Source: Pararhizobium sp. IMCC21322 (lineage in GTDB: Bacteria; Pseudomonadota; Alphaproteobacteria; Rhizobiales; GCA-2746425). Taken from it: a stretch of DNA of 64,000 bases. Location: NCBI RefSeq assembly GCF_030758295.1, contig NZ_CP132335.1, positions 2,084,412 to 2,148,411 of the forward strand. The letters run 5' to 3'. Below, one piece after another: positions 1 to 64,000 of the stretch. The stretch's first letter is position 1, and each line of letters starts with the position of its first letter. The translations under genes and the position numbers were made by a program. The notes under the pieces are model-generated. The model did not search any database. It worked only from the letters and a program-made list of their open reading frames with translations, and was not told the origin of the DNA.

Positions 1-390
1 ATGATCCGCCACAAATGCTGCGTGTTCGGCCTCGGAAATGTGAGGTGTTTCTGCAATGCCTTCTGTCAACGCTTTGAAATAGAGCCCAGTACCACCAACC
101 AGGATAGGCAATTGTTTGTTGTCCCAAATGTCCTGCAGTGTCGGCGAGACATCCCGCAGCCAGCCGCCGACCGAGTAGCGCGTGTCCGAAGAGACATGGC
201 CATAAAGCCGGTGAGGCAGGGCCTGTTCATCCTCTTCAGAAGGGCGCGCAGTCAAAATCCGCAACCCATCATAGACCTGCATGGAATCTGCATTGACAAT
301 GACACCGCCCAACTGCTTTGCCAGCGCCATGGCAAAGCCGGACTTGCCGCTGGCCGTTGGTCCGGCTATCAACACCGCGCGTTTTGTCAC
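1..390 (-). CDS. miaA: tRNA dimethylallyltransferase (partial, N-terminal part)
   Basis: MiaA transfers the dimethylallyl group to A37 of tRNAs that read codons starting with U, in the cytoplasm. About 130 N-terminal residues are visible; the rest lies beyond the left edge. The protein begins with the P-loop GPTASGKS, followed by [19 protein letters not shown] and the [10 protein letters not shown] segment, all typical of MiaA. The start is a GTG at 390; no ATG fits before the P-loop. It is divergent from serB with only 39 bp between the starts. Nothing suggests decay; the gene is simply cut by the window. Confidence 0.95.
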
Positions 391-429
391 CTTGTCCAAC
401 CTTGAATTCTTTATAGCTCTGGAGTTTCC

Positions 430-1311
430 ATGCCATATGTTCTGACGTTAATTGCCGCCCCCGACTTCGTGGATTTTTCCGGCTTCGTCACAACAATCAG
501 GCAACGTCTGGCTAGCACGCAGGAACCGGTCTGGCTACATCCCGGTCAGGCTGTTGATCTGTCGTTGCCCGAAAGTGATTTTGTGGTGGCTGAAGGGCTT
601 CTTCAGGGGCAGGCCATCGACTATGCCTTTCAATCATCACATGCGCGCCGTCGTAAATTGCTGATCGCAGACATGGACAGCACAATGATTGGTCAGGAAT
701 GCATTGATGAACTGGCCGCAGAAGTGGGCCTGAAAGAAAAAGTGTCTGCCATAACCGCAGCTGCCATGCGCGGCGAAATCGAATTTGAACCGGCATTGCG
801 GGAACGCGTCGCTTTGCTCAAAGGTCTGCCGGAATCGGTTGTCGATGAAGTCATCCAGAACCGCATCACCCTGACGCCCGGCGGCGCAGCGCTGGTCGCC
901 ACCATGAAACAGCATGGGGCTTACACGGCGCTTGTATCAGGTGGCTTTACGGCCTTCACAAGCCGTATCGCCAGCCGTATCGGCTTTGATGAAAACCGCG
1001 CCAATATTCTGAACGTTGAAAACGGTTTGCTGACCGGTACGGTTCAGGAACCTATTTTGGGACGGCAGGCAAAAATTGAAGCGCTTGAGCACATCACTGC
1101 GCGCCTTGGCACAACACCACAACAGGCTATTGCCGTTGGGGACGGAGCCAATGATCTCGGCATGATTCGTCTGGCCGGTCTTGGGGTCGCAATCCACGCA
1201 AAGCCCGCTGTCGCAGCTGAGGCAGATGTGCGTATCGAGCATAATGATCTGTCAGCATTGTTGTATCTTCAGGGTTACGCCCGGGACGAATGGGTCACAG
1301 AAGCGACATAA
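430..1311 (+). CDS. serB: phosphoserine phosphatase SerB
   Basis: SerB hydrolyses O-phospho-L-serine to L-serine, the last step of serine synthesis. The 293-residue protein is a HAD-superfamily hydrolase: the nucleophile motif is DMDSTMI near residue 81 (the first Asp is the nucleophile, the second the general acid), motif II is the Ser in LVSGGFT, and motif III/IV is GDGANDLGM near residue 237. The roughly 75 residues before the catalytic domain form the ACT-like N-terminal part usual in proteobacterial SerB. It is divergent from miaA and ends at a bidirectional terminator shared with the Do protease gene. Confidence 0.96.
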
Positions 1312-1312
1312 A

Positions 1313-1349
1313 AAAAGACCGCAACTTCAATAGGAAGCCGCGGTCTTTT
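1313..1349. terminator. bidirectional rho-independent terminator
   Basis: A ten-base perfect stem, AAAAGACCGC at 1313-1322 and GCGGTCTTTT at 1340-1349, with a 17-base loop. The A tract on one side and the T tract on the other let it serve both serB (plus) and the converging Do protease gene (minus). Confidence 0.88.
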
Positions 1350-1377
1350 GAATCAGTTCGTTAAAAACGGCTGACGT

Positions 1378-2904
1378 TTACTCGGTCTCTTCTTCTTCAA
1401 GCCGAACAGCGACAAAGCGCAGTTCGTTTTCCTTGTTCACCAGCAACAGCAGCGCTGATCGGCGACCGCCTTCTTCCTGCAGTTCTGCAATGCGCTTTAC
1501 CACATCATCGACAGTGCTGACTTTCTGCTGAGAGACCTCTTGAATGACATCGCCTGCACGAACCTGCTTTTCAGCCGCATTCGAGTTTTCAATAACATCA
1601 ATAACCAGAACGCCTTCGGCATCATCAGCAAGTTCGAACTTGGCGCGGGCATCATCGTCGATTTCGCCAAGCATCATGCCCAGAACTTCAACAGGTTTTG
1701 ACGCATCATCCTCGTCCGCGTCTGTCTGAGCCGCGATCAGCTTCTCACCTTCTTCCAATCGACCAAGCGTGACGGCAATCTCAACGGCCTGACCATCACG
1801 AAGCACAGTCACGGAAACTGCTTTGCCAACAGCCGTATCGGCCACGATGCGAGGCAGTTCACGCATGCTGGGCACTACTTTGCCATCAAAAGTCAGAATC
1901 ACATCACCCGGCTGGACACCAGATTTTTCAGCGGGACCGCCCGCAGTCACACCTGCCACCAGCGCACCGGTTGCTTCTTCCATATCCAGGCTCTCGGCGA
2001 TGTCATCAGTGACCTGTTGAATGCGCACACCCAGCCAGCCGCGACGCGTCTCACCAAACTCCTGCAACTGGTTGACAACACTGGCGGCCAGATTTGAGGG
2101 GACCGCAAACCCGATACCAATGGACCCGCCGGTTGGGGAAATGATCGCTGTGTTGATACCAATCACTTCACCCTCTGCGTTAAACAGAGGCCCACCGGAA
2201 TTACCGCGATTGATTGCGGCATCCGTTTGAATGAAGCTGTCATAGGGGCCGGAGTTAATGTCGCGGTTCTGGGCAGAAATAATGCCCACCGTCACTGTGC
2301 CACCCAGGCCGAACGGGTTCCCGATAGCCATAACCCAGTCGCCAACGCGCATGGATTTGGAATTGCCAAAGTCCACGGCAACCAGCGGTTCTTCTGGCTC
2401 AACCTGCAAAACGGCGACGTCGGTTTTTGGATCTGTGCCAATCAGTGTTGCCGTCAACGCCGAGCCATCAGAGAAGTTGGCAATAATTTCATCGGCGCCT
2501 TCAATCACATGATTGTTGGTAATGATGATACCGGAAGAATCAATCACAAAGCCGGAACCAAGAGACTGTACCTGACGCCCTCTCGGGCCACGTGGCTGCG
2601 GTGTTTCGTCACCGTCTTCGCCATTTTCGCCGCCATCTCTGTCGCCAAAAAATTCGTCGAAAAATTCCTGAAACGGTGAGCCCTCAGGGGCTCTTGGAAC
2701 CGGCACCCGGCGCTGGTCCGTGGCCTGCACACGCTGCGAAGTTGAAATATTGACAACTGCGGGCAGGAGCTTTTCGGCCAGATCTGCAACCGAATCCGGT
2801 CCATCAGCCTGGGCCGAAAGGCTGCCGGCAAATGTCATGGTTACAATCAGGCTCGTGGCAACAAAGCCGCGCTTGAGAGTCTGAATAGCCGCTTCATGGA
2901 ACAT
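1378..2904 (-). CDS. degP: Do family periplasmic serine protease (DegP/MucD type)
   Basis: HtrA/Do protease that degrades or holds misfolded periplasmic proteins. The 508-residue product has an N-terminal signal sequence ending near the AQA at 31-33, a trypsin-like domain with catalytic His132 (TNNHVI), Asp162 (KTDVAV) and Ser236 (GNSGGPL), and two PDZ domains (about 275-365 and 395-500). An acidic, Gly-rich insert sits at about 85-110 in the loop before the protease core. It is last in the hflK-hflC-DUF2065-Do protease gene string, which ties it to membrane and envelope protein quality control. The 165-bp gap before it may carry its own promoter. Confidence 0.93.
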   Translation of the reverse strand: MFHEAAIQTLKRGFVATSLIVTMTFAGSLSAQADGPDSVADLAEKLLPAVVNISTSQRVQATDQRRVPVPRAPEGSPFQEFFDEFFGDRDGGENGEDGDETPQPRGPRGRQVQSLGSGFVIDSSGIIITNNHVIEGADEIIANFSDGSALTATLIGTDPKTDVAVLQVEPEEPLVAVDFGNSKSMRVGDWVMAIGNPFGLGGTVTVGIISAQNRDINSGPYDSFIQTDAAINRGNSGGPLFNAEGEVIGINTAIISPTGGSIGIGFAVPSNLAASVVNQLQEFGETRRGWLGVRIQQVTDDIAESLDMEEATGALVAGVTAGGPAEKSGVQPGDVILTFDGKVVPSMRELPRIVADTAVGKAVSVTVLRDGQAVEIAVTLGRLEEGEKLIAAQTDADEDDASKPVEVLGMMLGEIDDDARAKFELADDAEGVLVIDVIENSNAAEKQVRAGDVIQEVSQQKVSTVDDVVKRIAELQEEGGRRSALLLLVNKENELRFVAVRLEEEETE

Positions 2905-2987
2905 GAATCGTCTCTTTTTCTGCTGAAGTTAAAATTGTGATGTGAGAATTGGCAAAAGGCGCGGCGAATGCAAGCCCCTAACCGGAT

Positions 2988-3020
2988 TTGCGAATTAAAC
3001 TTCGTTCATAAAATTCGCAA
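2988..3020. repeat. nine-base perfect inverted repeat upstream of the Do protease gene
   Basis: TTGCGAATT at 2988-2996 and AATTCGCAA at 3012-3020, perfectly complementary with a 15-base spacer, lie in the 165-bp gap between the DUF2065 gene and the Do protease gene. No T tract follows on either strand, so it is not a standard terminator. It could be an operator or an mRNA hairpin; the sequence does not decide. Confidence 0.45.
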
Positions 3021-3069
3021 GGGCTGTTCTATTGAGGGCTGAACTCAATTGGGAGATAGGGTCCGTACC

Positions 3070-3255
3070 CTAGTGCCGCAGCAGCCATACAATCACGAAG
3101 CCAAGGCCCATCGCGATCAGTCCACCGGTTCGCAACCGGGTTTCAGGAATGGGTAACATCTGTTGTATGGCGCGTTTCATAGCGCCAGGGGCTAGCGCAT
3201 ACAAAACGCCCTCGATCACAAGCACGAGACCGAGGGCGGTAAGTAGATCGTTCAT
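3070..3255 (-). CDS. DUF2065 family small membrane protein
   Basis: A 61-residue protein with two hydrophobic segments (about 5-25 and 43-60) joined by a short basic loop with the PIPETRLRTGG segment, which is the DUF2065 pattern. Members of this family are commonly found next to hflC in proteobacteria, as here: it starts 10 bp after the hflC stop codon. No biochemical role is established that I know of; association with the HflKC membrane complex is inferred from position only. Confidence 0.85.
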   Translation of the reverse strand: MNDLLTALGLVLVIEGVLYALAPGAMKRAIQQMLPIPETRLRTGGLIAMGLGFVIVWLLRH

Positions 3256-3265
3256 TCAGAAACCG

Positions 3266-4261
3266 TCAATTCGTGGTTGCTGGTTCTGATGTCGAATCAG
3301 CAGGTGCCACATCATCAGATGGTGCAACGGCTTCATCATCAACAGCTTCTGTTTCTGCGCTCGGAGTTTCACGGAAAGCGCTCGGCTCTGCCGCTTGGCC
3401 AGGAGAAGCGAAGAACTGGAAGAATTCGCTGTTTGGAGAAATCACAAGCTGAGTGCTTTCACTGTCCAAACCACGCTCATAGGCCTGCATGGAACGGTAG
3501 AAGGAGAAAAACTCCGGATCCCGACCAAAGGCGTTCGCAAAAATTTCGTTTCGCTTCGCATCGCCTTCACCACGGACACGTTGGCTGTCACGTTCAGCTT
3601 CTGCGCGGATCACGATGCCATCACGGTCGGCTCTTGAACGAATGCGTCGACCGGCTTCCTCACCACGCGCACGAATGTCCGTCGCTTCACGCTCACGCTC
3701 TGTCTGCATCCGCTGATAGACCGCCTGACTGTTAGCTTCCGGCAGGTCTGCACGGCGGATACGAACGTCTACAACTTGTACGCCAAAGTCACTGGCTTCG
3801 CGGTTCAACGATGCTGTGATGCCTGTCATCAGAGCTTGGCGGTCATCCCGAACCAACTCCTCAAATGATGCCTCACCAAGAACCCGCCGTGTTGCGGAGT
3901 TCAGGACAGTTTCAAGCCGCTGATTGGCATTCACTTCAGAGCCAGCTGCCTGGAAGAAGCGTAATGGATCAACAATTTTGTAACGTGCAAAAGCATCCAC
4001 GACGATACGCTTCTGATCCGAAGCGATAATCTCCTGCGCAGGCGCTGAGAGACTGAGAATACGTTTGTCGATATATACAACATTGTCGATCAACGGCAGT
4101 TTGAAGCTGAGGCCAGGTGAGGTGATAACATTTACCGGCTCACCAAAGCGCAACACCAGCGCTTGCTGCGTGACGTTGACAATGAAGAAACTACCATAGG
4201 CCAGCAGAACCAGCACACCTATGATGACAAGGCCTGCGCCTCCGAAAAGACTCTTCTTCAT
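3266..4261 (-). CDS. hflC: HflC, prohibitin-like modulator of FtsH
   Basis: HflC is the partner of HflK in the inner-membrane SPFH complex that surrounds and modulates the FtsH protease. The 331-residue protein has one N-terminal membrane segment (about 8-28), an SPFH/band 7 domain starting at QQALVLRFGEPV, and an Ala/Glu-rich coiled coil rich in Arg (about 190-255). The C-terminal 40 residues are an acidic, Pro/Ala-rich tail. The start codon overlaps the hflK stop codon by four bases, so the pair is translationally coupled. Confidence 0.95.
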   Translation of the reverse strand: MKKSLFGGAGLVIIGVLVLLAYGSFFIVNVTQQALVLRFGEPVNVITSPGLSFKLPLIDNVVYIDKRILSLSAPAQEIIASDQKRIVVDAFARYKIVDPLRFFQAAGSEVNANQRLETVLNSATRRVLGEASFEELVRDDRQALMTGITASLNREASDFGVQVVDVRIRRADLPEANSQAVYQRMQTEREREATDIRARGEEAGRRIRSRADRDGIVIRAEAERDSQRVRGEGDAKRNEIFANAFGRDPEFFSFYRSMQAYERGLDSESTQLVISPNSEFFQFFASPGQAAEPSAFRETPSAETEAVDDEAVAPSDDVAPADSTSEPATTN

Positions 4262-5424
4262 TGGGTAGTCCTTTTATTCAATTCGTTCAGTGGCAGATAA
4301 GGCACAACGCCTGAACCAGCCCCTTCTTCCAGAATGACCTTGTTTGTTCCCGCAAACACTTTTTCCATGGTCTCAAGGAACATACGTTTGCGTGTCACTT
4401 CCGGTGCGATTGCATATTGTTCGTAAATGCTGACGAAACGATCTGCCTGACCTTCGGCCTCGGCAATTGTCTGTTCACGATAGGCTGCTGCGTTCTCGAA
4501 AATACGAGCCGCTTCACCGCGTGCACGTGGCAGAATACCATTCAAATAGGCCTGCGCCTCGTTCTGCGAACGTTCAGCATCAGCACGAGCTGCCTGAACA
4601 TCACGGAAAGCGTCGATGACCTGGCTGGGCGGATCAACCTTCAAAAGTTGAACCTGTGTGATGAGAATGCCAGATGCGTAGCTGTCCATGGTCGATTGCA
4701 TGACTTCCTGAACGGCTGTTTCCGTAATCTGCCGTGCCTGTGTCAGGATTGGCTGAATGTCAGAACTGCCAACCACTTCGCGCATGGCGCTTTCAGCAAC
4801 CGCTTTTACGGTCGTGTCTGCATCCTTGACGTTAAACAGATAATCGGACGCATTGTTGATGACCCAGAAGACTGCAAAATCTACATCGACGATGTTTTCA
4901 TCGCCTGTCAGCATCAGGCTTTCTTCCGGCACATCGCGGATTGCAGTGGATCGTGGCCCATTGTCGCGCATGCCCACATCAACGCGATTCACACGTGTAA
5001 CTGATGGTGTGAACACAGTTTCCAGTGGGTAGGGCAGGCGGAAATTCAGACCCGGCTGGGTCGTCCGGTGCATTTCACCAAATCGCAGCACAACGCCCTG
5101 CTGTTCTGGCTCAACGCGAAATGTGAAGAAATTGTAGAGCACGAACCCAAGAATTGCCAAAGCGGCAAAACCAAGGAAAACCGGGTTGCTGCCACCCAGG
5201 CCGCCGCCAGAGCCACCGCCGCCCGGCAGGACCTGCTTAAGGCGCTCCTGGCTTTTACGGATAAGGTCTTCCAGGTCAGGCGTGTTGTCACCGCCACCAC
5301 CGCCGCTGCCATTCTGGCCGCCGCCCCACGGTCCCTGATTCTTGGGTCCGTCATTCTTTTTACCGGATCCCCACGGCCCGCCACTGCCGTTCGATCCGCC
5401 TCCGGTTTGGTTGCTCCAAGGCAT
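4258..5424 (-). CDS. hflK: HflK, prohibitin-like modulator of FtsH
   Basis: Partner of HflC in the FtsH-modulating complex. The open frame extends to 5532, but the ATG at 5424 is preferred: it gives MPWSNQTGGG, the expected start of HflK, and has an AAGGA ribosome binding site about ten bases upstream. That product is 388 residues: a Gly/Asn-rich cytoplasmic N-terminal region (1-80), one membrane segment (about 82-102), the SPFH domain beginning at VEPEQQGVVLRFGEM, then a coiled coil and the LPLNEL tail. It is first of the hflK-hflC-DUF2065-Do protease string and divergent from ccmC. Confidence 0.95.
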   Translation of the reverse strand: MPWSNQTGGGSNGSGGPWGSGKKNDGPKNQGPWGGGQNGSGGGGGDNTPDLEDLIRKSQERLKQVLPGGGGSGGGLGGSNPVFLGFAALAILGFVLYNFFTFRVEPEQQGVVLRFGEMHRTTQPGLNFRLPYPLETVFTPSVTRVNRVDVGMRDNGPRSTAIRDVPEESLMLTGDENIVDVDFAVFWVINNASDYLFNVKDADTTVKAVAESAMREVVGSSDIQPILTQARQITETAVQEVMQSTMDSYASGILITQVQLLKVDPPSQVIDAFRDVQAARADAERSQNEAQAYLNGILPRARGEAARIFENAAAYREQTIAEAEGQADRFVSIYEQYAIAPEVTRKRMFLETMEKVFAGTNKVILEEGAGSGVVPYLPLNELNKRTTQ

Positions 5425-5627
5425 AAATGTGTCCTTACAAGGAAAAAATTGCTTGAAGGGGTTATAGGCATGGCGTCGCTGGCTTTCAATGCGGTGAGGG
5501 CAATGAGCGTGTTGAAAGTAAATAATTTTCACTCATTTAATGAAGTAGTCGCCTTTGAGATCACAAACGACCCTTCTGGGAGGGAAGTTCAATTGCAAAA
5601 TTTTTCTGCGCAGCTAAAAGGATGGCC

Positions 5628-6368
5628 ATGAGCTGGTTTAACGATTTAGCAAATCCCACACGTTTTCTGAACCTGTCAGCAAAGCTGCTGCCGTGGCTGT
5701 GGGGTGCTGCCCTGATAATTCTGGTGGTCGGTTTTTATATGGCGTTCTTCGTTGCGCCAGAAGACTATCAGCAGGGCCAGACCATTCGCATCATGTTTAT
5801 CCATGTGCCATTTGCCTGGCTTGCGATGGCAACCTACGCTTTGATGGCGATTTCAAGCATTGGCACGCTGGTGTGGAAGCATCCGTTGGCCGATGTCTCG
5901 GCAAAGGCCGCTGCCCCGTTGGGCGCTGCCTTTGCGCTGATCTGCCTGCTGACCGGTTCCTTCTGGGGCAAGCCCATGTGGGGCACCTGGTGGGTTTGGG
6001 ATGCGCGCCTGACCTCCATGCTCGTGCTTTTTCTGATGTATCTTGGGCTGATAGCGCTTTGGAATGCGGTTGAGGATCCTATCCGTGCCGGCAAAGCCGC
6101 CGCCGTTCTGACACTGGTGGGCTCCATTAATCTGCCCATCATCAAGTTTTCAGTAGACTGGTGGAATACTCTGCATCAGCCTGCCAGTGTGTTTCGGTTT
6201 GACGGCCCTACCATTCATGTTTCCATGCTCATCCCACTTCTTTTGATAGCCGTCGGAATGACCATTTTGTTTCTGGCGCTGCATATGGTCGCAATGCGAA
6301 CAGAAATCATGCGCCGACGTGTCAGAACGCTTCGGCTGCTGGAAGCTTCACGGGCTGTGGGGGCCTGA
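5628..6368 (+). CDS. ccmC: heme exporter/handling protein CcmC
   Basis: CcmC is a six-helix inner-membrane protein that presents heme to CcmE during cytochrome c maturation. The Trp-rich heme-binding motif WGTWWVWDARLT is near residue 123, with the flanking periplasmic histidines in IHVPFAW and in the segment PTIHVSM. The ATG at 5628 is chosen over the in-frame ATG at 5622 because an AAAGG ribosome binding site at 5617-5621 would abut 5622 but sits six bases from 5628. ccmD and ccmG follow. The ABC exporter genes ccmA and ccmB, often just upstream, are not here; hflK lies in that position. Confidence 0.94.
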   Translation: MSWFNDLANPTRFLNLSAKLLPWLWGAALIILVVGFYMAFFVAPEDYQQGQTIRIMFIHVPFAWLAMATYALMAISSIGTLVWKHPLADVSAKAAAPLGAAFALICLLTGSFWGKPMWGTWWVWDARLTSMLVLFLMYLGLIALWNAVEDPIRAGKAAAVLTLVGSINLPIIKFSVDWWNTLHQPASVFRFDGPTIHVSMLIPLLLIAVGMTILFLALHMVAMRTEIMRRRVRTLRLLEASRAVGA

Positions 6369-6370
6369 CC

Positions 6371-6580
6371 ATGCAAAATTTCGGGTTTATCCTGGCTAGT
6401 TATTTGTCCACCGTCCTCATCATTGGCGCTGTTGCGTTGTGGCTTGTACTTGACCACAAGAAGCAGAAGGGCGCTTTGCAGGCCCTGGAAGCGCGTGGGG
6501 TGCGGCGCAGGGCACAATCTGCGACCGCTGCCGCCGATCCTGCCAATCCAACCCCTACCAGCGAACAGGTGACAAAGTGA
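6371..6580 (+). CDS. ccmD: heme exporter protein CcmD
   Basis: CcmD is a small single-span protein needed to release holo-CcmE from the CcmABC complex. The 69-residue product has one membrane helix (about 8-27) followed by a basic, Ala/Gln-rich cytoplasmic tail containing the LEARGVRRRA stretch usual for the family. It starts two bases after the ccmC stop and its TGA overlaps the GTG start of ccmG. Confidence 0.85.
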   Translation: MQNFGFILASYLSTVLIIGAVALWLVLDHKKQKGALQALEARGVRRRAQSATAAADPANPTPTSEQVTK

Positions 6581-7167
6581 CCTCACGCCGTATGCTTGCC
6601 TTTGTGCCGCTGTTGATCTTTGCCGGTTTGGCAGCCTTGTTCTTCATTCAACTGTCCCGGGGTGGCGGCAGCAACGTGGTGCCGTCCGCCCTGATCGGCG
6701 CAGCGGTTCCGCAAGTGGAACTGGCCGCACTGGACGGACTGAAGACCAATGGCGTGCAGGTGCCTGGCATGTCGCCGGACCAGATGAAGGGGCAGGTCAG
6801 CATCGTCAATATCTGGGCAAGCTGGTGCGCCCCCTGCCGGGCCGAGCATCCGCTTCTGGTGGAATTGTCTGAAGATGAACGGTTTCAGATGATTGGTATC
6901 AATTACAAGGATAAGCCCTCGAACGCGCTGCGGTTTCTCGGATCACTAGGCAACCCCTATGACATCGTGGGTGTGGATGAGGATGGGCGCTCTTCTATCG
7001 AATGGGGTGTTTATGGCGTCCCGGAAACCTTCATCGTCGATGCTGATGGCAAGATCGCACACAAACATGTGGGCCCGTTATCAGCCGCATCAATGGAAAG
7101 CTCTTTCATGCCGGCGTTGGCTGAAGTGTTGGCGTCGCGTCCGTCAGCCATCCTGAAACCTGATTGA
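6577..7167 (+). CDS. ccmG: CcmG/DsbE thiol:disulfide oxidoreductase
   Basis: A periplasmic membrane-anchored thioredoxin-fold protein that reduces apocytochrome c cysteines before heme attachment. The 196-residue product has an N-terminal anchor (about 5-24) and a DsbE-type domain with the active site WASWCAPCRAEHP near residue 88 and the cis-proline region YGVPETFIVD. The GTG start overlaps the ccmD stop (GTGA), which indicates translational coupling in a ccmC-ccmD-ccmG operon. Confidence 0.93.
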   Translation: MTSRRMLAFVPLLIFAGLAALFFIQLSRGGGSNVVPSALIGAAVPQVELAALDGLKTNGVQVPGMSPDQMKGQVSIVNIWASWCAPCRAEHPLLVELSEDERFQMIGINYKDKPSNALRFLGSLGNPYDIVGVDEDGRSSIEWGVYGVPETFIVDADGKIAHKHVGPLSAASMESSFMPALAEVLASRPSAILKPD

Positions 7168-7179
7168 GAGCATTCCCGG

Positions 7180-7704
7180 ATGGCAAAAAACCCAAAAGAC
7201 CCGATACAGATCGAATTGTCGCGCGGCGTGGCTGTTCCAATCATTGCTGTCCTGCTGGGTCTGGCGACCTGGCTCCTCGTCACACTCTTTGCCCTGCCAA
7301 CCATTGATCAATCGGGAGTGGGCCTTCCGGGCACCGAAATTCTGACACGCTTTGCGCTGGGGGGGCTGCTGGCCGTCGCCATGATCGCGCCTGCCTATAC
7401 GATGATCAGAGCCATTCTGGACAAACGCCCGTTGATGACATTTGATGAAATCGGCATTCGGGCACTCAACTGGCCGCTGATGCGTCGCTCCATCCTATGG
7501 CAGGACGTGGATCAGTTGATGGGCAAGGGAATTTGGGTCGTCATGCTGGACAAGAACAAGCGACGCCACAAAATGATCGAAAGTCTAACCGGTGCCAAAG
7601 GCCTGTGGTTGCCAACCGTGCTGGCCAAAGGCGGTACGGCGGTCGTTGCCGACGCGGTGAAGACTTTTCGGCCTGATTTGTTTGAACCGGGTAAGATGTC
7701 GTAG
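7180..7704 (+). CDS. two-span membrane protein with a possible PH-like domain
   Basis: Unknown function. The 174-residue protein has two membrane helices (about 17-38 and 57-78) followed by a soluble domain beginning LMTFDEIGIRAL and containing a WQDVDQL segment. That pattern (a 'what the residue means here, in tandem with a W-x-D-I/V step') is reminiscent of small membrane proteins with a bacterial PH-like domain, but this is only a resemblance. It follows ccmG by 12 bp and is probably cotranscribed; a link to cytochrome maturation is not otherwise supported. It converges on ispE. Confidence 0.7.
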   Translation: MAKNPKDPIQIELSRGVAVPIIAVLLGLATWLLVTLFALPTIDQSGVGLPGTEILTRFALGGLLAVAMIAPAYTMIRAILDKRPLMTFDEIGIRALNWPLMRRSILWQDVDQLMGKGIWVVMLDKNKRRHKMIESLTGAKGLWLPTVLAKGGTAVVADAVKTFRPDLFEPGKMS

Positions 7705-7726
7705 CCGCTTAATCCGGGCTGCAGCA

Positions 7727-8635
7727 TCAAACAATATGCGTTGGGCAAATCCACCAGTTTGGATGTGATTTCTGCAAAGCCTGTGCCGCAATAACAGCGT
7801 TTTGCGAAGCGTCAAAAATTCCGAAACATGTCGCCCCGGAACCAGACATGCGTGCCATTTGCGCACCCTCATGAACCAGTTGCGCAATCACAAATTCAAT
7901 GTCCGGGCAAAGCCTGCAGGCCGGTTCGAACAGATCATTGCGTGTCCCCTCCAGCCAGGTAAGCCAGGCGTGACGATCACTTTGATCCGGAAGAGGGGGC
8001 AGTGCGCTCTGATCCGTATCTTGAAGGGCCTGAAACACCTGTGGTGTAGAGACGGGCAATCCAGGATTGACCAATACGACATTAAAGCCGGGCATATGCC
8101 TTTTGCTCAGCGGCACCAGTTTTTCACCAATCCCGCTCATGCGGCAGCTTTTCTGAGCAATGCAAACGGCGACGTCAGCGCCCAGCCCTATGCCAATAGC
8201 TTCAAGCACATTGGGGGGAAGGTTCAGGCCCCAAAGACGGTTCAGAGCTCGTAATGTTGCCGCCGCATCAGCTGAGCCACCGCCAACACCAGCTGATATA
8301 GGCAGGGTTTTCTCCAACACCAAATCAGCACCGGCACAGCTGAGCTCCAGTCCATTTGTATTGGCATGGTGCAACAGCGCGTGGGCAGCCGCCAGAACAC
8401 TATTGTTTGTATCAGACGGCAGCGTTTCTGCGCTGCCCCCCTGAATGGTCAATGAAAGTTTGGCAGCCGCAGTCGCTGAAATTTGGTCTCCGACGTCTGC
8501 AAAGACAACAAGCGAATCCAGCTCATGATAGCCGTCAGCCCGCTTGCCGGTGACATGCAATGCCAAATTGATTTTCGCGTGAGCGGTCTCAGCACAAGCG
8601 GCCGTATTGCTGTTCATCACCTTCGACCGGCTCAA
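7727..8635 (-). CDS. ispE: 4-diphosphocytidyl-2-C-methyl-D-erythritol kinase IspE
   Basis: IspE phosphorylates CDP-ME in the non-mevalonate (MEP) isoprenoid pathway. The 302-residue GHMP kinase shows AHAKINLALHVTGKRADGYHELDS near the N-terminus (split here as AKINLALHV and DGYHEL), the ATP-binding loop GVGGGSADAAATLRAL near residue 115, and the C-terminal MARMSGSGATCFGIF. The start may be the ATG at 8635 or at 8617. It lies nine bases after the TPR/LysM gene stop, which itself is just after a polyprenyl synthase gene, so two steps of isoprenoid metabolism share this gene string. Confidence 0.95.
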   Translation of the reverse strand: MSRSKVMNSNTAACAETAHAKINLALHVTGKRADGYHELDSLVVFADVGDQISATAAAKLSLTIQGGSAETLPSDTNNSVLAAAHALLHHANTNGLELSCAGADLVLEKTLPISAGVGGGSADAAATLRALNRLWGLNLPPNVLEAIGIGLGADVAVCIAQKSCRMSGIGEKLVPLSKRHMPGFNVVLVNPGLPVSTPQVFQALQDTDQSALPPLPDQSDRHAWLTWLEGTRNDLFEPACRLCPDIEFVIAQLVHEGAQMARMSGSGATCFGIFDASQNAVIAAQALQKSHPNWWICPTHIV

Positions 8636-8643
8636 GTCCCGAT

Positions 8644-10644
8644 CTATTTGCGGTCAGGAATATGCAATTCGGTACCAACCACAAGCGGGCCGCTTTCCGG
8701 CAGACGGTCACGGTTCAATTCCAGAATATCAAGGTAGGCGTCGCCATCTCCCAAAAGAGACTTGGCAATGTCCCACAGGCTCTCACCATCGGCCACAATA
8801 TGCGTGCGCCTTGCTTTGCCCTCGTCATTTGCCTGATCAATCACGGTGTCGGTTTGCTTGGCAGCAACTTTTCTAGCAGCCTCCGGTGGCAGACCGTTTT
8901 CAAGCTTGTCTTCAATCTTCGCCAGATCATCGGGGTTTTCCGGTTCCAGATCACGGGCATGAGCCCATTGGAACTGAGCCTCCAAAGTGCGGCCGGCGCG
9001 CCAATAGGCATCGCCAAGATGATCATGAACCAGGGGATCAGCGGCCATTTTCTCCGTTGCTTTTTCCAACTGAACGACGGCTTCTCCATAACGACCAAGC
9101 TTGAAGTAAGCCCAGCCCAGACTGTCCAGAATGAAACCCTCTTCGGGCCGCTGCTCGACAGCTTTTTCAATCATCCCAAGCGCCTCATCCAGATTGATGC
9201 CCTTGTCGACGAAAGAATAGCCGAGATAGTTCAGCACCAGCGGCTGGTCGGGGAACAATTCGAGTGCTTTGCGAAAATCGTCCTCCGCTGCGTCCCATTG
9301 GTCTGTGCGCTCATAGGTGATGGCGCGGGAATAGAACAAGGACCAGTGACGACGCTCAGGCGCATCAACGCCATCAATGATGATGTTGTAGATTGCATTG
9401 GCTTCTTCGAAACGCTTTTCAAATCGCAGCACATTTGCCAGTGCCAGATTTGCCGGAAACGGATCGTCCGTCTCGCGCGCTATATTGGTCAGGCGCTTAA
9501 TCGCCTCATCGACTTTCTCCAGCCGAGCCAGATTCCGCGCCGCTTCAATATTGGCAGCATCTGCAAAAACGGATTCTTCTGGCAAACCATCGACCAGATC
9601 TACCGCCAAAGCATATTGCTCATCGTCATTGTAGACGTCCACCAGAGCCATAATCGCCAAATCGGATTGCGGATTGAGGTACAGTGACAATTGGAGATAA
9701 ATTTTCGGGAGTTCCGAGCCGCCATCGCGGCCAAGAGCCGAGCCCAGCCCAAACAGCACCTCTGCGGCACCCTTCAGGCTTGAGCCTGCAAGCTCAACCC
9801 GCTTGCCATCATTTATATCTGCCTCAACGCGATCCATATACGGATGGCGAGGAACCTGCTGTTTGAAGGCGCGGATTGCGGCAAGGCCTTTTTCAGGGGA
9901 GCCTTTCAGTGCCTGCAGCCGCGCAAAGCCTTCAACAATGCGCAGAGCTGACTGATCATATTCATAGGCGCGGGCCACACGTGCAAAGGCCTGTTCCTGA
10001 TCACCAAGATGCGCCGCGATCAATCCGGCGTGGAAAGAGCGGAAACTCTCATACCAATCCGGGCCTTCGAGCTTATCAATGCGTGCAATGCTTGCGGCAA
10101 GGTCTTCCTTACCCGCTTCGGACCATGCGGCCAGCAATTGATTGGTCAATAGTTCCAGAGGCGCTTGTCCGGATGCCTTGTCAAATTGTCCGGCAGCTTG
10201 CCCAAAATTGCCCTTTTTCAGCGCTGTCACGCCCAGAACGGTTCTTGCCAGATCATTGGATGCATCGAATTGCAGAATATCCTTGGCAAACGGCACGGCT
10301 TCTTCAACGGATCCATTTATGAGATGCAGGAAAAATGCTTGTTGAATAAGGACAGGGTTGCCCGGATCACGACTAAGCGCTCGTTCAAAAAATTGAACCG
10401 CAGCTAGGGTATCATTGTCACCGCCAGCTATTTGAGCTGCCAGAAAATTACCGGAAAATCCGCGGGCAAAGCGCAAAGGCTCGGCGTCTTCATCTGCAAA
10501 GGACGGCGCTTGAAAAGCGGCGCTGAAACCACCGACCAGCAAGGCGGCGGCCAGAACTTTGATGTGCTTTAAAGTACGGTCAGACAAGGCATGCCTGGAC
10601 TTTGAGAATTTCACGGGTGTCGTTTGCTTCGCCATTTGGTCCAT
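8644..10644 (-). CDS. TPR repeat protein with C-terminal LysM domain
   Basis: A 666-residue exported protein. A basic N-terminus is followed by a hydrophobic signal (about 28-45, KVLAAALLVGGFS) and then tetratricopeptide repeats over most of the length, clearest between about 390 and 590 (e.g. PLVLNYLGYSFVDKG, FILDSLGWAYFKLG, PLVHDHLGDAYWRAG). The last 55 residues are a LysM-like peptidoglycan-binding domain (HIVADGESLWDIAKSLLGD to GTELHIPDRK). The frame is open to 10797; the ATG at 10644 (or 10635) places the signal correctly and avoids overlapping the upstream gene. Probably a periplasmic, wall-associated scaffold; function unknown. It sits between the polyprenyl synthase gene and ispE. Confidence 0.88.
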   Translation of the reverse strand: MDQMAKQTTPVKFSKSRHALSDRTLKHIKVLAAALLVGGFSAAFQAPSFADEDAEPLRFARGFSGNFLAAQIAGGDNDTLAAVQFFERALSRDPGNPVLIQQAFFLHLINGSVEEAVPFAKDILQFDASNDLARTVLGVTALKKGNFGQAAGQFDKASGQAPLELLTNQLLAAWSEAGKEDLAASIARIDKLEGPDWYESFRSFHAGLIAAHLGDQEQAFARVARAYEYDQSALRIVEGFARLQALKGSPEKGLAAIRAFKQQVPRHPYMDRVEADINDGKRVELAGSSLKGAAEVLFGLGSALGRDGGSELPKIYLQLSLYLNPQSDLAIMALVDVYNDDEQYALAVDLVDGLPEESVFADAANIEAARNLARLEKVDEAIKRLTNIARETDDPFPANLALANVLRFEKRFEEANAIYNIIIDGVDAPERRHWSLFYSRAITYERTDQWDAAEDDFRKALELFPDQPLVLNYLGYSFVDKGINLDEALGMIEKAVEQRPEEGFILDSLGWAYFKLGRYGEAVVQLEKATEKMAADPLVHDHLGDAYWRAGRTLEAQFQWAHARDLEPENPDDLAKIEDKLENGLPPEAARKVAAKQTDTVIDQANDEGKARRTHIVADGESLWDIAKSLLGDGDAYLDILELNRDRLPESGPLVVGTELHIPDRK

Positions 10645-10793
10645 CTTTGTTTCAACCTGAGCCACGGTTTTCAGACGTGCTGTCGCATATCTTACCCCAA
10701 CCTTCAAATTGTTGCATTTCGCGGCAGGTCGGTTTGTAGACTGTCTGATGACGTTTAATTCCGACAATTTCGCGGCGAATCCCAATCCGGGCT

Positions 10794-11810
10794 TCAATGT
10801 CCACGATAGATGCAGAAGTCGACAGTCTCCAATAAACTTTTCTTCATGTTGCTGTCCGGGAACGCAGCCAAGGCATCTTTTGCCACTGCACCATAATGGC
10901 TGGCGCGCTCGACAGTGTCCTTCAGCGCATCCAATTGCTTCATTGTGGCAATGGCGGTTTCAAGATCGCCATCCTGCACATCCCCTTCCATAAGCACGCG
11001 GTCAAAGAAGGCCCGGTCTGCATCGCTGCCACGGCGGTAGGAGAGAACCACGGGCAGGGTGATTTTCCCCTCGCGCAGATCATCCCCGATATCCTTACCC
11101 AGATCAGCTGCAGAGCCACCATAGTCCAGTGCATCATCAATCAGCTGGAAGGCAAGGCCCAGATTGGTCCCGTAAGAGCGGAATGCGGATTTGGCTGCTT
11201 GGGGTGCCTTGGCCAGCACTGGCCCCACTTCTGCTGCCGCCGAAAACAGAGCCGCTGTTTTAGCCCGGATGACTTCCAGATATTCATCTTCCGTCGTGGC
11301 CGTGTTTTTGGCCGCTACAAGCTGCATCACTTCGCCTTCTGCAATCACAGAGGACGCGGTGGAGAGAATATCAAGAGCTTCCAGAGAACCAACTTCCACC
11401 ATCATGCGAAACGATTGTCCCAGCAGATAATCGCCAACAAGCACGCTGGCCTGATTGCCCCAGACCATGCGGGCTGATTTCTTGCCGCGCCGCATGTCAC
11501 TCTCATCCACCACATCATCATGCAGCAGAGTGGCGGTGTGCATGAATTCAACGCAGGCAGCCAGCTTCACATGGCCATCACCCTCATAGCCGCACATATC
11601 CGCTGCAGCCAGGGTCAGCATGGGCCGTAGCCGCTTGCCGCCAGAAGAAATCAGATAATCTGCAATTTCCGGGATCATGTCCACATTGGCGCCAGCCATC
11701 TTCAGAATCAGATCATTGACCTGACCCATGCCCGGTTTGGTCAGCCGGATCAGTGCTTCCACACTTGGCTTCTGCTCTTTGTCTGGATTGAGGGGAACCA
11801 CAATGCCCAT
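10794..11810 (-). CDS. ispB: polyprenyl (octaprenyl/decaprenyl) diphosphate synthase
   Basis: Trans-prenyltransferase that makes the side chain of ubiquinone. In the 338-residue protein the first Asp-rich motif is DDVVDESDMRRG near residue 97 and the second is LIDDALDYGG near residue 223; KRLRPMLTLA marks the diphosphate-binding region. Chain length (eight or ten units) cannot be read from the sequence. In related genomes I recall this gene lying divergent from a DUF2007 gene; here about 3.2 kb of other genes separate them. Confidence 0.93.
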   Translation of the reverse strand: MGIVVPLNPDKEQKPSVEALIRLTKPGMGQVNDLILKMAGANVDMIPEIADYLISSGGKRLRPMLTLAAADMCGYEGDGHVKLAACVEFMHTATLLHDDVVDESDMRRGKKSARMVWGNQASVLVGDYLLGQSFRMMVEVGSLEALDILSTASSVIAEGEVMQLVAAKNTATTEDEYLEVIRAKTAALFSAAAEVGPVLAKAPQAAKSAFRSYGTNLGLAFQLIDDALDYGGSAADLGKDIGDDLREGKITLPVVLSYRRGSDADRAFFDRVLMEGDVQDGDLETAIATMKQLDALKDTVERASHYGAVAKDALAAFPDSNMKKSLLETVDFCIYRGH

Positions 11811-12037
11811 AATACTGCTTTCTGATTGCCCGGTGTGATGTGCGGGATTTTTAGTCGATATGCTGCACTAGATTAGAAGTTTGATTGGCCAATAACAACT
11901 CTCGTTCAATTTATTTATGTAGTCCAATCCGAACGAAAAACCAGTCAGAGCAACATTCAATTCCTGCCGCCTGATATGCGCACCACACCTGATCGATTGA
12001 TAATGTTCCAAACGCAACGATTGCTGCGTGGCAAGTC

Positions 12038-12888
12038 TCAACAAAACTCGTTCCCGCTTTGACTGGTGGTCAGGAAGACGATCTGGGCTGCCGGGTTTGT
12101 TATCAGATATGGTTTGAACCCTTCACGCTTGATCTTTGTTTCGCATCCAGCTAGCCGAATGTCGTGCCTGTTTGCGGCTGATCTGAGTTTTAGAAGCGTG
12201 GGAATGTTATCGACTGTTTCGTCGATCGGACATTCAATCCAGTAAGGGTCAAATTGGGCCAGTTCAGCCGTGGCCTGTGGGCGCTCATCTCGTTAAAACG
12301 CCAGTGACAATCCACCATCAGCCTTGCATCAGAACCGATCGCCCTTCGAATGGCATCCACACGAGCGACGCCCTCATCAATGAATTTGATGGTCTCTATC
12401 TTCGATTTCTCAGAATCCAGACTATCAAAAGGGGCGATCTTAATTGCATTGAATCCAGCCCTAATTGCATCTGAAGCACTGTTCGCAAATCCTTCAGGCG
12501 TACGATCCAATGTCCGGCGGTTGATGTTGGCATAGACAGGAATTTTGGCGCGAAGAGGTTCGCCCAAAACCGCGCTGGTTCGTTTGCCCGTATTCCGACC
12601 TGCAATATCCCAGATTGCATGCATGACCGCTTAGGAAAAAGCCGCTTCTGGAAGGGTTGAAAATGGTAGGGTTTGGAAAAGAGTATCAGGGGAATTTGCG
12701 TCGGCACCCAGCACCAGTTCTTGGTGCTTTTTCCCTGCTGCAACAACTTCAGCATCCTGACCATTGAGTGTCGCCTCGCCGACACTGTCTACGGCAAGAC
12801 TGTAAATCAGAGCGATCAGGTGAAAACTCAAACAATAGAAGGACGTCTGTTCAAGATCGGGGATCGGGATGTGGATCCAGTGAGGCAA
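12038..12888 (-). pseudogene. enolase-superfamily (mandelate racemase/muconate lactonizing type) dehydratase remnant
   Basis: Conceptual reading gives a recognisable enolase-superfamily protein in pieces: SVGEATLNG, then LPEAAFS, an in-frame TAA at 12631-12633, AVMHAIWDIAGRN, VYANINRRTLDRTPEGFA, IKIAPFDSL (the catalytic-lysine region) and LMVDCHWRFNE. A frameshift near 12275-12285 then shifts the reading to TAELAQFDPYWIECPIDE, LAGCETKI and REGFKPYLI before unrelated sequence and a stop. So it carries one nonsense codon, one frameshift and a lost C-terminal third including the last metal ligand and acid/base region. It follows the SDR gene by 11 bp in the same direction and was probably the third gene of that operon. 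Confidence 0.82.
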
Positions 12889-12898
12889 CAGGTGCGAC

Positions 12899-13678
12899 CT
12901 AGATCAGGCCCTCATAAGCGCCACCATCGAGTTGCAAATTCTGGCCTGTCATGAAGCCTGCCTGATCGCTGCAAATGAATGCGCAGGTATCGCCAAATTC
13001 AATCGGCTTGCCAAACCGGTTGGCGGGCAGTGTGGCAGCGATGCGGCGGCGGGCTTCTTCCATATCCACATCATGCTTTGCCATGATCCGCTCCGCCATG
13101 AATTTCTGGCGGTCCGTATCGAAGCGTTCCGGCAGCAGATTATTGATGGTGACATTGTCGACCATCACCTGACGTGACAATCCCTTGCAGGCTGCGGTCA
13201 GCCCGGCCCTTGCGGCGGTCGAAAGCGTCATTTGCGGACGTGGGGATTTTACCATCGCGGACGTGATGTTGATGATGCGGCCGAACTTCCGCGCCTGCAT
13301 TCCTGGTAGCACGCCTCGGATCATCATCAACGCTGCCAGCATGTTAGCCTCGATTGCCTCAATCCATTGGTCATGCTCAAAGCCCAGAAATTCACCCGGG
13401 GGAGGGCCCGTATTATTGTTGATCAAAATATCCGCCTCCGGACAAGATGCCAGCAGCTCTGCACGTCCGTCAGCTGTGTTGATATCAGCAGCCACAACTC
13501 CAACCGGACGCTTTATCTTGGCTTCCAGTTTGGCTTTTGCGGCAGCCAGTCGCTCAGTGTCGCGCCCGTTGATGACAACGTCGACCCCTTCGCGTGCCAA
13601 TGATGCGGCGCAGGCAAATCCCAAACCTTTGGACGACGCGCAAATGAGCGCCTTGCGTCCGGTCAAGCCTAATTCCAT
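12899..13678 (-). CDS. SDR family oxidoreductase
   Basis: NAD(P)-dependent short-chain dehydrogenase of 259 residues. The frame opens at 13750, but the ATG at 13678 has a GAGG site eight bases upstream and gives MELGLTGRKALICASSKGLG, with the cofactor-binding loop in place. NNNTGPPPGEF replaces the common NNAG motif, the catalytic Ser is in INITSAM, and the usual Tyr-x-x-x-Lys is not in its standard form: the segment reads STAARAGLTAACKGL, so the tyrosine appears to be replaced by Thr/Ala. This matches a known 3-oxoacyl reductase-like SDR subgroup with a degenerate Tyr motif, or an altered activity. Substrate unknown. Confidence 0.82.
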   Translation of the reverse strand: MELGLTGRKALICASSKGLGFACAASLAREGVDVVINGRDTERLAAAKAKLEAKIKRPVGVVAADINTADGRAELLASCPEADILINNNTGPPPGEFLGFEHDQWIEAIEANMLAALMMIRGVLPGMQARKFGRIINITSAMVKSPRPQMTLSTAARAGLTAACKGLSRQVMVDNVTINNLLPERFDTDRQKFMAERIMAKHDVDMEEARRRIAATLPANRFGKPIEFGDTCAFICSDQAGFMTGQNLQLDGGAYEGLI

Positions 13679-13759
13679 GTCAAACCTCGTTGTATTGAAG
13701 ACTTCATGTTGAGCTGTCGCCGGTGATAGGCCCGGCGACAGGATTTTCAAGACAAGTGT

Positions 13760-15016
13760 CTATGCGTGCCCCGGTGCGCGGCCTGGATGAACTTGCGCGT
13801 AGTGTTGGCGCAAAAGATCCTTGCCGTAATCATTTCCATTCGGCGTGCGCACAACCGTATGAATATGACATTTCGCGGGCTCCTCATTGGCAAGCCAAAT
13901 ACCGCTGTGATGATCGAACTCCACCATGAGCAACGGGCTTTGGATGCGGTAGTAAAACGGGTCATCATCGCCCCAGCCACCAATCCAGCTCCACGATGTA
14001 CGCTCCAGCTCTGCTTCGATCTGCGACATGCGCACAGTGCGGACAGCGTCAGGAAGATAGCAGATGAAAGCCTCAACGATCTGCAACAATTGGTCCCGCG
14101 CACGCGGCGCGAATTCCGACACGGGAACACCCTCTTCAGGGATGATCTGATTATCGCGGAATGCGCCGCCCAGATGCCTTTGATCCGCAAAATTCCAGCG
14201 CCCCTCCGGCATTGCCGGATCGTGCAGTTCCGCATAGGTCCGAGCACGACCCTGCAGCGCAGGCGACAGAGAACGCATAAGTTCAAGCCCGCCATCTTCT
14301 TCGTCGCTGAACAGGCGCAGCCCTTCATGAGGTCCGGCATCAATGTGGTTCGGCTCTGCTCCCATAAAAGTGGGCGAAATCACCATTTGCCCGCCAAGCA
14401 CAAAGCAGTTGAGGGCCAGGTGATGACCATAAAAGCTCCAGCCCCATGGCTCGGCTGTCGATGGTGCTCCGAACAGGAGTATGTTGTAGCTCCATTCGTT
14501 CATCAGGTTTTCCAACCCACAAAGCTGGCCAAGAAAGGCATTGGTGCGCATGCAGCCAACAGCCTTTTGATACCCCGTACCGCTGAGGCTGGCGCGTATG
14601 AGCCCCATTGCGGCATCGCGCGCAGCCGGGTCCATCTCCTCAAGCCGCAATCCGTTGGGATTGATCAAAAATTCCGGATTGGCCCACCTTCGCCACTCGA
14701 CTGCCTCGAGCGCGTAGACAAGCTGCGTGCGATCCGTGGCAGAGAGCGCGGACAACAATGCCTCGGCGGCTGCCACCATCTCATTGGTGGGCGCGCCCTC
14801 GTCAGCAAGGCAGAACAGCCCGTCTTCGAGCTGGCCATTGTTCGTGATTCCTTGAAATGGTTCGTTACTGAGGCTGTCCCACTTAGCAATCAGTGGTCCA
14901 ACCAAAGGGTCCTGTCGCACGGCCATGCCAAAGTCACGGGCAGAAACGGAGCGAAGTTCGGAAAACCGGGCACAATCAAACGGGAGAAGAAGGTCGCGAA
15001 AATTATTGGACGGCAT
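13760..15016 (-). CDS. DUF3500 domain-containing protein
   Basis: A 418-residue protein matching the DUF3500 family: WGWSFYGHHLALNCFVLGG, FMGAEPNHIDAGPHEGLRLF (split), and near the C-terminus PLLMVEFDHHSGIW and HIHTVVRTPNGNDYG. The His-rich conserved segments suggest metal binding or hydrolase chemistry, but no function is established to my knowledge. The frame is open to 15091; the ATG at 15016 (MPSNNF) with AGGGG upstream is preferred over 15037. The SDR gene follows 81 bp downstream. The 279 bp upstream, to the DUF2007 gene, hold no gene I can support and probably carry both divergent promoters. Confidence 0.85.
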   Translation of the reverse strand: MPSNNFRDLLLPFDCARFSELRSVSARDFGMAVRQDPLVGPLIAKWDSLSNEPFQGITNNGQLEDGLFCLADEGAPTNEMVAAAEALLSALSATDRTQLVYALEAVEWRRWANPEFLINPNGLRLEEMDPAARDAAMGLIRASLSGTGYQKAVGCMRTNAFLGQLCGLENLMNEWSYNILLFGAPSTAEPWGWSFYGHHLALNCFVLGGQMVISPTFMGAEPNHIDAGPHEGLRLFSDEEDGGLELMRSLSPALQGRARTYAELHDPAMPEGRWNFADQRHLGGAFRDNQIIPEEGVPVSEFAPRARDQLLQIVEAFICYLPDAVRTVRMSQIEAELERTSWSWIGGWGDDDPFYYRIQSPLLMVEFDHHSGIWLANEEPAKCHIHTVVRTPNGNDYGKDLLRQHYAQVHPGRAPGHA

Positions 15017-15295
15017 CAGATCGGCCCCTGGCTTCATTCTGACAAAAATCAGGGTCGCGTGCAGTTTGTCCAAATGACAAACCTTCGCCATCGCTACCCG
15101 CGGAAGCTTGTTATGCCACCCATACTGGCAAACATGTTCAGTATATCACGCACGACAGGCCTATCAAATGCCAAAGACATTGCTACTGTCACTTATGCGT
15201 CAGATGTTGGGCCTCCTGAGACTATAGAAACTTTGTTGAACGGGAGAACTGTGATCATATATGCTTGGAGTTGATGACGCTGTGGAGGCATTGGT

Positions 15296-15520
15296 GTGAA
15301 AGAAATTCTCAGAACGAATGATATGGTGCTGATTTCATTCGTCGAAACGCTGCTGACCGAAGCCCGGATCAAATATCTGGTCCTTGATCAGAATATGAGT
15401 GTTATGGATGGCTCGATTGGTGTGCTGCCTCGACGCTTGCTGGTGGCAGAAGAACAGGAAGCCGCCGCGCGTAAATTATTCGAAGAGGCCGAGATCGCCC
15501 ACGAATTACGCAGCGCATAG
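15296..15520 (+). CDS. DUF2007 family protein (putative signal-transducing protein)
   Basis: A 74-residue soluble protein. MVLISFVETLLTEARIKYLVLDQ and the C-terminal VAEEQEAAARKLFEEA are typical of DUF2007, a small alpha/beta fold. The start is GTG at 15296 with GGAGG seven bases upstream. It is followed within 15 bp by a tRNA methyltransferase gene, a neighbour pair seen in many alphaproteobacteria. Role unknown. Confidence 0.85.
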   Translation: MKEILRTNDMVLISFVETLLTEARIKYLVLDQNMSVMDGSIGVLPRRLLVAEEQEAAARKLFEEAEIAHELRSA

Positions 15521-15534
15521 GGTCGCAAAATAAT

Positions 15535-16314
15535 ATGACCACCACGGCCTCGAAAGATCAGTTTATAGGCGGTGGTGCTTATGTCCTGCAGCCACGCAGC
15601 GATGGACATCGCTCAGGCTTGGACGCTGTGTTTCTGGCGGCAACTGTGCCGGGAGCTGCGACGGGCCTACTCTATGATTTGGGCTCGGGTACAGGCGCTG
15701 CCGGTTTCTGCTGCGCCGCTCGCGCACCAGACCTGATGGTCCGTTTGGTCGAACGCGATGAAGATATGCTTGAATTGGCAAGGGAAGGCTGCGACCTTCC
15801 TGAAAACAGGACGTTTTCTGATCGGGTGGAGGTGTTGTCAGCTGACATATTAATGCCGGCACCCGCCCGCGAAGAGGCTGGGCTTGTTGCCAATTCGGCG
15901 GACTGGGTGATCGCGAATCCACCCTTTTATTTGCAACAAAAGGTGCGCAGTTCCCCGCATCAGCATCGTCGCGAAGCCCATGTGCTGGAAGAGGGAGATT
16001 TGGAAGCCTGGTTTCGCCTGACCGCCATGTTGCTGAAACCCGGAGGCCAGATGGCGATTATTCACACCGCAGACGCATTGATCGACGTGCTGAAATTATG
16101 CGAAGGGCGGTTTGGCAGCCTTGAAATCCGCCCCATCCATCCAAGGCTTGGCAAGAAGGCTAACCGGGTTGTGGTGTCAGGACAAAAGGGCAGTCGTGGG
16201 GAGTTGACGCTTCTTCCTGATTTCATTGTTCATGATGATGCTGGAAACACCACACAGGCCGCTGCCATATTGCGTGAGGGAAAGGGGTTTTCAGATTTGG
16301 AGACACCCCTTTAA
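15535..16314 (+). CDS. tRNA1(Val) (adenine(37)-N6)-methyltransferase-like protein
   Basis: A 259-residue SAM-dependent methyltransferase of the TrmN6/YfiC group. The SAM-binding motif I is LYDLGSGTGAAGF near residue 45, and the adenine-N6 catalytic motif is ANPPFYLQQ near residue 126, which is diagnostic for amino-methylating enzymes. The role in modifying A37 of tRNA1(Val) is inferred from the family. It is the second gene of a probable operon running from DUF2007 into the S49 peptidase gene. Confidence 0.88.
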   Translation: MTTTASKDQFIGGGAYVLQPRSDGHRSGLDAVFLAATVPGAATGLLYDLGSGTGAAGFCCAARAPDLMVRLVERDEDMLELAREGCDLPENRTFSDRVEVLSADILMPAPAREEAGLVANSADWVIANPPFYLQQKVRSSPHQHRREAHVLEEGDLEAWFRLTAMLLKPGGQMAIIHTADALIDVLKLCEGRFGSLEIRPIHPRLGKKANRVVVSGQKGSRGELTLLPDFIVHDDAGNTTQAAAILREGKGFSDLETPL

Positions 16315-16373
16315 ATCCAGCCCGAAATAGACCATTTAAACTGAACTGATAGTCCAACCCACCGGAGCCCACC

Positions 16374-17240
16374 TTGTTGAAAGCCCTCAGAAACCGCATC
16401 CGTGTCTATTTGCCGGAAAAATACCGCACGCCAGCCCCTGTTGTCCCCGTGGTCAGGCTGTCAGGTATTATTGGTGCGGGCAGTAATTTCAGACCCGGCC
16501 TCAATCTGGCCAGTGTCGCAGGTCCTTTGCAAAAAGCGTTTTCGCATAAAGATGCGCCGGCCGTCGCAATTGTAATCAACTCACCCGGCGGCTCCCCGGT
16601 TCAGTCGAATCTGATTTTTAAGAGGATTCGCCAACTGGCTGAGGAAAAAGAGAAAACCGTTCTTGTCTTCGTAGAGGATGTCGCGGCGTCCGGCGGGTAC
16701 TTTATTGCTGTTGCCGGCGATGAAATTATCGCTGATCCATCGTCTGTCGTCGGATCCATCGGTGTGATTTCATCAGGTTTCGGCCTGACCCAAGCCATCA
16801 GCAAACTGGGCGTTGAGCGCCGCGTCTACACATCCGGTAAAAGCAAATCGACGCTGGATCCGTTCCTGCCTGAAAAGAAGCAAGACGTTGCCCATCTGAA
16901 ACAGCTTCAGGAAGAAATCCACGAAACCTTTATTGATGTGGTCAAATCGCGCCGCGCCGATGTTTTGAAGGAAGATGACGAGACATTGTTCAACGGCCTT
17001 TTCTGGACGGGCAAAACAGCGCTGTCCATGGGTCTGATTGATGGCATCGGAGATTTGAGCTCAACTGTAAAAGAACGGTTCGGCGAAAAAACCAAGCTCA
17101 AGGTCATCGACACCAAAAAGGGATTTAGCATGCGACGTCTGTTTGGCGGTGCCATAGATGAGACAGCCATAAGCCGAATTGGTGACGGTATTATCGGATC
17201 TGTTGAAGAGCGTGCCCACTGGGCACGGTTTGGATTGTAG
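16374..17240 (+). CDS. S49 family serine peptidase (SohB/SppA type)
   Basis: A 288-residue member of the signal-peptide-peptidase A family, which cleaves membrane-embedded or membrane-bound peptides. The catalytic Ser is in VAASGGYFIA near residue 106 and the general-base Lys in TSGKSKSTLDPFLPE near residue 160. There is no clear N-terminal membrane anchor, so the enzyme may be peripheral or cytoplasmic, as in short SppA homologues. The start is TTG at 16374 with CGGAG six bases upstream. It is followed by a small membrane protein gene. Confidence 0.9.
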   Translation: MLKALRNRIRVYLPEKYRTPAPVVPVVRLSGIIGAGSNFRPGLNLASVAGPLQKAFSHKDAPAVAIVINSPGGSPVQSNLIFKRIRQLAEEKEKTVLVFVEDVAASGGYFIAVAGDEIIADPSSVVGSIGVISSGFGLTQAISKLGVERRVYTSGKSKSTLDPFLPEKKQDVAHLKQLQEEIHETFIDVVKSRRADVLKEDDETLFNGLFWTGKTALSMGLIDGIGDLSSTVKERFGEKTKLKVIDTKKGFSMRRLFGGAIDETAISRIGDGIIGSVEERAHWARFGL

Positions 17241-17248
17241 GCCCGGAT

Positions 17249-17494
17249 ATGCTGCTAAAAATACTTATCTTTGTCGGCAGTCTGATCGCCGTCTATGTCG
17301 CTTCTAAACGACATCAGATTTTTGCCAATCTGATGTCGAGGGTGAGCGACAATCTTGGTTCAAAAGAAGCTCCGCCAAAACAGGCGGACGCAAAACCTGC
17401 CGACACAGTGCAGGACGAGGCGGACCAGATAGAAGAACTGGATTATGATCCCGAGACCGGCCGTTATTCAGTTCGGAAAAAGCGGAAAAGCTGA
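17249..17494 (+). CDS. small single-span membrane protein
   Basis: An 81-residue protein with one N-terminal membrane helix (about 3-19) and a charged cytoplasmic tail ending in DYDPETGRYSVRKKRKS. It starts eight bases after the S49 peptidase gene, so it may be a membrane partner of that peptidase. I recall similar small genes at this place in other Hyphomicrobiales but know no function. Confidence 0.7.
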   Translation: MLLKILIFVGSLIAVYVASKRHQIFANLMSRVSDNLGSKEAPPKQADAKPADTVQDEADQIEELDYDPETGRYSVRKKRKS

Positions 17495-17628
17495 TCCTGC
17501 ATTCATCGCCGCAGCGATTGCATTAGATGCGGATTCTTGCGTGCGCATATGGTTGCATGGCTTGACCCTTTGTCCGCGTCATGGCAACACCGCGCCACAA
17601 TCGCGAAAAGCTTGTCCCAGGTCACCCC

Positions 17629-18618
17629 ATGTCTCCATCTGATCAGCAGTCCACGGCACTTGATCTGCCGCCTCATATGCGCCCCGAGCGTTCCTTTCAG
17701 GGCCTTATACTGGCGCTGCAGCGTTTCTGGGCAGATTATGGCTGCGTCGTGCTGCAGCCTTACGATATGGAAGTGGGCGCGGGTACCTTTCATCCAGCGA
17801 CTACATTGCGCGCTCTGGGTCACAAACCCTGGCGCGCCGCCTATGTGCAACCCTCACGCCGTCCAGGCGATGGCCGCTATGGTGAAAACCCCAACCGCCT
17901 GCAGCATTATTACCAGTTTCAGGTGCTGCTGAAACCCTCTCCACCGGACCTGCAGGACCTTTATCTGAAAAGTCTGGCAGCCATTGGTGTGGATGCAGCG
18001 CTCCATGATGTGCGCTTTGTCGAGGATGATTGGGAAAGCCCGACATTGGGTGCTTGGGGCCTGGGCTGGGAGTGTTGGTGCGACGGCATGGAAGTTTCGC
18101 AGTTCACGTATTTTCAGCAGGTTTGCGGTATTGAATGCAGCCCGGTTGCAGGCGAGCTGACCTATGGTCTGGAGCGTCTGGCCATGTATGTGCAGGGCGT
18201 CGACAATGTTTATGATCTGAATTTCAATGGCCGTGATGGTGACGAACGCATTTCCTACGGCGATGTCTTTTTGCAGGCCGAGCAGGAATATTCGCGTCAT
18301 AATTTTGAACACGTCAACACAGACATTCTGTTTCAGCATTTCAAAGACGCCGAAGCCGAATGTCAGGCTCTGCTTGCGGCCGGCGCACGGCAGATGGAAG
18401 AAGCAGGGGATGGCATCCACAAAGTCGTACTCCCAGCCTATGACCAATGCATCAAAGCCAGTCATGTTTTCAATCTGCTGGATGCACGCGGTGTGATCTC
18501 GGTGACCGAGCGTCAAAGCTACATTCTGCGGGTGCGCGATCTGTCAAAGGCTTGCGGTGAGGCCTTCCTTCAAACCGAGGCCGGTGGCGCTGTTGCAAAG
18601 GAGAGCCAAAATGCCTGA
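17629..18618 (+). CDS. glyQ: glycyl-tRNA synthetase alpha subunit
   Basis: Catalytic subunit of the bacterial (alpha2beta2) glycyl-tRNA synthetase. The product has the class II hallmark segments [18 protein letters not shown] and [20 protein letters not shown] near the N-terminus and [19 protein letters not shown]. With the ATG at 17629 it is 329 residues; the frame also opens at 17581, which would add 16 unsupported residues, and an ATG at 17677 would remove 16. Its end overlaps the start of glyS by eight bases. Confidence 0.95.
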
Positions 18619-20719
18619 TCTCCTGCTAGAATTGTTTTCAGAAGAAATTCCTGCGCGCATGCAAAAGCGGGCCAGCGAAGATTTGCAAAAACTGGTGACC
18701 GATGGCCTGGTGAATGCTGGCCTGACCTATGAAGGTGCCAAAGGGTTTGCAACGCCGCGCCGTCTGGCCTTGACTGTGCATAGCGTAACTGCGCGCTCTG
18801 CCGATACCCGCGAAGAACGCAAAGGCCCCAAGGTCGGCGCGCCCGAAAAAGCGCTGGAAGGCTTTATGCGCGCAGCGGGCCTGTCCTCTATCGATGAGGC
18901 GCAAATCCAGAGCGACCCGAAAAAGGGCGAGTTCTATGTTGCCGTGATTGAAAAATCAGGCCGCGATGCGCAGGAAATTATCGCCGAGCTGATACCGGGC
19001 ATGATCCGCAATTTTCCGTGGCCAAAATCCATGCGCTGGGGCGCAGGCTCCACCAAACCGGATACATTGCGCTGGGTGCGCCCATTGCGCTCCATCCTGT
19101 GTACATTCGGACCGGAAACCGAAGACCCTGAAGTGGTTGCATTTGAAGTCGATGGCATCACATCAGGCGATGTGACCTATGGCCACCGATTTATGGCGCC
19201 AGCACCTTTGCGCATCCGCCGGTTTGATGATTACACTGACAAGCTGAATGCAGCAAAAGTGGTGCTGGATAGCGCCCGCCGTGAAGAGATTATCCTCGAG
19301 GAAGCCAAGAATTTGGCGTTCTCCCAGAATTTGGATCTGGTGGAAGATACAGCTCTGCTGCTTGAAGTGGCTGGCCTTGTGGAATGGCCGATTGTGCTGA
19401 TGGGTACATTTGATGAGCGGTTTTTAAACCTGCCCGATGAAGTGATCCAGCTCACCATTCGCGTCAACCAGAAATGCTTTGTGCTGCGTGATCCGAAATC
19501 CGGCGCTTTGACCAATCGCTTCATTCTTGTCTCCAACCTGATCGCCAGTGATGGCGGCAAACAGATAGTGGCCGGGAATGAAAAAGTGGTGCGGGCGCGC
19601 CTGTCCGATGCAATGTTCTTCTGGGAAACCGATCTGAAGACGCCACTGCAGGCACGGGTGGAAAAACTTGGAAACATTATTTTCCACGAACAACTGGGTA
19701 CGCAATTGCAGCGCGTTGAGCGGATCAGCGCCCTTGCAAAAGCGCTGGCACCTGCCACCTCTGCAAACATTGTTGAGGCGGAACGGGCCGCTGAATTGTG
19801 CAAGGCCGATCTGGTCACCGAAATGGTCGGTGAGTTCCCGGAACTGCAGGGCCTGATGGGCCGCTACTACGCCACCGCGCAGGACGAAACCGGTGCGGTT
19901 GCGGCTGCCTGTGAAGACCACTATCGGCCACAGGGGCCGGGCGATACGGTTCCATCCGATCCGATTTCCGTTACAGTTGCGCTTTCTGACAAGCTGGACA
20001 CACTGTCCGGTTTTTGGCTGATTGACGAAAAACCAACCGGATCAAAAGACCCTTATGCTCTGCGGCGCGCAGCGCTTGGCGTCATCCGTTTGATTTTGGA
20101 AAATAATATTGAACTGTCTCTGATCGGTGCCATTGAACAGGCCTGTTCCGGCCATCGCAATGGCGAGATGCAAGTGTCCGTTGCGGACGGTGTTGCGACG
20201 GATCTTCTGTCCTTCTTCCACGACCGGCTAAAGGTCTATTTGCGCGATCAGGGCCGTCGTCATGATTTGATTGATGCGGTTATCAGTGAAAGCGCCGATG
20301 ATCTGCAACTCATCGTTCGCCGTGTCGAGGCATTGAGCGATTTTCTGGCAAGCGAAGACGGCAAGGCACTTTTGTCCGGCAGCAAACGGGCTGCCAACAT
20401 TTTGCGTGCTGAGGAGAAGAAAGAAGGCAGGGCCTTCGACGGCACCGTGTCATCCGACCTTTTGTCCCTCCCGGCTGAAAAAGCATTGGCGGAAGCGGTG
20501 GATGCGTCGGTTGGCAAGGCGAAAGCAGCAGTGGACGCGCATGATTTTTCTGCAGCCATTGAAGCGCTTTCGGAACTGCGTGCGCCAGTAGATGCTTTTT
20601 TTGAGGATGTCATGGTCAATGATGACAATGCGCAAATCCGCGAAAACAGGCTGAATCTTCTCAATCGAATCCGGCAAGCCACGCAAACCGTTGCCGATTT
20701 CTCCAAAATCGAAGGGTAG
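18611..20719 (+). CDS. glyS: glycyl-tRNA synthetase beta subunit
   Basis: Beta subunit, which binds tRNA-Gly. The 702-residue protein starts [18 protein letters not shown], the standard beginning of GlyS, at an ATG with GGAG nine bases upstream; it includes the HD-like middle region and a C-terminal DALR-type anticodon-binding domain ([11 protein letters not shown] to RLNLLNRIR). Length and order match the family. It overlaps the glyQ end, giving coupled synthesis of the two subunits. Confidence 0.96.
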
Positions 20720-20849
20720 TGGCAACATTATGGTGAATCAGATAAGAACGTGCTTTTTAGCGCAACATGGACTATTTGGAACTTGAAGATCGCCAGACGG
20801 TCACATTTCTTCGATAACAAAGATCAGATATACTCTCAGGGGAATACTC

Positions 20850-21662
20850 ATGAATAAAGCAATTGTTGGAATTTTAGGTGCTGTTGTTGGTGCTGCAGGT
20901 GGCTATTTCGTCCAGGACGCGAATGTCAAAAACGTTATGGATGAAGTCACTGCATTGACAGAAAAAGCCACAGGCCTGGAAAGCATGGTTGACGAATCCA
21001 AGACTGCCGCCGAAACCGCTGTCGCTGACGCGGAAACCGCGCTTGAAACAGCCAAGGCTGAAGCACAGGCCGCACTGGAAGCTGCACAGGCAGAAACCGA
21101 AGCTGCCAAAGCTGCCGCTGAAGAGGCTGCAGCCGCACTTGAAGGCGCAGAAGCTGAAGCAGCTGTTGCGCTGGCTGCAGCAAAAGCCGACGCAGAAGTA
21201 GCTGTCATGACAGCAAAAGCTGAAGCGGAAGCAATGATGGCACAGGGTGAAGACGCTTCAACTGCTGAACTGAGAACCCAATTGTCTTCCTATCAGGATC
21301 AGGTCGCTGCTCTCACATCTGATCTGGCCAGCAAAGAAGTCATGGCCGCTGATCTGAGTTCCGCTGTTGATGGACTGAAAGCCGAAGCTGCTGAAAAAGC
21401 ACAGATGACTGCTGATTTGAGCGCAGAGGTTGATGCCCTGACTGCCGAAGCTGCTACAAAAACGCAGATGGCCGCCGATCTTGAAGCACAAGTTGACGCT
21501 CTGACTGCTGAAGTTGCGACAAAAACGCAAATGGCGGACGATCTTGAAACACAAGTTGATGCTCTGACTGCTGAAGTTGCTGACTTGAATGCATCCATGG
21601 AACAGATGAAAGCTGAAATGGAAGCTGCTGCTTCTGATGTTGATGCGGCACCTGCCAATTAA
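20850..21662 (+). CDS. Ala/Glu-rich membrane-anchored coiled-coil protein with 21-residue repeats
   Basis: A 270-residue protein of unknown function. Residues 4-20 are a Gly/Ala-rich hydrophobic segment (signal anchor). Residues 30-135 are an almost uninterrupted Ala/Glu/Lys helix. From 162 to 245 there are four consecutive 21-residue repeats (three heptads each), with consensus K-T-Q-M-A-x-D-L-x-x-x-V-D-A-L-T-A-E-V-A-T. The C-terminus is short and Ala/Asp-rich. It looks like a periplasmic stalk or envelope spacer. It stands alone with a clear GGGG ribosome binding site and its own terminator, suggesting high independent expression. Confidence 0.85.
   Translation: MNKAIVGILGAVVGAAGGYFVQDANVKNVMDEVTALTEKATGLESMVDESKTAAETAVADAETALETAKAEAQAALEAAQAETEAAKAAAEEAAAALEGAEAEAAVALAAAKADAEVAVMTAKAEAEAMMAQGEDASTAELRTQLSSYQDQVAALTSDLASKEVMAADLSSAVDGLKAEAAEKAQMTADLSAEVDALTAEAATKTQMAADLEAQVDALTAEVATKTQMADDLETQVDALTAEVADLNASMEQMKAEMEAAASDVDAAPAN
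21333..21584 (+). repeat. four tandem 63-bp in-frame repeats
   Basis: Four contiguous 63-bp units encode residues 162-182, 183-203, 204-224 and 225-245 of the coiled-coil protein. The last two units are nearly identical in DNA as well as protein (both include AAAACGCA and ATGGC and CTGACTGCTGAAGTTG), which points to recent tandem duplication; the first two have diverged. The number of units may vary between strains. Confidence 0.8.
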
Positions 21663-21689
21663 TCCATTCTGACAGCTGAAGTTTCAATC

Positions 21690-21719
21690 GGGCGGTCTGC
21701 ATACAGGCCGCCCTTTTTT
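21690..21719 (+). terminator. rho-independent terminator of the coiled-coil protein gene
   Basis: GGGCGGTCTG at 21690-21699 pairs with CAGGCCGCCC at 21704-21713 (one G-T pair) around a four-base loop, followed by six T residues. It lies 28 bp after the stop codon. Confidence 0.9.
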
Positions 21720-21823
21720 GTGTCGGCATGCAATGCTCGGTTACTTCAAAATCCCTGTTTCATGCTTCCTTAAGTGAACTCCGCGCATAAAGCCTGCTGA
21801 ACCGAAATCTGTCAGATGCGGAA

Positions 21824-23242
21824 TTGCGGGCATTGGTAGCATCACGAAAATCATTGAAAAGCAGGCTTAAATCAGTCCTTGTCATGCTGCGGCCTGCACA
21901 GAATTCCTCTGTGAATGACGATGAGGCGGACGTAGAAGAATCTGACACGACCTCTGCCGGTCGTGCGGGCCTGTTTGCACTCATTATCCGGCTGGCCAAT
22001 GCCGCCATCGCCTATGTAACCCAGATTATCTTCGCGCGCATGCTGGGCGAATTTGAATATGGTGTTTTTGCGCTGGGTTGGGTGTGGATCGCCATTCTTG
22101 GTCATACCACCACATTCGGCTTCTCCATGAGCGCCATTCGCTACCTGGCACGCTATAAGGCAACAGGAGAGGCCGGGCTGGCAGTTGGTTTCTTCCGTTT
22201 TTCATTACTCATCCCATTGCTCGTCAGTTGCCTGGCTGCAATTCTGGGCGTGTTTCTTTTGACCTCCCGAGCTTTGCCTGTGCCGGAGTACTATGTGCTG
22301 CCCCTGATACTCGCCGCGGTCTGCGTGCCGCTTTTTGCGCTTCAGGATATGATGGAAAGCTTTGCCCGCGCCCGCCATTGGGTTTTGTTGGCACTGATAC
22401 CAACCTACCTGTTGCGGCATGGCTTTCTTGGCCTGTTTTTGGTCCTGGCGGTTGTCATCGGGTTTGATGCTACGGCCGTCACTGCGCTTGTTGTTGCTTT
22501 CGCGGCCATCGGCCTGTCACTGGCCATACAGGCAAGCATTCTGGCCAAACGCCTCATTGATGAACGACGAGCGCTCCCAAAGGCGGTGCCGCCACTTTAC
22601 GACCGCAGAACCTGGCTCAAAACATCCGCGCCCCTGGCCCTGCAGGATGGTGCTTCATTGCTGGTGTCCTATTCAGACATTCTGGTTCTCAGCTTTTTTG
22701 TGTCGCCCGGCGAAATCGGGATTTACTTTGCGGCGACCCGCATTGCGCAAATTGTCGGCTTTGTCCGCTTTGCAGCCTCAGCAGGAACCGCAAACGTCTT
22801 TTCCAAACTGAGTGCGCAGGGCAAGACAGATGAATTGAAATCCCTGTCCCGAGCCACAATCCGTATCTCATTCTGGCTATCGCTCATCGCCTGCGCATGT
22901 CTGGCCATTGCAGGTCCGCTGCTGCTGAAACTGTTTGGAGCAGGCTTTACTGTGGGCTACCCGGTTCTGCTGGTTTTGATGGCAGGCTTGCTGGTTCAGG
23001 CCGCGTTTTCATCAGCGGAAGATCTGCTTAACATGACCGGTCATCAGGGCATGACTGCGTCTTCTTATTTTGGTGCGCTTGTGGTCAATCTGGTTCTCAA
23101 TCTGGCACTCATTCCCTATTTCGGTCTGATTGGAGCTGCGATTGCCACCTCCCTATCAATTGGCTTCCGGGTCATTTATCTGGCCTTCGGCGTTCGCTCC
23201 CGCCTCAATATTTCTCTATTTGGTGCCCAGTTCGGGCGCTAG
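21824..23242 (+). CDS. oligosaccharide flippase family (Wzx/MurJ-like) membrane protein
   Basis: A 472-residue polytopic protein with about 12-14 membrane helices. AGRAGLFALIIRLANAAIAYV and the segment IFARMLGEFEYGVFALGW match polysaccharide-biosynthesis flippases of the MOP exporter superfamily, which move lipid-linked glycans across the inner membrane. The 45-residue N-terminal extension is charged and cytoplasmic. The start is unclear: TTG at 21824 or ATG at 21884. No glycosyltransferase genes are adjacent, so the substrate cannot be inferred. Confidence 0.82.
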   Translation: MRALVASRKSLKSRLKSVLVMLRPAQNSSVNDDEADVEESDTTSAGRAGLFALIIRLANAAIAYVTQIIFARMLGEFEYGVFALGWVWIAILGHTTTFGFSMSAIRYLARYKATGEAGLAVGFFRFSLLIPLLVSCLAAILGVFLLTSRALPVPEYYVLPLILAAVCVPLFALQDMMESFARARHWVLLALIPTYLLRHGFLGLFLVLAVVIGFDATAVTALVVAFAAIGLSLAIQASILAKRLIDERRALPKAVPPLYDRRTWLKTSAPLALQDGASLLVSYSDILVLSFFVSPGEIGIYFAATRIAQIVGFVRFAASAGTANVFSKLSAQGKTDELKSLSRATIRISFWLSLIACACLAIAGPLLLKLFGAGFTVGYPVLLVLMAGLLVQAAFSSAEDLLNMTGHQGMTASSYFGALVVNLVLNLALIPYFGLIGAAIATSLSIGFRVIYLAFGVRSRLNISLFGAQFGR

Positions 23243-23271
23243 AGTGCTTTCAACAATGATGAAATCCAGAA

Positions 23272-23934
23272 TTAGTCACCTGCCAGAAAGAACTGCCAGA
23301 CGCCATCGGGAGAAATGCCAAGGCGGAAAAAATTATAGGCGCCAAAGACCTTCATATCTTCGTAGTCGCCGGCTGTCACCAGAGTGAAGAGCTCCACGCG
23401 TTGCTGCGGTGTCAGCGTATCAATGCGAATATTTGCAAAATAGGGCCAGACATAAATCTCCGCATCCGTGCCCGCATCAATCTGGGCGTATCCGGCTTCC
23501 AGAACTTCCAGCATTATGGCCAGAATTTCCTGACCTTCCTCGTCTCCAGACAATTCGCGCAGATACAGAACCGGGTCTTCCACCTCTTCAAACGCCACAA
23601 CCGGTATCTTGCCATTGGCTACAATAATGGCGGTCAGTGCAGCAAGATTGCCATTGCGCGCAGCTGTCAGTAGCGTTGCGTGGATTTGTTGAACTGCTTG
23701 CGGCAGCAACGTCATATCGTAGGAAATGCGCGGTGGTGCTTCAGCATCATTGGCGTTGTCAGGTATGGTACCCTCTACATCTGATGAGGGCACGGATTGC
23801 GACTTTAGGGAAAAGGATTCCGTTTCAACCGTTCTGGCCGCAAATGCCATGTCAGCGCACGTAAATAAAAACGCGCCAAACGCAAAAATCGGCAGACTAT
23901 GAGAAAAGCGATTAAGTGAGGTGTGTGCAAACAT
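23272..23934 (-). CDS. exported protein of unknown function
   Basis: A 220-residue protein with an N-terminal hydrophobic signal (about 13-32, ending ADMAFAA), a low-complexity Ser/Asp/Glu stretch, and a compact domain with LLTAARNGNLAALTAII, which resembles an ankyrin-type helix pair, then YVWPYFANIRIDTLTP and GAYNFFRLGISPDGVWQFFLAGD. I recognise this combination from conserved hypothetical proteins in Hyphomicrobiales but no function. It stands alone, converging on the flippase gene. Confidence 0.72.
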   Translation of the reverse strand: MFAHTSLNRFSHSLPIFAFGAFLFTCADMAFAARTVETESFSLKSQSVPSSDVEGTIPDNANDAEAPPRISYDMTLLPQAVQQIHATLLTAARNGNLAALTAIIVANGKIPVVAFEEVEDPVLYLRELSGDEEGQEILAIMLEVLEAGYAQIDAGTDAEIYVWPYFANIRIDTLTPQQRVELFTLVTAGDYEDMKVFGAYNFFRLGISPDGVWQFFLAGD

Positions 23935-24009
23935 AGAAACAGATAAGGGCTACAAGCCCCGATCTGTCAAATGAATATGTTTTGGATGTCCGCTGCCGGA
24001 TAAAGGGTG

Positions 24010-24279
24010 CTAATTCAGCACCCTGAACATAGTGAATTCGCCGGTCTGGATGCGTTCTGGCAGTTTCGCGCAATAGTCTGCAGCAACGTCTTCACCGTTT
24101 TCGGTGACAATCCGCGAGAGCGCGGCAAATATGGAAGTTTCGATCAGAATACCTGGCTCAACGCCTTGTTCCAGGGCTTCTTCCCATGCGGCTTGAAGCG
24201 TGCACAGGGCAGTTCTCTGGCGGTCTGCGAGTCCAAAGTCCTCGTCGAAATCTTCTTCTTCCTGCCACAGATTCTGCAT
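24010..24279 (-). CDS. small acidic protein of unknown function
   Basis: An 89-residue soluble acidic protein: MQNLWQEEEDFDEDFG, then a helical region (ALCTLQAAWEEALEQGVEPGILIETSIFAALSRIV) and a short tail. The ATG at 24279 has GAGG seven bases upstream; the frame also opens at 24300. No cofactor or catalytic motif is visible. It lies 110 bp downstream of the TIGR02301 gene in the same direction. Confidence 0.68.
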   Translation of the reverse strand: MQNLWQEEEDFDEDFGLADRQRTALCTLQAAWEEALEQGVEPGILIETSIFAALSRIVTENGEDVAADYCAKLPERIQTGEFTMFRVLN

Positions 24280-24392
24280 GATCAACCTCGATTTGTGCAA
24301 TATTGTAGCTAATTTATCACAAAGCTGAATGAGTTGGCGCAGTACCTGATTTTAGGGTCAACAAAGTCTAAACGGTCAATTTCCAGCTGAAT

Positions 24393-24887
24393 TTACTGTG
24401 GGGCAGCGGTGTCCGCAGCTTCAGCTGAAGAGTCGTCGGCAGGGTTTTCTGCATCGGCATCTGCAGGAATGGGTTGAACGGGGCGATATTTGGTGGCCAT
24501 AACCCGCGTCAGTTCTACGGCCTCTGTTTCATAACGACGCAAAATCGTCTGCGCGGCAGGCGTGCAGGTGTTGTGAACCTGTTCCAGAACCGCAAAGGCT
24601 TTGTTGTATGTAGCCATGATACGGGCGCGTCTGCCGGGTGTCGGCTCTTCAGCTTCCAGCAAATTGGCCATCTGGTCTCGCCACACACCGCGTGGGTGGC
24701 GTTCGCACAAGGGATGCAGGAATTCCAAAGACCCCATGATGCTGACGAGGCGAAGTAGCTCATTTTCGTAGGGTGGCAAACCGTCGCCCGACTGTGCAGA
24801 CTGCGCATGTGCTGATCCCATCAGCATTGGCAGCAGGCACAAGCCAGCAAAAGAAACGGCACGGATGCGATTTGAGTTTGAAATCAT
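24393..24887 (-). CDS. TIGR02301 family exported protein
   Basis: A 164-residue protein with a signal sequence ending near MGSAHAQS. The mature part has the TIGR02301 pattern: YENELLRLVSIMGSLEFLHPLC, a WRDQMANLLEAEEPTPGRRARI segment and TCTPAAQTILRRYETEA, with two conserved cysteines that could form a disulfide. The C-terminus is an acidic Ala-rich tail. The start could also be the ATG at 24911. In related bacteria this gene usually lies beside a NUDIX gene; here a DUF3179 gene separates them. Confidence 0.82.
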   Translation of the reverse strand: MISNSNRIRAVSFAGLCLLPMLMGSAHAQSAQSGDGLPPYENELLRLVSIMGSLEFLHPLCERHPRGVWRDQMANLLEAEEPTPGRRARIMATYNKAFAVLEQVHNTCTPAAQTILRRYETEAVELTRVMATKYRPVQPIPADADAENPADDSSAEAADTAAPQ

Positions 24888-24945
24888 AACCGCACCGTGC
24901 CGTGATGGCATTCAAATTTCAAGATTGATCTTGGTCCAGAGTGTC

Positions 24946-26001
24946 TTATTCCTGAATTATTTCTGCGTCGGGATGAAAGGCTAGAAAAGCAAACGCAAAG
25001 GTTACGTCGTAAACCGCCTCGTCACCTCGGCTGCCATCGGCATTTAGCTGATAAGCCACGACATTTCCAACATCCTTGCCTTCGGCAATACGACTGGTGT
25101 CCAGCGCAGAGTTCTGGCCGCTTTCCCATGTCAGCTCTACATCGCCAAGCTTCACCGATGCCTGATCACGCAGATGCGTCAGTGTTGTTGCCTTTGGCTC
25201 ACCATCCTGTTTGACAACGACAACGCGCACCATTGGCCCGATATCGGAGGGCAGATCGCCACGGAACAACGGATACGGCGCGCCGCGACTGTCATAATTG
25301 ACGTAAGGGTTGGAGCCGTAACGGCGCATATTTGGATTGTTCGGAACAAGCACTTTTCCGTCCGGATTGGCTTTCGCAAAGCGTTCAAAACTTTCCACAC
25401 GGCTGGGGATCATCCGCAAATCCGTATCCAGCAATTCACCGACAATGGCGTTTCCTGTAAATTGCTGCCACCAGGATTCAGTCTGTCGATCATACATCAC
25501 CAGATCAGAATTCCTGAGTTTCCCCGTGGTGCCAAAATCCAGTAATTGTTCACCAACCCGGCGGTCAAACACCAGTGCGGAATTACATAATGGGCAATAG
25601 GTAACTGCCACAGGCGTGCCGCCGACTTCATCATTCACAATTTCATGCCACGTCATGACCTGAAGCGGATAGGCGCGAATATCTCCGTTTATGTCCAACC
25701 GGATCACCGGCTCCAACGGCCCAAGATCGGTGATATCTTTTGCGGCCACAAATTGCGGATTGTCTATGGATGGAATTCCGTCGCGCGGAGGCCCGCCCGA
25801 CAGGATTTCGTCGAATTCGATACTGCTCTTGGAAAAATCTGTCTGCCAACCTTCCGAGCGCCACAAACCCGCATCGGCAAATGCCTGGCTGGCGATTATA
25901 AGCAACAGCGGTACCAGCCCCGCTATGATCGATATCTGTAAGGCAGATGGAAGTCGCTTGTGGTCTGCGACAGCTGACTGCACGGGCTTCACTATGGGCA
26001 T
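24946..26001 (-). CDS. DUF3179 domain-containing exported protein
   Basis: A 351-residue protein with a membrane/signal segment at about 22-42 and a single DUF3179 domain. The diagnostic core is AVTYCPLCNSALVFDR near residue 135, a CxxC pair that could bind a metal or form a disulfide, followed by FGTTGKLRNSDLVMYDR and ESWWQQFTG. The family is widespread in archaea and aquatic bacteria; function unknown. It sits between a NUDIX gene and a TIGR02301 gene on the same strand. Confidence 0.85.
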   Translation of the reverse strand: MPIVKPVQSAVADHKRLPSALQISIIAGLVPLLLIIASQAFADAGLWRSEGWQTDFSKSSIEFDEILSGGPPRDGIPSIDNPQFVAAKDITDLGPLEPVIRLDINGDIRAYPLQVMTWHEIVNDEVGGTPVAVTYCPLCNSALVFDRRVGEQLLDFGTTGKLRNSDLVMYDRQTESWWQQFTGNAIVGELLDTDLRMIPSRVESFERFAKANPDGKVLVPNNPNMRRYGSNPYVNYDSRGAPYPLFRGDLPSDIGPMVRVVVVKQDGEPKATTLTHLRDQASVKLGDVELTWESGQNSALDTSRIAEGKDVGNVVAYQLNADGSRGDEAVYDVTFAFAFLAFHPDAEIIQE

Positions 26002-26116
26002 GACAAACCTCCCGGTTAATTATTCGCGAACTTATCTCTTCCACTGAGATTGTCATGTTTGCTGTGCATCACCAATCAATCCTGTTCACGGAGTTGTGAC
26101 CGCAGCCCACCAATCT

Positions 26117-26545
26117 TCAAAAGGGAAGGCCCAGGCTCTCTTTGCTGTGTGCCAGGATGTCAGCAAGTCCGGGGACGGTTTCTAAATCCAGAAGGTCGGT
26201 AACGCTCATCCATTTTGCATCTGCGGCATCGTCCCCGGCAGCAAGATCGCCGACGGGATTTTCCGCCCGGACACAATTCAACACGTAGTGAAAGCCATCT
26301 TCAATTATCTCTCTGATGAAGAATATGTTTTTGGGAATGGCTTTCAGGCTGGTTTCTTCGCGCAACTCTCGTATTGCAGCGGCGGCAATGGTTTCCCCAG
26401 CATCGACTTTGCCACCTGGCAATGCCCAAAGGCCCTTGTTTGGTGCATTGGCACGCCGCACAAGCAATATTTTGTCGTCCTGCCAAATAGCGACGCAAAC
26501 TGCTAAAACTGGATGTTGCACTGAATGAGAATTTGTTGGCACCAT
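26117..26545 (-). CDS. NUDIX hydrolase
   Basis: A 142-residue pyrophosphohydrolase of the MutT/NUDIX superfamily. The Nudix box reads GGKVDAGETIAAAAIRELREETSL around residues 44-67; the penultimate glycine of the consensus is Ser here, while the metal-binding Glu residues are kept. The segment WALPGGKV and the preceding RRANAPNKGL resemble ADP-ribose or NADH pyrophosphatases, but the substrate is not determined. It is divergent from the SRAP gene with 67 bp between starts. Confidence 0.88.
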   Translation of the reverse strand: MVPTNSHSVQHPVLAVCVAIWQDDKILLVRRANAPNKGLWALPGGKVDAGETIAAAAIRELREETSLKAIPKNIFFIREIIEDGFHYVLNCVRAENPVGDLAAGDDAADAKWMSVTDLLDLETVPGLADILAHSKESLGLPF

Positions 26546-26612
26546 AAAATCCGGTCTGAGTCGCTGATTGTCTATCAGTGACCTAGTTTGTTTGTAGGAG
26601 GTCGCTTGTCAA

Positions 26613-27347
26613 TTGTGTGGTCGATTAACATTAACGCACCCAAACGAGGCAGTTGCCGCGCTTTTTAAATATGAAAGCGACGACAAGGCCGCAGAGGAAT
26701 TCCCGCCAAGATACAATATCGGCCCGACGCAACCCATTGTAACGATCCGGCAGGAGATGTCGCGCCGTGTTATGCGCCTTGTTCGCTGGGGGCTTGTGCC
26801 CGCCTGGGTCAAGGACCCGCAGCAATTTACCCTGTTGATTAATGCCCGGGCAGAAACCGTGCGCGAGAAACCAAGTTTCAGAGGCTCCATGCGTCATCAT
26901 CGGTGTTTGGTGCCCGCGACCGGCTATTACGAGTGGCGTCGGGAAGGGGGGCAAAAGCAACCCTTCTACATGCGTCCCAAAACTGGAGATTTGTTTGCAA
27001 TGGCGGGGCTTTGGGCCGAATGGTCTGGTCCCGACGGCAATCTGATCGATTCCGGTGCTTTACTTACCCAGCCTGCCAATGAGGCATTATCTGGCATTCA
27101 CCACCGGATGCCAATTGTCCTGACGCCGGATCTATTTGACGACTGGTTGAATGTCTCGCAGATAGATGCACCCGAAGCACACCGATTGCTGAGGCCCGTC
27201 CCTGAAGACTTTTTTGAAGCGATACCCGTCAGCTCTCGCGTCAATCACATCCGCAATGACGATTCGGAGCTCATAAATAGAGTTGAAACTGAAACCAATA
27301 GTGAAGCACCGCAAACAGCCAAAGATGCACAACTGGACCTGTTTTAG
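26613..27347 (+). CDS. SOS response-associated peptidase (SRAP, YedK/HMCES family)
   Basis: SRAP proteins cross-link to abasic sites in single-stranded DNA through Cys2 and protect them from breakage. The 244-residue product starts at a TTG (26613) so that Cys immediately follows the initiator (CGRLTLTH), as the mechanism requires; GGAGG lies 11 bases upstream. The conserved Asn and Glu are in LINARAETV, and the catalytic His is in LSGIHHRMPIVL. WGLVPAW and RCLVPATGYYEW are further signatures. It is divergent from the NUDIX gene. Confidence 0.93.
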   Translation: MCGRLTLTHPNEAVAALFKYESDDKAAEEFPPRYNIGPTQPIVTIRQEMSRRVMRLVRWGLVPAWVKDPQQFTLLINARAETVREKPSFRGSMRHHRCLVPATGYYEWRREGGQKQPFYMRPKTGDLFAMAGLWAEWSGPDGNLIDSGALLTQPANEALSGIHHRMPIVLTPDLFDDWLNVSQIDAPEAHRLLRPVPEDFFEAIPVSSRVNHIRNDDSELINRVETETNSEAPQTAKDAQLDLF

Positions 27348-27501
27348 ACATTGCCTTTCAAAGGTGATCAGCACTGGACGTATGCAAATCGCTATGACAG
27401 ATTTTGATTAAATTATTATCAGTCTGACGTACAGAATCAAAACCACAAACCATAAAGTGCGATAGAGCAACACAACCAACTTTGGGGCAAAGGCGAGTTG
27501 A

Positions 27502-28896
27502 ATGGACCACTATGATCTGATTGTGATCGGAAGCGGCCCGGCAGGGCGGCGCGCTGCCATTCAGGCGGCAAAACTTGGAAAAGACGTTCTGGTGGTGGAG
27601 CGCGGTCGACGCGTTGGCGGCGTGTCCGTCCATACTGGCACCATCCCGTCAAAAACCTTGCGCGAAACAGCCCTGAATCTTTCAGGCTGGCGGGAGCGTG
27701 GCTTCTATGGACGTTCTTATCGGGTCAAACAGGATATTTCCGCAGATGATCTGCGCACCCGGCTTCACATCACGCTTGGTCATGAAGTTGAAGTTCTGGA
27801 GCATCAGTTTGCCCGTAATCAGGTGACCACCCTGGCCGGAGAAGCTAAATTTCAGGACGCCAAGACCATCGAAGTGACTGGCGAGGAGGGCGAAATCTTC
27901 CATTTCACCGCCGACTTCTTTCTGCTGGCTGTGGGGACAGTTCCTTTCAAGCCGGATTACGTTCCTTTTGACGGCGTATCGGTGTTTGACAGCGACAGCA
28001 TTCTGGAACTTGGCAAACTGCCACGGTCATTGGCCGTGATTGGGGCCGGTGTCATCGGCATCGAATATGCCACCATTTTCAGCGCACTGGATGTGAATGT
28101 CACTCTGATTGAGCCACGTGACACAATGCTGGACTTCATCGACAAGGAACTGGTCAGCGACTTCACCTATCAGCTCCGCGACAGGGGTGTGGTTCTGCGT
28201 ATGGGCAATGCTGTTACAAAGGTAACGAAACGCGATAATGGCGGCTGCACCATAGAACTGGAAGGTGGTCGGTCGATTCGATCAGAGACCGTATTGTTTG
28301 CGGCCGGGCGCATGGGCGCAACGCCCAATCTCAATCTTGAGGCGGTCGGGCTGGAATGTGACCACCGCGGACGCTTGAAGGTCAATCCTGCAACGTTTCA
28401 GACGGCCGTCCCGCATATCTATGCCGCTGGTGATGTTATCGGCTTCCCAAGTCTTGCTTCCACATCGATGGAACAGGGCCGCATTGCTGCCTGTCATGCC
28501 CTTGAGGTGGAATCTCATGCGCCGCCTGAATTTTTCCCCTATGGCATTTATTCCGTTCCGGAAATTTCAACTGTGGGTTTGACAGAAGAAGAGGTGAAAG
28601 AGCGCGACATCCCGTATGAGGTGGGAATTGCCAGATTCCGCGAAACGTCCAGAGGGCACATTATGGGGTTGGATTCAGGTCTCCTGAAAATGATCTTCTC
28701 TCTCAAGACGAGGCGTTTGCTGGGCTGTCACATCGTGGGTGAGGGGGCAACAGAACTGATCCATATCGGCCAGGCGGTTCTCAACCTTCAGGGAACGCTG
28801 GACTATTTTGTCGAGAACGCATTCAATTATCCAACCCTTGCCGAGGCCTACAAGATCGCGGCACTGGATGCCTGGAACCGTATGCAATCCGAATGA
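27502..28896 (+). CDS. sthA: soluble pyridine nucleotide transhydrogenase (Si-specific)
   Basis: A 464-residue flavoprotein that equilibrates NADH and NADPH pools. The FAD-binding GSGPAGRRAAIQAAKLG is at the N-terminus and the NAD(P)-binding fold at AVIGAGVIGIEYATIF. The redox-active CxxxxC of dihydrolipoamide dehydrogenases is absent: the position reads GGVSVHTGTIPSKTLRE, which is characteristic of SthA. The C-terminal dimerisation domain follows LGCHIVGEGATELIHIG. Its TGA overlaps the ATG of the next gene. Confidence 0.93.
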   Translation: MDHYDLIVIGSGPAGRRAAIQAAKLGKDVLVVERGRRVGGVSVHTGTIPSKTLRETALNLSGWRERGFYGRSYRVKQDISADDLRTRLHITLGHEVEVLEHQFARNQVTTLAGEAKFQDAKTIEVTGEEGEIFHFTADFFLLAVGTVPFKPDYVPFDGVSVFDSDSILELGKLPRSLAVIGAGVIGIEYATIFSALDVNVTLIEPRDTMLDFIDKELVSDFTYQLRDRGVVLRMGNAVTKVTKRDNGGCTIELEGGRSIRSETVLFAAGRMGATPNLNLEAVGLECDHRGRLKVNPATFQTAVPHIYAAGDVIGFPSLASTSMEQGRIAACHALEVESHAPPEFFPYGIYSVPEISTVGLTEEEVKERDIPYEVGIARFRETSRGHIMGLDSGLLKMIFSLKTRRLLGCHIVGEGATELIHIGQAVLNLQGTLDYFVENAFNYPTLAEAYKIAALDAWNRMQSE

Positions 28897-29543
28897 TGGA
28901 CATAGCCGTTGTCAAGGATATTGATCTTCAGGTGGCGTTTGATCTGCTCGCCCTGATAGGGACGGCTGTGTTTGCTATCAGCGGTGCATTGCTCGGTCTG
29001 CGCAATCGCATGGACATTGTTGGTGTTTCTTTTGTGGCCACGGTTACGGGCGTTGGCGGCGGCACCCTGCGGGATTTGCTGCTGGGCGCAACACCGGTCA
29101 GTTGGGTTGAACGCCCAATTGAAATTGCCATCTGCATTATCTGTGCAGTGGTGGTGAGCCTGTTCAATACAAAGATGCTCGGCCGTCGTATGCAGTGGTT
29201 GCTTTATGCTGATGCGGCCGGACTGGCCCTGTTCTGTGTGCTGGGAGCCGCAAAGGCAGAAGAGGCCGGCGCGCATGCGATGGTGGCGATCCTATTTGGG
29301 GCCATGAGCGCCAGTTTCGGCGGCCTGTTGCGAGACGTCATCTGCAATGAAGCTCCGATCATCATGCGCAAGGAAATCTATATCACAGCCGCTCTGGCAG
29401 GCGCGGCTGTTTATGTCCTGCTGCCAGCCTCAATAGGGTTTGATATCCGTGCCTTGGCCGGATTAACGGTTGCCTTGGTGTTGCGCATATCGGCCATTCG
29501 CTATGGCTGGAACCTGCCCTTTCCAAAATATGACGACGAATAG
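28893..29543 (+). CDS. trimeric intracellular cation channel (TRIC) family protein
   Basis: A 216-residue membrane protein with seven predicted helices in two homologous halves. Each half carries a glycine-rich signature: VTGVGGGTLRDLLLG near residue 52 and SASFGGLLRDVICNE near residue 138. Prokaryotic members (formerly UPF0126, YicG) form homotrimeric potassium-permeable channels. Translation is coupled to sthA (ATGA overlap). It ends three bases from the stop codon of the convergent FAD-linked dehydrogenase gene. Confidence 0.9.
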   Translation: MMDIAVVKDIDLQVAFDLLALIGTAVFAISGALLGLRNRMDIVGVSFVATVTGVGGGTLRDLLLGATPVSWVERPIEIAICIICAVVVSLFNTKMLGRRMQWLLYADAAGLALFCVLGAAKAEEAGAHAMVAILFGAMSASFGGLLRDVICNEAPIIMRKEIYITAALAGAAVYVLLPASIGFDIRALAGLTVALVLRISAIRYGWNLPFPKYDDE

Positions 29544-29546
29544 TTG

Positions 29547-30947
29547 CTACGGCAGCAAAGCACCGGGATTGAACACGCCATCAGGATCGAGTGTGCGTTT
29601 CATCTGGCGCATCATGTCCAGTTCCACATCCGATTTGATATGAGGCATCAGTTTTGCCTTCAGCCGCCCAATGCCGTGTTCGGCAGAGACAGAGCCGCCA
29701 TATGCCGCAACAATGTCATGGACCACGGTGTTGACCCGATCCCACTCAGCCAGAAAGGCGTCCTTGTCGGCACCGATGGGCTGGCTGACATTGAAGTGAA
29801 TGTTGCCATCACCAAGATGCCCAAACGGCACGGGACGACAATTCGGGATCGTGGCCTTAACGGCAGCGCTGGCTTCCAGAATGAAATCAGGCATTTTCGA
29901 AACCGGGACAGAAACGTCATGCTTGATTGAGCCGCCCTCAAATTTCTGGACTTCTGACATGGCATGCCGCAAGCGCCAGAAAGCATCCTGTTGGGCAAGG
30001 GAATTGGCAAGCACCGCATCATTGACATGGCCTGCGTCGAAAGCCGTTTCGAAGGCCTCGGCCATAAGCGCTTCAGCTTCGGCATCCGAGCGACCGCTGG
30101 AAATCTCAATCACAGCATACCACGGATGCTCGCCCTCTAATGGGTCACGTGCACCCTCAAGGTGGCGATATGTATACTCCATCCCGATCCGCGGAATGAG
30201 CTCAAACCCGGTGAGATTTGAGCCAGCCAACCCTTGCGCAATATTCAGTGTTGCAAGGGCTGCATGAGGGGACTCAAAGCCCATAAAGGCAACTTGTTTG
30301 CCTTTCGGTTTGGGGAAAAGTTTCAGTGTAGCGGCTGTTACAAGACCCAAAGTGCCTTCTGCGCCGATGAATAATTGTTTCAGGTCGTAACCTGTGTTGT
30401 TCTTTCGCAAGGCACGCAGTCCGTTCCAGATGCGCCCATCGGCAAGAACCACTTCAAGTCCGAGCACCAGATCGCGCGTATTTCCATAGGCCAGAACACC
30501 CGTGCCGCCCGCATTGCTGGAGATATTCCCGCCAATCTGGCACGAGCCCTGTGAGCCCAGCGACAGTGGAAAAAACCGATCCGCATCCGAAGCTGCCTGT
30601 TGAATACGCTCCAGCACAACGCCTGCTTCCACGGTGATTGAATTGCCCTCTGAATCGAGGTTTCGTATGGCGTTAAGTCTGTCTGTAGACAGGATAATAT
30701 GGTTTTTTTCATCGTCGGGCATTTGCCCGCCAACAAGCCCGGTATTGCCGCCCTGTGGAATGATTTTCAGCCCGTGAGAGCAAGCCAGCTTCACGGCATC
30801 ACTGACTTCCTGTGTTGTTGAGGGTCGAACTACCGCAAGTGCCTTGCCTTGGTAAAGGCCGCGCCATTCGCGCAAATAGGGTTGCATGTCATCTTGATTG
30901 CTCAGCACGGCATTGGCGCCAAGCGCGTTTTTGAATTCTGAAAGCAT
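29547..30947 (-). CDS. FAD-binding D-2-hydroxyacid (D-2-hydroxyglutarate type) dehydrogenase
   Basis: A 466-residue flavoprotein of the vanillyl-alcohol-oxidase/GlcD superfamily. The PCMH-type FAD domain shows VVRPSTTQEVSDAV and IPQGGNTGLVGGQMP; the C-terminal substrate domain has PFGHLGDGNIHFNVSQP and AEHGIGRLK. These patterns match D-2-hydroxyglutarate dehydrogenase. That enzyme also removes hydroxyglutarate formed by SerA in serine synthesis, which would fit serB at the left of the window, but this link is inference. D-lactate dehydrogenase is an alternative. Divergent from fabI. Confidence 0.87.
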   Translation of the reverse strand: MLSEFKNALGANAVLSNQDDMQPYLREWRGLYQGKALAVVRPSTTQEVSDAVKLACSHGLKIIPQGGNTGLVGGQMPDDEKNHIILSTDRLNAIRNLDSEGNSITVEAGVVLERIQQAASDADRFFPLSLGSQGSCQIGGNISSNAGGTGVLAYGNTRDLVLGLEVVLADGRIWNGLRALRKNNTGYDLKQLFIGAEGTLGLVTAATLKLFPKPKGKQVAFMGFESPHAALATLNIAQGLAGSNLTGFELIPRIGMEYTYRHLEGARDPLEGEHPWYAVIEISSGRSDAEAEALMAEAFETAFDAGHVNDAVLANSLAQQDAFWRLRHAMSEVQKFEGGSIKHDVSVPVSKMPDFILEASAAVKATIPNCRPVPFGHLGDGNIHFNVSQPIGADKDAFLAEWDRVNTVVHDIVAAYGGSVSAEHGIGRLKAKLMPHIKSDVELDMMRQMKRTLDPDGVFNPGALLP

Positions 30948-31122
30948 GAAATTGGTTTCTTAAGGCCTGACTGTGTGTTGCATCTGCTTGAAGCTGCTAA
31001 GCGCTTGTGGCATAAGCCGCCTCGATCCAGAGTCCGATCCCGGACCCTGAACACAGACCCCGACGCCACAGACTTTGCCCCACCCGGCGGCCTGCTTGCA
31101 AGAATAATCAAGGACGTTTTCA

Positions 31123-31956
31123 ATGGCTGACGAATTTGCCAATCTTACCGGTAACATCATGAAGGGCAAAAAAGGCCTCATCATGGGGCTTGCCAACAAT
31201 CGCTCCATTGCCTGGGGAATTGCCAAAGCTTGTCATGAACAGGGCGCGGATCTGGCATTTACCTATCAGGGCGATGCGCTGAAAAAGCGGGTTGAGCCAT
31301 TGGTAGCGGAATTGGGCGGCCATGTTGCGGGCCATTGCGATGTGACGGACACGGCGACCATCGACGCCGTCTTTGCCGATTTGGAACAACATTGGGGCAA
31401 GCTCGACTTTGTCGTGCATGCCATCGCCTTTTCCGACAAGGCAGAATTGACCGGGCGCTATGTAGATACATCCGAAGCAAATTTTCAGAAGACAATGCTC
31501 ATTTCGGTTTACTCGCTGACGGCTGTCACACAACGAGCAGAAAAGCTGATGACCGATGGCGGGTCAATTTTGACGCTGACCTATTTCGGCGCTGAAAAAG
31601 TTATGCCGCATTACAATGTCATGGGCGTTGCCAAAGCTGGACTGGAAGCATCTGTGCGTTATCTGGCCGTTGATCTCGGCCCCAAGAAAATCCGTGTAAA
31701 TGCATTGTCTGCTGGCCCAATCAAGACATTGGCTGCCTCCGGCATTGGTGATTTCCGCTATATCCTGGACTGGAATGAAAACAATTCGCCCCTGCGCCAG
31801 ACAGTGACAACTGATCAGGTTGGTCGCTCCGCCTTTTATCTGCTGTCTGATCTCAGCAGTGGGGTTACCGGAGAGGTTCACCATGTGGATTCCGGATACC
31901 ACGTCGTTGGCATGAAAGCCGTCGATGCGCCTGATATTGTTGTAAACAAGAAGTAG
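31123..31956 (+). CDS. fabI: enoyl-[acyl-carrier-protein] reductase (NADH) FabI
   Basis: FabI carries out the last reduction in fatty acid elongation. The 277-residue protein has the FabI-specific cofactor motif GLANNRSIAWGIAKA, the catalytic YxxxxxxK in TYFGAEKVMPHYNVMGVAKA (Tyr and Lys in the second half, as YNVMGVAK), and IKTLAASGIGDF in the substrate loop. The ATG at 31123 is preferred. It heads a string fabI-histidine phosphatase-aroC-ribB, an arrangement I recall from Hyphomicrobiales. Confidence 0.95.
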   Translation: MADEFANLTGNIMKGKKGLIMGLANNRSIAWGIAKACHEQGADLAFTYQGDALKKRVEPLVAELGGHVAGHCDVTDTATIDAVFADLEQHWGKLDFVVHAIAFSDKAELTGRYVDTSEANFQKTMLISVYSLTAVTQRAEKLMTDGGSILTLTYFGAEKVMPHYNVMGVAKAGLEASVRYLAVDLGPKKIRVNALSAGPIKTLAASGIGDFRYILDWNENNSPLRQTVTTDQVGRSAFYLLSDLSSGVTGEVHHVDSGYHVVGMKAVDAPDIVVNKK

Positions 31957-31963
31957 CCACACA

Positions 31964-32542
31964 GTGAAACACACGATTTACTTTGTCCGCCATGGTCAGA
32001 CGGACTGGAACCATGTTGGCCGCTTTCAGGGCCAGATGGACATTCCGCTCAATGACACAGGACGTGATCAGGCACGGCGCAATGGACGCGCTCTGAAAGA
32101 TCATTTGTCCTCATTCGATTTGCCATTTCTGGCAAGCCCTATGTCGCGGACCAGCGAAACCATGGAATTGCTGCGCGGTGAAATGGGATTGCCACCGACC
32201 GATTACGCCACCGATGACCGATTGAAGGAAATTGGCTTTGGTAAGTTTGAAGGTCTCACGGCAGCGGAGATTGACGAACAGCATGCGGATCTGGAATCCG
32301 AGCGGAGACGTGATAAATTCCATTTTGCACCGCCTGGAGGCGAAAGCTACGCGATGCTGACAGAGCGTGTGCGCGGCGTCATTGAGTCCATCGACAGGGA
32401 TATCGTGATTGTCTCCCACGGCGGCGTTAGTCGCGCAGTGCGCGGTATTTTGCAAAATCTTTCGGGCGACGAAGTTCTGGCTCTGCCAACCCCGCAGGAT
32501 CAGGTGATGAAGCTTGTTGATGGGCGTGTCCTGCTGGTCTAG
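31964..32542 (+). CDS. histidine phosphatase family protein (phosphoglycerate mutase-like)
   Basis: A 192-residue branch-1 histidine phosphatase. YFVRHGQTDWN at the N-terminus carries the phospho-accepting His of the RHG motif; a second His is in IVIVSHGGVSRAVRG. The protein is shorter than cofactor-dependent phosphoglycerate mutases and is more likely a phosphatase of unknown substrate. It starts at a GTG seven bases after the fabI stop and is probably cotranscribed. Confidence 0.87.
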   Translation: MKHTIYFVRHGQTDWNHVGRFQGQMDIPLNDTGRDQARRNGRALKDHLSSFDLPFLASPMSRTSETMELLRGEMGLPPTDYATDDRLKEIGFGKFEGLTAAEIDEQHADLESERRRDKFHFAPPGGESYAMLTERVRGVIESIDRDIVIVSHGGVSRAVRGILQNLSGDEVLALPTPQDQVMKLVDGRVLLV

Positions 32543-32626
32543 CAGAACATCAAATCCAACGTTGTGTTTGACCCAAACGCTGCACTCACTTAAACACCGG
32601 TCACCAGCAATTAGTGGCGTACTCTC

Positions 32627-33715
32627 ATGTCTCACAACAGTTTTGGCCATCTCTTCCGCGTCACCACATGGGGCGAAAGCCACGGCCCGGCACTGGGCTG
32701 TGTGGTGGATGGATGTCCGCCCCGTCTGCCGATTTCCGAAGAAATGATCCAGCAATGGATGGAAAAGCGCCGTCCCGGCCAATCACGCTTCACCACACAG
32801 CGCAAAGAACCGGATCAGGTGCGCATTCTGTCCGGTGTTTTCCCAGATGAGGAAACCGGCACATTGCTGACAACCGGCACGCCGATCTCGCTGATGATCG
32901 AGAATGTAGATCAGCGCTCAAAAGATTATTCTGAAATCAAGGAACGCTATCGTCCCGGTCATGCTGATTTCACCTATGATTCCAAATATGGCATCCGCGA
33001 CTATCGCGGCGGTGGGCGCTCATCAGCACGCGAGACAGCTGCGCGCGTTGCGGCAGGAGCCATTGCCCGTCAGGTCATCAACCCGATGCGTGTGCGCGGC
33101 GCTCTGGTGCAGATCGGAGACATTGCGGTCGACCGGGATCGCTGGAACTGGGATGAAGTCGACAACAATCCATTCTTCTGTCCCGATCCCGTTATTGCTA
33201 AGGAATGGGAAACCTATCTGGATGGAATTCGCAAGGCGGGTTCCAGTGTCGGTGCCATCATCGAAGTGGTCGCGGATCAGGTGCCGGTTGGCCTTGGCGC
33301 GCCGGTCTACGGCAAGCTGGATCAGGATATTGCTTCCGCCTTCATGTCGATCAACGCGGTAAAGGGTGTGGAAATTGGCAATGGCTTTGAGGCCGCCCGC
33401 TTAAGTGGTGAGGACAATGCCGACGAAATGCGCATGGGAGACGATGGCAAACCCGTCTTTTTGTCCAACAAGGCAGGCGGCATTCTGGGTGGCATTTCCT
33501 CCGGCGAGCCGGTTGTGGCGCGCTTTGCAGTGAAACCGACCTCTTCCATTTTGACAACGCGCAAAAGTGTGACCCGAAGTGGTGAGGAAGTTGATGTGCG
33601 CACCAAGGGGCGGCATGACCCGTGCGTCGGTATCCGCGCCGTGCCGATTGGCGAGGCGATGACGGCCTGTGTTCTGGCCGACCATTTTCTGCGTCACCGT
33701 GGACAGAATGGCTGA
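32627..33715 (+). CDS. aroC: chorismate synthase
   Basis: AroC converts EPSP to chorismate, the last common step of aromatic amino acid synthesis, using reduced FMN. The 362-residue protein starts [20 protein letters not shown], and has [16 protein letters not shown] near residue 130 and the C-terminal signature [17 protein letters not shown]. It is complete and of normal length. Its last eight bases overlap the start of the ribB-like gene. Confidence 0.96.
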
Positions 33716-34841
33716 CATCATGACAGACTCAAATCTGCGCGTTCGGCAGGCCATTGAGGCTTTCAAAGCCGGTGAAATGGTTGTGGTCACCGATGATGAT
33801 GATCGCGAAAACGAAGGCGATCTGATTGTTGCGGCGGTGCATTGTACGCCGGAAAACATGGCGTTTATTGTGCGCTACACCAGCGGTATTGTTTGTGCGC
33901 CGCTGAGCCGTTCGCAAGCTGAGCGCCTTCAGTTGCAGCCGATGGTCGCGAATAATGATGCGCCGCACAGCACTGCATTTACGGTGTCGGTTGATTACCG
34001 CCACGATACGACCACCGGTATTTCGGCGGCAGAGCGGTGCTCGACAGTGCGCGCACTGGCCAATCCGAATGTCGGCGCAGTCGACTTTGTGCGCCCGGGT
34101 CATATTTTTCCTCTGGTTGCCAAGGAAGGCGGTGTTCTGACACGGTCTGGTCACACAGAAGCCGCCGTCGATTTGTGCCAGCTTGCTGATTTGCCGCCAG
34201 TGGGGGTTATCTCCGAACTGGTCAATGATGATGGCACAGTAAAGCGCGGCGCTGCGGTTGCGGCGTTTGCCGAAGAGCACGGTCTTAAATCAATTTCCGT
34301 GGCCGATCTGATTACCTTCCGCCAACGACGGGATAAATTGGTGGAGCGCGTGGGTGAGCGCCACATTCAGACAAGTTTTGGCGAGGCGCGCGCCATTTCC
34401 TACCGCACACCATTTGATCCCATGCAACATCTGGCTCTGGTCTTTGGTAATATCCATGACGGCGCGCCGGTGCCGGTGCGTCTTCACATGGAAGACATTC
34501 TGGGTGACGTTTTCGGGGCCAATTCGACCCTCAAGACGGGAGCAGCCTCAATTGCGGAAGAAGGCAGGGGCATCATTGTCTATCTGCGTGAAGGCGGTGC
34601 AGGTGTGACGTCGGATTCAGAACGCGAGTTACGTGGCCCCACGCTTTCCCCGGATGAAGAGGAAGCCCACGGATCGACCCAAAGCCGCGAAGAGGCCTGG
34701 CGTGAGATCGGCCTGGGCGCGCAGATATTGCGTGATCTGGATGTGTCCAATATTCGACTGCTGGCCTCCCGAAAACGCCACTATGTGGGCCTCAAGGGAT
34801 TTGGGATTACGATCTCAGAGACCGACATTCTCGACGTTTGA
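33708..34841 (+). CDS. ribB: 3,4-dihydroxy-2-butanone-4-phosphate synthase fused to a degenerate GTP cyclohydrolase II-like domain
   Basis: The N-terminal 205 residues are an intact RibB domain of riboflavin synthesis: [16 protein letters not shown] binds metal and substrate, and [17 protein letters not shown] is the second signature. The C-terminal domain has the GTP cyclohydrolase II fold in outline ([22 protein letters not shown]) but lacks the three zinc cysteines expected after DVFG (reads GANSTLKTG). It is therefore unlikely to act on GTP; such hybrids have been called RibBX. The frame opens at 33669; ATG 33708 gives MADIMTDSN and overlaps aroC; 33720 is possible. The 377-residue gene's 3' end overlaps the convergent MFS gene by 27 bp. 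Confidence 0.9.
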
Positions 34842-36023
34842 CGCTGTCACGGGACGCACCACAAAGCGCGTCAGGATAAAGGCAATGATCGAGCAGATGG
34901 CAATTGCAATCACCATGGGTGTTGCAGTTCCATCGAAAAATGGCCCGGCCACCATCACAGCCACACCACCTGCCACCATTTGCAGAGTGCCTCCAAGTGA
35001 GGATGCCAGTCCGGCGATTTCACCATGCTCTTCCAGCGCCATGACCATGGTCGTGGGGAACACCAGACCGAGACATGCATTTGCCAAAAACAGCAACCCG
35101 ATAATGACGGGCAGTGTTCCAAAACCGGCAAGGGTCAGGATCAGCAGAAGGGTGGAGAACAGCATAAACCCAGTCACAGCGCCCGAAACTGTGCGGATCA
35201 TGCCGAACCGCTCGCCAAAGGGGGCTGCCAATTGGGAGGCTGCGAAAAATCCAACGGCGTTCGCTGCAAAGGCCAGGCTGAACTGGACAGGGCTCATGCC
35301 AAACTGGCCGGTATAGACGAACGAGGCGCTGGCAATGAAGACGAAGAAACTGGCAAGGCCAAAACCGCCGATGAGTGTCAGCATCATGAAGCCACGATCC
35401 AGAAACAGGGTTTTGGTGCCCGTCGCAAGATTTTTCAAATTCACCGGGACACGATGTTCCTTTGCCAGTGTTTCCGGTTGCAAAAATGCGGTCATCAAAA
35501 GGCTGAGAACCGCCGCGCCGCAGAGGATCGCAAATATGGACCGCCAATTGCCGATGTAGATCACGCCGCTGCCAGCCAGTGGGGCAAGCATGGGCGATAT
35601 GCTGATGACCAGCATGATCAGCGCCATCAAGCGGGTCGCTTCCGCACCAGTATGCAAATCGCGGATGATCGCGCGTGGTATCACCATGACGACCGCAGCA
35701 CCCAGACCCTGCACAAAACGAAACGCTATCAGCGTCTCAATCGACGGGGCAAAGGTGCAGCCGAGGGAGCCAGCTATGAAAATGGAAAGGCCTATATAGA
35801 GCGGCGGCTTGCGCCCGACCTGGTCGGCCAGGGGGCCATAAACCAGTTGTGCCAGGCCAAACGCGATAAAATAGGCTGTCAGCGTCATCTGGGCGCCGGC
35901 AATTGTGCTACCAAGATCGGCCGCCACATTTGGCAATGCAGGTAAATACATGTCGATTGCAAATGGGCCTACTGCTGACAAGAGGCCAAGAATTGCTGCT
36001 GAACGAAAGAGTCCACTGGACAT
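34815..36023 (-). CDS. Bcr/CflA family multidrug efflux MFS transporter
   Basis: A 402-residue, 12-helix drug:proton antiporter. GPFAIDMYLPALPNVAADLG in the first helix and the loop GPLADQVGRKPPLYIGL after helix 2 are Bcr/CflA hallmarks, and GLGAAVVMVIPRAIIRDLH is the family motif in helix 4-5. The ATG at 36023 has AAAAAGG nine bases upstream and is preferred to a TTG at 36041. Substrate cannot be predicted from sequence. Its 3' end overlaps the ribB-like gene on the other strand. Confidence 0.92.
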   Translation of the reverse strand: MSSGLFRSAAILGLLSAVGPFAIDMYLPALPNVAADLGSTIAGAQMTLTAYFIAFGLAQLVYGPLADQVGRKPPLYIGLSIFIAGSLGCTFAPSIETLIAFRFVQGLGAAVVMVIPRAIIRDLHTGAEATRLMALIMLVISISPMLAPLAGSGVIYIGNWRSIFAILCGAAVLSLLMTAFLQPETLAKEHRVPVNLKNLATGTKTLFLDRGFMMLTLIGGFGLASFFVFIASASFVYTGQFGMSPVQFSLAFAANAVGFFAASQLAAPFGERFGMIRTVSGAVTGFMLFSTLLLILTLAGFGTLPVIIGLLFLANACLGLVFPTTMVMALEEHGEIAGLASSLGGTLQMVAGGVAVMVAGPFFDGTATPMVIAIAICSIIAFILTRFVVRPVTASNVENVGL

Positions 36024-36130
36024 GGCTAAAGCCTTTTTCAAAGTCGGACACAGAAACGGCGCACATTAAGCGCGCCGTCCTATACCGGTTTTAGAGTTGG
36101 CCTGTCACATCAATAATGATGGGCGAGTGA

Positions 36131-36898
36131 TCAACTCTTCTGATCACGGGCCTTTTTGATGCTGTCACCCAGCTGATCTTTGCCAACCGCGCCAAACAGA
36201 ACCTGGTCACCAACCACATAGGATGGTGTACCGGTCAGGCCCAACGCATCTGCCAGCATATAGACTTCCTGAATGGTCTCGGCAGCCCGATCAGTTTGGG
36301 TGGCAGCCTCCAGTGTGGCACCATCAATTCCGAGGCTGGTTGCAACCCGCATTGCCTTGGCAGCATTTGCCTGACCTGGCCCAAGCAGCAGTTGCAGATG
36401 AAACTCTTCAAACTTCTCAGGGGCCAATTCACTCACAGCAATGCTGACACGGGCAGCTTCAACCGATCCTTCCCCAAGAACAGGGAATTCTTTTAAAACA
36501 AAGCGCAGATTGGGATCCGTTTCCAAAAGCGCCAACATATCCGTATGGGCTCGTTTGCAGAAGCCACAATTATAGTCAAAGAACTCCACCATGGTTACAT
36601 CACCATCGGGGTTCCCCAGAACAACCTGATTGGGGGAATCGAAAATCTGTGCCTGCATGTTGGCGACGGCTTCAGTCCGCGCAGCTTCAGCCATCTGTTT
36701 CTGGCGCGACTCCAGCATATTTAATGCTTCTGCGATGATTTCCGGATTTTCAAGAAGATAGTCGCGCACGATAGACCGAATCTCATCCTGTTGCGCTTCA
36801 GGAAAACTCTGCGCTGATACAGGCACCGCGAGCGGCACAAGCAGAACTGCAGGCATGATAATGCGTGCCAGGCGGGAGAGTGTCAGTTTCAAAGGCAT
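36131..36898 (-). CDS. DsbA family thiol:disulfide protein
   Basis: A 255-residue periplasmic protein. The ATG at 36898 gives a typical signal sequence (MPLKLTLSRL to VPVSAQS); the frame opening at 37012 would not. After the signal comes a helical, charged segment of about 60 residues (EIRSIVRDYLLENPEIIAEAL and a Gln/Ala-rich helix) that may mediate oligomerisation as in ScsC-type proteins, then a thioredoxin fold with active site FFDYNCGFCKRAH and the cis-Pro loop GLTGTPSYVVGD. Likely an oxidase or isomerase of disulfides; which one is not decidable here. Confidence 0.9.
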   Translation of the reverse strand: MPLKLTLSRLARIIMPAVLLVPLAVPVSAQSFPEAQQDEIRSIVRDYLLENPEIIAEALNMLESRQKQMAEAARTEAVANMQAQIFDSPNQVVLGNPDGDVTMVEFFDYNCGFCKRAHTDMLALLETDPNLRFVLKEFPVLGEGSVEAARVSIAVSELAPEKFEEFHLQLLLGPGQANAAKAMRVATSLGIDGATLEAATQTDRAAETIQEVYMLADALGLTGTPSYVVGDQVLFGAVGKDQLGDSIKKARDQKS

Positions 36899-37136
36899 TG
36901 TATTGTTCCTAATGCAAAGTGATTGGCTTGAACGGTGCCGGGCCAAATGCTCGAACGAGTAGTTGGCGAGACTGTAGCAAACCAAATACCAAATTTTTGC
37001 TAAGGTCAGCAATTATGCTTGTCGCTTACGCCCGATACGCCCGATTAGTTGGTACTGAAATATGAGTTAGTCTAGATTTCCAGCCCGTGCCGGTCAAATA
37101 ACGCTTTTGTCATGGAAGCCCGCAATTTCCGCGCAA

Positions 37137-37922
37137 TCAATCTGGAGCGACCCCTCCGAAATACGCAGTCAGATTTGCAGCCAAAGCCTTATAGGTGGCA
37201 ACGACTTCATCCAGATCGGGCACCACAACTTCATCGATCCGATGAAGATGAGGGCAGGTAACCACGGCTATGGCACGCGAAAAAGAATCAAACACCGGAA
37301 ATGACAGATCGGTCACGCCCTGTGTGGCTTCGGATGGGGCCTGCTCGTAGCCACGGTCAAGAATGGCCTCGAGGCGTTTTTTCAGGATGGCCCTATCAGG
37401 TCTCGGCTCTCCAAGGGCGAGGCGATGATTGTCCAGCAGGGCTTTGCGTTCCTCCGAAGGTCGAAAGGCTGCCAGCACGCGCCCGGTCCCCGTATTGGTC
37501 AGTCCAATGACAGAGCCCGCGCGCATTGCAAGTCCCCAGTTTCCCGGAGAGGGATGCGACGCGACAATGACGACCATCCAGTTATCTTCCATCCCGATAT
37601 GACAGGATTGCCAGGAACTTTGTGCCGCGGTCTGCATCAGCGGTGCGGCATAGGCCAGCAATCTGTGCATCGGCGGATGAAACTGTGCCAGCGAGAACAT
37701 TTTCAGGGAAAGCGCAAAAAGATCACTTTTTGCATCACGTGAAATATAGCCCCGTTGCAGCAGCGTTGTCAGCATACGGTAAATCTCGTTTGGAGAGCGC
37801 CCGAGTGCCTCGGCAATGTCCTTCTGAGACAAGCCATGACTGCGCTCTGCCAGCAACTCGATGATATCGAGGCCCTTGTCGAGAGCCGGCGCGCGATACT
37901 TGTCATTGGCACTATCGTCCAT
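37137..37922 (-). CDS. IclR family transcriptional regulator
   Basis: A 261-residue regulator with an N-terminal winged helix (KGLDIIELLAERSHGLSQKDIAEALGRSPNEIYRMLTTL region, residues 15-60) and a C-terminal effector domain (RMLAYAAPLMQ to the C-terminus) that in this family binds small organic acids. The ATG at 37922 has GAGAGG eight bases upstream. It is divergent from the fuconate operon, whose first gene starts 110 bp away, and is the likely regulator of that operon; a fuconate pathway intermediate is the expected effector, by inference. Confidence 0.9.
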   Translation of the reverse strand: MDDSANDKYRAPALDKGLDIIELLAERSHGLSQKDIAEALGRSPNEIYRMLTTLLQRGYISRDAKSDLFALSLKMFSLAQFHPPMHRLLAYAAPLMQTAAQSSWQSCHIGMEDNWMVVIVASHPSPGNWGLAMRAGSVIGLTNTGTGRVLAAFRPSEERKALLDNHRLALGEPRPDRAILKKRLEAILDRGYEQAPSEATQGVTDLSFPVFDSFSRAIAVVTCPHLHRIDEVVVPDLDEVVATYKALAANLTAYFGGVAPD

Positions 37923-37999
37923 AATGGCCTCTCATTCATGTCCACATACGGAATTATGACTTAAAAAAATAAATTTACAAACGAAGATATCATTTGTAT

Positions 38000-38018
38000 A
38001 TGAATTTCAAACATTCAT
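38000..38018. promoter_or_regulatory. candidate operator (short inverted repeat) upstream of the fuconate operon
   Basis: ATGAAT at 38000-38005 and ATTCAT at 38013-38018 form a perfect six-base dyad with a seven-base spacer, just upstream of the SDR ribosome binding site. A related ATTCAT lies at 37934-37939 near the IclR gene start. The position suits an IclR-type operator, but short AT-rich dyads arise easily by chance. Confidence 0.3.
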
Positions 38019-38031
38019 GGGAGCGATCATA

Positions 38032-38778
38032 ATGTCTTCATCATTACGTCTGGCGGGAAAAACTGCCCTGATAACTGCAGCCGGTCAAGGTATCGGCAGA
38101 GCCACTGTAGATATGTATGTGGCTCAGGGCGCAAAGGTGTTCGCAACGGACATCAATTCCGCCTCTCTAAGCGTTTTTGATGGCGTGGAACAGGTAACAG
38201 CCATGCCATTGGACGTGACAGATGCGGACGCCGTTGCCAGCACCGTAGCGGACATTGGTCCGGTTGATGTGCTGTTTAACTGTGCCGGATATGTCCATGC
38301 GGGAAACATTCTGGAATGCAGCGACGAGGACTGGACCTTCGCCTTTGATCTGAATGTGACAGCCATGTACCGGCTGATGAAACTGACCTTGCCTGGCATG
38401 CTTGAAAATGGCGGTGGGTCAATCATCAACATGTCCTCTGTGGCGTCTTCCATAAAGGGCGTTCCCAATCGCTTCGCTTATTGTGCGTCCAAGGCGGCGG
38501 TCATCGGCATGACCAAATCCGTTGCTGCGGACTTTGTGACAAAGGGCGTGCGCTGCAATGCCATTTGCCCGGGCACCGTTGATACGCCCAGCCTTCATGA
38601 AAGGCTTCGGGCTACGGGCAATTATGATCAGGCCTGGAAAGATTTTGTTGCCAGACAGCCAATGGGCCGTGTCGGCAATGTGAACGAGATTGCAGCTCTG
38701 GCCACCTATCTGGCCAGTGATGAAAGCGGCTTTACAACGGGACAGGCCCACGCCATCGATGGCGGATGGGCCATATAG
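38032..38778 (+). CDS. SDR family dehydrogenase, probable 2-keto-3-deoxy-L-fuconate dehydrogenase
   Basis: A 248-residue short-chain dehydrogenase. The ATG at 38032 has GGGAG eight bases upstream; the one at 38017 would lack a site. Motifs: TAAGQGIGRATVDMY (NAD binding), NCAGYVHAG, catalytic Ser in INMSSVASS, YCASKAAVIGMTKSVAADF (Tyr and Lys), and CPGTVDTPSLHERL, a segment typical of the group with 2-keto-3-deoxy-L-fuconate dehydrogenase and BDH2-like enzymes. It would oxidise 2-keto-3-deoxy-L-fuconate at C4. The assignment rests on this subgroup resemblance together with the fuconate dehydratase gene downstream. Confidence 0.82.
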   Translation: MSSSLRLAGKTALITAAGQGIGRATVDMYVAQGAKVFATDINSASLSVFDGVEQVTAMPLDVTDADAVASTVADIGPVDVLFNCAGYVHAGNILECSDEDWTFAFDLNVTAMYRLMKLTLPGMLENGGGSIINMSSVASSIKGVPNRFAYCASKAAVIGMTKSVAADFVTKGVRCNAICPGTVDTPSLHERLRATGNYDQAWKDFVARQPMGRVGNVNEIAALATYLASDESGFTTGQAHAIDGGWAI

Positions 38779-38793
38779 AAAGAGGATTTTGAC

Positions 38794-39636
38794 ATGAAAT
38801 TATTGCGATACGGGCCACAAGGATCCGAAAAACCCGGACTGCTGGACGATGACGGATCAATCCGCGATCTTAGCGGTGTGGTTTCCGATGTTTCAGGCAA
38901 GGCTTTGAGTGAAGGGCTGATCGATAGCCTCAGCGGACTGGATGTAAAAAGCCTCCCGGTGGTTGATGGTAATCCACGCTTGGGGCCATGCGTTGGCGGC
39001 GTCGGTAAATTCATCTGTATCGGTCTCAACTATGCAGATCATGCTGTAGAAAGCGGTATGGAGCTGCCTGAAGAGCCGGTGATCTTTTTCAAAGCGACCT
39101 CGGCCATTTGTGGCCCGGACGATAAGGTTGAAATTCCACGCAATTCGGTCAAGACAGACTGGGAAGTCGAGCTGGGTGTCGTCATCGGCAAAGAAGCCAA
39201 ATATGTGTCGGAAGCAGATGCTTTGGACCATGTTGCCGGCTACTGTGTCATCAACGATGTCAGCGAGCGGGACTTTCAGTTGCACCGCTCCGGCCAATGG
39301 GTCAAAGGCAAATCTGCTGACACCTTCGGGCCTATCGGGCCATGGTTGGTGACGCGGGACGAAGTGGCTGATCCTCAGGATCTGGCCATGTGGCTTGAAG
39401 TGAATGGCCACCGTTACCAGAACGGCTCCACACGCACCATGCATTTTGGTGTTGCAACCGTGATTGCACATCTGTCGCAATTCATGTCGCTTCAGCCGGG
39501 GGATGTCATCTCCACGGGAACGCCTCCAGGTGTTGGCATGGGCCAGAAACCGGAAACCTATCTCAAGCCCGGTGATAAAATCGAGTTGGGCATTGATGGA
39601 CTTGGCCAGCAATCCCAGGATGTGGTTGCAGGCTAA
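38794..39636 (+). CDS. fumarylacetoacetate hydrolase family protein, probable 2,4-diketo-3-deoxy-L-fuconate hydrolase
   Basis: A 280-residue FAH-fold metal-dependent hydrolase. The N-terminal 75 residues form the family's small domain; the catalytic part starts at KFICIGLNYADHAVESG and contains WEVELGVVIGK and VINDVSERDFQLHRSGQWVKGKSADTFGPIGPW (metal ligands Glu and Asp, in pieces) and STGTPPGVGMG. In the non-phosphorylated L-fucose pathway this family cleaves 2,4-diketo-3-deoxy-L-fuconate to pyruvate and L-lactate. It starts 15 bp after the SDR gene and its stop overlaps the start of the dehydratase gene. Confidence 0.85.
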   Translation: MKLLRYGPQGSEKPGLLDDDGSIRDLSGVVSDVSGKALSEGLIDSLSGLDVKSLPVVDGNPRLGPCVGGVGKFICIGLNYADHAVESGMELPEEPVIFFKATSAICGPDDKVEIPRNSVKTDWEVELGVVIGKEAKYVSEADALDHVAGYCVINDVSERDFQLHRSGQWVKGKSADTFGPIGPWLVTRDEVADPQDLAMWLEVNGHRYQNGSTRTMHFGVATVIAHLSQFMSLQPGDVISTGTPPGVGMGQKPETYLKPGDKIELGIDGLGQQSQDVVAG

Positions 39637-40913
39637 TGGTCAAGATTACCGGACTGACCACACGCGATCTCAGATTCCCGACAAGTCTGTCTCTGGACGG
39701 CTCTGATGCGATGAATCCGGATCCGGATTACTCGGCTGCTTACGTCATTCTGGAAACAGATGGCACTCATGAAGGGCATGGACTGACCTTCACGATTGGA
39801 CGTGGCAATGAAATCTGTATTGTTGCCATCAAGGCACTGAGCAATCTTGTGGTCGGTCTGGACCTTGACTGGATTCGCGATGATATGGGCCGTTTCTGGC
39901 GTCATATCACTGGCGACAGTCAGCTAAGATGGATTGGACCCGACAAGGGGGCGATCCATCTGGCAACAGGCGCGGTTGTCAATGCGGTTTGGGATTTGCT
40001 CGCCAAGGAAGCCGGCAAGCCGGTTTGGCAATTGGTTGGCGACATGTCGCCAGAGGAAATCGTCAAACTGGTGGATTTCCGCTATCTGGCCGATGCCCTG
40101 ACCCCGGAAGAAGCGCTGGCGCTTTTGAAGAAGGCAGAGGCTGGTAAAGCAGAACGGATCGAACGTCTGAAACAGGAAGGCTACCCTTGCTACACAACGT
40201 CAGCAGGCTGGCTTGGCTATTCGGACGAAAAGCTGCGCGGTCTCTGCCGTGAAGCGCGGGAGTCCGGTTTCACCCACACCAAATTCAAGGTGGGGCGTGA
40301 TCTGCAGGATGATATTCGCCGCCTGACAATTGCCCGGGAAGAACTGGGCGAAGAAATGACCATCATGATCGACGCCAACCAGGTCTGGGAAGTCAAAGAA
40401 GCCATCGACTGGGTCAAGGAACTGGCTTTTGTACGCCCGTTCTTCATTGAAGAACCTACCAGCCCGGACGATGTTGCAGGCCACAAGGCCATTCGCGACG
40501 CAATCGCGCCCATCAAGGTCGCGACCGGTGAAATGTGCCAGAACCGCATCCTGTTCAAACAATTCATCGCTGGCGGTGCCATTGATATTGTTCAGATCGA
40601 TGCCTGCCGCCTTGGCGGCTTGAACGAAGTGTTGGCCGTGCAGCTGATGGCCGCCAAATATGGCCTGCCAATCTGGCCGCATGCTGGTGGCGTGGGCTTG
40701 TGTGAATATGTCCAGCACCTGTCGATGATCGATTATGTCGCCATTTCAGGAGAGAAGGACAGCAAGAGGATTGAGTTTGTGGATCATCTCCACGAGCATT
40801 TCATCAATCCCTGCATCGTAGAGGATGGCGCCTATCAGGCGCCACAAGCAGCGGGCTTCTCAATCGAAATAAAACCCGAAACGCTCAACAATCCGGACTT
40901 TATCCACGGATAG
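39636..40913 (+). CDS. fucD: L-fuconate dehydratase
   Basis: A 425-residue enolase-superfamily enzyme that removes water from L-fuconate to give 2-keto-3-deoxy-L-fuconate. It closely resembles the characterised Xanthomonas FucD along its length, including the N-terminal FPTSLSLDGSDAMNPDPDYS, the IGRGN segment, and SQLRWIGPDKG. Catalytic residues align with a two-residue offset: Lys216/Lys218 in KFKVG, metal ligands Asp246, Glu272 and Glu299, Asp322 and His349 in WPHAGGVGLCE. Its start ATG overlaps the hydrolase TAA/TAATG junction. Last gene of the three-gene operon; it converges on the sulfatase gene. Confidence 0.93.
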   Translation: MVKITGLTTRDLRFPTSLSLDGSDAMNPDPDYSAAYVILETDGTHEGHGLTFTIGRGNEICIVAIKALSNLVVGLDLDWIRDDMGRFWRHITGDSQLRWIGPDKGAIHLATGAVVNAVWDLLAKEAGKPVWQLVGDMSPEEIVKLVDFRYLADALTPEEALALLKKAEAGKAERIERLKQEGYPCYTTSAGWLGYSDEKLRGLCREARESGFTHTKFKVGRDLQDDIRRLTIAREELGEEMTIMIDANQVWEVKEAIDWVKELAFVRPFFIEEPTSPDDVAGHKAIRDAIAPIKVATGEMCQNRILFKQFIAGGAIDIVQIDACRLGGLNEVLAVQLMAAKYGLPIWPHAGGVGLCEYVQHLSMIDYVAISGEKDSKRIEFVDHLHEHFINPCIVEDGAYQAPQAAGFSIEIKPETLNNPDFIHG

Positions 40914-40927
40914 AAGTCGCCGTTTCA

Positions 40928-40949
40928 GGGATGGCCGTCAGGCCATCCC
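40928..40949. terminator. nine-base-pair hairpin between the converging fuconate and sulfatase operons
   Basis: GGGATGGCC at 40928-40936 and GGCCATCCC at 40941-40949 pair perfectly around the loop GTCA. It lies 15 bp after fucD and covers the stop codon and last codons of the sulfatase gene. Neither strand has a T tract after it, so it is an imperfect terminator; it may stop read-through from both sides or protect transcript ends. Confidence 0.55.
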
Positions 40950-42476
40950 CACCTGCGGCAACTGGGTTGGCAACGCGTCATCCGGACGTGATGCGATCAT
41001 ACCTTCAAGTGTGGCACGCATATCCGCATAATCCGGATTTTCGTACAGGTTGACGCATTCATTCGGATCATTCAGCAGATCATACATCTCGCCGTCACCG
41101 CTGATCATATCCTTGCTCAATCTCTGGGTCCGTGTCCGCACTGTCCGCAGATCGAGCGCAACACCGGAGCGGGAGGAACGCAAATCCCACTCATTATAGG
41201 CAAATTCACGGTGTGCATCATCTGTCTCGATTAGGTCACGCAGGCTTTGGCTGTGCATATCCATGAGTTGCGGCGCATCGGCGTAATCCAGGATTGTGGC
41301 CGCAAAATCCAGATTGGACACCGGATCAGTAACCCGCTTTCCGGCAGGGATCCCAGGTCCTTTGATGATGCAGCCGACCCTCAGCAGCCCGTCATACAGC
41401 ATGGGGCCTTTCAACAGCAGGCCGTGATCACCAAGCCAGTCGCCGTGATCGGCTGAATAGATAATGATTGTATTGTCATCCAGTCCAAGATGGCCAAGCT
41501 CTGCCATGATCCGACCGACATTGTGATCAATCAGCGCTATCATGCCGTAGTAATTGGCGATGACTTCACGCAATTGATCATCGCTCATAACCGGCGTGCG
41601 CGAGTATTTCGTGCGAAATTCTGCCAGATCTTCCCGAATGTCGGGTTTACCTTCCAACGCCTGCTTATGCCACCAGGGGCGTTTTTCCAGATCAAGCGTA
41701 CGGTTTTCCGGCAGATCAACGTCTTCTGGCCGATGCAACAGGCTCCAGGGAACGGGGCAGTCAAAGGGATGGTGTGGATCAGGAAAAGAGGCCCAGATGA
41801 AAAACGGCTCATCTTCGTCCTGTACCTCATTGATGCGGGCAATGGTCCTGTCGGCCACCCAGGTTGAGTTGTGCCACACCGGGGGAAGCCCTGAATGCCA
41901 TGTCTGTGGAGCATCCTTTGTATCCGGTCCCACATTGGCCGAGTAGGCTTCGTTCTTTTCAGCGCCGTACCCGTCTCCATAATACCAGTTTTCATAATGC
42001 TGGCCATTGGGCGGCTGCAGGGGAAGATGAATATTGTGTCCTTCGACAACCAGTTCGACATGGGAAAATCCCATATAAGGGCCAAACCAGTCTTCTGAAT
42101 AATTTGCCATACTGTCACGGCATTCCGCCGAGCCAGTTGGCTCAAATGTATGTGCGGTGGCAAAATGAGCTTTGCCGATGAGTGTGGTGCTGTAGCCTGA
42201 GGCTGTTAAAGCGCCGCCAAATCCTTTTTCACCCAATTCAGGGTCCAGATCGATGCCATTGTCCGAAACCCCATGGGTTCTGGGCAACAGACCGGTGACC
42301 AGAGACGCACGCGCAGGCTGACAGACCGGATTTGAGGTGATGCAAGTGGCAAAATGGGTGCCCTCACGCGCCAACTGGTCCAGATGCGGTGTCTTGACCT
42401 TGCGCCCTTCAAACCCGAAACAGTCGCCGCGATGCTGATCAGCTGTGATGAAAATGATGTTTGGCCGTTTACTCAT
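40938..42476 (-). CDS. cytoplasmic type I sulfatase (S1 family)
   Basis: A 512-residue formylglycine-dependent sulfatase. The maturation motif is C52-Q-P-A-R in SNPVCQPARASLVTG, so Cys52 becomes the catalytic formylglycine. Asp13-Gln14 (FITADQHRGD) begin the calcium site, completed by SADHGDWLGDHG near residue 340, with the substrate-site Lys in LLLKGPMLYDG. There is no signal peptide (MSKRPNIIFI), so it should work in the cytoplasm. It is the last gene of the tctB-tctA-tctC-sulfatase string. Substrate unknown; a sulfated sugar acid imported by the adjacent transporter is the inference. No sulfatase-modifying enzyme gene is in the window. Confidence 0.9.
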   Translation of the reverse strand: MSKRPNIIFITADQHRGDCFGFEGRKVKTPHLDQLAREGTHFATCITSNPVCQPARASLVTGLLPRTHGVSDNGIDLDPELGEKGFGGALTASGYSTTLIGKAHFATAHTFEPTGSAECRDSMANYSEDWFGPYMGFSHVELVVEGHNIHLPLQPPNGQHYENWYYGDGYGAEKNEAYSANVGPDTKDAPQTWHSGLPPVWHNSTWVADRTIARINEVQDEDEPFFIWASFPDPHHPFDCPVPWSLLHRPEDVDLPENRTLDLEKRPWWHKQALEGKPDIREDLAEFRTKYSRTPVMSDDQLREVIANYYGMIALIDHNVGRIMAELGHLGLDDNTIIIYSADHGDWLGDHGLLLKGPMLYDGLLRVGCIIKGPGIPAGKRVTDPVSNLDFAATILDYADAPQLMDMHSQSLRDLIETDDAHREFAYNEWDLRSSRSGVALDLRTVRTRTQRLSKDMISGDGEMYDLLNDPNECVNLYENPDYADMRATLEGMIASRPDDALPTQLPQVGMA

Positions 42477-42538
42477 GAACTGCTTCCTGTATCTGGGGCA
42501 TGTGTTGGCCCTGCCGATGGCAGGGCCAAACGGCTTAC

Positions 42539-43507
42539 TTATTTGATCAGCTTTGCAAGATCAGACATGCTCTTGGCAGATGCGCCAATATAAGCTTCAG
42601 CTTCATCCAGCGGCTTCCAGATGGGTGTCACACCGTAGCTTCTGGCAAAATTCGTCCAGTCGTCGGACTGCGCCATGCCGCCGAAGATTGTGGCCAATTT
42701 AGCCATCACATCATCCGGCGTATCCTTGGGTGCCCAGAGCGCGGCCCAGATCCCAAGATCATGGGGAATGCCAGCTTCTGGAAAGGAAATCATATCTCCT
42801 TTGAATTTGACAAGCTCAAGCTCGGTTGAAGCCACAAGAAAGACCGCTTCTCCAGCATTGACTGAGTCCAGTCCTGCGGGCGCACCAGGCATACCAGCGT
42901 CAATCTGGTCACCAAGCAATGCGGCCATTGTCGGGGCGCCGCCACCATAGGGAATGATGTTCACGTCGATATCAAATGTGTCTTCAATGGCAATCACGGC
43001 AAGATGCTGCGGGCTGCTGAGCGCTGGCACGCCAACAGTCAGTTCGCCCGGACGTTCTTTTGCAGCTGCCACAAAGTCAGCCAGTTTTTCCCAGCCTTTT
43101 GAAGGGCGTGCCAACAGCCATGCGCCACGCAGGTTGAAAACGCCAATGGGGCGGAAATCTTCTGCGCTGACGGGAAGGTTTTCCTGAAACAGCGGCAAGG
43201 TGGTCATCACGGTATCGGCGACCAGAAGCGTATAGCCATCCGGCTTGGCACGTGATGCCTGTAAAATCCCGGTCACACCACCGCCACCTGTTACTGAATC
43301 AATGACAATCGGCTGATCAATGAAATTGTCAGACATTTTCGTCAGGCCGCGAATGGCCGTGTCAGTTGCGCCGCCGGGCGCAAATGCATTGATGATCTGG
43401 ATGGGCTTCGATGGAAAATCCTGGGCCATCGATGCGCCATTGAATGAGACAGCAACAGCCGCCGCTATTGCCGCTAGTCCGGCTATTCTTGAAGTTATAT
43501 TTTTCAT
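42539..43507 (-). CDS. tctC: tripartite tricarboxylate transporter (TctC) substrate-binding protein
   Basis: A 322-residue periplasmic binding protein of the Bug/TctC family. It has a signal peptide (about 1-28, ending SMAQ), then the family start DFPSKPIQIINAFAPGGATDTAIR with the binding-loop Gly/Thr, and the GVPALSSPQHLAVIAIE and GMPGAPAGLDSVNAG loops. TctC proteins bind carboxylates and pass them to TctAB. A perfect ribosome binding site (AGGAGG) lies seven bases before the ATG, which suits the higher expression binding proteins need. It follows tctA by 21 bp; the sulfatase gene follows by 62 bp. Confidence 0.92.
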   Translation of the reverse strand: MKNITSRIAGLAAIAAAVAVSFNGASMAQDFPSKPIQIINAFAPGGATDTAIRGLTKMSDNFIDQPIVIDSVTGGGGVTGILQASRAKPDGYTLLVADTVMTTLPLFQENLPVSAEDFRPIGVFNLRGAWLLARPSKGWEKLADFVAAAKERPGELTVGVPALSSPQHLAVIAIEDTFDIDVNIIPYGGGAPTMAALLGDQIDAGMPGAPAGLDSVNAGEAVFLVASTELELVKFKGDMISFPEAGIPHDLGIWAALWAPKDTPDDVMAKLATIFGGMAQSDDWTNFARSYGVTPIWKPLDEAEAYIGASAKSMSDLAKLIK

Positions 43508-43528
43508 TGTTTCCTCCTGTTAAAAAAG

Positions 43529-45064
43529 TCATGCGTCGGTCGATTGTTTGGCCTGTGTCTCGGATTTCTTTTTTGATTTTGAGACAAAGTCGTAGAGAAG
43601 CTTTCCCGCAAGCAGGGTCAGCAGAATGATGCAAATCAGCGAGATCGGGCTGGTGAGAAACACCATCGCGTCGCCGCGCGAAATCATCAGCGCCCGGCGG
43701 AAATTACTTTCGATGACCGGTCCCAGGATCAACCCCAGGGCCAGGGCGGGAATAGAGAACCCGAACCGATGCATCAAATAGCCGAGCACACCGAATGACA
43801 GGGCAATCATCATTTCAAACGTATTGTTTGTACTGGCAAAACTGCCTGCCAGCGCCAGCACCAGAACACTGCCAAGCAGCATGGAGCGATCAATGCGCAA
43901 CACTGCAGTGAAAGGTCTGATCAACAGAACCGCGGCCAACAGGGTGGTCAGATTGGCAACCCCGAGCGCTATCAGAATGCCGTATGCCATATCAGGGCTT
44001 TCACGGAAAAACAGCGGGCCCGGTTGCAGCCCGAACAACATCAGTGCGCCCAGCATGATTGCCGTGGAGCCGTCGCCGGGAATGCCAAGTGTCAGCATCG
44101 GAATTGTAGCGCCGCCGGTGACGGCGTTGTTGGCAGCCTCTGGCGCTGCCAGGCCTTGCGGGACGCCTTCTCCGATTTTGCGATCGCTTTTCAAAAACCC
44201 TTTTTCGATCTGGCGTTTGACATAGGCAAAGGACAACCAGCCGGCAGTATCCGAGCCAACGCCCGGAACAACGCCAAGGATAGATCCGATGGTCGTGCCA
44301 ACCGCCAACTGCTTGCGCATGCTCCACAATTCGCGCATCAGCGAAACCAGATTGAAGCGTCCTCTTTTTGTTGGGGGCTTGGCGTTCACAGCTTCTTCGG
44401 ACATGTCGACCAGCACGGTTGCAATGGCGAACAGGCCGACAATCGCTGCCAAAAACGGAATGCCACCAAGCATTTGATAGTATCCCAGCGTCAGTCGTGG
44501 CGTGCCTGTCAGCTCATCCAGTCCAACTGTTGCCAGGATCAAACCAAGGCACGAAGACATCAGGCCTTTCAGCAGGTCCCGGCCAGACAGGCTGGAGACA
44601 GCGGCCAGCGCCATAAGGCCGATCATGGCCAGATCAGCAGATGAAATCCGGACCGCGTAAAGACCAATGACGCCAACCAGAGGCACGGCAACCATCCAGC
44701 TTACAGTCCCGCCCACAAAGGAAGAGCCAATCGAGATCGCCAGCGCCCGTCCGGCTTCTCCCCGCTGCGCCATGGGAAAACCTTCCATGGCTGTGGCGGC
44801 GGCAGCTGGTGTGCCGGGAGTGCGAATGAGAATGGCGGCAAACGCACCGCCGGTTTTGGTGCCGACATAAATGCCGATCAGGATCATGAAGGCAGAAAAT
44901 GGCTCCATCCCGAATGTGATTGGAATGAGAATGGCCAAAGCCATTGGCGATGACAGGCCCGGCAGAACGCCGACCAGCAAACCCAATGCGCTGCCAACAA
45001 AGAGAAACGCAAAGCTCATTGGCTGAAAAATATCAGCAAACGCTCCGAGGATGTGAGAGGTCAT
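43529..45064 (-). CDS. tctA: tripartite tricarboxylate transporter large membrane subunit TctA
   Basis: A 511-residue, about 12-helix permease subunit. GLLVGVLPGLSSPMALAILIPIT near the N-terminus and PGTPAAAATAMEGFPMAQRG, then VVPGVGSDTAGWLSFAYVK and PEAANNAVTGGATIPMLTLGIPGDGSTAIML, are the two repeated Gly/Pro-rich signatures of TctA. The C-terminal tail is Lys/Ser-rich and cytoplasmic. It takes the substrate from TctC and moves it with protons or sodium. It lies four bases downstream of tctB. Confidence 0.93.
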   Translation of the reverse strand: MTSHILGAFADIFQPMSFAFLFVGSALGLLVGVLPGLSSPMALAILIPITFGMEPFSAFMILIGIYVGTKTGGAFAAILIRTPGTPAAAATAMEGFPMAQRGEAGRALAISIGSSFVGGTVSWMVAVPLVGVIGLYAVRISSADLAMIGLMALAAVSSLSGRDLLKGLMSSCLGLILATVGLDELTGTPRLTLGYYQMLGGIPFLAAIVGLFAIATVLVDMSEEAVNAKPPTKRGRFNLVSLMRELWSMRKQLAVGTTIGSILGVVPGVGSDTAGWLSFAYVKRQIEKGFLKSDRKIGEGVPQGLAAPEAANNAVTGGATIPMLTLGIPGDGSTAIMLGALMLFGLQPGPLFFRESPDMAYGILIALGVANLTTLLAAVLLIRPFTAVLRIDRSMLLGSVLVLALAGSFASTNNTFEMMIALSFGVLGYLMHRFGFSIPALALGLILGPVIESNFRRALMISRGDAMVFLTSPISLICIILLTLLAGKLLYDFVSKSKKKSETQAKQSTDA

Positions 45065-45068
45065 GATC

Positions 45069-45512
45069 TCACCTCACAATCCCGACAATGTAGACAAACA
45101 AAATGGTCAGGAAGCCTGCTGATAGGGCTGTGCTGATGAGAAGCCGCTTCAATGGGCGCACGCCGAAAGACAGGAACACCAGGAATATGAATGCGAAGGT
45201 GAGGGGTGCAAATGGCACCAACCGGAACAGAAGAATGTAGAGCACCATCAGCACAGTTGCTGAGACAATGCGGTGCATGCTGTTCCAGTTCCAGTCGTAG
45301 ATGCCGTCAAACGTGCCCGATTTGACAACAAACATCAGCATCCGAACAATTGCCAAAACGCCCATGGTACCTGCAGCCAGCCGTGGAAAAGTGCCAGATG
45401 CCACCTGACTGCCGCCAGCGTCCATGATGGAACCTGTCTGCACAAAGACCAGAACGGCGATGGCAAGAATAGCGGTTAAAACCAGCAATTCCTGAATCAG
45501 CGCATGTCGCAT
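45069..45512 (-). CDS. tctB: tripartite tricarboxylate transporter small membrane subunit TctB
   Basis: A 147-residue, four-helix protein matching TctB in size and topology. The frame is open to 45575, but the ATG at 45512 (MRHALIQELL) has an excellent GGGAGG site eight bases upstream and puts the first helix at the N-terminus. VASGTFPRLAAGTMGVLAIVRML is the conserved first-loop region. First gene of tctB-tctA-tctC-sulfatase, divergent from a LysR regulator. Confidence 0.88.
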   Translation of the reverse strand: MRHALIQELLVLTAILAIAVLVFVQTGSIMDAGGSQVASGTFPRLAAGTMGVLAIVRMLMFVVKSGTFDGIYDWNWNSMHRIVSATVLMVLYILLFRLVPFAPLTFAFIFLVFLSFGVRPLKRLLISTALSAGFLTILFVYIVGIVR

Positions 45513-45583
45513 ATTGTCCCTCCCCAGGGGGCGGATCCTGAACTGATCCGCCATAACTTGATCAAAGTCTCGCATTCAAGGTA

Positions 45584-45614
45584 TATTCCAATCAAGACTG
45601 AATAGGTTGAAATA
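45584..45614. promoter_or_regulatory. candidate LysR-type binding site between tctB and the LysR gene
   Basis: TATTCCAATC at 45584-45593 and GGTTGAAATA at 45605-45614 form an imperfect dyad (eight of ten positions) with an 11-base spacer, in the 105-bp divergent intergenic region. LysR-type regulators bind such interrupted dyads; its place, just upstream of the LysR start, suits autoregulation and activation of tctB. Unproved. Confidence 0.4.
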
Positions 45615-45617
45615 TAT

Positions 45618-46535
45618 ATGACAAAAATGAATACCTTTGTTCCCCTGCGTCATGTTGCGGTCATGCTGACCATTGAAGAATATGGCAGCATCAACGCAGC
45701 GGCGAGTATTATGGGGATGACCCAATCAGCTCTCACCAAAGCACTGAAAAGAGCCGAGGACGAAATGGGCGTGCGGCTGTTTGACCGCCATGCCAAAGGT
45801 GTCACACCGACCCCGTCGGGCAAGCTGGCTTTGGAACACGCGAAAATCATCCGCAGTCAAAGCGATCAGATTATCAATGCGATTGATGGACTGAGAAACT
45901 CACCCGGCCGGGTTCAGGTCGGAGCAGGGGCATCATTTCTGGATGCCTTGTTACCACGCGCCATAGCCAATGTGGTTTCGCGTTATCCTACAGCGGAAAT
46001 CCATTTGAAGATGGATAATGCGGTGGTGCTTTTGAACATGTTGCGGGAAGGTAAGCTGGACTTGTTGTTTGGCTCAGAATTTCCTGGAGCCGCCGCAATG
46101 GAGGACATTGAGTGGCTGCCCTTGATCGCAAATGAGATGGATGTGGTCGCTCGATCTGGCCACCCATTGGCCGGAAGACATAACATAGGCCCATCTGACT
46201 TGAGAGATTATGGCTGGGTTCTGGGTGGACAGAATGATCCGCCATATCTCCATCTGGAAAGCGTTTTTCGGGCGAAGGGTTGGGTCTTTCCCCATGTCGC
46301 AGTGCACTCGGTCTCGCGGACTGTCGCCATACGCATCGTCCAGCAATCCGATCTTTTGACGCTGTTGCCAAACATGCGCACCAATCCAAACCATAGCGAT
46401 ATTGTGCGCATTGATTGCGAAGACCTGACGTGGACGCGCATTGCAGGCATCGCTGTACGCAAAGGCTACGAACTGCCGCCAGCAGGAAGGGCGTTGCTTT
46501 CCGAGATTAAAAACGTCTGCAAGACCTATAATTAA
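45618..46535 (+). CDS. LysR family transcriptional regulator
   Basis: A 305-residue LysR-type regulator with the N-terminal helix-turn-helix (LTIEEYGSINAAASIMGMTQSALTKALKRAEDEMGVRLFDRH region, about residues 15-60) and a periplasmic-binding-like effector domain starting at GRVQVGAGASFLD. The start is ATG 45618 or 45627. It is divergent from tctB with about 105 bp between the coding starts, so it most likely controls the tctBAC-sulfatase operon; by family logic it would respond to the transported acid or a product of it. Confidence 0.92.
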   Translation: MTKMNTFVPLRHVAVMLTIEEYGSINAAASIMGMTQSALTKALKRAEDEMGVRLFDRHAKGVTPTPSGKLALEHAKIIRSQSDQIINAIDGLRNSPGRVQVGAGASFLDALLPRAIANVVSRYPTAEIHLKMDNAVVLLNMLREGKLDLLFGSEFPGAAAMEDIEWLPLIANEMDVVARSGHPLAGRHNIGPSDLRDYGWVLGGQNDPPYLHLESVFRAKGWVFPHVAVHSVSRTVAIRIVQQSDLLTLLPNMRTNPNHSDIVRIDCEDLTWTRIAGIAVRKGYELPPAGRALLSEIKNVCKTYN

Positions 46536-46712
46536 TCCAGCCTTGGATCAAAACCGTATCCTTTGTGGCATGTTGCGACGAACAGACATGCCCGCAGCTG
46601 CGAGTCGCAGGCAGGGCATGAGCTGCGTCATGCGTATGTGCATCTCAATTCATCAAACGGATCAATTGCAGGCGCTAGGAAACAATGAACAACAAGTGTC
46701 TGCAAGGAACCG

Positions 46713-47543
46713 ATGATGCTGAGTGCAAAAATAATCGAGAACATAATTGATGCCGTGCGCGAGGCTGGCCGGAGCGAAATCATGCCGCGGTTTCGCAAGC
46801 TCGATGCAGCCAGCATCAACTCCAAATCCGCGCCGGATGATCTGGTCACCATCGCCGACGAAAACGCGGAAAAGCTAATTGCAGCATTGGTCCGTCAGGT
46901 TCTTCCTGAGGCTGATTTCGTGGGAGAAGAAGCCAGCGAAAAAGATCCCTCCCTGTTATCCCTGATTGACGGCAGCGAAATGGCCGTGATCATCGATCCG
47001 GTCGATGGAACATGGAACTATGCCAATGGACTGGCGACCTTTGGCAGTATCATAGCTGTTACAAGGCGCGGAGAGACTGTTTTCGGCTTGCTATATGATC
47101 CGGTGATGGATGACTGGATTGCAGCGGAAAAGGGCAGTGGTGCCTGGTCTGTCACCACCGGCGACAGACGCGTCTTGAACTGTACCAAGCCTCAGGACGG
47201 TCTATCTGGATATATTCCCTTCAACATGTTCTCGCCTGATGTGAAGAAAAATCTCTTTGAAGTGTTGCCGCAGTTTGACCGGGTCGCGTCATTGCGTTGC
47301 TCCTGTCATGAATACCGCATGCTGGCGCAAGGCCATGTCGGCTTTTGCATCGCTGCGTCGCTGAAGCCGTGGGATCATGCCGCAGGTGCCTTGATTGTCG
47401 AGGAGGCCGGTGGTGTTGCCAGGCTCATCGACAACACGCCTTATCGTCCGGGTGTCTTTAAAGGCACCATGCTGACCGCGATTAGCGAAGATGTATTTGA
47501 AAATGTGACCGCCATTTTGCAGCCTGTGTTTGCCAAGCAGTAG
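46713..47543 (+). CDS. inositol monophosphatase family protein
   Basis: A 276-residue lithium-sensitive-type phosphatase. Metal and substrate residues are in VGEEAS (Glu), IIDPVDGTWNYANGLATFG (the DPxDGTxNF-like motif, with Tyr for Phe) and KPWDHAAGALIVEEAGGVAR (the WDxAAG motif). Substrates in this family include inositol phosphate, sugar bisphosphates and PAP; the sequence alone does not choose. If the neighbouring sulfatase releases sulfate for assimilation, a PAP-phosphatase role is conceivable but weakly supported. AAGGA lies upstream of the ATG pair at 46713/46716. Confidence 0.86.
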   Translation: MMLSAKIIENIIDAVREAGRSEIMPRFRKLDAASINSKSAPDDLVTIADENAEKLIAALVRQVLPEADFVGEEASEKDPSLLSLIDGSEMAVIIDPVDGTWNYANGLATFGSIIAVTRRGETVFGLLYDPVMDDWIAAEKGSGAWSVTTGDRRVLNCTKPQDGLSGYIPFNMFSPDVKKNLFEVLPQFDRVASLRCSCHEYRMLAQGHVGFCIAASLKPWDHAAGALIVEEAGGVARLIDNTPYRPGVFKGTMLTAISEDVFENVTAILQPVFAKQ

Positions 47544-47545
47544 GC

Positions 47546-48463
47546 TCAGCTTTGTGTGGGCTTTTGCGCCAGTCTTGAGTCTTTGTGTTCTCGGTAAACC
47601 ACGTAAAGTCCAGCCAGAATTGTAATCATGATACCTACTGCTGCCAGACCATTGGGCAAATCTTTGAAAATCAGAAATCCAAAAAATGTTGCCACCGGGA
47701 TTTCAAGATATTGCATGGGTGCAAGGGTTGCGGATGGTGCAAATTTTAAAGACCACGTCATCAAAAGATGCGCGCCAGTACCCAGAACACCGATTGAAAG
47801 TAAAAGGTAAATTTCGGTGGCATTTGGGTATACAAATTGTGAGCTTATGGGTGTGCCGCCCAGCGCGAAAGCTGCATAGGCAAGCGCCAGAATGCCGACC
47901 GCTATCATGCCGCTGACAGCCTGCAGGCTGATAGGATCAACATCCTTTGCAATTTGACGCGTGACCAGCATGAACAATGCAAAATCCACAGCAACGACCA
48001 AAGGCAACAAGGCTGGCGCACCGACTTCGGAAAAACTCGGTTGGATAACCAGTAATGTGCCGAAAAAACCGACCGCACAAGCGGACAGGCGCCGATAGCC
48101 GACGGTTTCGTTGAGAACAAACCGGCCAAGCAGAAGCAGGATAAAGGGCATCACGAATGCGATGGCGATTGCGTCAGCCAATGGAAGATATTTCAGCGAC
48201 ACAAACATCGCCCCCACACCCACAACATGCAGCACTGTTCGGATGACAGTCAGTGAAAATATACGCCGGCTCATATGAAAATGGCGTGTTGTCACAATCA
48301 CAATTGGCAGCAAAATGAGCGCCTGTAACGCAAATCGGACAATCAACAACTGCAACAGGGGAATCGTGCTGCCCAATAGTTTCGCGATGGAATCTCCCAA
48401 TGGCGCGAGTAGACAGAAGCCGATCATGAGGCTGATACCCAAAACAGGGCGGTCATTGTTCAT
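47546..48463 (-). CDS. EamA/DMT family transporter
   Basis: A ten-helix drug/metabolite transporter with two EamA domains: the first from GISLMIGFCLLAPLGDSIAKLLG, with LKYLPLADAIAIAFVMPFILLLLGRF, the second from LLPLVVAVDFALFMLVTRQI with ATLAPMQYLEIPVATFFGFLIFKDLP. With the ATG at 48463 it is 305 residues, the normal length; the frame is open to 48565 but the extra 34 residues are not helix-forming. It ends two bases from the stop of the phosphatase gene. Substrate unknown. The 292 bp between this gene start and the permease gene at 48755 hold no gene I can support. Confidence 0.86.
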   Translation of the reverse strand: MNNDRPVLGISLMIGFCLLAPLGDSIAKLLGSTIPLLQLLIVRFALQALILLPIVIVTTRHFHMSRRIFSLTVIRTVLHVVGVGAMFVSLKYLPLADAIAIAFVMPFILLLLGRFVLNETVGYRRLSACAVGFFGTLLVIQPSFSEVGAPALLPLVVAVDFALFMLVTRQIAKDVDPISLQAVSGMIAVGILALAYAAFALGGTPISSQFVYPNATEIYLLLSIGVLGTGAHLLMTWSLKFAPSATLAPMQYLEIPVATFFGFLIFKDLPNGLAAVGIMITILAGLYVVYREHKDSRLAQKPTQS

Positions 48464-48755
48464 TGGTAAATTACCGAAGGTCGAATCTGGTGAGGAACTT
48501 GGTTGGCGCACACCTTCAGGTTTTAGCTGCAGGGATGCAAGACCCTGATTGATAGCCGATCTCAACCGGTTTTAAATTGAGTGTTTCAGCCGCTGCGATT
48601 GCCGCATCTCAGGTTTCAGATACATCACAGGAAGGCTCGGTCCGTTTTTCAACATTCATATTGAAGGGTCTTGCAGACCTTTCTCGACAACTGGAAACCA
48701 GATCTATCGTTCTGATATTAGTGCATCGCGGAACCACGCTTCAACGGCTCAAGTC

Positions 48756-49808
48756 CTAGAGCAGGGTCCATAAGTGGAACAGCAATCCAGCCAGAAACGA
48801 GCCACCCAAAGCCAGAGCAAGATACAAGACAAAAACCTGTTTCTTGACCAACGCGAAGACGGCAAGCGCTGCGGGCAGGGAAGTCACCCCTCCGGCGACG
48901 AGAAATGCCAGTCCCGCGCCCGGTGCCATGCCCTGTTCCACCAAGCCGCCAACAAGCGGGAGGGCCGCATACCCATTCAGATAGGCCGGGACTCCAACCA
49001 ATGTTGCGATTGCAATTGGCAAAACACCTTCCCCGCCAAGCGAGCGCGACACAAGGTCAGCAGGCAGATAGGTCAGCATCAGGCTTTCCAGAATGTAAGC
49101 CAGGAACAGCCATTTGGTCAGAAAGAGTGTGATTTTGACGCCTTCACGAAAAAATCGATCAACACGTGTCTTGTCCTGCCAGAAGCGCCACGCGACCGGC
49201 TTTGCCATGCTGACCTTCGTTCCACCACAGCCGCCATTGCCAACACCGTCTTTCAGTGTATCAAGCAGCCTTCCGTTCGCTGAAAGAAGATAGACCACCG
49301 TGCCGCCCAAAAGGCCCAGACTTACAGCTGCCAGTGTTTTCACAAGTGCAAATTCAACACCCAGAACGCCTGCAGTCAGCACGAACATGGACGGGTCCAT
49401 AATGGGTGACGCCAGCCAAAAAGCCATGACAGCTGCCAAAGGCACACCCATGGACAGGAGTGCGGCAATTAACGGGATCACACCACAAGAGCAGAACGGA
49501 GACAGCGCGCCAGCAATCGCGGCCAATACAATCATCTTTCGCGGTGATCCCTGAAAGACGCGCGCAATTAAACCATCAGCGCCCGTTGCGCTGGCATAGG
49601 CTGCCAAGCCAATGGACAGCAGCAGAAACGGAAATGTTTGCAACAGATTGGAAAGGGCAAACTGGAAGCTGCTGGATGCCTGTGGCGGGTTTATCGCCAG
49701 CAAGACAGACAATATCAGCAGCGAAACAAACCAGACCTGTCCCTTGTTCCAAAAACCAGCGACATTTATGACGAAGGGCCAAACTGCAAACGGCTTTGAT
49801 TGTAACAT
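48756..49808 (-). CDS. ArsP/DUF318-type permease (probable metalloid or metal efflux)
   Basis: A polytopic membrane protein with about eight to ten helices. The signature ALSPFCSCGVIPLIAALLSMGVPLAAVMAFWLASPIMDPS (in pieces), with its Cys-x-Cys, is that of the DUF318/ArsP permeases, and a second Cys-containing loop reads GNGGCGGTKV. A repeat-related signature ATLVGVPAYLNGYAALPLVGGLVEQG occurs in the second half. It follows an ArsR gene by about 57 bp and is probably controlled by it. Trivalent organoarsenical efflux is known for ArsP; the actual substrate here is inferred. Start ATG 49808, or TTG 49844. Confidence 0.8.
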   Translation of the reverse strand: MLQSKPFAVWPFVINVAGFWNKGQVWFVSLLILSVLLAINPPQASSSFQFALSNLLQTFPFLLLSIGLAAYASATGADGLIARVFQGSPRKMIVLAAIAGALSPFCSCGVIPLIAALLSMGVPLAAVMAFWLASPIMDPSMFVLTAGVLGVEFALVKTLAAVSLGLLGGTVVYLLSANGRLLDTLKDGVGNGGCGGTKVSMAKPVAWRFWQDKTRVDRFFREGVKITLFLTKWLFLAYILESLMLTYLPADLVSRSLGGEGVLPIAIATLVGVPAYLNGYAALPLVGGLVEQGMAPGAGLAFLVAGGVTSLPAALAVFALVKKQVFVLYLALALGGSFLAGLLFHLWTLL

Positions 49809-49865
49809 TTCTAAATATCCGGATTTATAGTTATTTAAAGTCAAAAAAGGGAGGCCGCGTTCTTC

Positions 49866-50180
49866 TCAGGCCGCGTCCTCACTTGCAACGCCCAGACCAA
49901 TGCAACACTCATCCGTCAGGAAAGAAACAGTCTGATTCATGATGTCAAAATCAACGCGGTTCAGCACTTCGCGGCCATTTTTCTGCTGAACAACAAGGCC
50001 TGTATGAACAAGGCTGGACAGATGATGAGACAGGGTCGAGGCCGGCATTTTCAAATGCGATCCAATTTCACCGACATTCAATCCTGGTTCTCCGGCCCGC
50101 ACCAGAAGACGATAAATCTCCAGACGTGCTTCGTGGCCAAGGGCTGCAAGCAGGGGGGCATAGGTCATGTTCTCATTCAT
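49866..50180 (-). CDS. ArsR family metalloregulatory repressor
   Basis: A 104-residue winged-helix repressor. LLAALGHEARLEIYRLLVRAGEPGLNVGEIGSHLKMPASTLSHHLSSL (in pieces) is the ArsR helix-turn-helix. It lacks the classical ELCVCDL site in the recognition helix but has an adjacent Cys pair near the C-terminus (TDECCIGLG), like ArsR proteins with C-terminal arsenite sites. A perfect palindrome lies ten bases before its start, indicating autoregulation of arsR and the permease gene. Confidence 0.9.
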   Translation of the reverse strand: MNENMTYAPLLAALGHEARLEIYRLLVRAGEPGLNVGEIGSHLKMPASTLSHHLSSLVHTGLVVQQKNGREVLNRVDFDIMNQTVSFLTDECCIGLGVASEDAA

Positions 50181-50189
50181 CCTACTAAT

Positions 50190-50209
50190 ATAACTAATAA
50201 TCTAGTTAT
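50190..50209. promoter_or_regulatory. palindromic ArsR operator
   Basis: ATAACTA at 50190-50196 and TAGTTAT at 50203-50209 form a perfect seven-base inverted repeat with a six-base spacer, immediately upstream of the arsR start (minus strand). Size, symmetry and location fit an ArsR/SmtB operator overlapping the arsR promoter. Confidence 0.75.
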
Positions 50210-50306
50210 GTAAAGACTTTTCAAATGTACGGCGTTACTGGTCCATTATTGACCTGAACGACCACCTCTGATTCTGTGGAGTGGGGCTGGTGCGAAGGAA
50301 TTGCCG

Positions 50307-51182
50307 ATGAGCTATGTGCATGCCTGGAAATCCAACGGCGAGATTATTTCGAACAGTGACGCAATTGCCCCTTGGTGGAGCATTACGAAAACAGTCATTG
50401 CTGTGGCATGCCTCAAGTTCTGGGAAGCTGGTGATCTGGAGCTTGATAAGCCGCTCCGGAATCGTCCTTTCACGCTACGGCAGCTCTTGAGGCACACAGC
50501 TGGTGTTCCCAATTACGGGCGCGTCAAAGCCTATCACGATGCAGTATCGGGAAAGCAGAAAGCCTGGTCCGCCGAGAAGCTTTTAGCTGTTGTGAAGGCT
50601 GACACTCTGGATTTTGCGCCGGGCCAGGGATGGAACTACTCCAATACAGGCTATCTGCTGGTGCGGCAGCTGTTGGAAGATATTTCGGACAGACCCTTTG
50701 CTGAACTCATTCATCGAACCATTTTTGGCCCCCTTGATCTCAGCTCTGCTTCCATCGTGCAGACAAAAGCAGACCTTGAAAAATGCCGGTATATGAAAAA
50801 CACCGGGTATGATGCCGGCTGGGTCTATCACGGTCTGGCAAGCGGAACGGCGGCGGATGCAGTTGGTTTTCTCGATCATATTCTCCACTCCGACTTTCTG
50901 ACGCCCGCTTCAAAGATGGCTCTGCAAGACAGGGTTGAGGTTGGTGGACCTCTGCCCGACCGGCCCTGGCAGACCTGCAATTATGGTTTGGGTGTAATGT
51001 GCGGTGAGACGAAAAATGCAGGGCAGGTCATCGGCCATTCTGGCGCGAGCCCATTTTCGGTTTCGGCGCTGTATCATTTCTCCGATTTGCCGGTTCCGGT
51101 AACGGCCTGTGCGTTTCATTCCGGCACTGATGAAGGGAAAACTGAATGGGAGGTTCTGCGGCTGGCTCAAAAGTGCCAATAG
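50307..51182 (+). CDS. serine hydrolase (beta-lactamase/esterase family)
   Basis: A 291-residue penicillin-binding-protein-like hydrolase. The catalytic SxxK is in WWSITKTVIAVACLKF near residue 29, the YxN motif in WNYSNTGYLLVRQL, and the third motif in IGHSGASPF. There is no signal peptide, so this is more likely a cytoplasmic esterase or peptidase than a true beta-lactamase. It is shorter than class C enzymes. The ATG at 50307 has AAGGA eight bases upstream. Confidence 0.85.
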   Translation: MSYVHAWKSNGEIISNSDAIAPWWSITKTVIAVACLKFWEAGDLELDKPLRNRPFTLRQLLRHTAGVPNYGRVKAYHDAVSGKQKAWSAEKLLAVVKADTLDFAPGQGWNYSNTGYLLVRQLLEDISDRPFAELIHRTIFGPLDLSSASIVQTKADLEKCRYMKNTGYDAGWVYHGLASGTAADAVGFLDHILHSDFLTPASKMALQDRVEVGGPLPDRPWQTCNYGLGVMCGETKNAGQVIGHSGASPFSVSALYHFSDLPVPVTACAFHSGTDEGKTEWEVLRLAQKCQ

Positions 51183-51272
51183 CTGCTGGAGCCGCTTTGC
51201 ACAGGCATTCTTGTCGTTTGACCTGTGCCAGTTTATGAACGCTTCCATTCACTGCCCGAAGCCTTCAAACCT

Positions 51273-52457
51273 ATGAGTCAAACTTCCATGAAGACCACCC
51301 CCTACAAACTCGCCGCTTCTGTGCGCAGTGCGGTCGATCCGTTTTTGGCAATGGATGTCATGGTGGCTGCCCAGGCGCGCTCGGGAGAGGGCAAGCAGGT
51401 TCTGCATATGGAAGTTGGCGAGCCAGGACATCAGGCACCTTTGATCGTACGGGAAGCCGCAAAAGCTGCCATTGATCACGACCGGATTTCCTACACACCG
51501 GCCTTGGGGCTATTGTCCTTGAGGGAACGCATTTCCGCACATTATCAGGACGCCTACGGGGCTGTCGTTCCACATGAACGGATTGCCATCACAACCGGAT
51601 CTTCGGCAGCGTTTATTCTCAGCTTTTTGTCGGCTTTCGACGCTGGCGCGCGTGTTGGCCTGGCAGCGCCAGGCTATCCGGCCTACCGTAATGTTTTGAA
51701 GGCTCTGGGCCTGGTTGCCGTCTCAATCCCGGTCAAAGCAGAAAACAGATATGTCATCACAGCCGATGATCTGCAGGCTGTGCATGATCAGACGCCACTG
51801 GACGGCGTGTTGATTGCAAGCCCGGCCAATCCATCAGGCACCATGCTGTTGCCAGATGCATTTGCGCAATTGATCGCGTGTTGCGCGCAGAACGGCATCA
51901 GATTTATCTCGGATGAAATCTATCATGGGATTGTCTTTGAGGGCACAGCCAGAACGGCATTGTCGCATACCGACCAATCCATCATCATCAACTCATTTTC
52001 CAAATATTACTGCATGACCGGTTGGCGCATTGGCTGGATGGTGCTGCCGGAAGATCTGGTGCGTCCGGTGGAACGGTTGGCACAATCCCTATACATTTCT
52101 GCGCCCTATATTTCGCAGATTGCAGCCGCAAAGGCGTTTGATGCATCAGACGAGTTGGATGCGATCTGCCAGCAATATGCCGCTAACCGGCAAAAACTTC
52201 TGAAAGCCTTGCCTGAAATCGGGTTTGAGGGCCTTCATCCCGCAGATGGAGCTTTCTACATCTACGCAAATGCCGGGCGCTTCACCAATGATGCTTTGAG
52301 TTTTTCAAAATCGCTTTTGGATAACACTGGTGTTGCCGCCACACCGGGCGTGGATTTTGACCCTGATCACGGCCAGACCATGATGCGGTTTTCCTTCGCC
52401 GGCGACGAAGTTACCATCGACAAGGCTATTGATGCCATGGCGCGCTGGCTGGGATAG
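51273..52457 (+). CDS. class I/II pyridoxal-phosphate aminotransferase
   Basis: An aspartate-aminotransferase-fold enzyme. HMEVGEPGHQAP near the N-terminus, ASPANPSGTMLL (the Asn that contacts PLP), ISDEIYHGI and the PLP lysine in SFSKYYCMTGWRIGW are the family marks. Starts at 51273 or 51288 give 394 or 389 residues; the frame opening at 51225 is unlikely. The substrate is not clear; the adjacent LysE-type exporter gene suggests amino acid metabolism with overflow export. The two genes are eight bases apart. Confidence 0.88.
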   Translation: MSQTSMKTTPYKLAASVRSAVDPFLAMDVMVAAQARSGEGKQVLHMEVGEPGHQAPLIVREAAKAAIDHDRISYTPALGLLSLRERISAHYQDAYGAVVPHERIAITTGSSAAFILSFLSAFDAGARVGLAAPGYPAYRNVLKALGLVAVSIPVKAENRYVITADDLQAVHDQTPLDGVLIASPANPSGTMLLPDAFAQLIACCAQNGIRFISDEIYHGIVFEGTARTALSHTDQSIIINSFSKYYCMTGWRIGWMVLPEDLVRPVERLAQSLYISAPYISQIAAAKAFDASDELDAICQQYAANRQKLLKALPEIGFEGLHPADGAFYIYANAGRFTNDALSFSKSLLDNTGVAATPGVDFDPDHGQTMMRFSFAGDEVTIDKAIDAMARWLG

Positions 52458-52464
52458 GCAGTAT

Positions 52465-53073
52465 ATGAGTTTTTGGGGACCTGTTCTTGCGGGTTTTTCG
52501 CTTGGCGGTGGGCTGATTGTGGCCATCGGTGCGCAAAACGCCTTTGTGTTGCGCCTTGGGCTCCTGCGCAGTCACGTCTTTGCAATCTGTCTGCTTTGCG
52601 CCTTGTCGGATGCCGTTCTGATTATTCTTGGCATTGCCGGGCTGGATACGCTGGTCCAGCGCTCACCACTGCTTCTGACAACCGTGACTTATGGCGGTGC
52701 ATTGTTTCTGTTTGTGTATGGCCTGATGGCATTTCGCAGGGTGTTCACGCCGGAGGCAATGAAAACCGCCCAGAAAGAAGCGCCAACCCTGGCAGCTGCT
52801 GTCGCAACAGCGCTGGCTTTCACGTTTCTCAATCCGCATGTTTATCTGGATACGGTACTACTGCTGGGAAGCTTTTCGGCCAAATATTTGGGGCAGGAGC
52901 GCGTTGCATTTGGCGTCGGCGCTGTAACCGCTTCATTTGCCTGGTTTTTTGGCCTCGGCTATGGCGCGCGCCTGCTTGCGCCTGTGTTCGCACGGCCACT
53001 CGCGTGGCAGGTGCTGGACGTGCTGATTGGCAGCGTTATGTGGTTGCTCGCCGCGTCACTGCTTTTTAGCTAG
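52465..53073 (+). CDS. LysE/ArgO family amino acid exporter
   Basis: A 202-residue, six-helix exporter. PVLAGFSLGGGLIVAIGAQNAFVLRLGLLRSH (in pieces) and FTFLNPHVYLDTVLLLGSFSAKY match LysE/ArgO, which pump out basic amino acids. The ATG at 52465 is chosen to put helix 1 at the N-terminus; the frame opens earlier inside the aminotransferase gene. No LysR-type regulator lies next to it. Its last eight bases overlap the convergent small gene. Confidence 0.9.
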   Translation: MSFWGPVLAGFSLGGGLIVAIGAQNAFVLRLGLLRSHVFAICLLCALSDAVLIILGIAGLDTLVQRSPLLLTTVTYGGALFLFVYGLMAFRRVFTPEAMKTAQKEAPTLAAAVATALAFTFLNPHVYLDTVLLLGSFSAKYLGQERVAFGVGAVTASFAWFFGLGYGARLLAPVFARPLAWQVLDVLIGSVMWLLAASLLFS

Positions 53074-53248
53074 CAGGTTTTGCCGGAGCTGAGATCGATT
53101 TGTGCATGGGAGCGCTTTTGTGCTTGGTGCACAAAGACTGAGCTGCCTGTACGGATTTGATGCCGATTTCGCCGTAGTGCGAATCCAATTCCTTATCTTT
53201 TGCCCGGTCTTCCTTGCAGCGAAAACCCTTTGATTTCATCAATTGCAT
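53066..53248 (-). CDS. small basic protein of unknown function
   Basis: A 60-residue protein: MQLMKSKGFRCKEDRAKD, then KELDSHYGEIGIKSVQAAQ and a Lys/Ser/Pro-rich tail. A GGAG ribosome binding site lies about eight bases before the ATG at 53248, and HYGEIGIKSV recalls a short conserved motif of small alphaproteobacterial proteins. It overlaps the LysE gene by eight bases tail to tail. It could still be a chance frame. Confidence 0.45.
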   Translation of the reverse strand: MQLMKSKGFRCKEDRAKDKELDSHYGEIGIKSVQAAQSLCTKHKSAPMHKSISAPAKPAS

Positions 53249-53478
53249 CACTCAACTCCAATACACATAGTCAGGTCAGTAACGTGCTGACAACGCACGA
53301 CATCGCCATATTATTCCCAAGTCTGCGCCAGTTAAGTGAATCAAGTCTTAAGCCAGTGCATCAAATTGACTTGTTTTGAACCAATTGAAATTTGTAGAAA
53401 AGCATCGCAGTCGCCACGAAATGCGATATCTATGAGAGCCCAGTCAGGCTGCAGCCTCTTTTTGCGCAGGGATAGTTT

Positions 53479-54810
53479 TTGAACCGGACCGTCAACAGAT
53501 CTATTTCACCTGATCCATTCTCGCTGCCAAAGCCCGAGTTAGCGCAGGAGACAGGGCATGTCGTTGTAGAGGCGTCCACAAGAGAACTTGCGGGGCTGGC
53601 CTTGCAGGGAATGCTGCTCACAGCTCTCACCTTGGGGCTTTATCGGTTCTGGTATGTCACAAGGGTCCGAAAGTATTTCTGGGCACACACACGCATTGGC
53701 AATTACCCGCTGGAATTCACCGGCCATCCAGTTGATTTGATCGTCGGCTTCTTCATGGCTGTAGCAATATTGCTGCCGCTCTATCTGGGTCTGTTTGTTG
53801 TGTCATTGGGTTTGCAAAATGGCGTTCTGGCCGCCAATTTGGGGGCTGTTTTGGTAGTGTGGTTTCTCAGCCAGTTTGGGCTGTACCGCGCCAGAAACTA
53901 CCGCCTTACAAGAATGCTGTGGCGCGGTCTGCGGTTCCGGCAGGGTGGATCCGGTATCATCTACGCGCTTCTGTCGACAATTTGGCTTGTGATCGGGCTG
54001 GCCAGCCTGGGGTTGCTTTGGCCAGCGCGCCGCCTTGCATTGCAGGCCTATAAAATGCGCAACACCTGCTTTGGGAACCAGACGGCCAGTTTTGACGCAT
54101 CACTGACACCGCTTTACCGCGCCGGCTGGCCGTTATTTCTGGGTGTGGCTCTGATCAGCACATGGACAGTCTGGCAATTTGCAAACATCTGGCAGGCAAC
54201 ACCCGGAACGTTTGATATTTTGGATGTTCTGGGATCTGACCTGCGCAATATGAGCTTCGAAGACACTGTGCGCGCAATTCCCTTTGCCGATATTCTTTGG
54301 GTCCTGAGCATCGCGGGCTTCGCGTTCGTTGCTGTTTTGGCGCTTGCCGGGCCTTCTTACCTGGCGGCTGAAACACGTCATTTTGCAGGTGCCACATCGT
54401 TTGGCGTAGTCAGAATGAACTCAAAGCTCACAAGGTCATCCTTAGTCGCCGTTTGGGGGCGGTTTCTGGCGATCCTGGCAGTTTTCAGCGCCGTTTATCT
54501 TGGACTGGGTGCCGTCCTTTTCGGAGCGTTTCTGTATTCCGATTTGCCTGTCGGCATTCTGGACAGCGCCACAACCCGCTTCTGGTTTTTTGCGGCTCTT
54601 TTTCTGTATTACTGCATCGGCTTCATAACCTATGCAGTCATTCATCTGGTCCATTTGCGTTTCCAGCTCTGGCGCGCGATCGGCAATTCCATGTCGTTTT
54701 CGCCAACAGACCCGATATCCAGCATAGCCGTAGGATCGGCAGAAGAGTTGCGCCGCCGCGATGGGTTTGGCGAGGGTATCGCAGACGCCCTGGACGCGGG
54801 CGGGGTGTAA
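53479..54810 (+). CDS. DUF898 (YjgN) family membrane protein
   Basis: A 443-residue polytopic protein in two related halves. TLGLYRFWYVTRVRKYFWAHTRIGNYPLEF (in pieces) is the DUF898 signature, echoed in the second half by AVYLGLGAVLFGAFLY and the Arg-rich region IHLVHLRFQLWRAIGNSM. The start is TTG 53479 with AGGGA upstream. Function unknown. The next gene begins two bases after its stop and encodes an M48 peptidase, a pairing that recurs in proteobacteria. Confidence 0.86.
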   Translation: MNRTVNRSISPDPFSLPKPELAQETGHVVVEASTRELAGLALQGMLLTALTLGLYRFWYVTRVRKYFWAHTRIGNYPLEFTGHPVDLIVGFFMAVAILLPLYLGLFVVSLGLQNGVLAANLGAVLVVWFLSQFGLYRARNYRLTRMLWRGLRFRQGGSGIIYALLSTIWLVIGLASLGLLWPARRLALQAYKMRNTCFGNQTASFDASLTPLYRAGWPLFLGVALISTWTVWQFANIWQATPGTFDILDVLGSDLRNMSFEDTVRAIPFADILWVLSIAGFAFVAVLALAGPSYLAAETRHFAGATSFGVVRMNSKLTRSSLVAVWGRFLAILAVFSAVYLGLGAVLFGAFLYSDLPVGILDSATTRFWFFAALFLYYCIGFITYAVIHLVHLRFQLWRAIGNSMSFSPTDPISSIAVGSAEELRRRDGFGEGIADALDAGGV

Positions 54811-54811
54811 G

Positions 54812-55939
54812 ATGCAGCAAAGCCAAATCTCACTGGAAAATTCGCCACTAGAACAGCACAAATTCAAGGCCGTTTTTTTCGATGGTAAAACTGCCTTAGC
54901 GCAGTTGGTGCGTGTCACTGTCGAAAAAGACAAACTGCTTGTTGTCAATTCGAAGACTGAAATGGCAGACAAGGTCAGCCTCGATCATCTGCTGCGCCCC
55001 ATAACCACATCAGATCAAATCGTCCTCGCTGTCGAAGGCCCGCAAAATGACCGCCGCATTACGATTGAAAAGGTCAATGTGCCAACCGATGTCTGGACGT
55101 ATCTGAAGACCCTTCCGGAAGCGCGTCGGCAATCCCCGGGCCATCCACTTCGTATCATTCTGGCCAGTGTACTGTTCATTTTGGCTTGTCTCGCCACCTT
55201 TACGATCCTCATCCCTTTAGCATCAGACCGTTTGGCTTTAATTGTACCGCGAAGCATTGAACAGACACTTGGTGATCGCCTGGAACGCACCGTGCTGCAG
55301 GTTGGTCCTCAGAACATATGCGGCTCGTCATCAGACAATCCCCATCTGGGCTTGCTGGCTAAACGTTTGCAGACAGCAAGCAGCAGCACTGAACCGGTCA
55401 GCCTGCACATTATTGATCTGCCGGTGGCCAATGCCTTTGCCTTGCCATCAGGGCGGATATTCATAACTAGGCCGTTGTTGGATCTCAGTCAGAATTCCGA
55501 TGAACTGATCTCGATTCTTGCCCATGAGATGGGGCATGTTCGAGCGCATCATGCCATGCGCCTGTCTTTACGGGTGGGCGGATCTTCTGCCATGCTCGGC
55601 TTCCTGTTGGGTGATTTTACCGGAAGTGCCGCAATCATTGCCATCGGGCAGATCTTGATGGGCACTGCTTTCAGCCGCGAGTTTGAACGGGAAGCCGACG
55701 AGATGGCCGTGCAGATCCTTCAGGATCTGGGCGTTTCGCCGCTGGTTCTGGCAAACATGCTGGAGCGGTTGCAGGGGGATGACCAGCAGGTTGGTTTGCT
55801 GGCAACACATCCGCTGACCGCTGACCGCCGCGCTTTTCTGACGCAGGCCGCTTTGGCGTGGGACAAGACAACGCAGCGTCCGGAAGCAGAGAAACTTTCA
55901 ATTCAAAGCTGGGATTCGCTTAAGTTGATTTGCGATTAG
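54812..55939 (+). CDS. M48 family zinc metallopeptidase
   Basis: A 375-residue membrane-anchored peptidase of the HtpX/Ste24/BepA superfamily. The N-terminal part (about 1-110) is soluble, a membrane helix lies at about 113-137 (RIILASVLFILACLATF), and the catalytic site HEMGHVRAHH is near residue 240, with the third zinc ligand in EREADEMAV. The domain faces the periplasm if the helix is an N-in anchor. The ATG at 54812 is chosen because it follows the DUF898 stop by one base and the frame upstream is out of context. Confidence 0.88.
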   Translation: MQQSQISLENSPLEQHKFKAVFFDGKTALAQLVRVTVEKDKLLVVNSKTEMADKVSLDHLLRPITTSDQIVLAVEGPQNDRRITIEKVNVPTDVWTYLKTLPEARRQSPGHPLRIILASVLFILACLATFTILIPLASDRLALIVPRSIEQTLGDRLERTVLQVGPQNICGSSSDNPHLGLLAKRLQTASSSTEPVSLHIIDLPVANAFALPSGRIFITRPLLDLSQNSDELISILAHEMGHVRAHHAMRLSLRVGGSSAMLGFLLGDFTGSAAIIAIGQILMGTAFSREFEREADEMAVQILQDLGVSPLVLANMLERLQGDDQQVGLLATHPLTADRRAFLTQAALAWDKTTQRPEAEKLSIQSWDSLKLICD

Positions 55940-56008
55940 CCGGAATCACTGATAAAACGCTCCAAATTCCAGCATTTGGGGCCCAGTATTTGGGGCAGTG
56001 TATTTGCC

Positions 56009-56968
56009 ATGTCTGCGGTTGATTTTGAGTACAACGGCTTTAAGAAATCGGGAAGCGGGTATCAGGGTGCTTCCTTCGCACGGATAAGTGCAGGACAACA
56101 AACCCGAGAAGATGTATCCCGCTCCGCAATCTGGGCCAGAAAAACAGCTCCCTTGGGATTTGCGACCATTATGTTGGGCGCATTGCTACATCGTTTTGGA
56201 TTCATTCCTGTTGATGAAATGCTGTCCGTTCTGGGAGCAGGCGCGCTGCTTGCTCTGGCTGCGGTCGGTATGTCGCTCAACAGTTTCATTGATATCTGGC
56301 AGTTGGGCGTACGCGGCTTTTTTCGCGCCGCAGTAGCACTGGTCATCAGTCTGATAACATTGGCACCCTTTGCCCTTGTTGTGATTGGGCTGCTTTATCT
56401 GCCAAAAGTCAGCGGTGTCACAACGAATGCGGAAGATCCGCCATTAATGCTGGCAGACATTGCCTTTGGCCGGGTTGATCAGCAGGTGCTGACAGATCAG
56501 CAAGCGGCCTATCCCGCCATCCAGACTCAGGAATTCCCCCTGCCTGCACCCCAGGTCTATGATCTGGCGCGCGGTGCCGCGGAACGCACAGGGCTGAACA
56601 TAACCTTTGAATTGCCGCCCATCGTTGCAATCAAATTCATTGAGGTTGAAGGCGAAAGCGTTGCAAGCATACCCGCCCCAAGAGCGAAGCCCATCGTTTT
56701 GAGAGACGGTTCGGTGATGCGGCGCACAGTGGCGAAATTCTACACCGAAGCTTCTGCTGAAGGTGTGTTCGAAGCGTCCGGAAAGACCCCAGTTCTGGGC
56801 TTTATTGATGATGTGGCAGTTCGCGTTCGCGCCACCAACAATGGCTCAACTGTGGATGTCAGGTCAGCGTCCCGGATTGGCGATCACGATCTGGGTGCTA
56901 ATGCCAGACGTGTCCAGGCCTTCCTGCGGGAGCTGGATTTAACGGTCAAAGCGCTGAGCGTGAATTAA
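56009..56968 (+). CDS. DUF1499 domain-containing membrane protein
   Basis: A 319-residue protein: about 45 soluble residues, three membrane helices (about 45-130), then a soluble C-terminal DUF1499 domain (from about 165) with YPAIQTQEFPLPAPQVYDLARGAAERTGLN, FIDDVAVRVRATNNGSTVDVRSASRIGDHDLGANARRVQAFL in pieces. DUF1499 has no known activity. Frame opens at 55976 (TTG); ATG 56009 preferred. It follows the M48 gene by about 70 bp and completes the three-gene membrane cassette. Confidence 0.84.
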   Translation: MSAVDFEYNGFKKSGSGYQGASFARISAGQQTREDVSRSAIWARKTAPLGFATIMLGALLHRFGFIPVDEMLSVLGAGALLALAAVGMSLNSFIDIWQLGVRGFFRAAVALVISLITLAPFALVVIGLLYLPKVSGVTTNAEDPPLMLADIAFGRVDQQVLTDQQAAYPAIQTQEFPLPAPQVYDLARGAAERTGLNITFELPPIVAIKFIEVEGESVASIPAPRAKPIVLRDGSVMRRTVAKFYTEASAEGVFEASGKTPVLGFIDDVAVRVRATNNGSTVDVRSASRIGDHDLGANARRVQAFLRELDLTVKALSVN

Positions 56969-56972
56969 CCGA

Positions 56973-57884
56973 TCAACTGGCAGTTTTGAATCTCGACGAA
57001 AGTATCGCCTGAGAATCAGCGGTTTTTACTTTGCCCGCTTCAATCAGGGATTCCAGATGTGCCAGAACCGTCATGGCGGCTGCGCCCTGCAGCTTTGCAG
57101 GAAGAGTGCGATAGAGAATTGCGACAAGTTCAGGAATGCTATCCACTCCTTTTGACACCTGATCCAGAATGGCCGTTTCGCGCATGATCCGGTGGGTTTT
57201 TAAACCTTTTACATAGGCATGTGCCTGCGGAATTGCGTCGCCATGTCCGGGTAAATAATGCTTCTCTGGACGCGCCAGCAACACGTCCAGCGATCGCAGA
57301 TAATCAGCCATGGAACCATCAGGTGGCGCAACAACCGTGGTTGACCAGCCCATCACATGGTCACCTGACAACAGCAAGTCAGTGCCACTGATAGCGAAGG
57401 CAGAATGATTGGCGGTGTGTCCCGGCGTCAGGACTGTCTCAATTTGCCAGTCGCGTCCCTCAATCTTATCGCCATCCGCCAGGATGTGGTCTGGCATAAA
57501 GCCAAGATCAGCGCTGCGACCAAGGATTTCAGTCTCTTCTTGCGTCAAATCGCGATAGGGCTTGTGCGGTCCTGCTGCGTAGACAGCTGCGCCGGTCTGG
57601 CGCTTCAATCTTGCGGTCAGAGGTGTGTGGTCGAGGTGACTGTGGGTCAGAATAATGGCATCAACAGAGCGGCCGCCGATGACGGAAATCAGCGCGTCAA
57701 AATGTGTGTCACTGTCAGGCCCCGGATCGACCAGCGCCAGAGTTTGTTCGCCAATCAGATATGTATTTGTGCCGCGAAACGTATAGGGGCCGGAATTGGG
57801 GGCCGTCATGCGTTTCACGCCGGACGCGATATCCACAGCAAAACCATGTTTCGGATCGAAGTCTGTATTGAAGGAAAGGGCCAT
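56973..57884 (-). CDS. MBL-fold metallo-hydrolase (LACTB2-like)
   Basis: A 303-residue metallo-beta-lactamase-fold hydrolase. The metal site is THSHLDHTPL near residue 85, with further ligands in PGHTANHSAF, GDHVMGW and LPGHGDAIP. The segment GPYTFRGTNTYLIG near the N-terminus and the winged-helix-like C-terminus (VSKGVDSIPELVAIL to ESLIEAGKV) match LACTB2-type enzymes, some of which are RNases. The ATG at 57884 has AGGAG nine bases upstream. Convergent with the DUF1499 gene. Confidence 0.88.
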   Translation of the reverse strand: MALSFNTDFDPKHGFAVDIASGVKRMTAPNSGPYTFRGTNTYLIGEQTLALVDPGPDSDTHFDALISVIGGRSVDAIILTHSHLDHTPLTARLKRQTGAAVYAAGPHKPYRDLTQEETEILGRSADLGFMPDHILADGDKIEGRDWQIETVLTPGHTANHSAFAISGTDLLLSGDHVMGWSTTVVAPPDGSMADYLRSLDVLLARPEKHYLPGHGDAIPQAHAYVKGLKTHRIMRETAILDQVSKGVDSIPELVAILYRTLPAKLQGAAAMTVLAHLESLIEAGKVKTADSQAILSSRFKTAS

Positions 57885-58085
57885 CAGGACGCTCCTGCGG
57901 GCGCGCAATCTGTTCGCTGCGCCCAAAATGATAAGTTTTCTTGAGGGCGGTTTATCTGGGAACTTGTTTCAAAACAAGCAAACGGCTAAAAGCAGAAAAC
58001 GAAACACGGCAGGTGGAATTCAACCTGTTATCTTCGTGTTTCAGGAATTTCTCGCAAGTAAGAATATCTCATAAGGATGTAGCCC

Positions 58086-58700
58086 ATGAGTGCTCAAAGT
58101 CTGACCTCTCCCAATCCACTCGCAACTGCCCTTTGGCCAACGCAAGCAGAGAGCAGTGCGCAAGCCGCATTGCGCTTTATCGCGCTGGCCATTATCGGAG
58201 CCGCATTGCTGGCCATTTCGGCAAAAATTCGCGTGCCGCTGCCATTTACACCAGTGCCAATGACCCTGCAGACAATCGCCATCATGGGCCTTGGTGCGGC
58301 CTATGGCATGCGTCTTGGGCTGGCAACTGTCCTGCTATATCTTGCCATTGGTGCATTGGGCATGGATGTGTTCACCAGCTCGACAGCTGACAAAAACGGT
58401 CTGGCCTACATGATGGGCGGCACAGGCGGTTATCTGGTTGGCTTTATCATTGCCATGGGCGTGATCGGCTATTTTGCAGAGCGCGGCTGGGATCGTTCGA
58501 TTGTCAAACTCTTCGGCTTGATGCTGTTTGCTGACGCGATCATTTTTGGCCTTGGCGTGTTGTGGCTCGGCAATCTTGTCGGTTGGGACAAACCGGTTCT
58601 GGAATGGGGTCTTTATCCGTTTGTGGTTGGCGATCTGATCAAGATCGCGCTTGCATCGGCGCTTATCCCTGCCATCTGGACTTGGTTGAAACGCAGCTAG
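58086..58700 (+). CDS. bioY: biotin transporter S-component BioY
   Basis: A 204-residue, six-helix membrane protein that binds biotin, acting alone or with an energy-coupling module. The biotin-binding region is PLPFTPVPMTLQTIAIMGLGAAYGMRLG (in pieces) and GTGGYLVGFIIAMGVIGYF; both are typical. Only the S-component is here; bioM and bioN genes are not in the window. AAGGA lies nine bases before the ATG. No BioR-type operator is evident upstream. Confidence 0.95.
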   Translation: MSAQSLTSPNPLATALWPTQAESSAQAALRFIALAIIGAALLAISAKIRVPLPFTPVPMTLQTIAIMGLGAAYGMRLGLATVLLYLAIGALGMDVFTSSTADKNGLAYMMGGTGGYLVGFIIAMGVIGYFAERGWDRSIVKLFGLMLFADAIIFGLGVLWLGNLVGWDKPVLEWGLYPFVVGDLIKIALASALIPAIWTWLKRS

Positions 58701-58725
58701 ACCGGCAACCGTCTATGATTTGAGA

Positions 58726-58750
58726 AAAACCCGGCCCAGTGCCGGGTTTT
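58726..58750 (+). terminator. bioY rho-independent terminator with duplicated 3' arm
   Basis: AAAACCCGGC at 58726-58735 pairs with GCCGGGTTTT at 58741-58750 around a five-base loop. The unit GTGCCGGGTTTTTT, which contains the 3' arm and T tract, is repeated once more immediately downstream (58739-58752 and 58753-58766). Confidence 0.9.
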
Positions 58751-58784
58751 TTGTGCCGGGTTTTTTGTTTCGGGCTTCTGAATT

Positions 58785-59831
58785 CTATGTCCAATTCAGG
58801 ACAATTTTCCCGCATGCACCCTCATTCATGACAGCAAAGCCCTGCTCATAGTCGCCAATGTCAAAACGATGAGTGATGATGCGTTTCACCGGCAGGCCGC
58901 CTTGGATCAGCGCAATGGCCTTGTACCAGGTTTCAAACATCTCACGACCGTAAATCCCCTTGATGGTCAGAGCCTTGAACACGATTTTGGTCCAGTCAAC
59001 CATGGTCGGTTTTGGAGGAATGCCCAGCATCGCAATGCGGCCTCCCATAATCATATGCGTGACCATCTGATCAAACGCGGCAGGCGCGCCACTCATTTCC
59101 AGCCCGACATCAAAGCCTTCACCAATGTTGAGGCGGGCGCGCGCGTCTTCAAGCGTCTCTTTTGCCACGTTGACAGGCACAATATCTGCGCAGGTGCCAG
59201 CAAGGGCCAGACGTTCCGGGTTAATGTCTGTCACCACAACCTGTCTGGCACCCACATGGCGCGCAATCATGGCCGCCATAATGCCAATTGGCCCGGCACC
59301 TGTGATCAGAACATCCTCGCCCACCAGATCAAATGACAGCGCCGTATGGACCGCATTGCCGAACGGGTCCAGAATGGCGGCAGTCTCATCATCAATATCA
59401 TCGGGTAATTTGATAACGTTGAAGGCAGGCAGGCGCAGATATTCGGCAAATGCACCAGGAATGTTGACACCAATCCCCTTTGTGTCCGGGTCCAGATGGT
59501 ATTTTCCAGCGCGCACCGCCCGGCTTTTATGGCCAATAACATGACCTTCTCCGGTTACCCTTTGGCCAATATCAAGATCGCGAACATGAGAGCCAACTGC
59601 CACGATCTCTCCGGAATATTCGTGTCCGACAATCAGCGGCACGGGAACTGTCTTTGACGCCCAGGCATCCCAGTTCCAGATATGCATATCTGTGCCGCAA
59701 ATGCCGGTCCGGTGGATTTTAACCAGCACATCATCCATACCGAATTCCGGGATTGGCATATCCTGCAGGGTCAGACCGGGAGCAGGCTCTGCCTTGACCA
59801 GCGCGCGCATATTATGAATTGGCAGGTTCAT
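58785..59831 (-). CDS. tdh: L-threonine 3-dehydrogenase
   Basis: Oxidises threonine to 2-amino-3-ketobutyrate, which Kbl splits. The 348-residue medium-chain dehydrogenase has the catalytic zinc region [17 protein letters not shown] and GHEYSGEIV, the NAD fold [18 protein letters not shown] and the Tdh-specific [22 protein letters not shown] in pieces. Unlike the E. coli enzyme, the structural-zinc lobe has lost all four cysteines: it reads [23 protein letters not shown] lies eight bases before the ATG at 59831. Ten bases after kbl, same operon. Confidence 0.94.
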
Positions 59832-59841
59832 CTCGTCGCCT

Positions 59842-61044
59842 TCAAATTACGCCAATCGACCGGCCAACACTGGTGAAAGCGTCAAGGGCCTCGTCAAGAT
59901 CAGCTTTGGTCAATGCTGCATTCATCTGTGTGCGAATTCGGGCCTGGCCCTTCGGCACAACGGGAAAGAAAAACCCGGACACATACACGCCCTTCGCATT
60001 CAATCCGGACGCCATCTGCTGTGCCAGGTGCGCTTCTCCCAGCATGACGGGAATAATGGGGTGTTGGCCGGGTAGCACTTTAAACCCGGCGCGTTCAAGA
60101 CCGGCGCGCCAATAGGCAGAATTACTGAACAGGCTTGCACGCAATTCGTCACCCGCTTCGGCGATTTCAATGGCCTTGATTGCGGCCCCGACCACCATAG
60201 GCGGTAACGCATTTGAAAACAGATAGGGGCGGGCACGCTGCCGCAGTAAATCCACAACTTCCTGTGCACCGGCCACATAACCGCCCAACGCACCACCCAG
60301 CGCTTTGCCAAAGGTTCCGGTCAGAATATCCACCTGGTCGGCAACACCGGCAAGGTGCGGCGTGCCACGGCCCTGCGGCCCCATAAAGCCGGTTGCGTGA
60401 CAATCATCAACCATCACCTGCGCATCAAACCGCGCTGCCAATTCTGTGATTCCCTTCAAATCTGCCAGATAACCGTCCATGGAAAACACGCCATCTGTCG
60501 CAATCATGATATGACGCGCACCATCAGACCGCGCCGCCTTCAATTGGTCTTCCAAGGCCGTCATGTCATTATTTGCATAGCGATACCGCTTCGCTTTGCA
60601 CAGGCGTATGCCATCAATGATGGACGCGTGGTTCAGGGCATCTGAGATAATCGCATCCTGTGGACCCAATAATGGTTCAAACAAACCACCATTTGCATCA
60701 AAACAGGCCGCAAACAAAATACTGTCTGCTTTGCCCAGATAATCGGCAAGCCGCCTTTCCAGAACACGGTGCAAATCTTGAGTGCCACAAATGAAGCGCA
60801 CAGAAGCCATGCCAAGCCCATGGGTTTCAATCGCGTCCATCGCAGCTTTTGCAAGTCGCTCATCATCTGCCAGGCCGAGATAATTATTGGCGCACAAATT
60901 GATCAGAGTTCGTGTGGTGTCTCCGTCCACAACATCCACATGAGCGCCTTGTTTTGATGCCAAAGGCCGCTCGATCTTTTCAAGACCATCGGCTGCGATT
61001 TCATCCAGTGTTTGACGAAGATGTGAGTAAAATGACGCTGACAT
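59842..61044 (-). CDS. kbl: glycine C-acetyltransferase (2-amino-3-ketobutyrate CoA ligase)
   Basis: A 400-residue PLP enzyme that splits 2-amino-3-ketobutyrate into glycine and acetyl-CoA. [29 protein letters not shown] and the PLP lysine in [19 protein letters not shown] mark the alpha-oxoamine synthase family; [16 protein letters not shown] is specific to Kbl. The ATG at 61044 has GGAGG six bases upstream; the one at 61077 does not. First gene of kbl-tdh, upstream of a tRNA gene on the other strand. Confidence 0.95.
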
Positions 61045-61256
61045 ATCTGCCTCCGAATTTCCGGCGCTAATCTGCATGGTTTTCTATAGCGTGGAGCGGG
61101 GTAAAAACCGACTGATATCTTGCAATTCCGGCAATGAACACAAAAACAAACAGCTCGACCGGATTTTCTGTTTCTCGCGCCTTGCGGTGGCGAAAAGACA
61201 TCGCTATAGACTGGTCCGACTTGGAGAATGAAAGCCGCTTCGGCACATTCACCGGA

Positions 61257-61331
61257 TGGGGCGTAGCCAAGTGGTAAGGCAACGGCTTTTGATGCCGTGT
61301 ACCGTAGGTTCGAATCCTACCGCCCCAGCCA
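61257..61331 (+). tRNA. tRNA-Gln(TTG)
   Basis: The acceptor stem TGGGGCG at 61257-61263 pairs with CGCCCCA at 61321-61327, then discriminator G and an encoded CCA to 61331. The anticodon stem ACGGC/GCCGT surrounds the loop TTTTGAT, giving anticodon TTG (61289-61291); the T arm has GGTTCGAATCC. The 75-nt gene is complete. It is adjacent to a mobile-element edge and its 3' end is a plausible integration site. Confidence 0.95.
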
Positions 61332-61412
61332 CCATCCATAACATTTTGAGTACAATGGAGAGTTGCCGGATTTCCGCCGTGTTTCCGGGGGTATTCTGAG
61401 TTGTCGCATGTC

Positions 61413-61463
61413 CCCAGACTGCCGATTTGTGCTCATATTGGCAGAATCTGTCAAAAGTCTGGG
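61413..61463. repeat. inverted repeat between tRNA-Gln and the recombinase gene
   Basis: CCCAGACT at 61413-61420 and AGTCTGGG at 61456-61463 are perfect complements; inside them GCC at 61421-61423 and GGC at 61440-61442 extend the dyad. It is not followed by a T tract. It could be a recombination site for the neighbouring serine recombinase or a decayed repeat; the evidence is the symmetry and position only. The rest of 61332-61551 shows no gene. Confidence 0.4.
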
Positions 61464-61551
61464 AACCGTTTTTCGGCGGTAGCAGTTTGACGGTCGTTGT
61501 TGGTAAGGGTTTTGGAACTATTGCAATTGCTTAGCGCATTTGGGTGGATGC

Positions 61552-63227
61552 TCAGAGTGCCTTGAATAGGTCCCGCTGCTCGATCCACATCGGTGTGAAT
61601 GCATGGGATTTCAACCATTGGGATGTGAGCCCCACGGGTTGCCTGCCTTCCCAACCATCCCGTATGACGTCGGGAGCGAGCAACGCCAGTTCAACCAATT
61701 GCTGGATCTGCCGTTTCGAGACACCTTCAGCTTGAGCAATTTCCGTATAAGTTTTGCCGGATCGGATCATATCGAAGTATCTATGTGCCAAAGCAATGTT
61801 TCTGAACAGCGTGTCGTCGCGCCCCCCGACTGCATCGGCCAAGATCAATTTGGTTTCAACACCGCGCTTGCGAAGGCGGAAGTCAGACTCAATGCTCAGA
61901 TATTCATCACAGATGCATTCCTGCTCGAAGGCCAGGCGTTCTGCGATCGCTTTTGCGGCGATTCTGATCGAGAGCTTCCCGGGCGTGATCTGGACACGTT
62001 CGATCAAGCTGAGTACTGCCCTTTTTGTCTTTTCATCGTCGCTGCTTGCAGCAACGCTCAAACCCGTCATCCGTTGCGCGATTAATGCAATCTCTTCCGT
62101 TTTGGCAGGACAGACAATATTAGTTTGCACAGCCGGAACACTCAGGTGCTTACTAACCAGATCGGCAATCTGGGTTTCAAGTTCCGGTGCGGGCAACCGT
62201 CATCCACCGGGATCCTTTGGGCCAGAGCTGCGGATCAGACGATGAGACACATAATAGCGCAGCCTGCGTCCGTTGCCGGTCTTGGTATGGCTGGGCGTCA
62301 GCCGGTCGCCGGTTTCGTCAAACAGCTTTCCGACCAGCAGCGAGACCTGCTTTTTCTGACCATATCTGTTGCGTCCTTGTCCCGGGCGCGACCGGATGGC
62401 ACCGGCCATCAGTTTTTCCTGCAGCGCATCCCAACGAGCAGGCTCAATAAGTGCCGGGTGCTGACCAGGCCAGACCTTTTCCTTGTGCCTGATACGGCCT
62501 GCATAGATCGGGTTGGTCAGAATATGATAGATATGGCCAAAGCTGAACGGTGTTCCACCCTTCAGTCGGCCTGACGACAATGTGCGGATTGCTGTCTTCA
62601 GACCCTGCTTGTCAGCCTCGGTTTTGACGATCCGGACATTGCGGTGCCTGTCGTAGAGATCATAGATCATTCGGATCGTCGCAGCATCTGCCTCAGTGAT
62701 CTTCAGCGTTCGCCCATCGGGTTCATAACCAAGAGGCACATTGCCGCCCATCCACAGCCCCTTCCTTTTGGAAGCCGCAATCTTGTCGCGGATACGCTCT
62801 GCAGTCACCTCGCGTTCAAACTGGGCAAAGCTCAGCAGCATGTTTAGCGTCAACCGCCCCATGCTGGTGGCGGTGTTGAATGATTGGGTGACAGAGACAA
62901 AGGACGCGCCGGTGTTATCCAGAATGTCGACAATCTTGGCAAAATCAGCCAGTGATCTGGTCAGCCGGTCGATCTTGTAGACCAGGATCTGGTCAACAGC
63001 CCCGCGATCAATGTCTGCCAGAAGCCGCTGCAGACCGGGCCTTTCCAGTGTACCTCCGGAGATGCCGCCGTCATCGTAGCGATCCGGCACCTGCACCCAG
63101 CCTTCGTTCTTATGGCTAGTGATGTAGGCAGAACATGCCTCATGCTGCGCATCAAGCGAGTTGAAGTCCTGTTCCAGCCCGTCTTCCGAGCTCTTGCGGG
63201 TGTAGATGGCGAGCGGATCTTTTTCAT
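61552..63227 (-). pseudogene. serine site-specific recombinase (resolvase/invertase family), frameshifted and with an internal TGA
   Basis: A large serine recombinase of about 558 codons if intact. From the ATG at 63227 the frame reads MKKIRSPS, but a single extra A in the A5 run at 63220-63224 would give MKKDPLAIYTRKSSEDGLEQ, the family N-terminus with the catalytic Ser. The body follows without a break: DRYDDGGISGGTLERPGLQRLL, YKIDRLTRSL, AQFEREVTAERI, then the recombinase domain and a zinc-free C-terminal part. An in-frame TGA at 62200-62202 (DPGG-stop-RLPAPELE) stands where relatives have Trp. The remaining 214 codons stay open and recognisable (RKRGVETKLIL, SKRQIQQLVELALLAPD). Recent inactivation, or sequence error, is likely. 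Confidence 0.85.
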
Positions 63228-63661
63228 GCGCCGCTCCCTGTGGCTTTATTCAGCCCGAAAAAGCGCGGTCCTGACCAATTTGTGCCGGTGATATGTAGCG
63301 CAATATCTGACAACGATTTGTAACGGGTGTCATTCATGACGTATCCGTCTTCGCTCACATCAACCTGATACCGGCGCCCGTTCCATTCCCGGACCAACTG
63401 GGTCCCGGGACGGATTGCGGGAGCCGGGCCGCGTACCGATCTGCGATCCGCTGCCGCTTTCAGCGCGCGCCTTAAATCCGGGGCCAGCCTCCCGAACCTG
63501 CGGCACTGCGCCTCCCAGATCAGTGCCTTGCGCATAAAGATCATCGACAGGAAGTATGGGGGTGCCTCCCCAAACGCTTTCGCCCACGCCGTGCGCAGAG
63601 CGGAGCGGTCCATTATCTCCAACTCAGCCCACCGTGACGCTATGACAGCCTCGGTCTCCAT
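63224..63661 (-). CDS. DUF2924 domain-containing protein
   Basis: A 145-residue protein: a helical N-terminal part (ALRTAWAKAFGEAPPYFLSMIFMRKALIWEAQCRRFG, in pieces) and a C-terminal domain with GTQLVREWNGRRYQVDVSEDGYVMNDTRYKSLSDIALHITGTNWSGPRFFGL (in pieces) that is the DUF2924 signature. This gene recurs next to a DUF3489 gene and a serine recombinase in many alphaproteobacterial elements. Its start overlaps the DUF3489 stop (TGATG) and its own TGA overlaps the recombinase ATG, so all three are coupled. Function unknown. Confidence 0.87.
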   Translation of the reverse strand: METEAVIASRWAELEIMDRSALRTAWAKAFGEAPPYFLSMIFMRKALIWEAQCRRFGRLAPDLRRALKAAADRRSVRGPAPAIRPGTQLVREWNGRRYQVDVSEDGYVMNDTRYKSLSDIALHITGTNWSGPRFFGLNKATGSGA

Positions 63662-63963
63662 CACGTAGTCTCCGCGCCAGCCAGCCCGGCTATCTGGTAT
63701 CGGGAGGGCTTTCCATTGTCAGGTTTTACCGAAGTGATCTCATAGCCAGACTTGCGGAGGCCTGTTAGGGCTGCGCGTGTTGTATGTGGTAACCATCCGA
63801 GAGTGTTGCTGAGGCTTGGCACATCAGCTCCGCCCTTCTGGCTTAGAAGGGCGATCAGCCTTGCCTTTTTTGTGACCTTTGCAACTGTAGAAACCTGTTT
63901 TGGCGCTCGTGCCGTAGCAGGTTTGGTTGCATTCTCTCGTTTCGGATTTGTCGTTTTCGTCAT
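63661..63963 (-). CDS. DUF3489 domain-containing protein
   Basis: A 100-residue basic protein. After a Lys/Thr/Ala-rich N-terminal 40 residues comes the DUF3489 winged-helix-like domain: KKARLIALLSQKGGADVPSLSNTLGWLPHTTRAALTGLRKSGYEI (in pieces), which looks DNA-binding. The ATG at 63963 has AGGAG six bases upstream and is preferred to 63981. First gene of the DUF3489-DUF2924-recombinase module; possibly its regulator or recombination accessory factor. The last 37 bases of the window carry no further feature. Confidence 0.87.
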   Translation of the reverse strand: MTKTTNPKRENATKPATARAPKQVSTVAKVTKKARLIALLSQKGGADVPSLSNTLGWLPHTTRAALTGLRKSGYEITSVKPDNGKPSRYQIAGLAGAETT

Positions 63964-64000
63964 GATGTTCTCCTTCTTCATCAGGCCGGACCAAGAAGGT

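Follow-up and report, generated by a model that had tools for sequence, protein, structure and literature searches.

The lower part of the non-phosphorylating (oxidative) L-fucose pathway consists of a dehydratase, a type-1 L-2-keto-3-deoxyfuconate (L-KDF) 4-dehydrogenase and a diketo-acid hydrolase, and candidates for the same three enzymes are encoded in one operon of the window, a stretch of 64,000 nucleotides analysed here. On the other hand, this operon contains no genes for a fucose dehydrogenase, a lactonase or a sugar transporter, the candidates for which are located elsewhere in the genome. A facing operon encodes an importer of the TTT family. According to passages of PMC5812351, TTT systems carry terephthalate, and one of them, SlcHFG, imports sulfolactate. 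The window importer is similar to SlcHFG in its family and in the predicted cargo, a small sulfur-bearing carboxylate. However, sulfolactate is a sulfonate, whereas the window importer is paired with a sulfate-ester hydrolase. A formylglycine sulfatase gene adjoining catabolic genes is also described for acesulfame degradation in Shinella (parts of PMC11500405), but the words "tripartite" and "tricarboxylate" are absent from the main text of that paper.

The plus-strand operon consists of genes for an SDR, probably an L-KDF 4-dehydrogenase (38017..38778), an FAH-family hydrolase, probably acting on 2,4-diketo-3-deoxy-L-fuconate (38794..39636), and a candidate L-fuconate dehydratase of the enolase superfamily (39636..40913), below called the trio. 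The minus-strand cassette, in the order sulfatase-tctC-tctA-tctB, encodes an S1 formylglycine sulfatase in which no export signal was seen (40938..42476), the periplasmic binding protein TctC (42539..43507; PF03401, 112.7 bits), the large permease TctA (43529..45064; PF01970, 418.7 bits) and the small permease TctB (45069..45575; PF07331, 40.3 bits with the cut-off 29.1). All three transporter components are thus found together, each above its Pfam cut-off. The operons meet stop to stop across 24 bp (40914..40937). All seven genes and this tail-to-tail spacing had been listed in an earlier sequence-only reading of the locus, which started the SDR and TctB at in-frame ATGs at 38032 and 45512, respectively; these may be the actual starts. 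Absent from that reading were the two regulators. Each operon has its own: an IclR-family gene on the minus strand (37137..37922; Pfam HTH_IclR and IclR_C) is divergent from the trio, and a LysR-family gene on the plus strand (45618..46535; assigned by Pfam) is divergent from tctB. The two regulator-operon intergenic regions have no 8-mer and one 7-mer in common.

The dehydratase aligns with 4ip4 at 820 bits and with the L-fuconate dehydratase 2hne at 547 bits over residues 4-417; its scores with NCBIfam models are weak. The SDR matches 8y11 at 315 bits. The PDB record of the latter is titled "SDR family oxidoreductase", and we take it to be a type-1 L-KDF 4-dehydrogenase. In the alignment with the residues given for this enzyme type in a section of PMC11199699, the SDR keeps the substrate-binding Arg-Thr-Arg-Arg ligands and the Trp. 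The FAH protein scores 330 bits with 8gsr, the L-2,4-diketo-3-deoxyrhamnonate hydrolase, and 432 bits with NF053535, whose cut-off is 500. The matches to 2hne, 8y11 and 8gsr agree with the earlier proposal that the trio encodes consecutive oxidative L-fucose steps, and, judged by similarity, the trio fits the lower part of this route. Candidates for the upstream steps form a cluster of sugar ABC transporter, AKR and lactonase-like genes at 636-654 kb of the window's genome, only 38-45% identical to the query AKR and lactonase. In G002, another genome of the genus that has the trio, the lactonase frame is interrupted by an in-frame stop, and the 16 kb that were read showed no match to sugar ABC genes. 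An IclR gene adjoins the trio both in G002 and in the sister genome G003. IclR genes are also close to the trio in Ruegeria, Parasedimentitalea and Pseudosulfitobacter and occur at four of ten dehydratase loci in the class, and all three Rhodobacterales plasmid trio operons that were read contain IclR, sugar ABC transporter and mutarotase genes.

The sulfatase belongs to PF00884 and carries the CxPxR motif in the form CQPAR, where C52, P54 and R56 are invariant across 30 homologues. A gene for FGE is present at 4.27 Mb of the same genome. By a crude screen, none of the formylglycine-motif sulfatases of this genome has a hydrophobic N terminus or looks exported. The structure model of the window protein (pLDDT 89.8) has the sulfatase fold, and among the 50 listed Foldseek rows it has TM-scores of about 0.65-0.77 to the branch of S1 that includes choline sulfatase and phosphonate monoester hydrolase. 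The formylglycine motif and the fold are shared with this branch, but identity in these rows does not exceed 26%. As there is no close solved relative, no substrate can be transferred from the structure search. Choline sulfatase itself was rejected (TIGR03417, 178.3 bits with the cut-off 433.45).

The pairing of a TTT importer with a cytoplasmic-looking formylglycine sulfatase, suggested earlier for this locus, is a real and recurrent arrangement. In the window's genome, a TctC gene is found no more than 6 kb from 14 of the 24 sulfatases with the formylglycine motif. The expected number is 1.4, and none of 5000 rotations, each shifted by at least 50 kb, reached 14 (a protein of L155 with no CxPxR motif was left out). 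At least nine cassettes of this genome contain sulfatase, TctC and TctA in line. Outside the genus, TctA or TctC is found within 5 kb of the sulfatase at 20 of 41 loci (TctA at only nine), and the dehydratase at none; the other 21 loci, some of them on short contigs, have neither TctA nor TctC within this distance. TTT genes are near the sulfatase in all eight plasmid records, and in five of these the sulfatase is followed by an alpha-hydroxy-acid oxidase gene; sulfatases of Sulfitobacter and Paracoccus have this neighbour. Given the proximity of TctA and TctC and the lack of exported-looking sulfatases, import of the cassette's substrate followed by desulfation inside the cell is plausible, and more broadly so than the sequence-only reading claimed. 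The at least nine cassettes may represent a general way of using small sulfated carboxylates, such as O-sulfated hydroxy or sugar acids, in which import comes first and desulfation takes place inside the cell. This would be a nutritional guild, found in Alpha- and Betaproteobacteria and often on plasmids, distinct from the breakdown of sulfated polysaccharides that proceeds outside the cytoplasm; we regard the chances of this as evenly balanced. Among the matches listed from a subset of PubMed Central, seen as titles and starts of abstracts, none describes a TTT-sulfatase cassette.

A general association of sulfatases with enolase-superfamily genes in the same genome was not established. Four of 13 such genes, found by similarity to the dehydratase and not including the one at L139:3384-4490, lie within 10 kb of a sulfatase, where 1.1 would be expected; 91 of 5000 rotations reached this count. 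Without the window pair there are three of 12, a count reached in 374 of 5000 rotations.

The sequence-only reading joined the two operons into one pathway, where the TTT system imports sulfated L-fuconate, the sulfatase desulfates it, and the trio degrades the resulting L-fuconate. However, the two operons do not show conserved co-occurrence. With the best few candidates per genome scored in 384 other genomes of the class, the sulfatase was found in 14, the dehydratase in ten, and both in none; none of the ten dehydratase loci has a match to the window TctA, TctC or sulfatase nearby. Among the four other genomes of the genus, only G003 has both modules, whereas G002 carries the trio but no sulfatase cassette, G004 carries the cassette but no dehydratase, and G001 has neither. 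In G003, the two operons are separated by a 6.7-kb siderophore-uptake cluster situated at the site of the 24-bp junction (blastn breakpoints 40913/40933 in the window and 7492/14165 in contig L071), and in G002 a siderophore-interacting protein gene (79% identical) adjoins the dehydratase. The LysR regulator is kept next to the cassette in G003 and G004. The window and G003 also differ by 9.5 kb near position 48.5 kb. On plasmids, the dehydratase has matches in 308 records and the sulfatase in eight, with no overlap between the latter and the 25 dehydratase records that were compared.

The two operons are likely to be independent catabolic modules that have come to lie next to each other and do not form a single pathway. 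The first module, the IclR regulator with the SDR-FAH-dehydratase operon, would convert L-fuconate via 2-keto-3-deoxy-L-fuconate and 2,4-diketo-3-deoxy-L-fuconate to pyruvate and lactate. L-fuconate would probably be produced from L-fucose by enzymes encoded elsewhere, for instance in the 636-654 kb cluster. In the second module, the LysR regulator with TctB-TctA-TctC-sulfatase, TctC would be the periplasmic receptor for a small sulfated carboxylate, which the TTT system would import and the sulfatase, matured by FGE, would desulfate in the cytoplasm; what is released, probably a hydroxy or sugar acid, would then enter general metabolism. The two operons are now adjacent presumably because the intervening siderophore genes were lost in the lineage of the window, an order of events suggested by three genomes.

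A role of the cassette in sulfur scavenging, or in the handling of an aromatic carboxylate sulfate, with a carbon skeleton that is broken down elsewhere or not at all, is rather doubtful. The window cassette has no catabolic enzyme, two betaproteobacterial relatives are near an HpaE-type aldehyde dehydrogenase gene and, in one case, also a Rieske oxygenase gene, the best NCBIfam model for the LysR protein is PcaQ, although far under the cut-off (126 of 304 bits), and the reported carriage of terephthalate by TTT systems is consistent with such a role. However, no aromatic-degradation gene was recognised directly beside the cassette in the window's genome or in G003, and by eye none was seen among the neighbours in G004, most of which are unclassified. 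Moreover, a lactonase-like gene is present instead in the nearest relatives beyond the genus.

Several neighbourhoods agree with the joint pathway. The operons adjoin in the window, and both are kept in G003; this shared location, looser in G003, could still mean joint use. Sugar-acid-type enzymes occur beside other sulfatase relatives: a fuconolactonase-like amidohydrolase gene is part of the cassette in both of the nearest relatives beyond the genus, an enolase-superfamily gene of L058, weakly similar to galactonate dehydratase (108 of 311 bits), adjoins the sulfatase gene, and another, of L139, is near TTT and sulfatase genes. In a comparable neighbourhood on a Roseibium plasmid, a TTT-sulfatase locus adjoins an enolase-FAH-SDR operon, complete with the FAH-SDR pair. 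Nevertheless, the distribution of the modules, including their separate occurrence in G002 and G004, the siderophore genes between them in G003 and the separate regulators with no common 8-mer rule against the joint pathway as the best explanation and make it highly improbable, so that the trio route and the TTT-sulfatase pairing of the sequence-only reading stand and their union does not. Sulfated L-fuconate is an unlikely substrate of the cassette, and we know of no report of it as a metabolite.

Since, on the evidence, the two operons seem to be neighbours by chance, a joint sulfated-fuconate pathway is of little import. To our knowledge, most TTT transporters have no known substrate, and their repeated pairing with cytoplasmic-looking sulfatases ties together two large orphan families. 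A prediction from this pattern is that sulfate esters are ligands of many TTT binding proteins. The pattern also offers a testable route for the use of dissolved low-molecular-weight organosulfates by marine and freshwater bacteria.

The window lies in a 5.25-Mb genome (G000) assembled as one contig. All seven genes named in the sequence-only reading were found, and their broad names are correct. Along its length, the plus-strand dehydratase is similar to structures of L-fuconate dehydratase (820 bits for 4ip4, 547 bits for 2hne). The SDR has as its sequence match in the structural database 8y11, presumably the L-2-keto-3-deoxyfuconate 4-dehydrogenase of a published study. An excerpt of that study (PMC11199699) names three arginines, a threonine and a C-terminal tryptophan, all of which are kept in the window SDR when aligned with 8y11. 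The FAH protein has a match in L-2,4-diketo-3-deoxyrhamnonate hydrolase; its NCBIfam score, 432 bits, is below the cut-off of 500. The minus strand encodes a complete importer of the TctA/TctB/TctC (TTT) family and an S1 sulfatase, and the stop codons of the two convergent operons are separated by 24 bp. The pair is flanked by two regulators absent from the earlier reading, an IclR gene divergent from the plus-strand trio and a LysR gene divergent from tctB.

The same reading proposed that both operons together could form one route importing, desulfating and degrading a sulfated L-fuconate or related sugar acid. Four tests speak against this, namely genus distribution, synteny, class distribution and gene context. 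Among four other genomes of the genus, both modules are present in the sister genome G003, only the dehydratase in G002, only the sulfatase in G004, and neither in G001. A sulfatase paralogue (54% identity) also occurs in G000 and G003. The sister genome can be aligned to the window on both sides, but between the dehydratase and the sulfatase it carries genes for a TonB receptor, a periplasmic binding protein, two FecCD permeases, an ABC ATPase and a siderophore-interacting protein. The window dehydratase is 97% identical to that of G003 and 93% identical to that of G002, where it adjoins a siderophore-interacting gene 79% identical to the one in G003. The simplest order of events, based on three genomes, is that the siderophore genes are ancestral and were lost in the lineage of the window. 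At window positions 48471-48662 G003 has approximately 9.5 kb of extra DNA, and positions 50401-51021 are absent from its alignment.

In a survey of 385 alphaproteobacterial genomes including G000, with three or four top candidates scored for each genome and a sulfatase threshold of E of 1e-120 or better, the sulfatase was found in 14 other genomes and the dehydratase in 10. No other genome in this survey is on both lists; since approximately 0.4 would be expected by chance, this indicates no association rather than avoidance. None of the ten dehydratase loci has a match to the window's TctA, TctC or sulfatase, although a divergent TctC could escape. Conversely, the dehydratase is absent within 5 kb of the sulfatase at all 41 loci outside the genus. 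This set excludes L036 and L055, which belong to the genus, and L065-L068, whose matches are weak or partial; two of its members, L040 and L111, probably represent a single record. There is no 8-mer common to the two regulator-operon intergenic regions.

The trio looks like ordinary L-fucose catabolism, and is filed here as a known pathway. Its gene order recurs on plasmids of Ruegeria sp. TM1040, Parasedimentitalea and Pseudosulfitobacter (context of 3 of the 308 plasmid records with a dehydratase match), in sugar operons that also encode IclR, a sugar ABC transporter, a second mandelate-racemase-family protein and an L-rhamnose mutarotase. The three genes are together at some of the ten class loci (L100, L105, L107) and not at others; IclR is present at four, and alpha-L-fucosidase at L107. 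The upper steps of L-fucose catabolism are missing from the window operon. They could be supplied by a cluster of sugar-ABC, AKR and lactonase-like genes at 636-654 kb of G000, also present in G003, whose connection with the trio we infer. G002 keeps the AKR gene and intact trio genes; its lactonase-like frame (G002:C1:4593797-4594618) has one in-frame TAG, and the 16 kb covered there contained no sugar ABC match.

The formylglycine motif of the window sulfatase (C52, P54, R56) is invariant across 30 homologues, its structural model predicts a confident sulfatase fold, no export signal is visible, and G000 encodes a formylglycine-generating enzyme (FGE). Within 5 kb of the sulfatase, TctA or TctC is present at 20 of the 41 loci (TctC at 18, TctA at 9), at least two of OppA, OppB and OppC at four, and a second sulfatase at 24. 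The two gammaproteobacterial loci, L056 and L058, have no TTT gene within 5 kb. Eight plasmid records contain a relative at E of 1e-80 or better, in each case with TTT genes near it. Five of the eight have an FGE gene nearby; such genes near TTT-sulfatase cassettes on Rhodobacterales plasmids (L158, L162, L163, L164, L165) suggest that cassette and maturase may move together. In five records an alpha-hydroxy-acid oxidase gene is immediately downstream of the sulfatase; four of the oxidases are the query itself or 78-80% identical to it, and the fifth only 34%. A FAD-linked-oxidase homologue at window positions 29553-30875 shares 28% identity with the oxidase next to the Sulfitobacter SK012 cassette. 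In the tree, the window sulfatase groups with those of L036, G004, Nioella (L037) and Paracoccaceae (L064), apart from the oxidase-bearing clade. Both L037 and L064 have a second sulfatase and amidohydrolases from one protein cluster, the L037 protein resembling L-fuconolactonase (151 bits versus a cut-off of 400). On this basis, a hydroxy or sugar acid is a plausible product of the sulfatase.

The association of sulfatases with TTT genes extends across the genome. PF00884 searches of G000 gave 26 matches, which correspond to 25 sulfatase-like genes because one gene is represented by two fragments. The protein at L155:6051-7751, which lacks the CxPxR motif and has a hydrophobic, membrane-like N terminus, is probably of the phosphoethanolamine-transferase type and was left out of the count. 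Of the remaining 24 sulfatases, 14 have at least one of the 27 TctC genes within 6 kb (1.4 expected; maximum of 6 in 5000 rotations). The corresponding counts are 19 of 32 in G004 and 8 of 18 in G002; for both genomes the rotation tests permitted near-zero shifts and any L155-like proteins stayed in the set. Nine G000 cassettes (window, L075, L128, L131, L133, L134, L135, L136, L138) hold ten sulfatases in line with TctC and TctA; L075 has two, one of them behind an unclassified ORF. Export is common among sulfatases that act on algal polysaccharides. In the 21 of the 24 G000 sulfatases that were screened, the N-terminal hydropathy maximum is at most 1.8, and the other three have no signal-like start by eye; this screen is crude, as the sulfatase starts of L137 and L143 are probably miscalled and just 7 of 11 TctC proteins reach 2.0, the others falling short probably because of wrong starts. 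Import of sulfolactate by a TTT system is already published, according to an excerpt of PMC5812351. The literature matches listed, a subset represented by titles, abstract beginnings and passages, contain no description of a TTT-sulfatase cassette.

Some observations count against separating the two operons and make a sulfated sugar-acid route possible in general. On a Roseibium plasmid a TTT-sulfatase locus adjoins an operon flanked by LacI that has enolase, FAH (51% identity to the window protein) and SDR genes, and the sulfatases of L058, L137 and L139 are near enolase-superfamily or lactonase-like genes. However, the count of enolase-superfamily genes near sulfatases in G000 is not significant without the window pair.

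Three further G000 loci were observed. At L129:3592-10442 (117-125 kb), the genes after TctC and TctA encode enolase-superfamily, DHDPS-family, GntR-like and PdxA proteins and include no sulfatase, which suggests that some TTT systems in G000 carry unsulfated sugar acids. At L139:3384-11657 (4711-4720 kb), genes for a sulfatase, dienelactone hydrolase, LysR, TctC, a hydroxyisobutyrate-dehydrogenase-like protein, TctA and an enolase-superfamily protein are clustered, combining TTT and sulfatase genes with a possible sugar-acid dehydratase. At L137:1-10677 (4043-4060 kb), the gene of a sulfatase with the formylglycine motif lies immediately before one for a fuconolactonase-like amidohydrolase; Gfo/Idh/MocA-like, ABC and enolase-superfamily genes are located upstream. 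As a candidate sulfated-sugar oxidative pathway, this last locus is more promising than the window pair.
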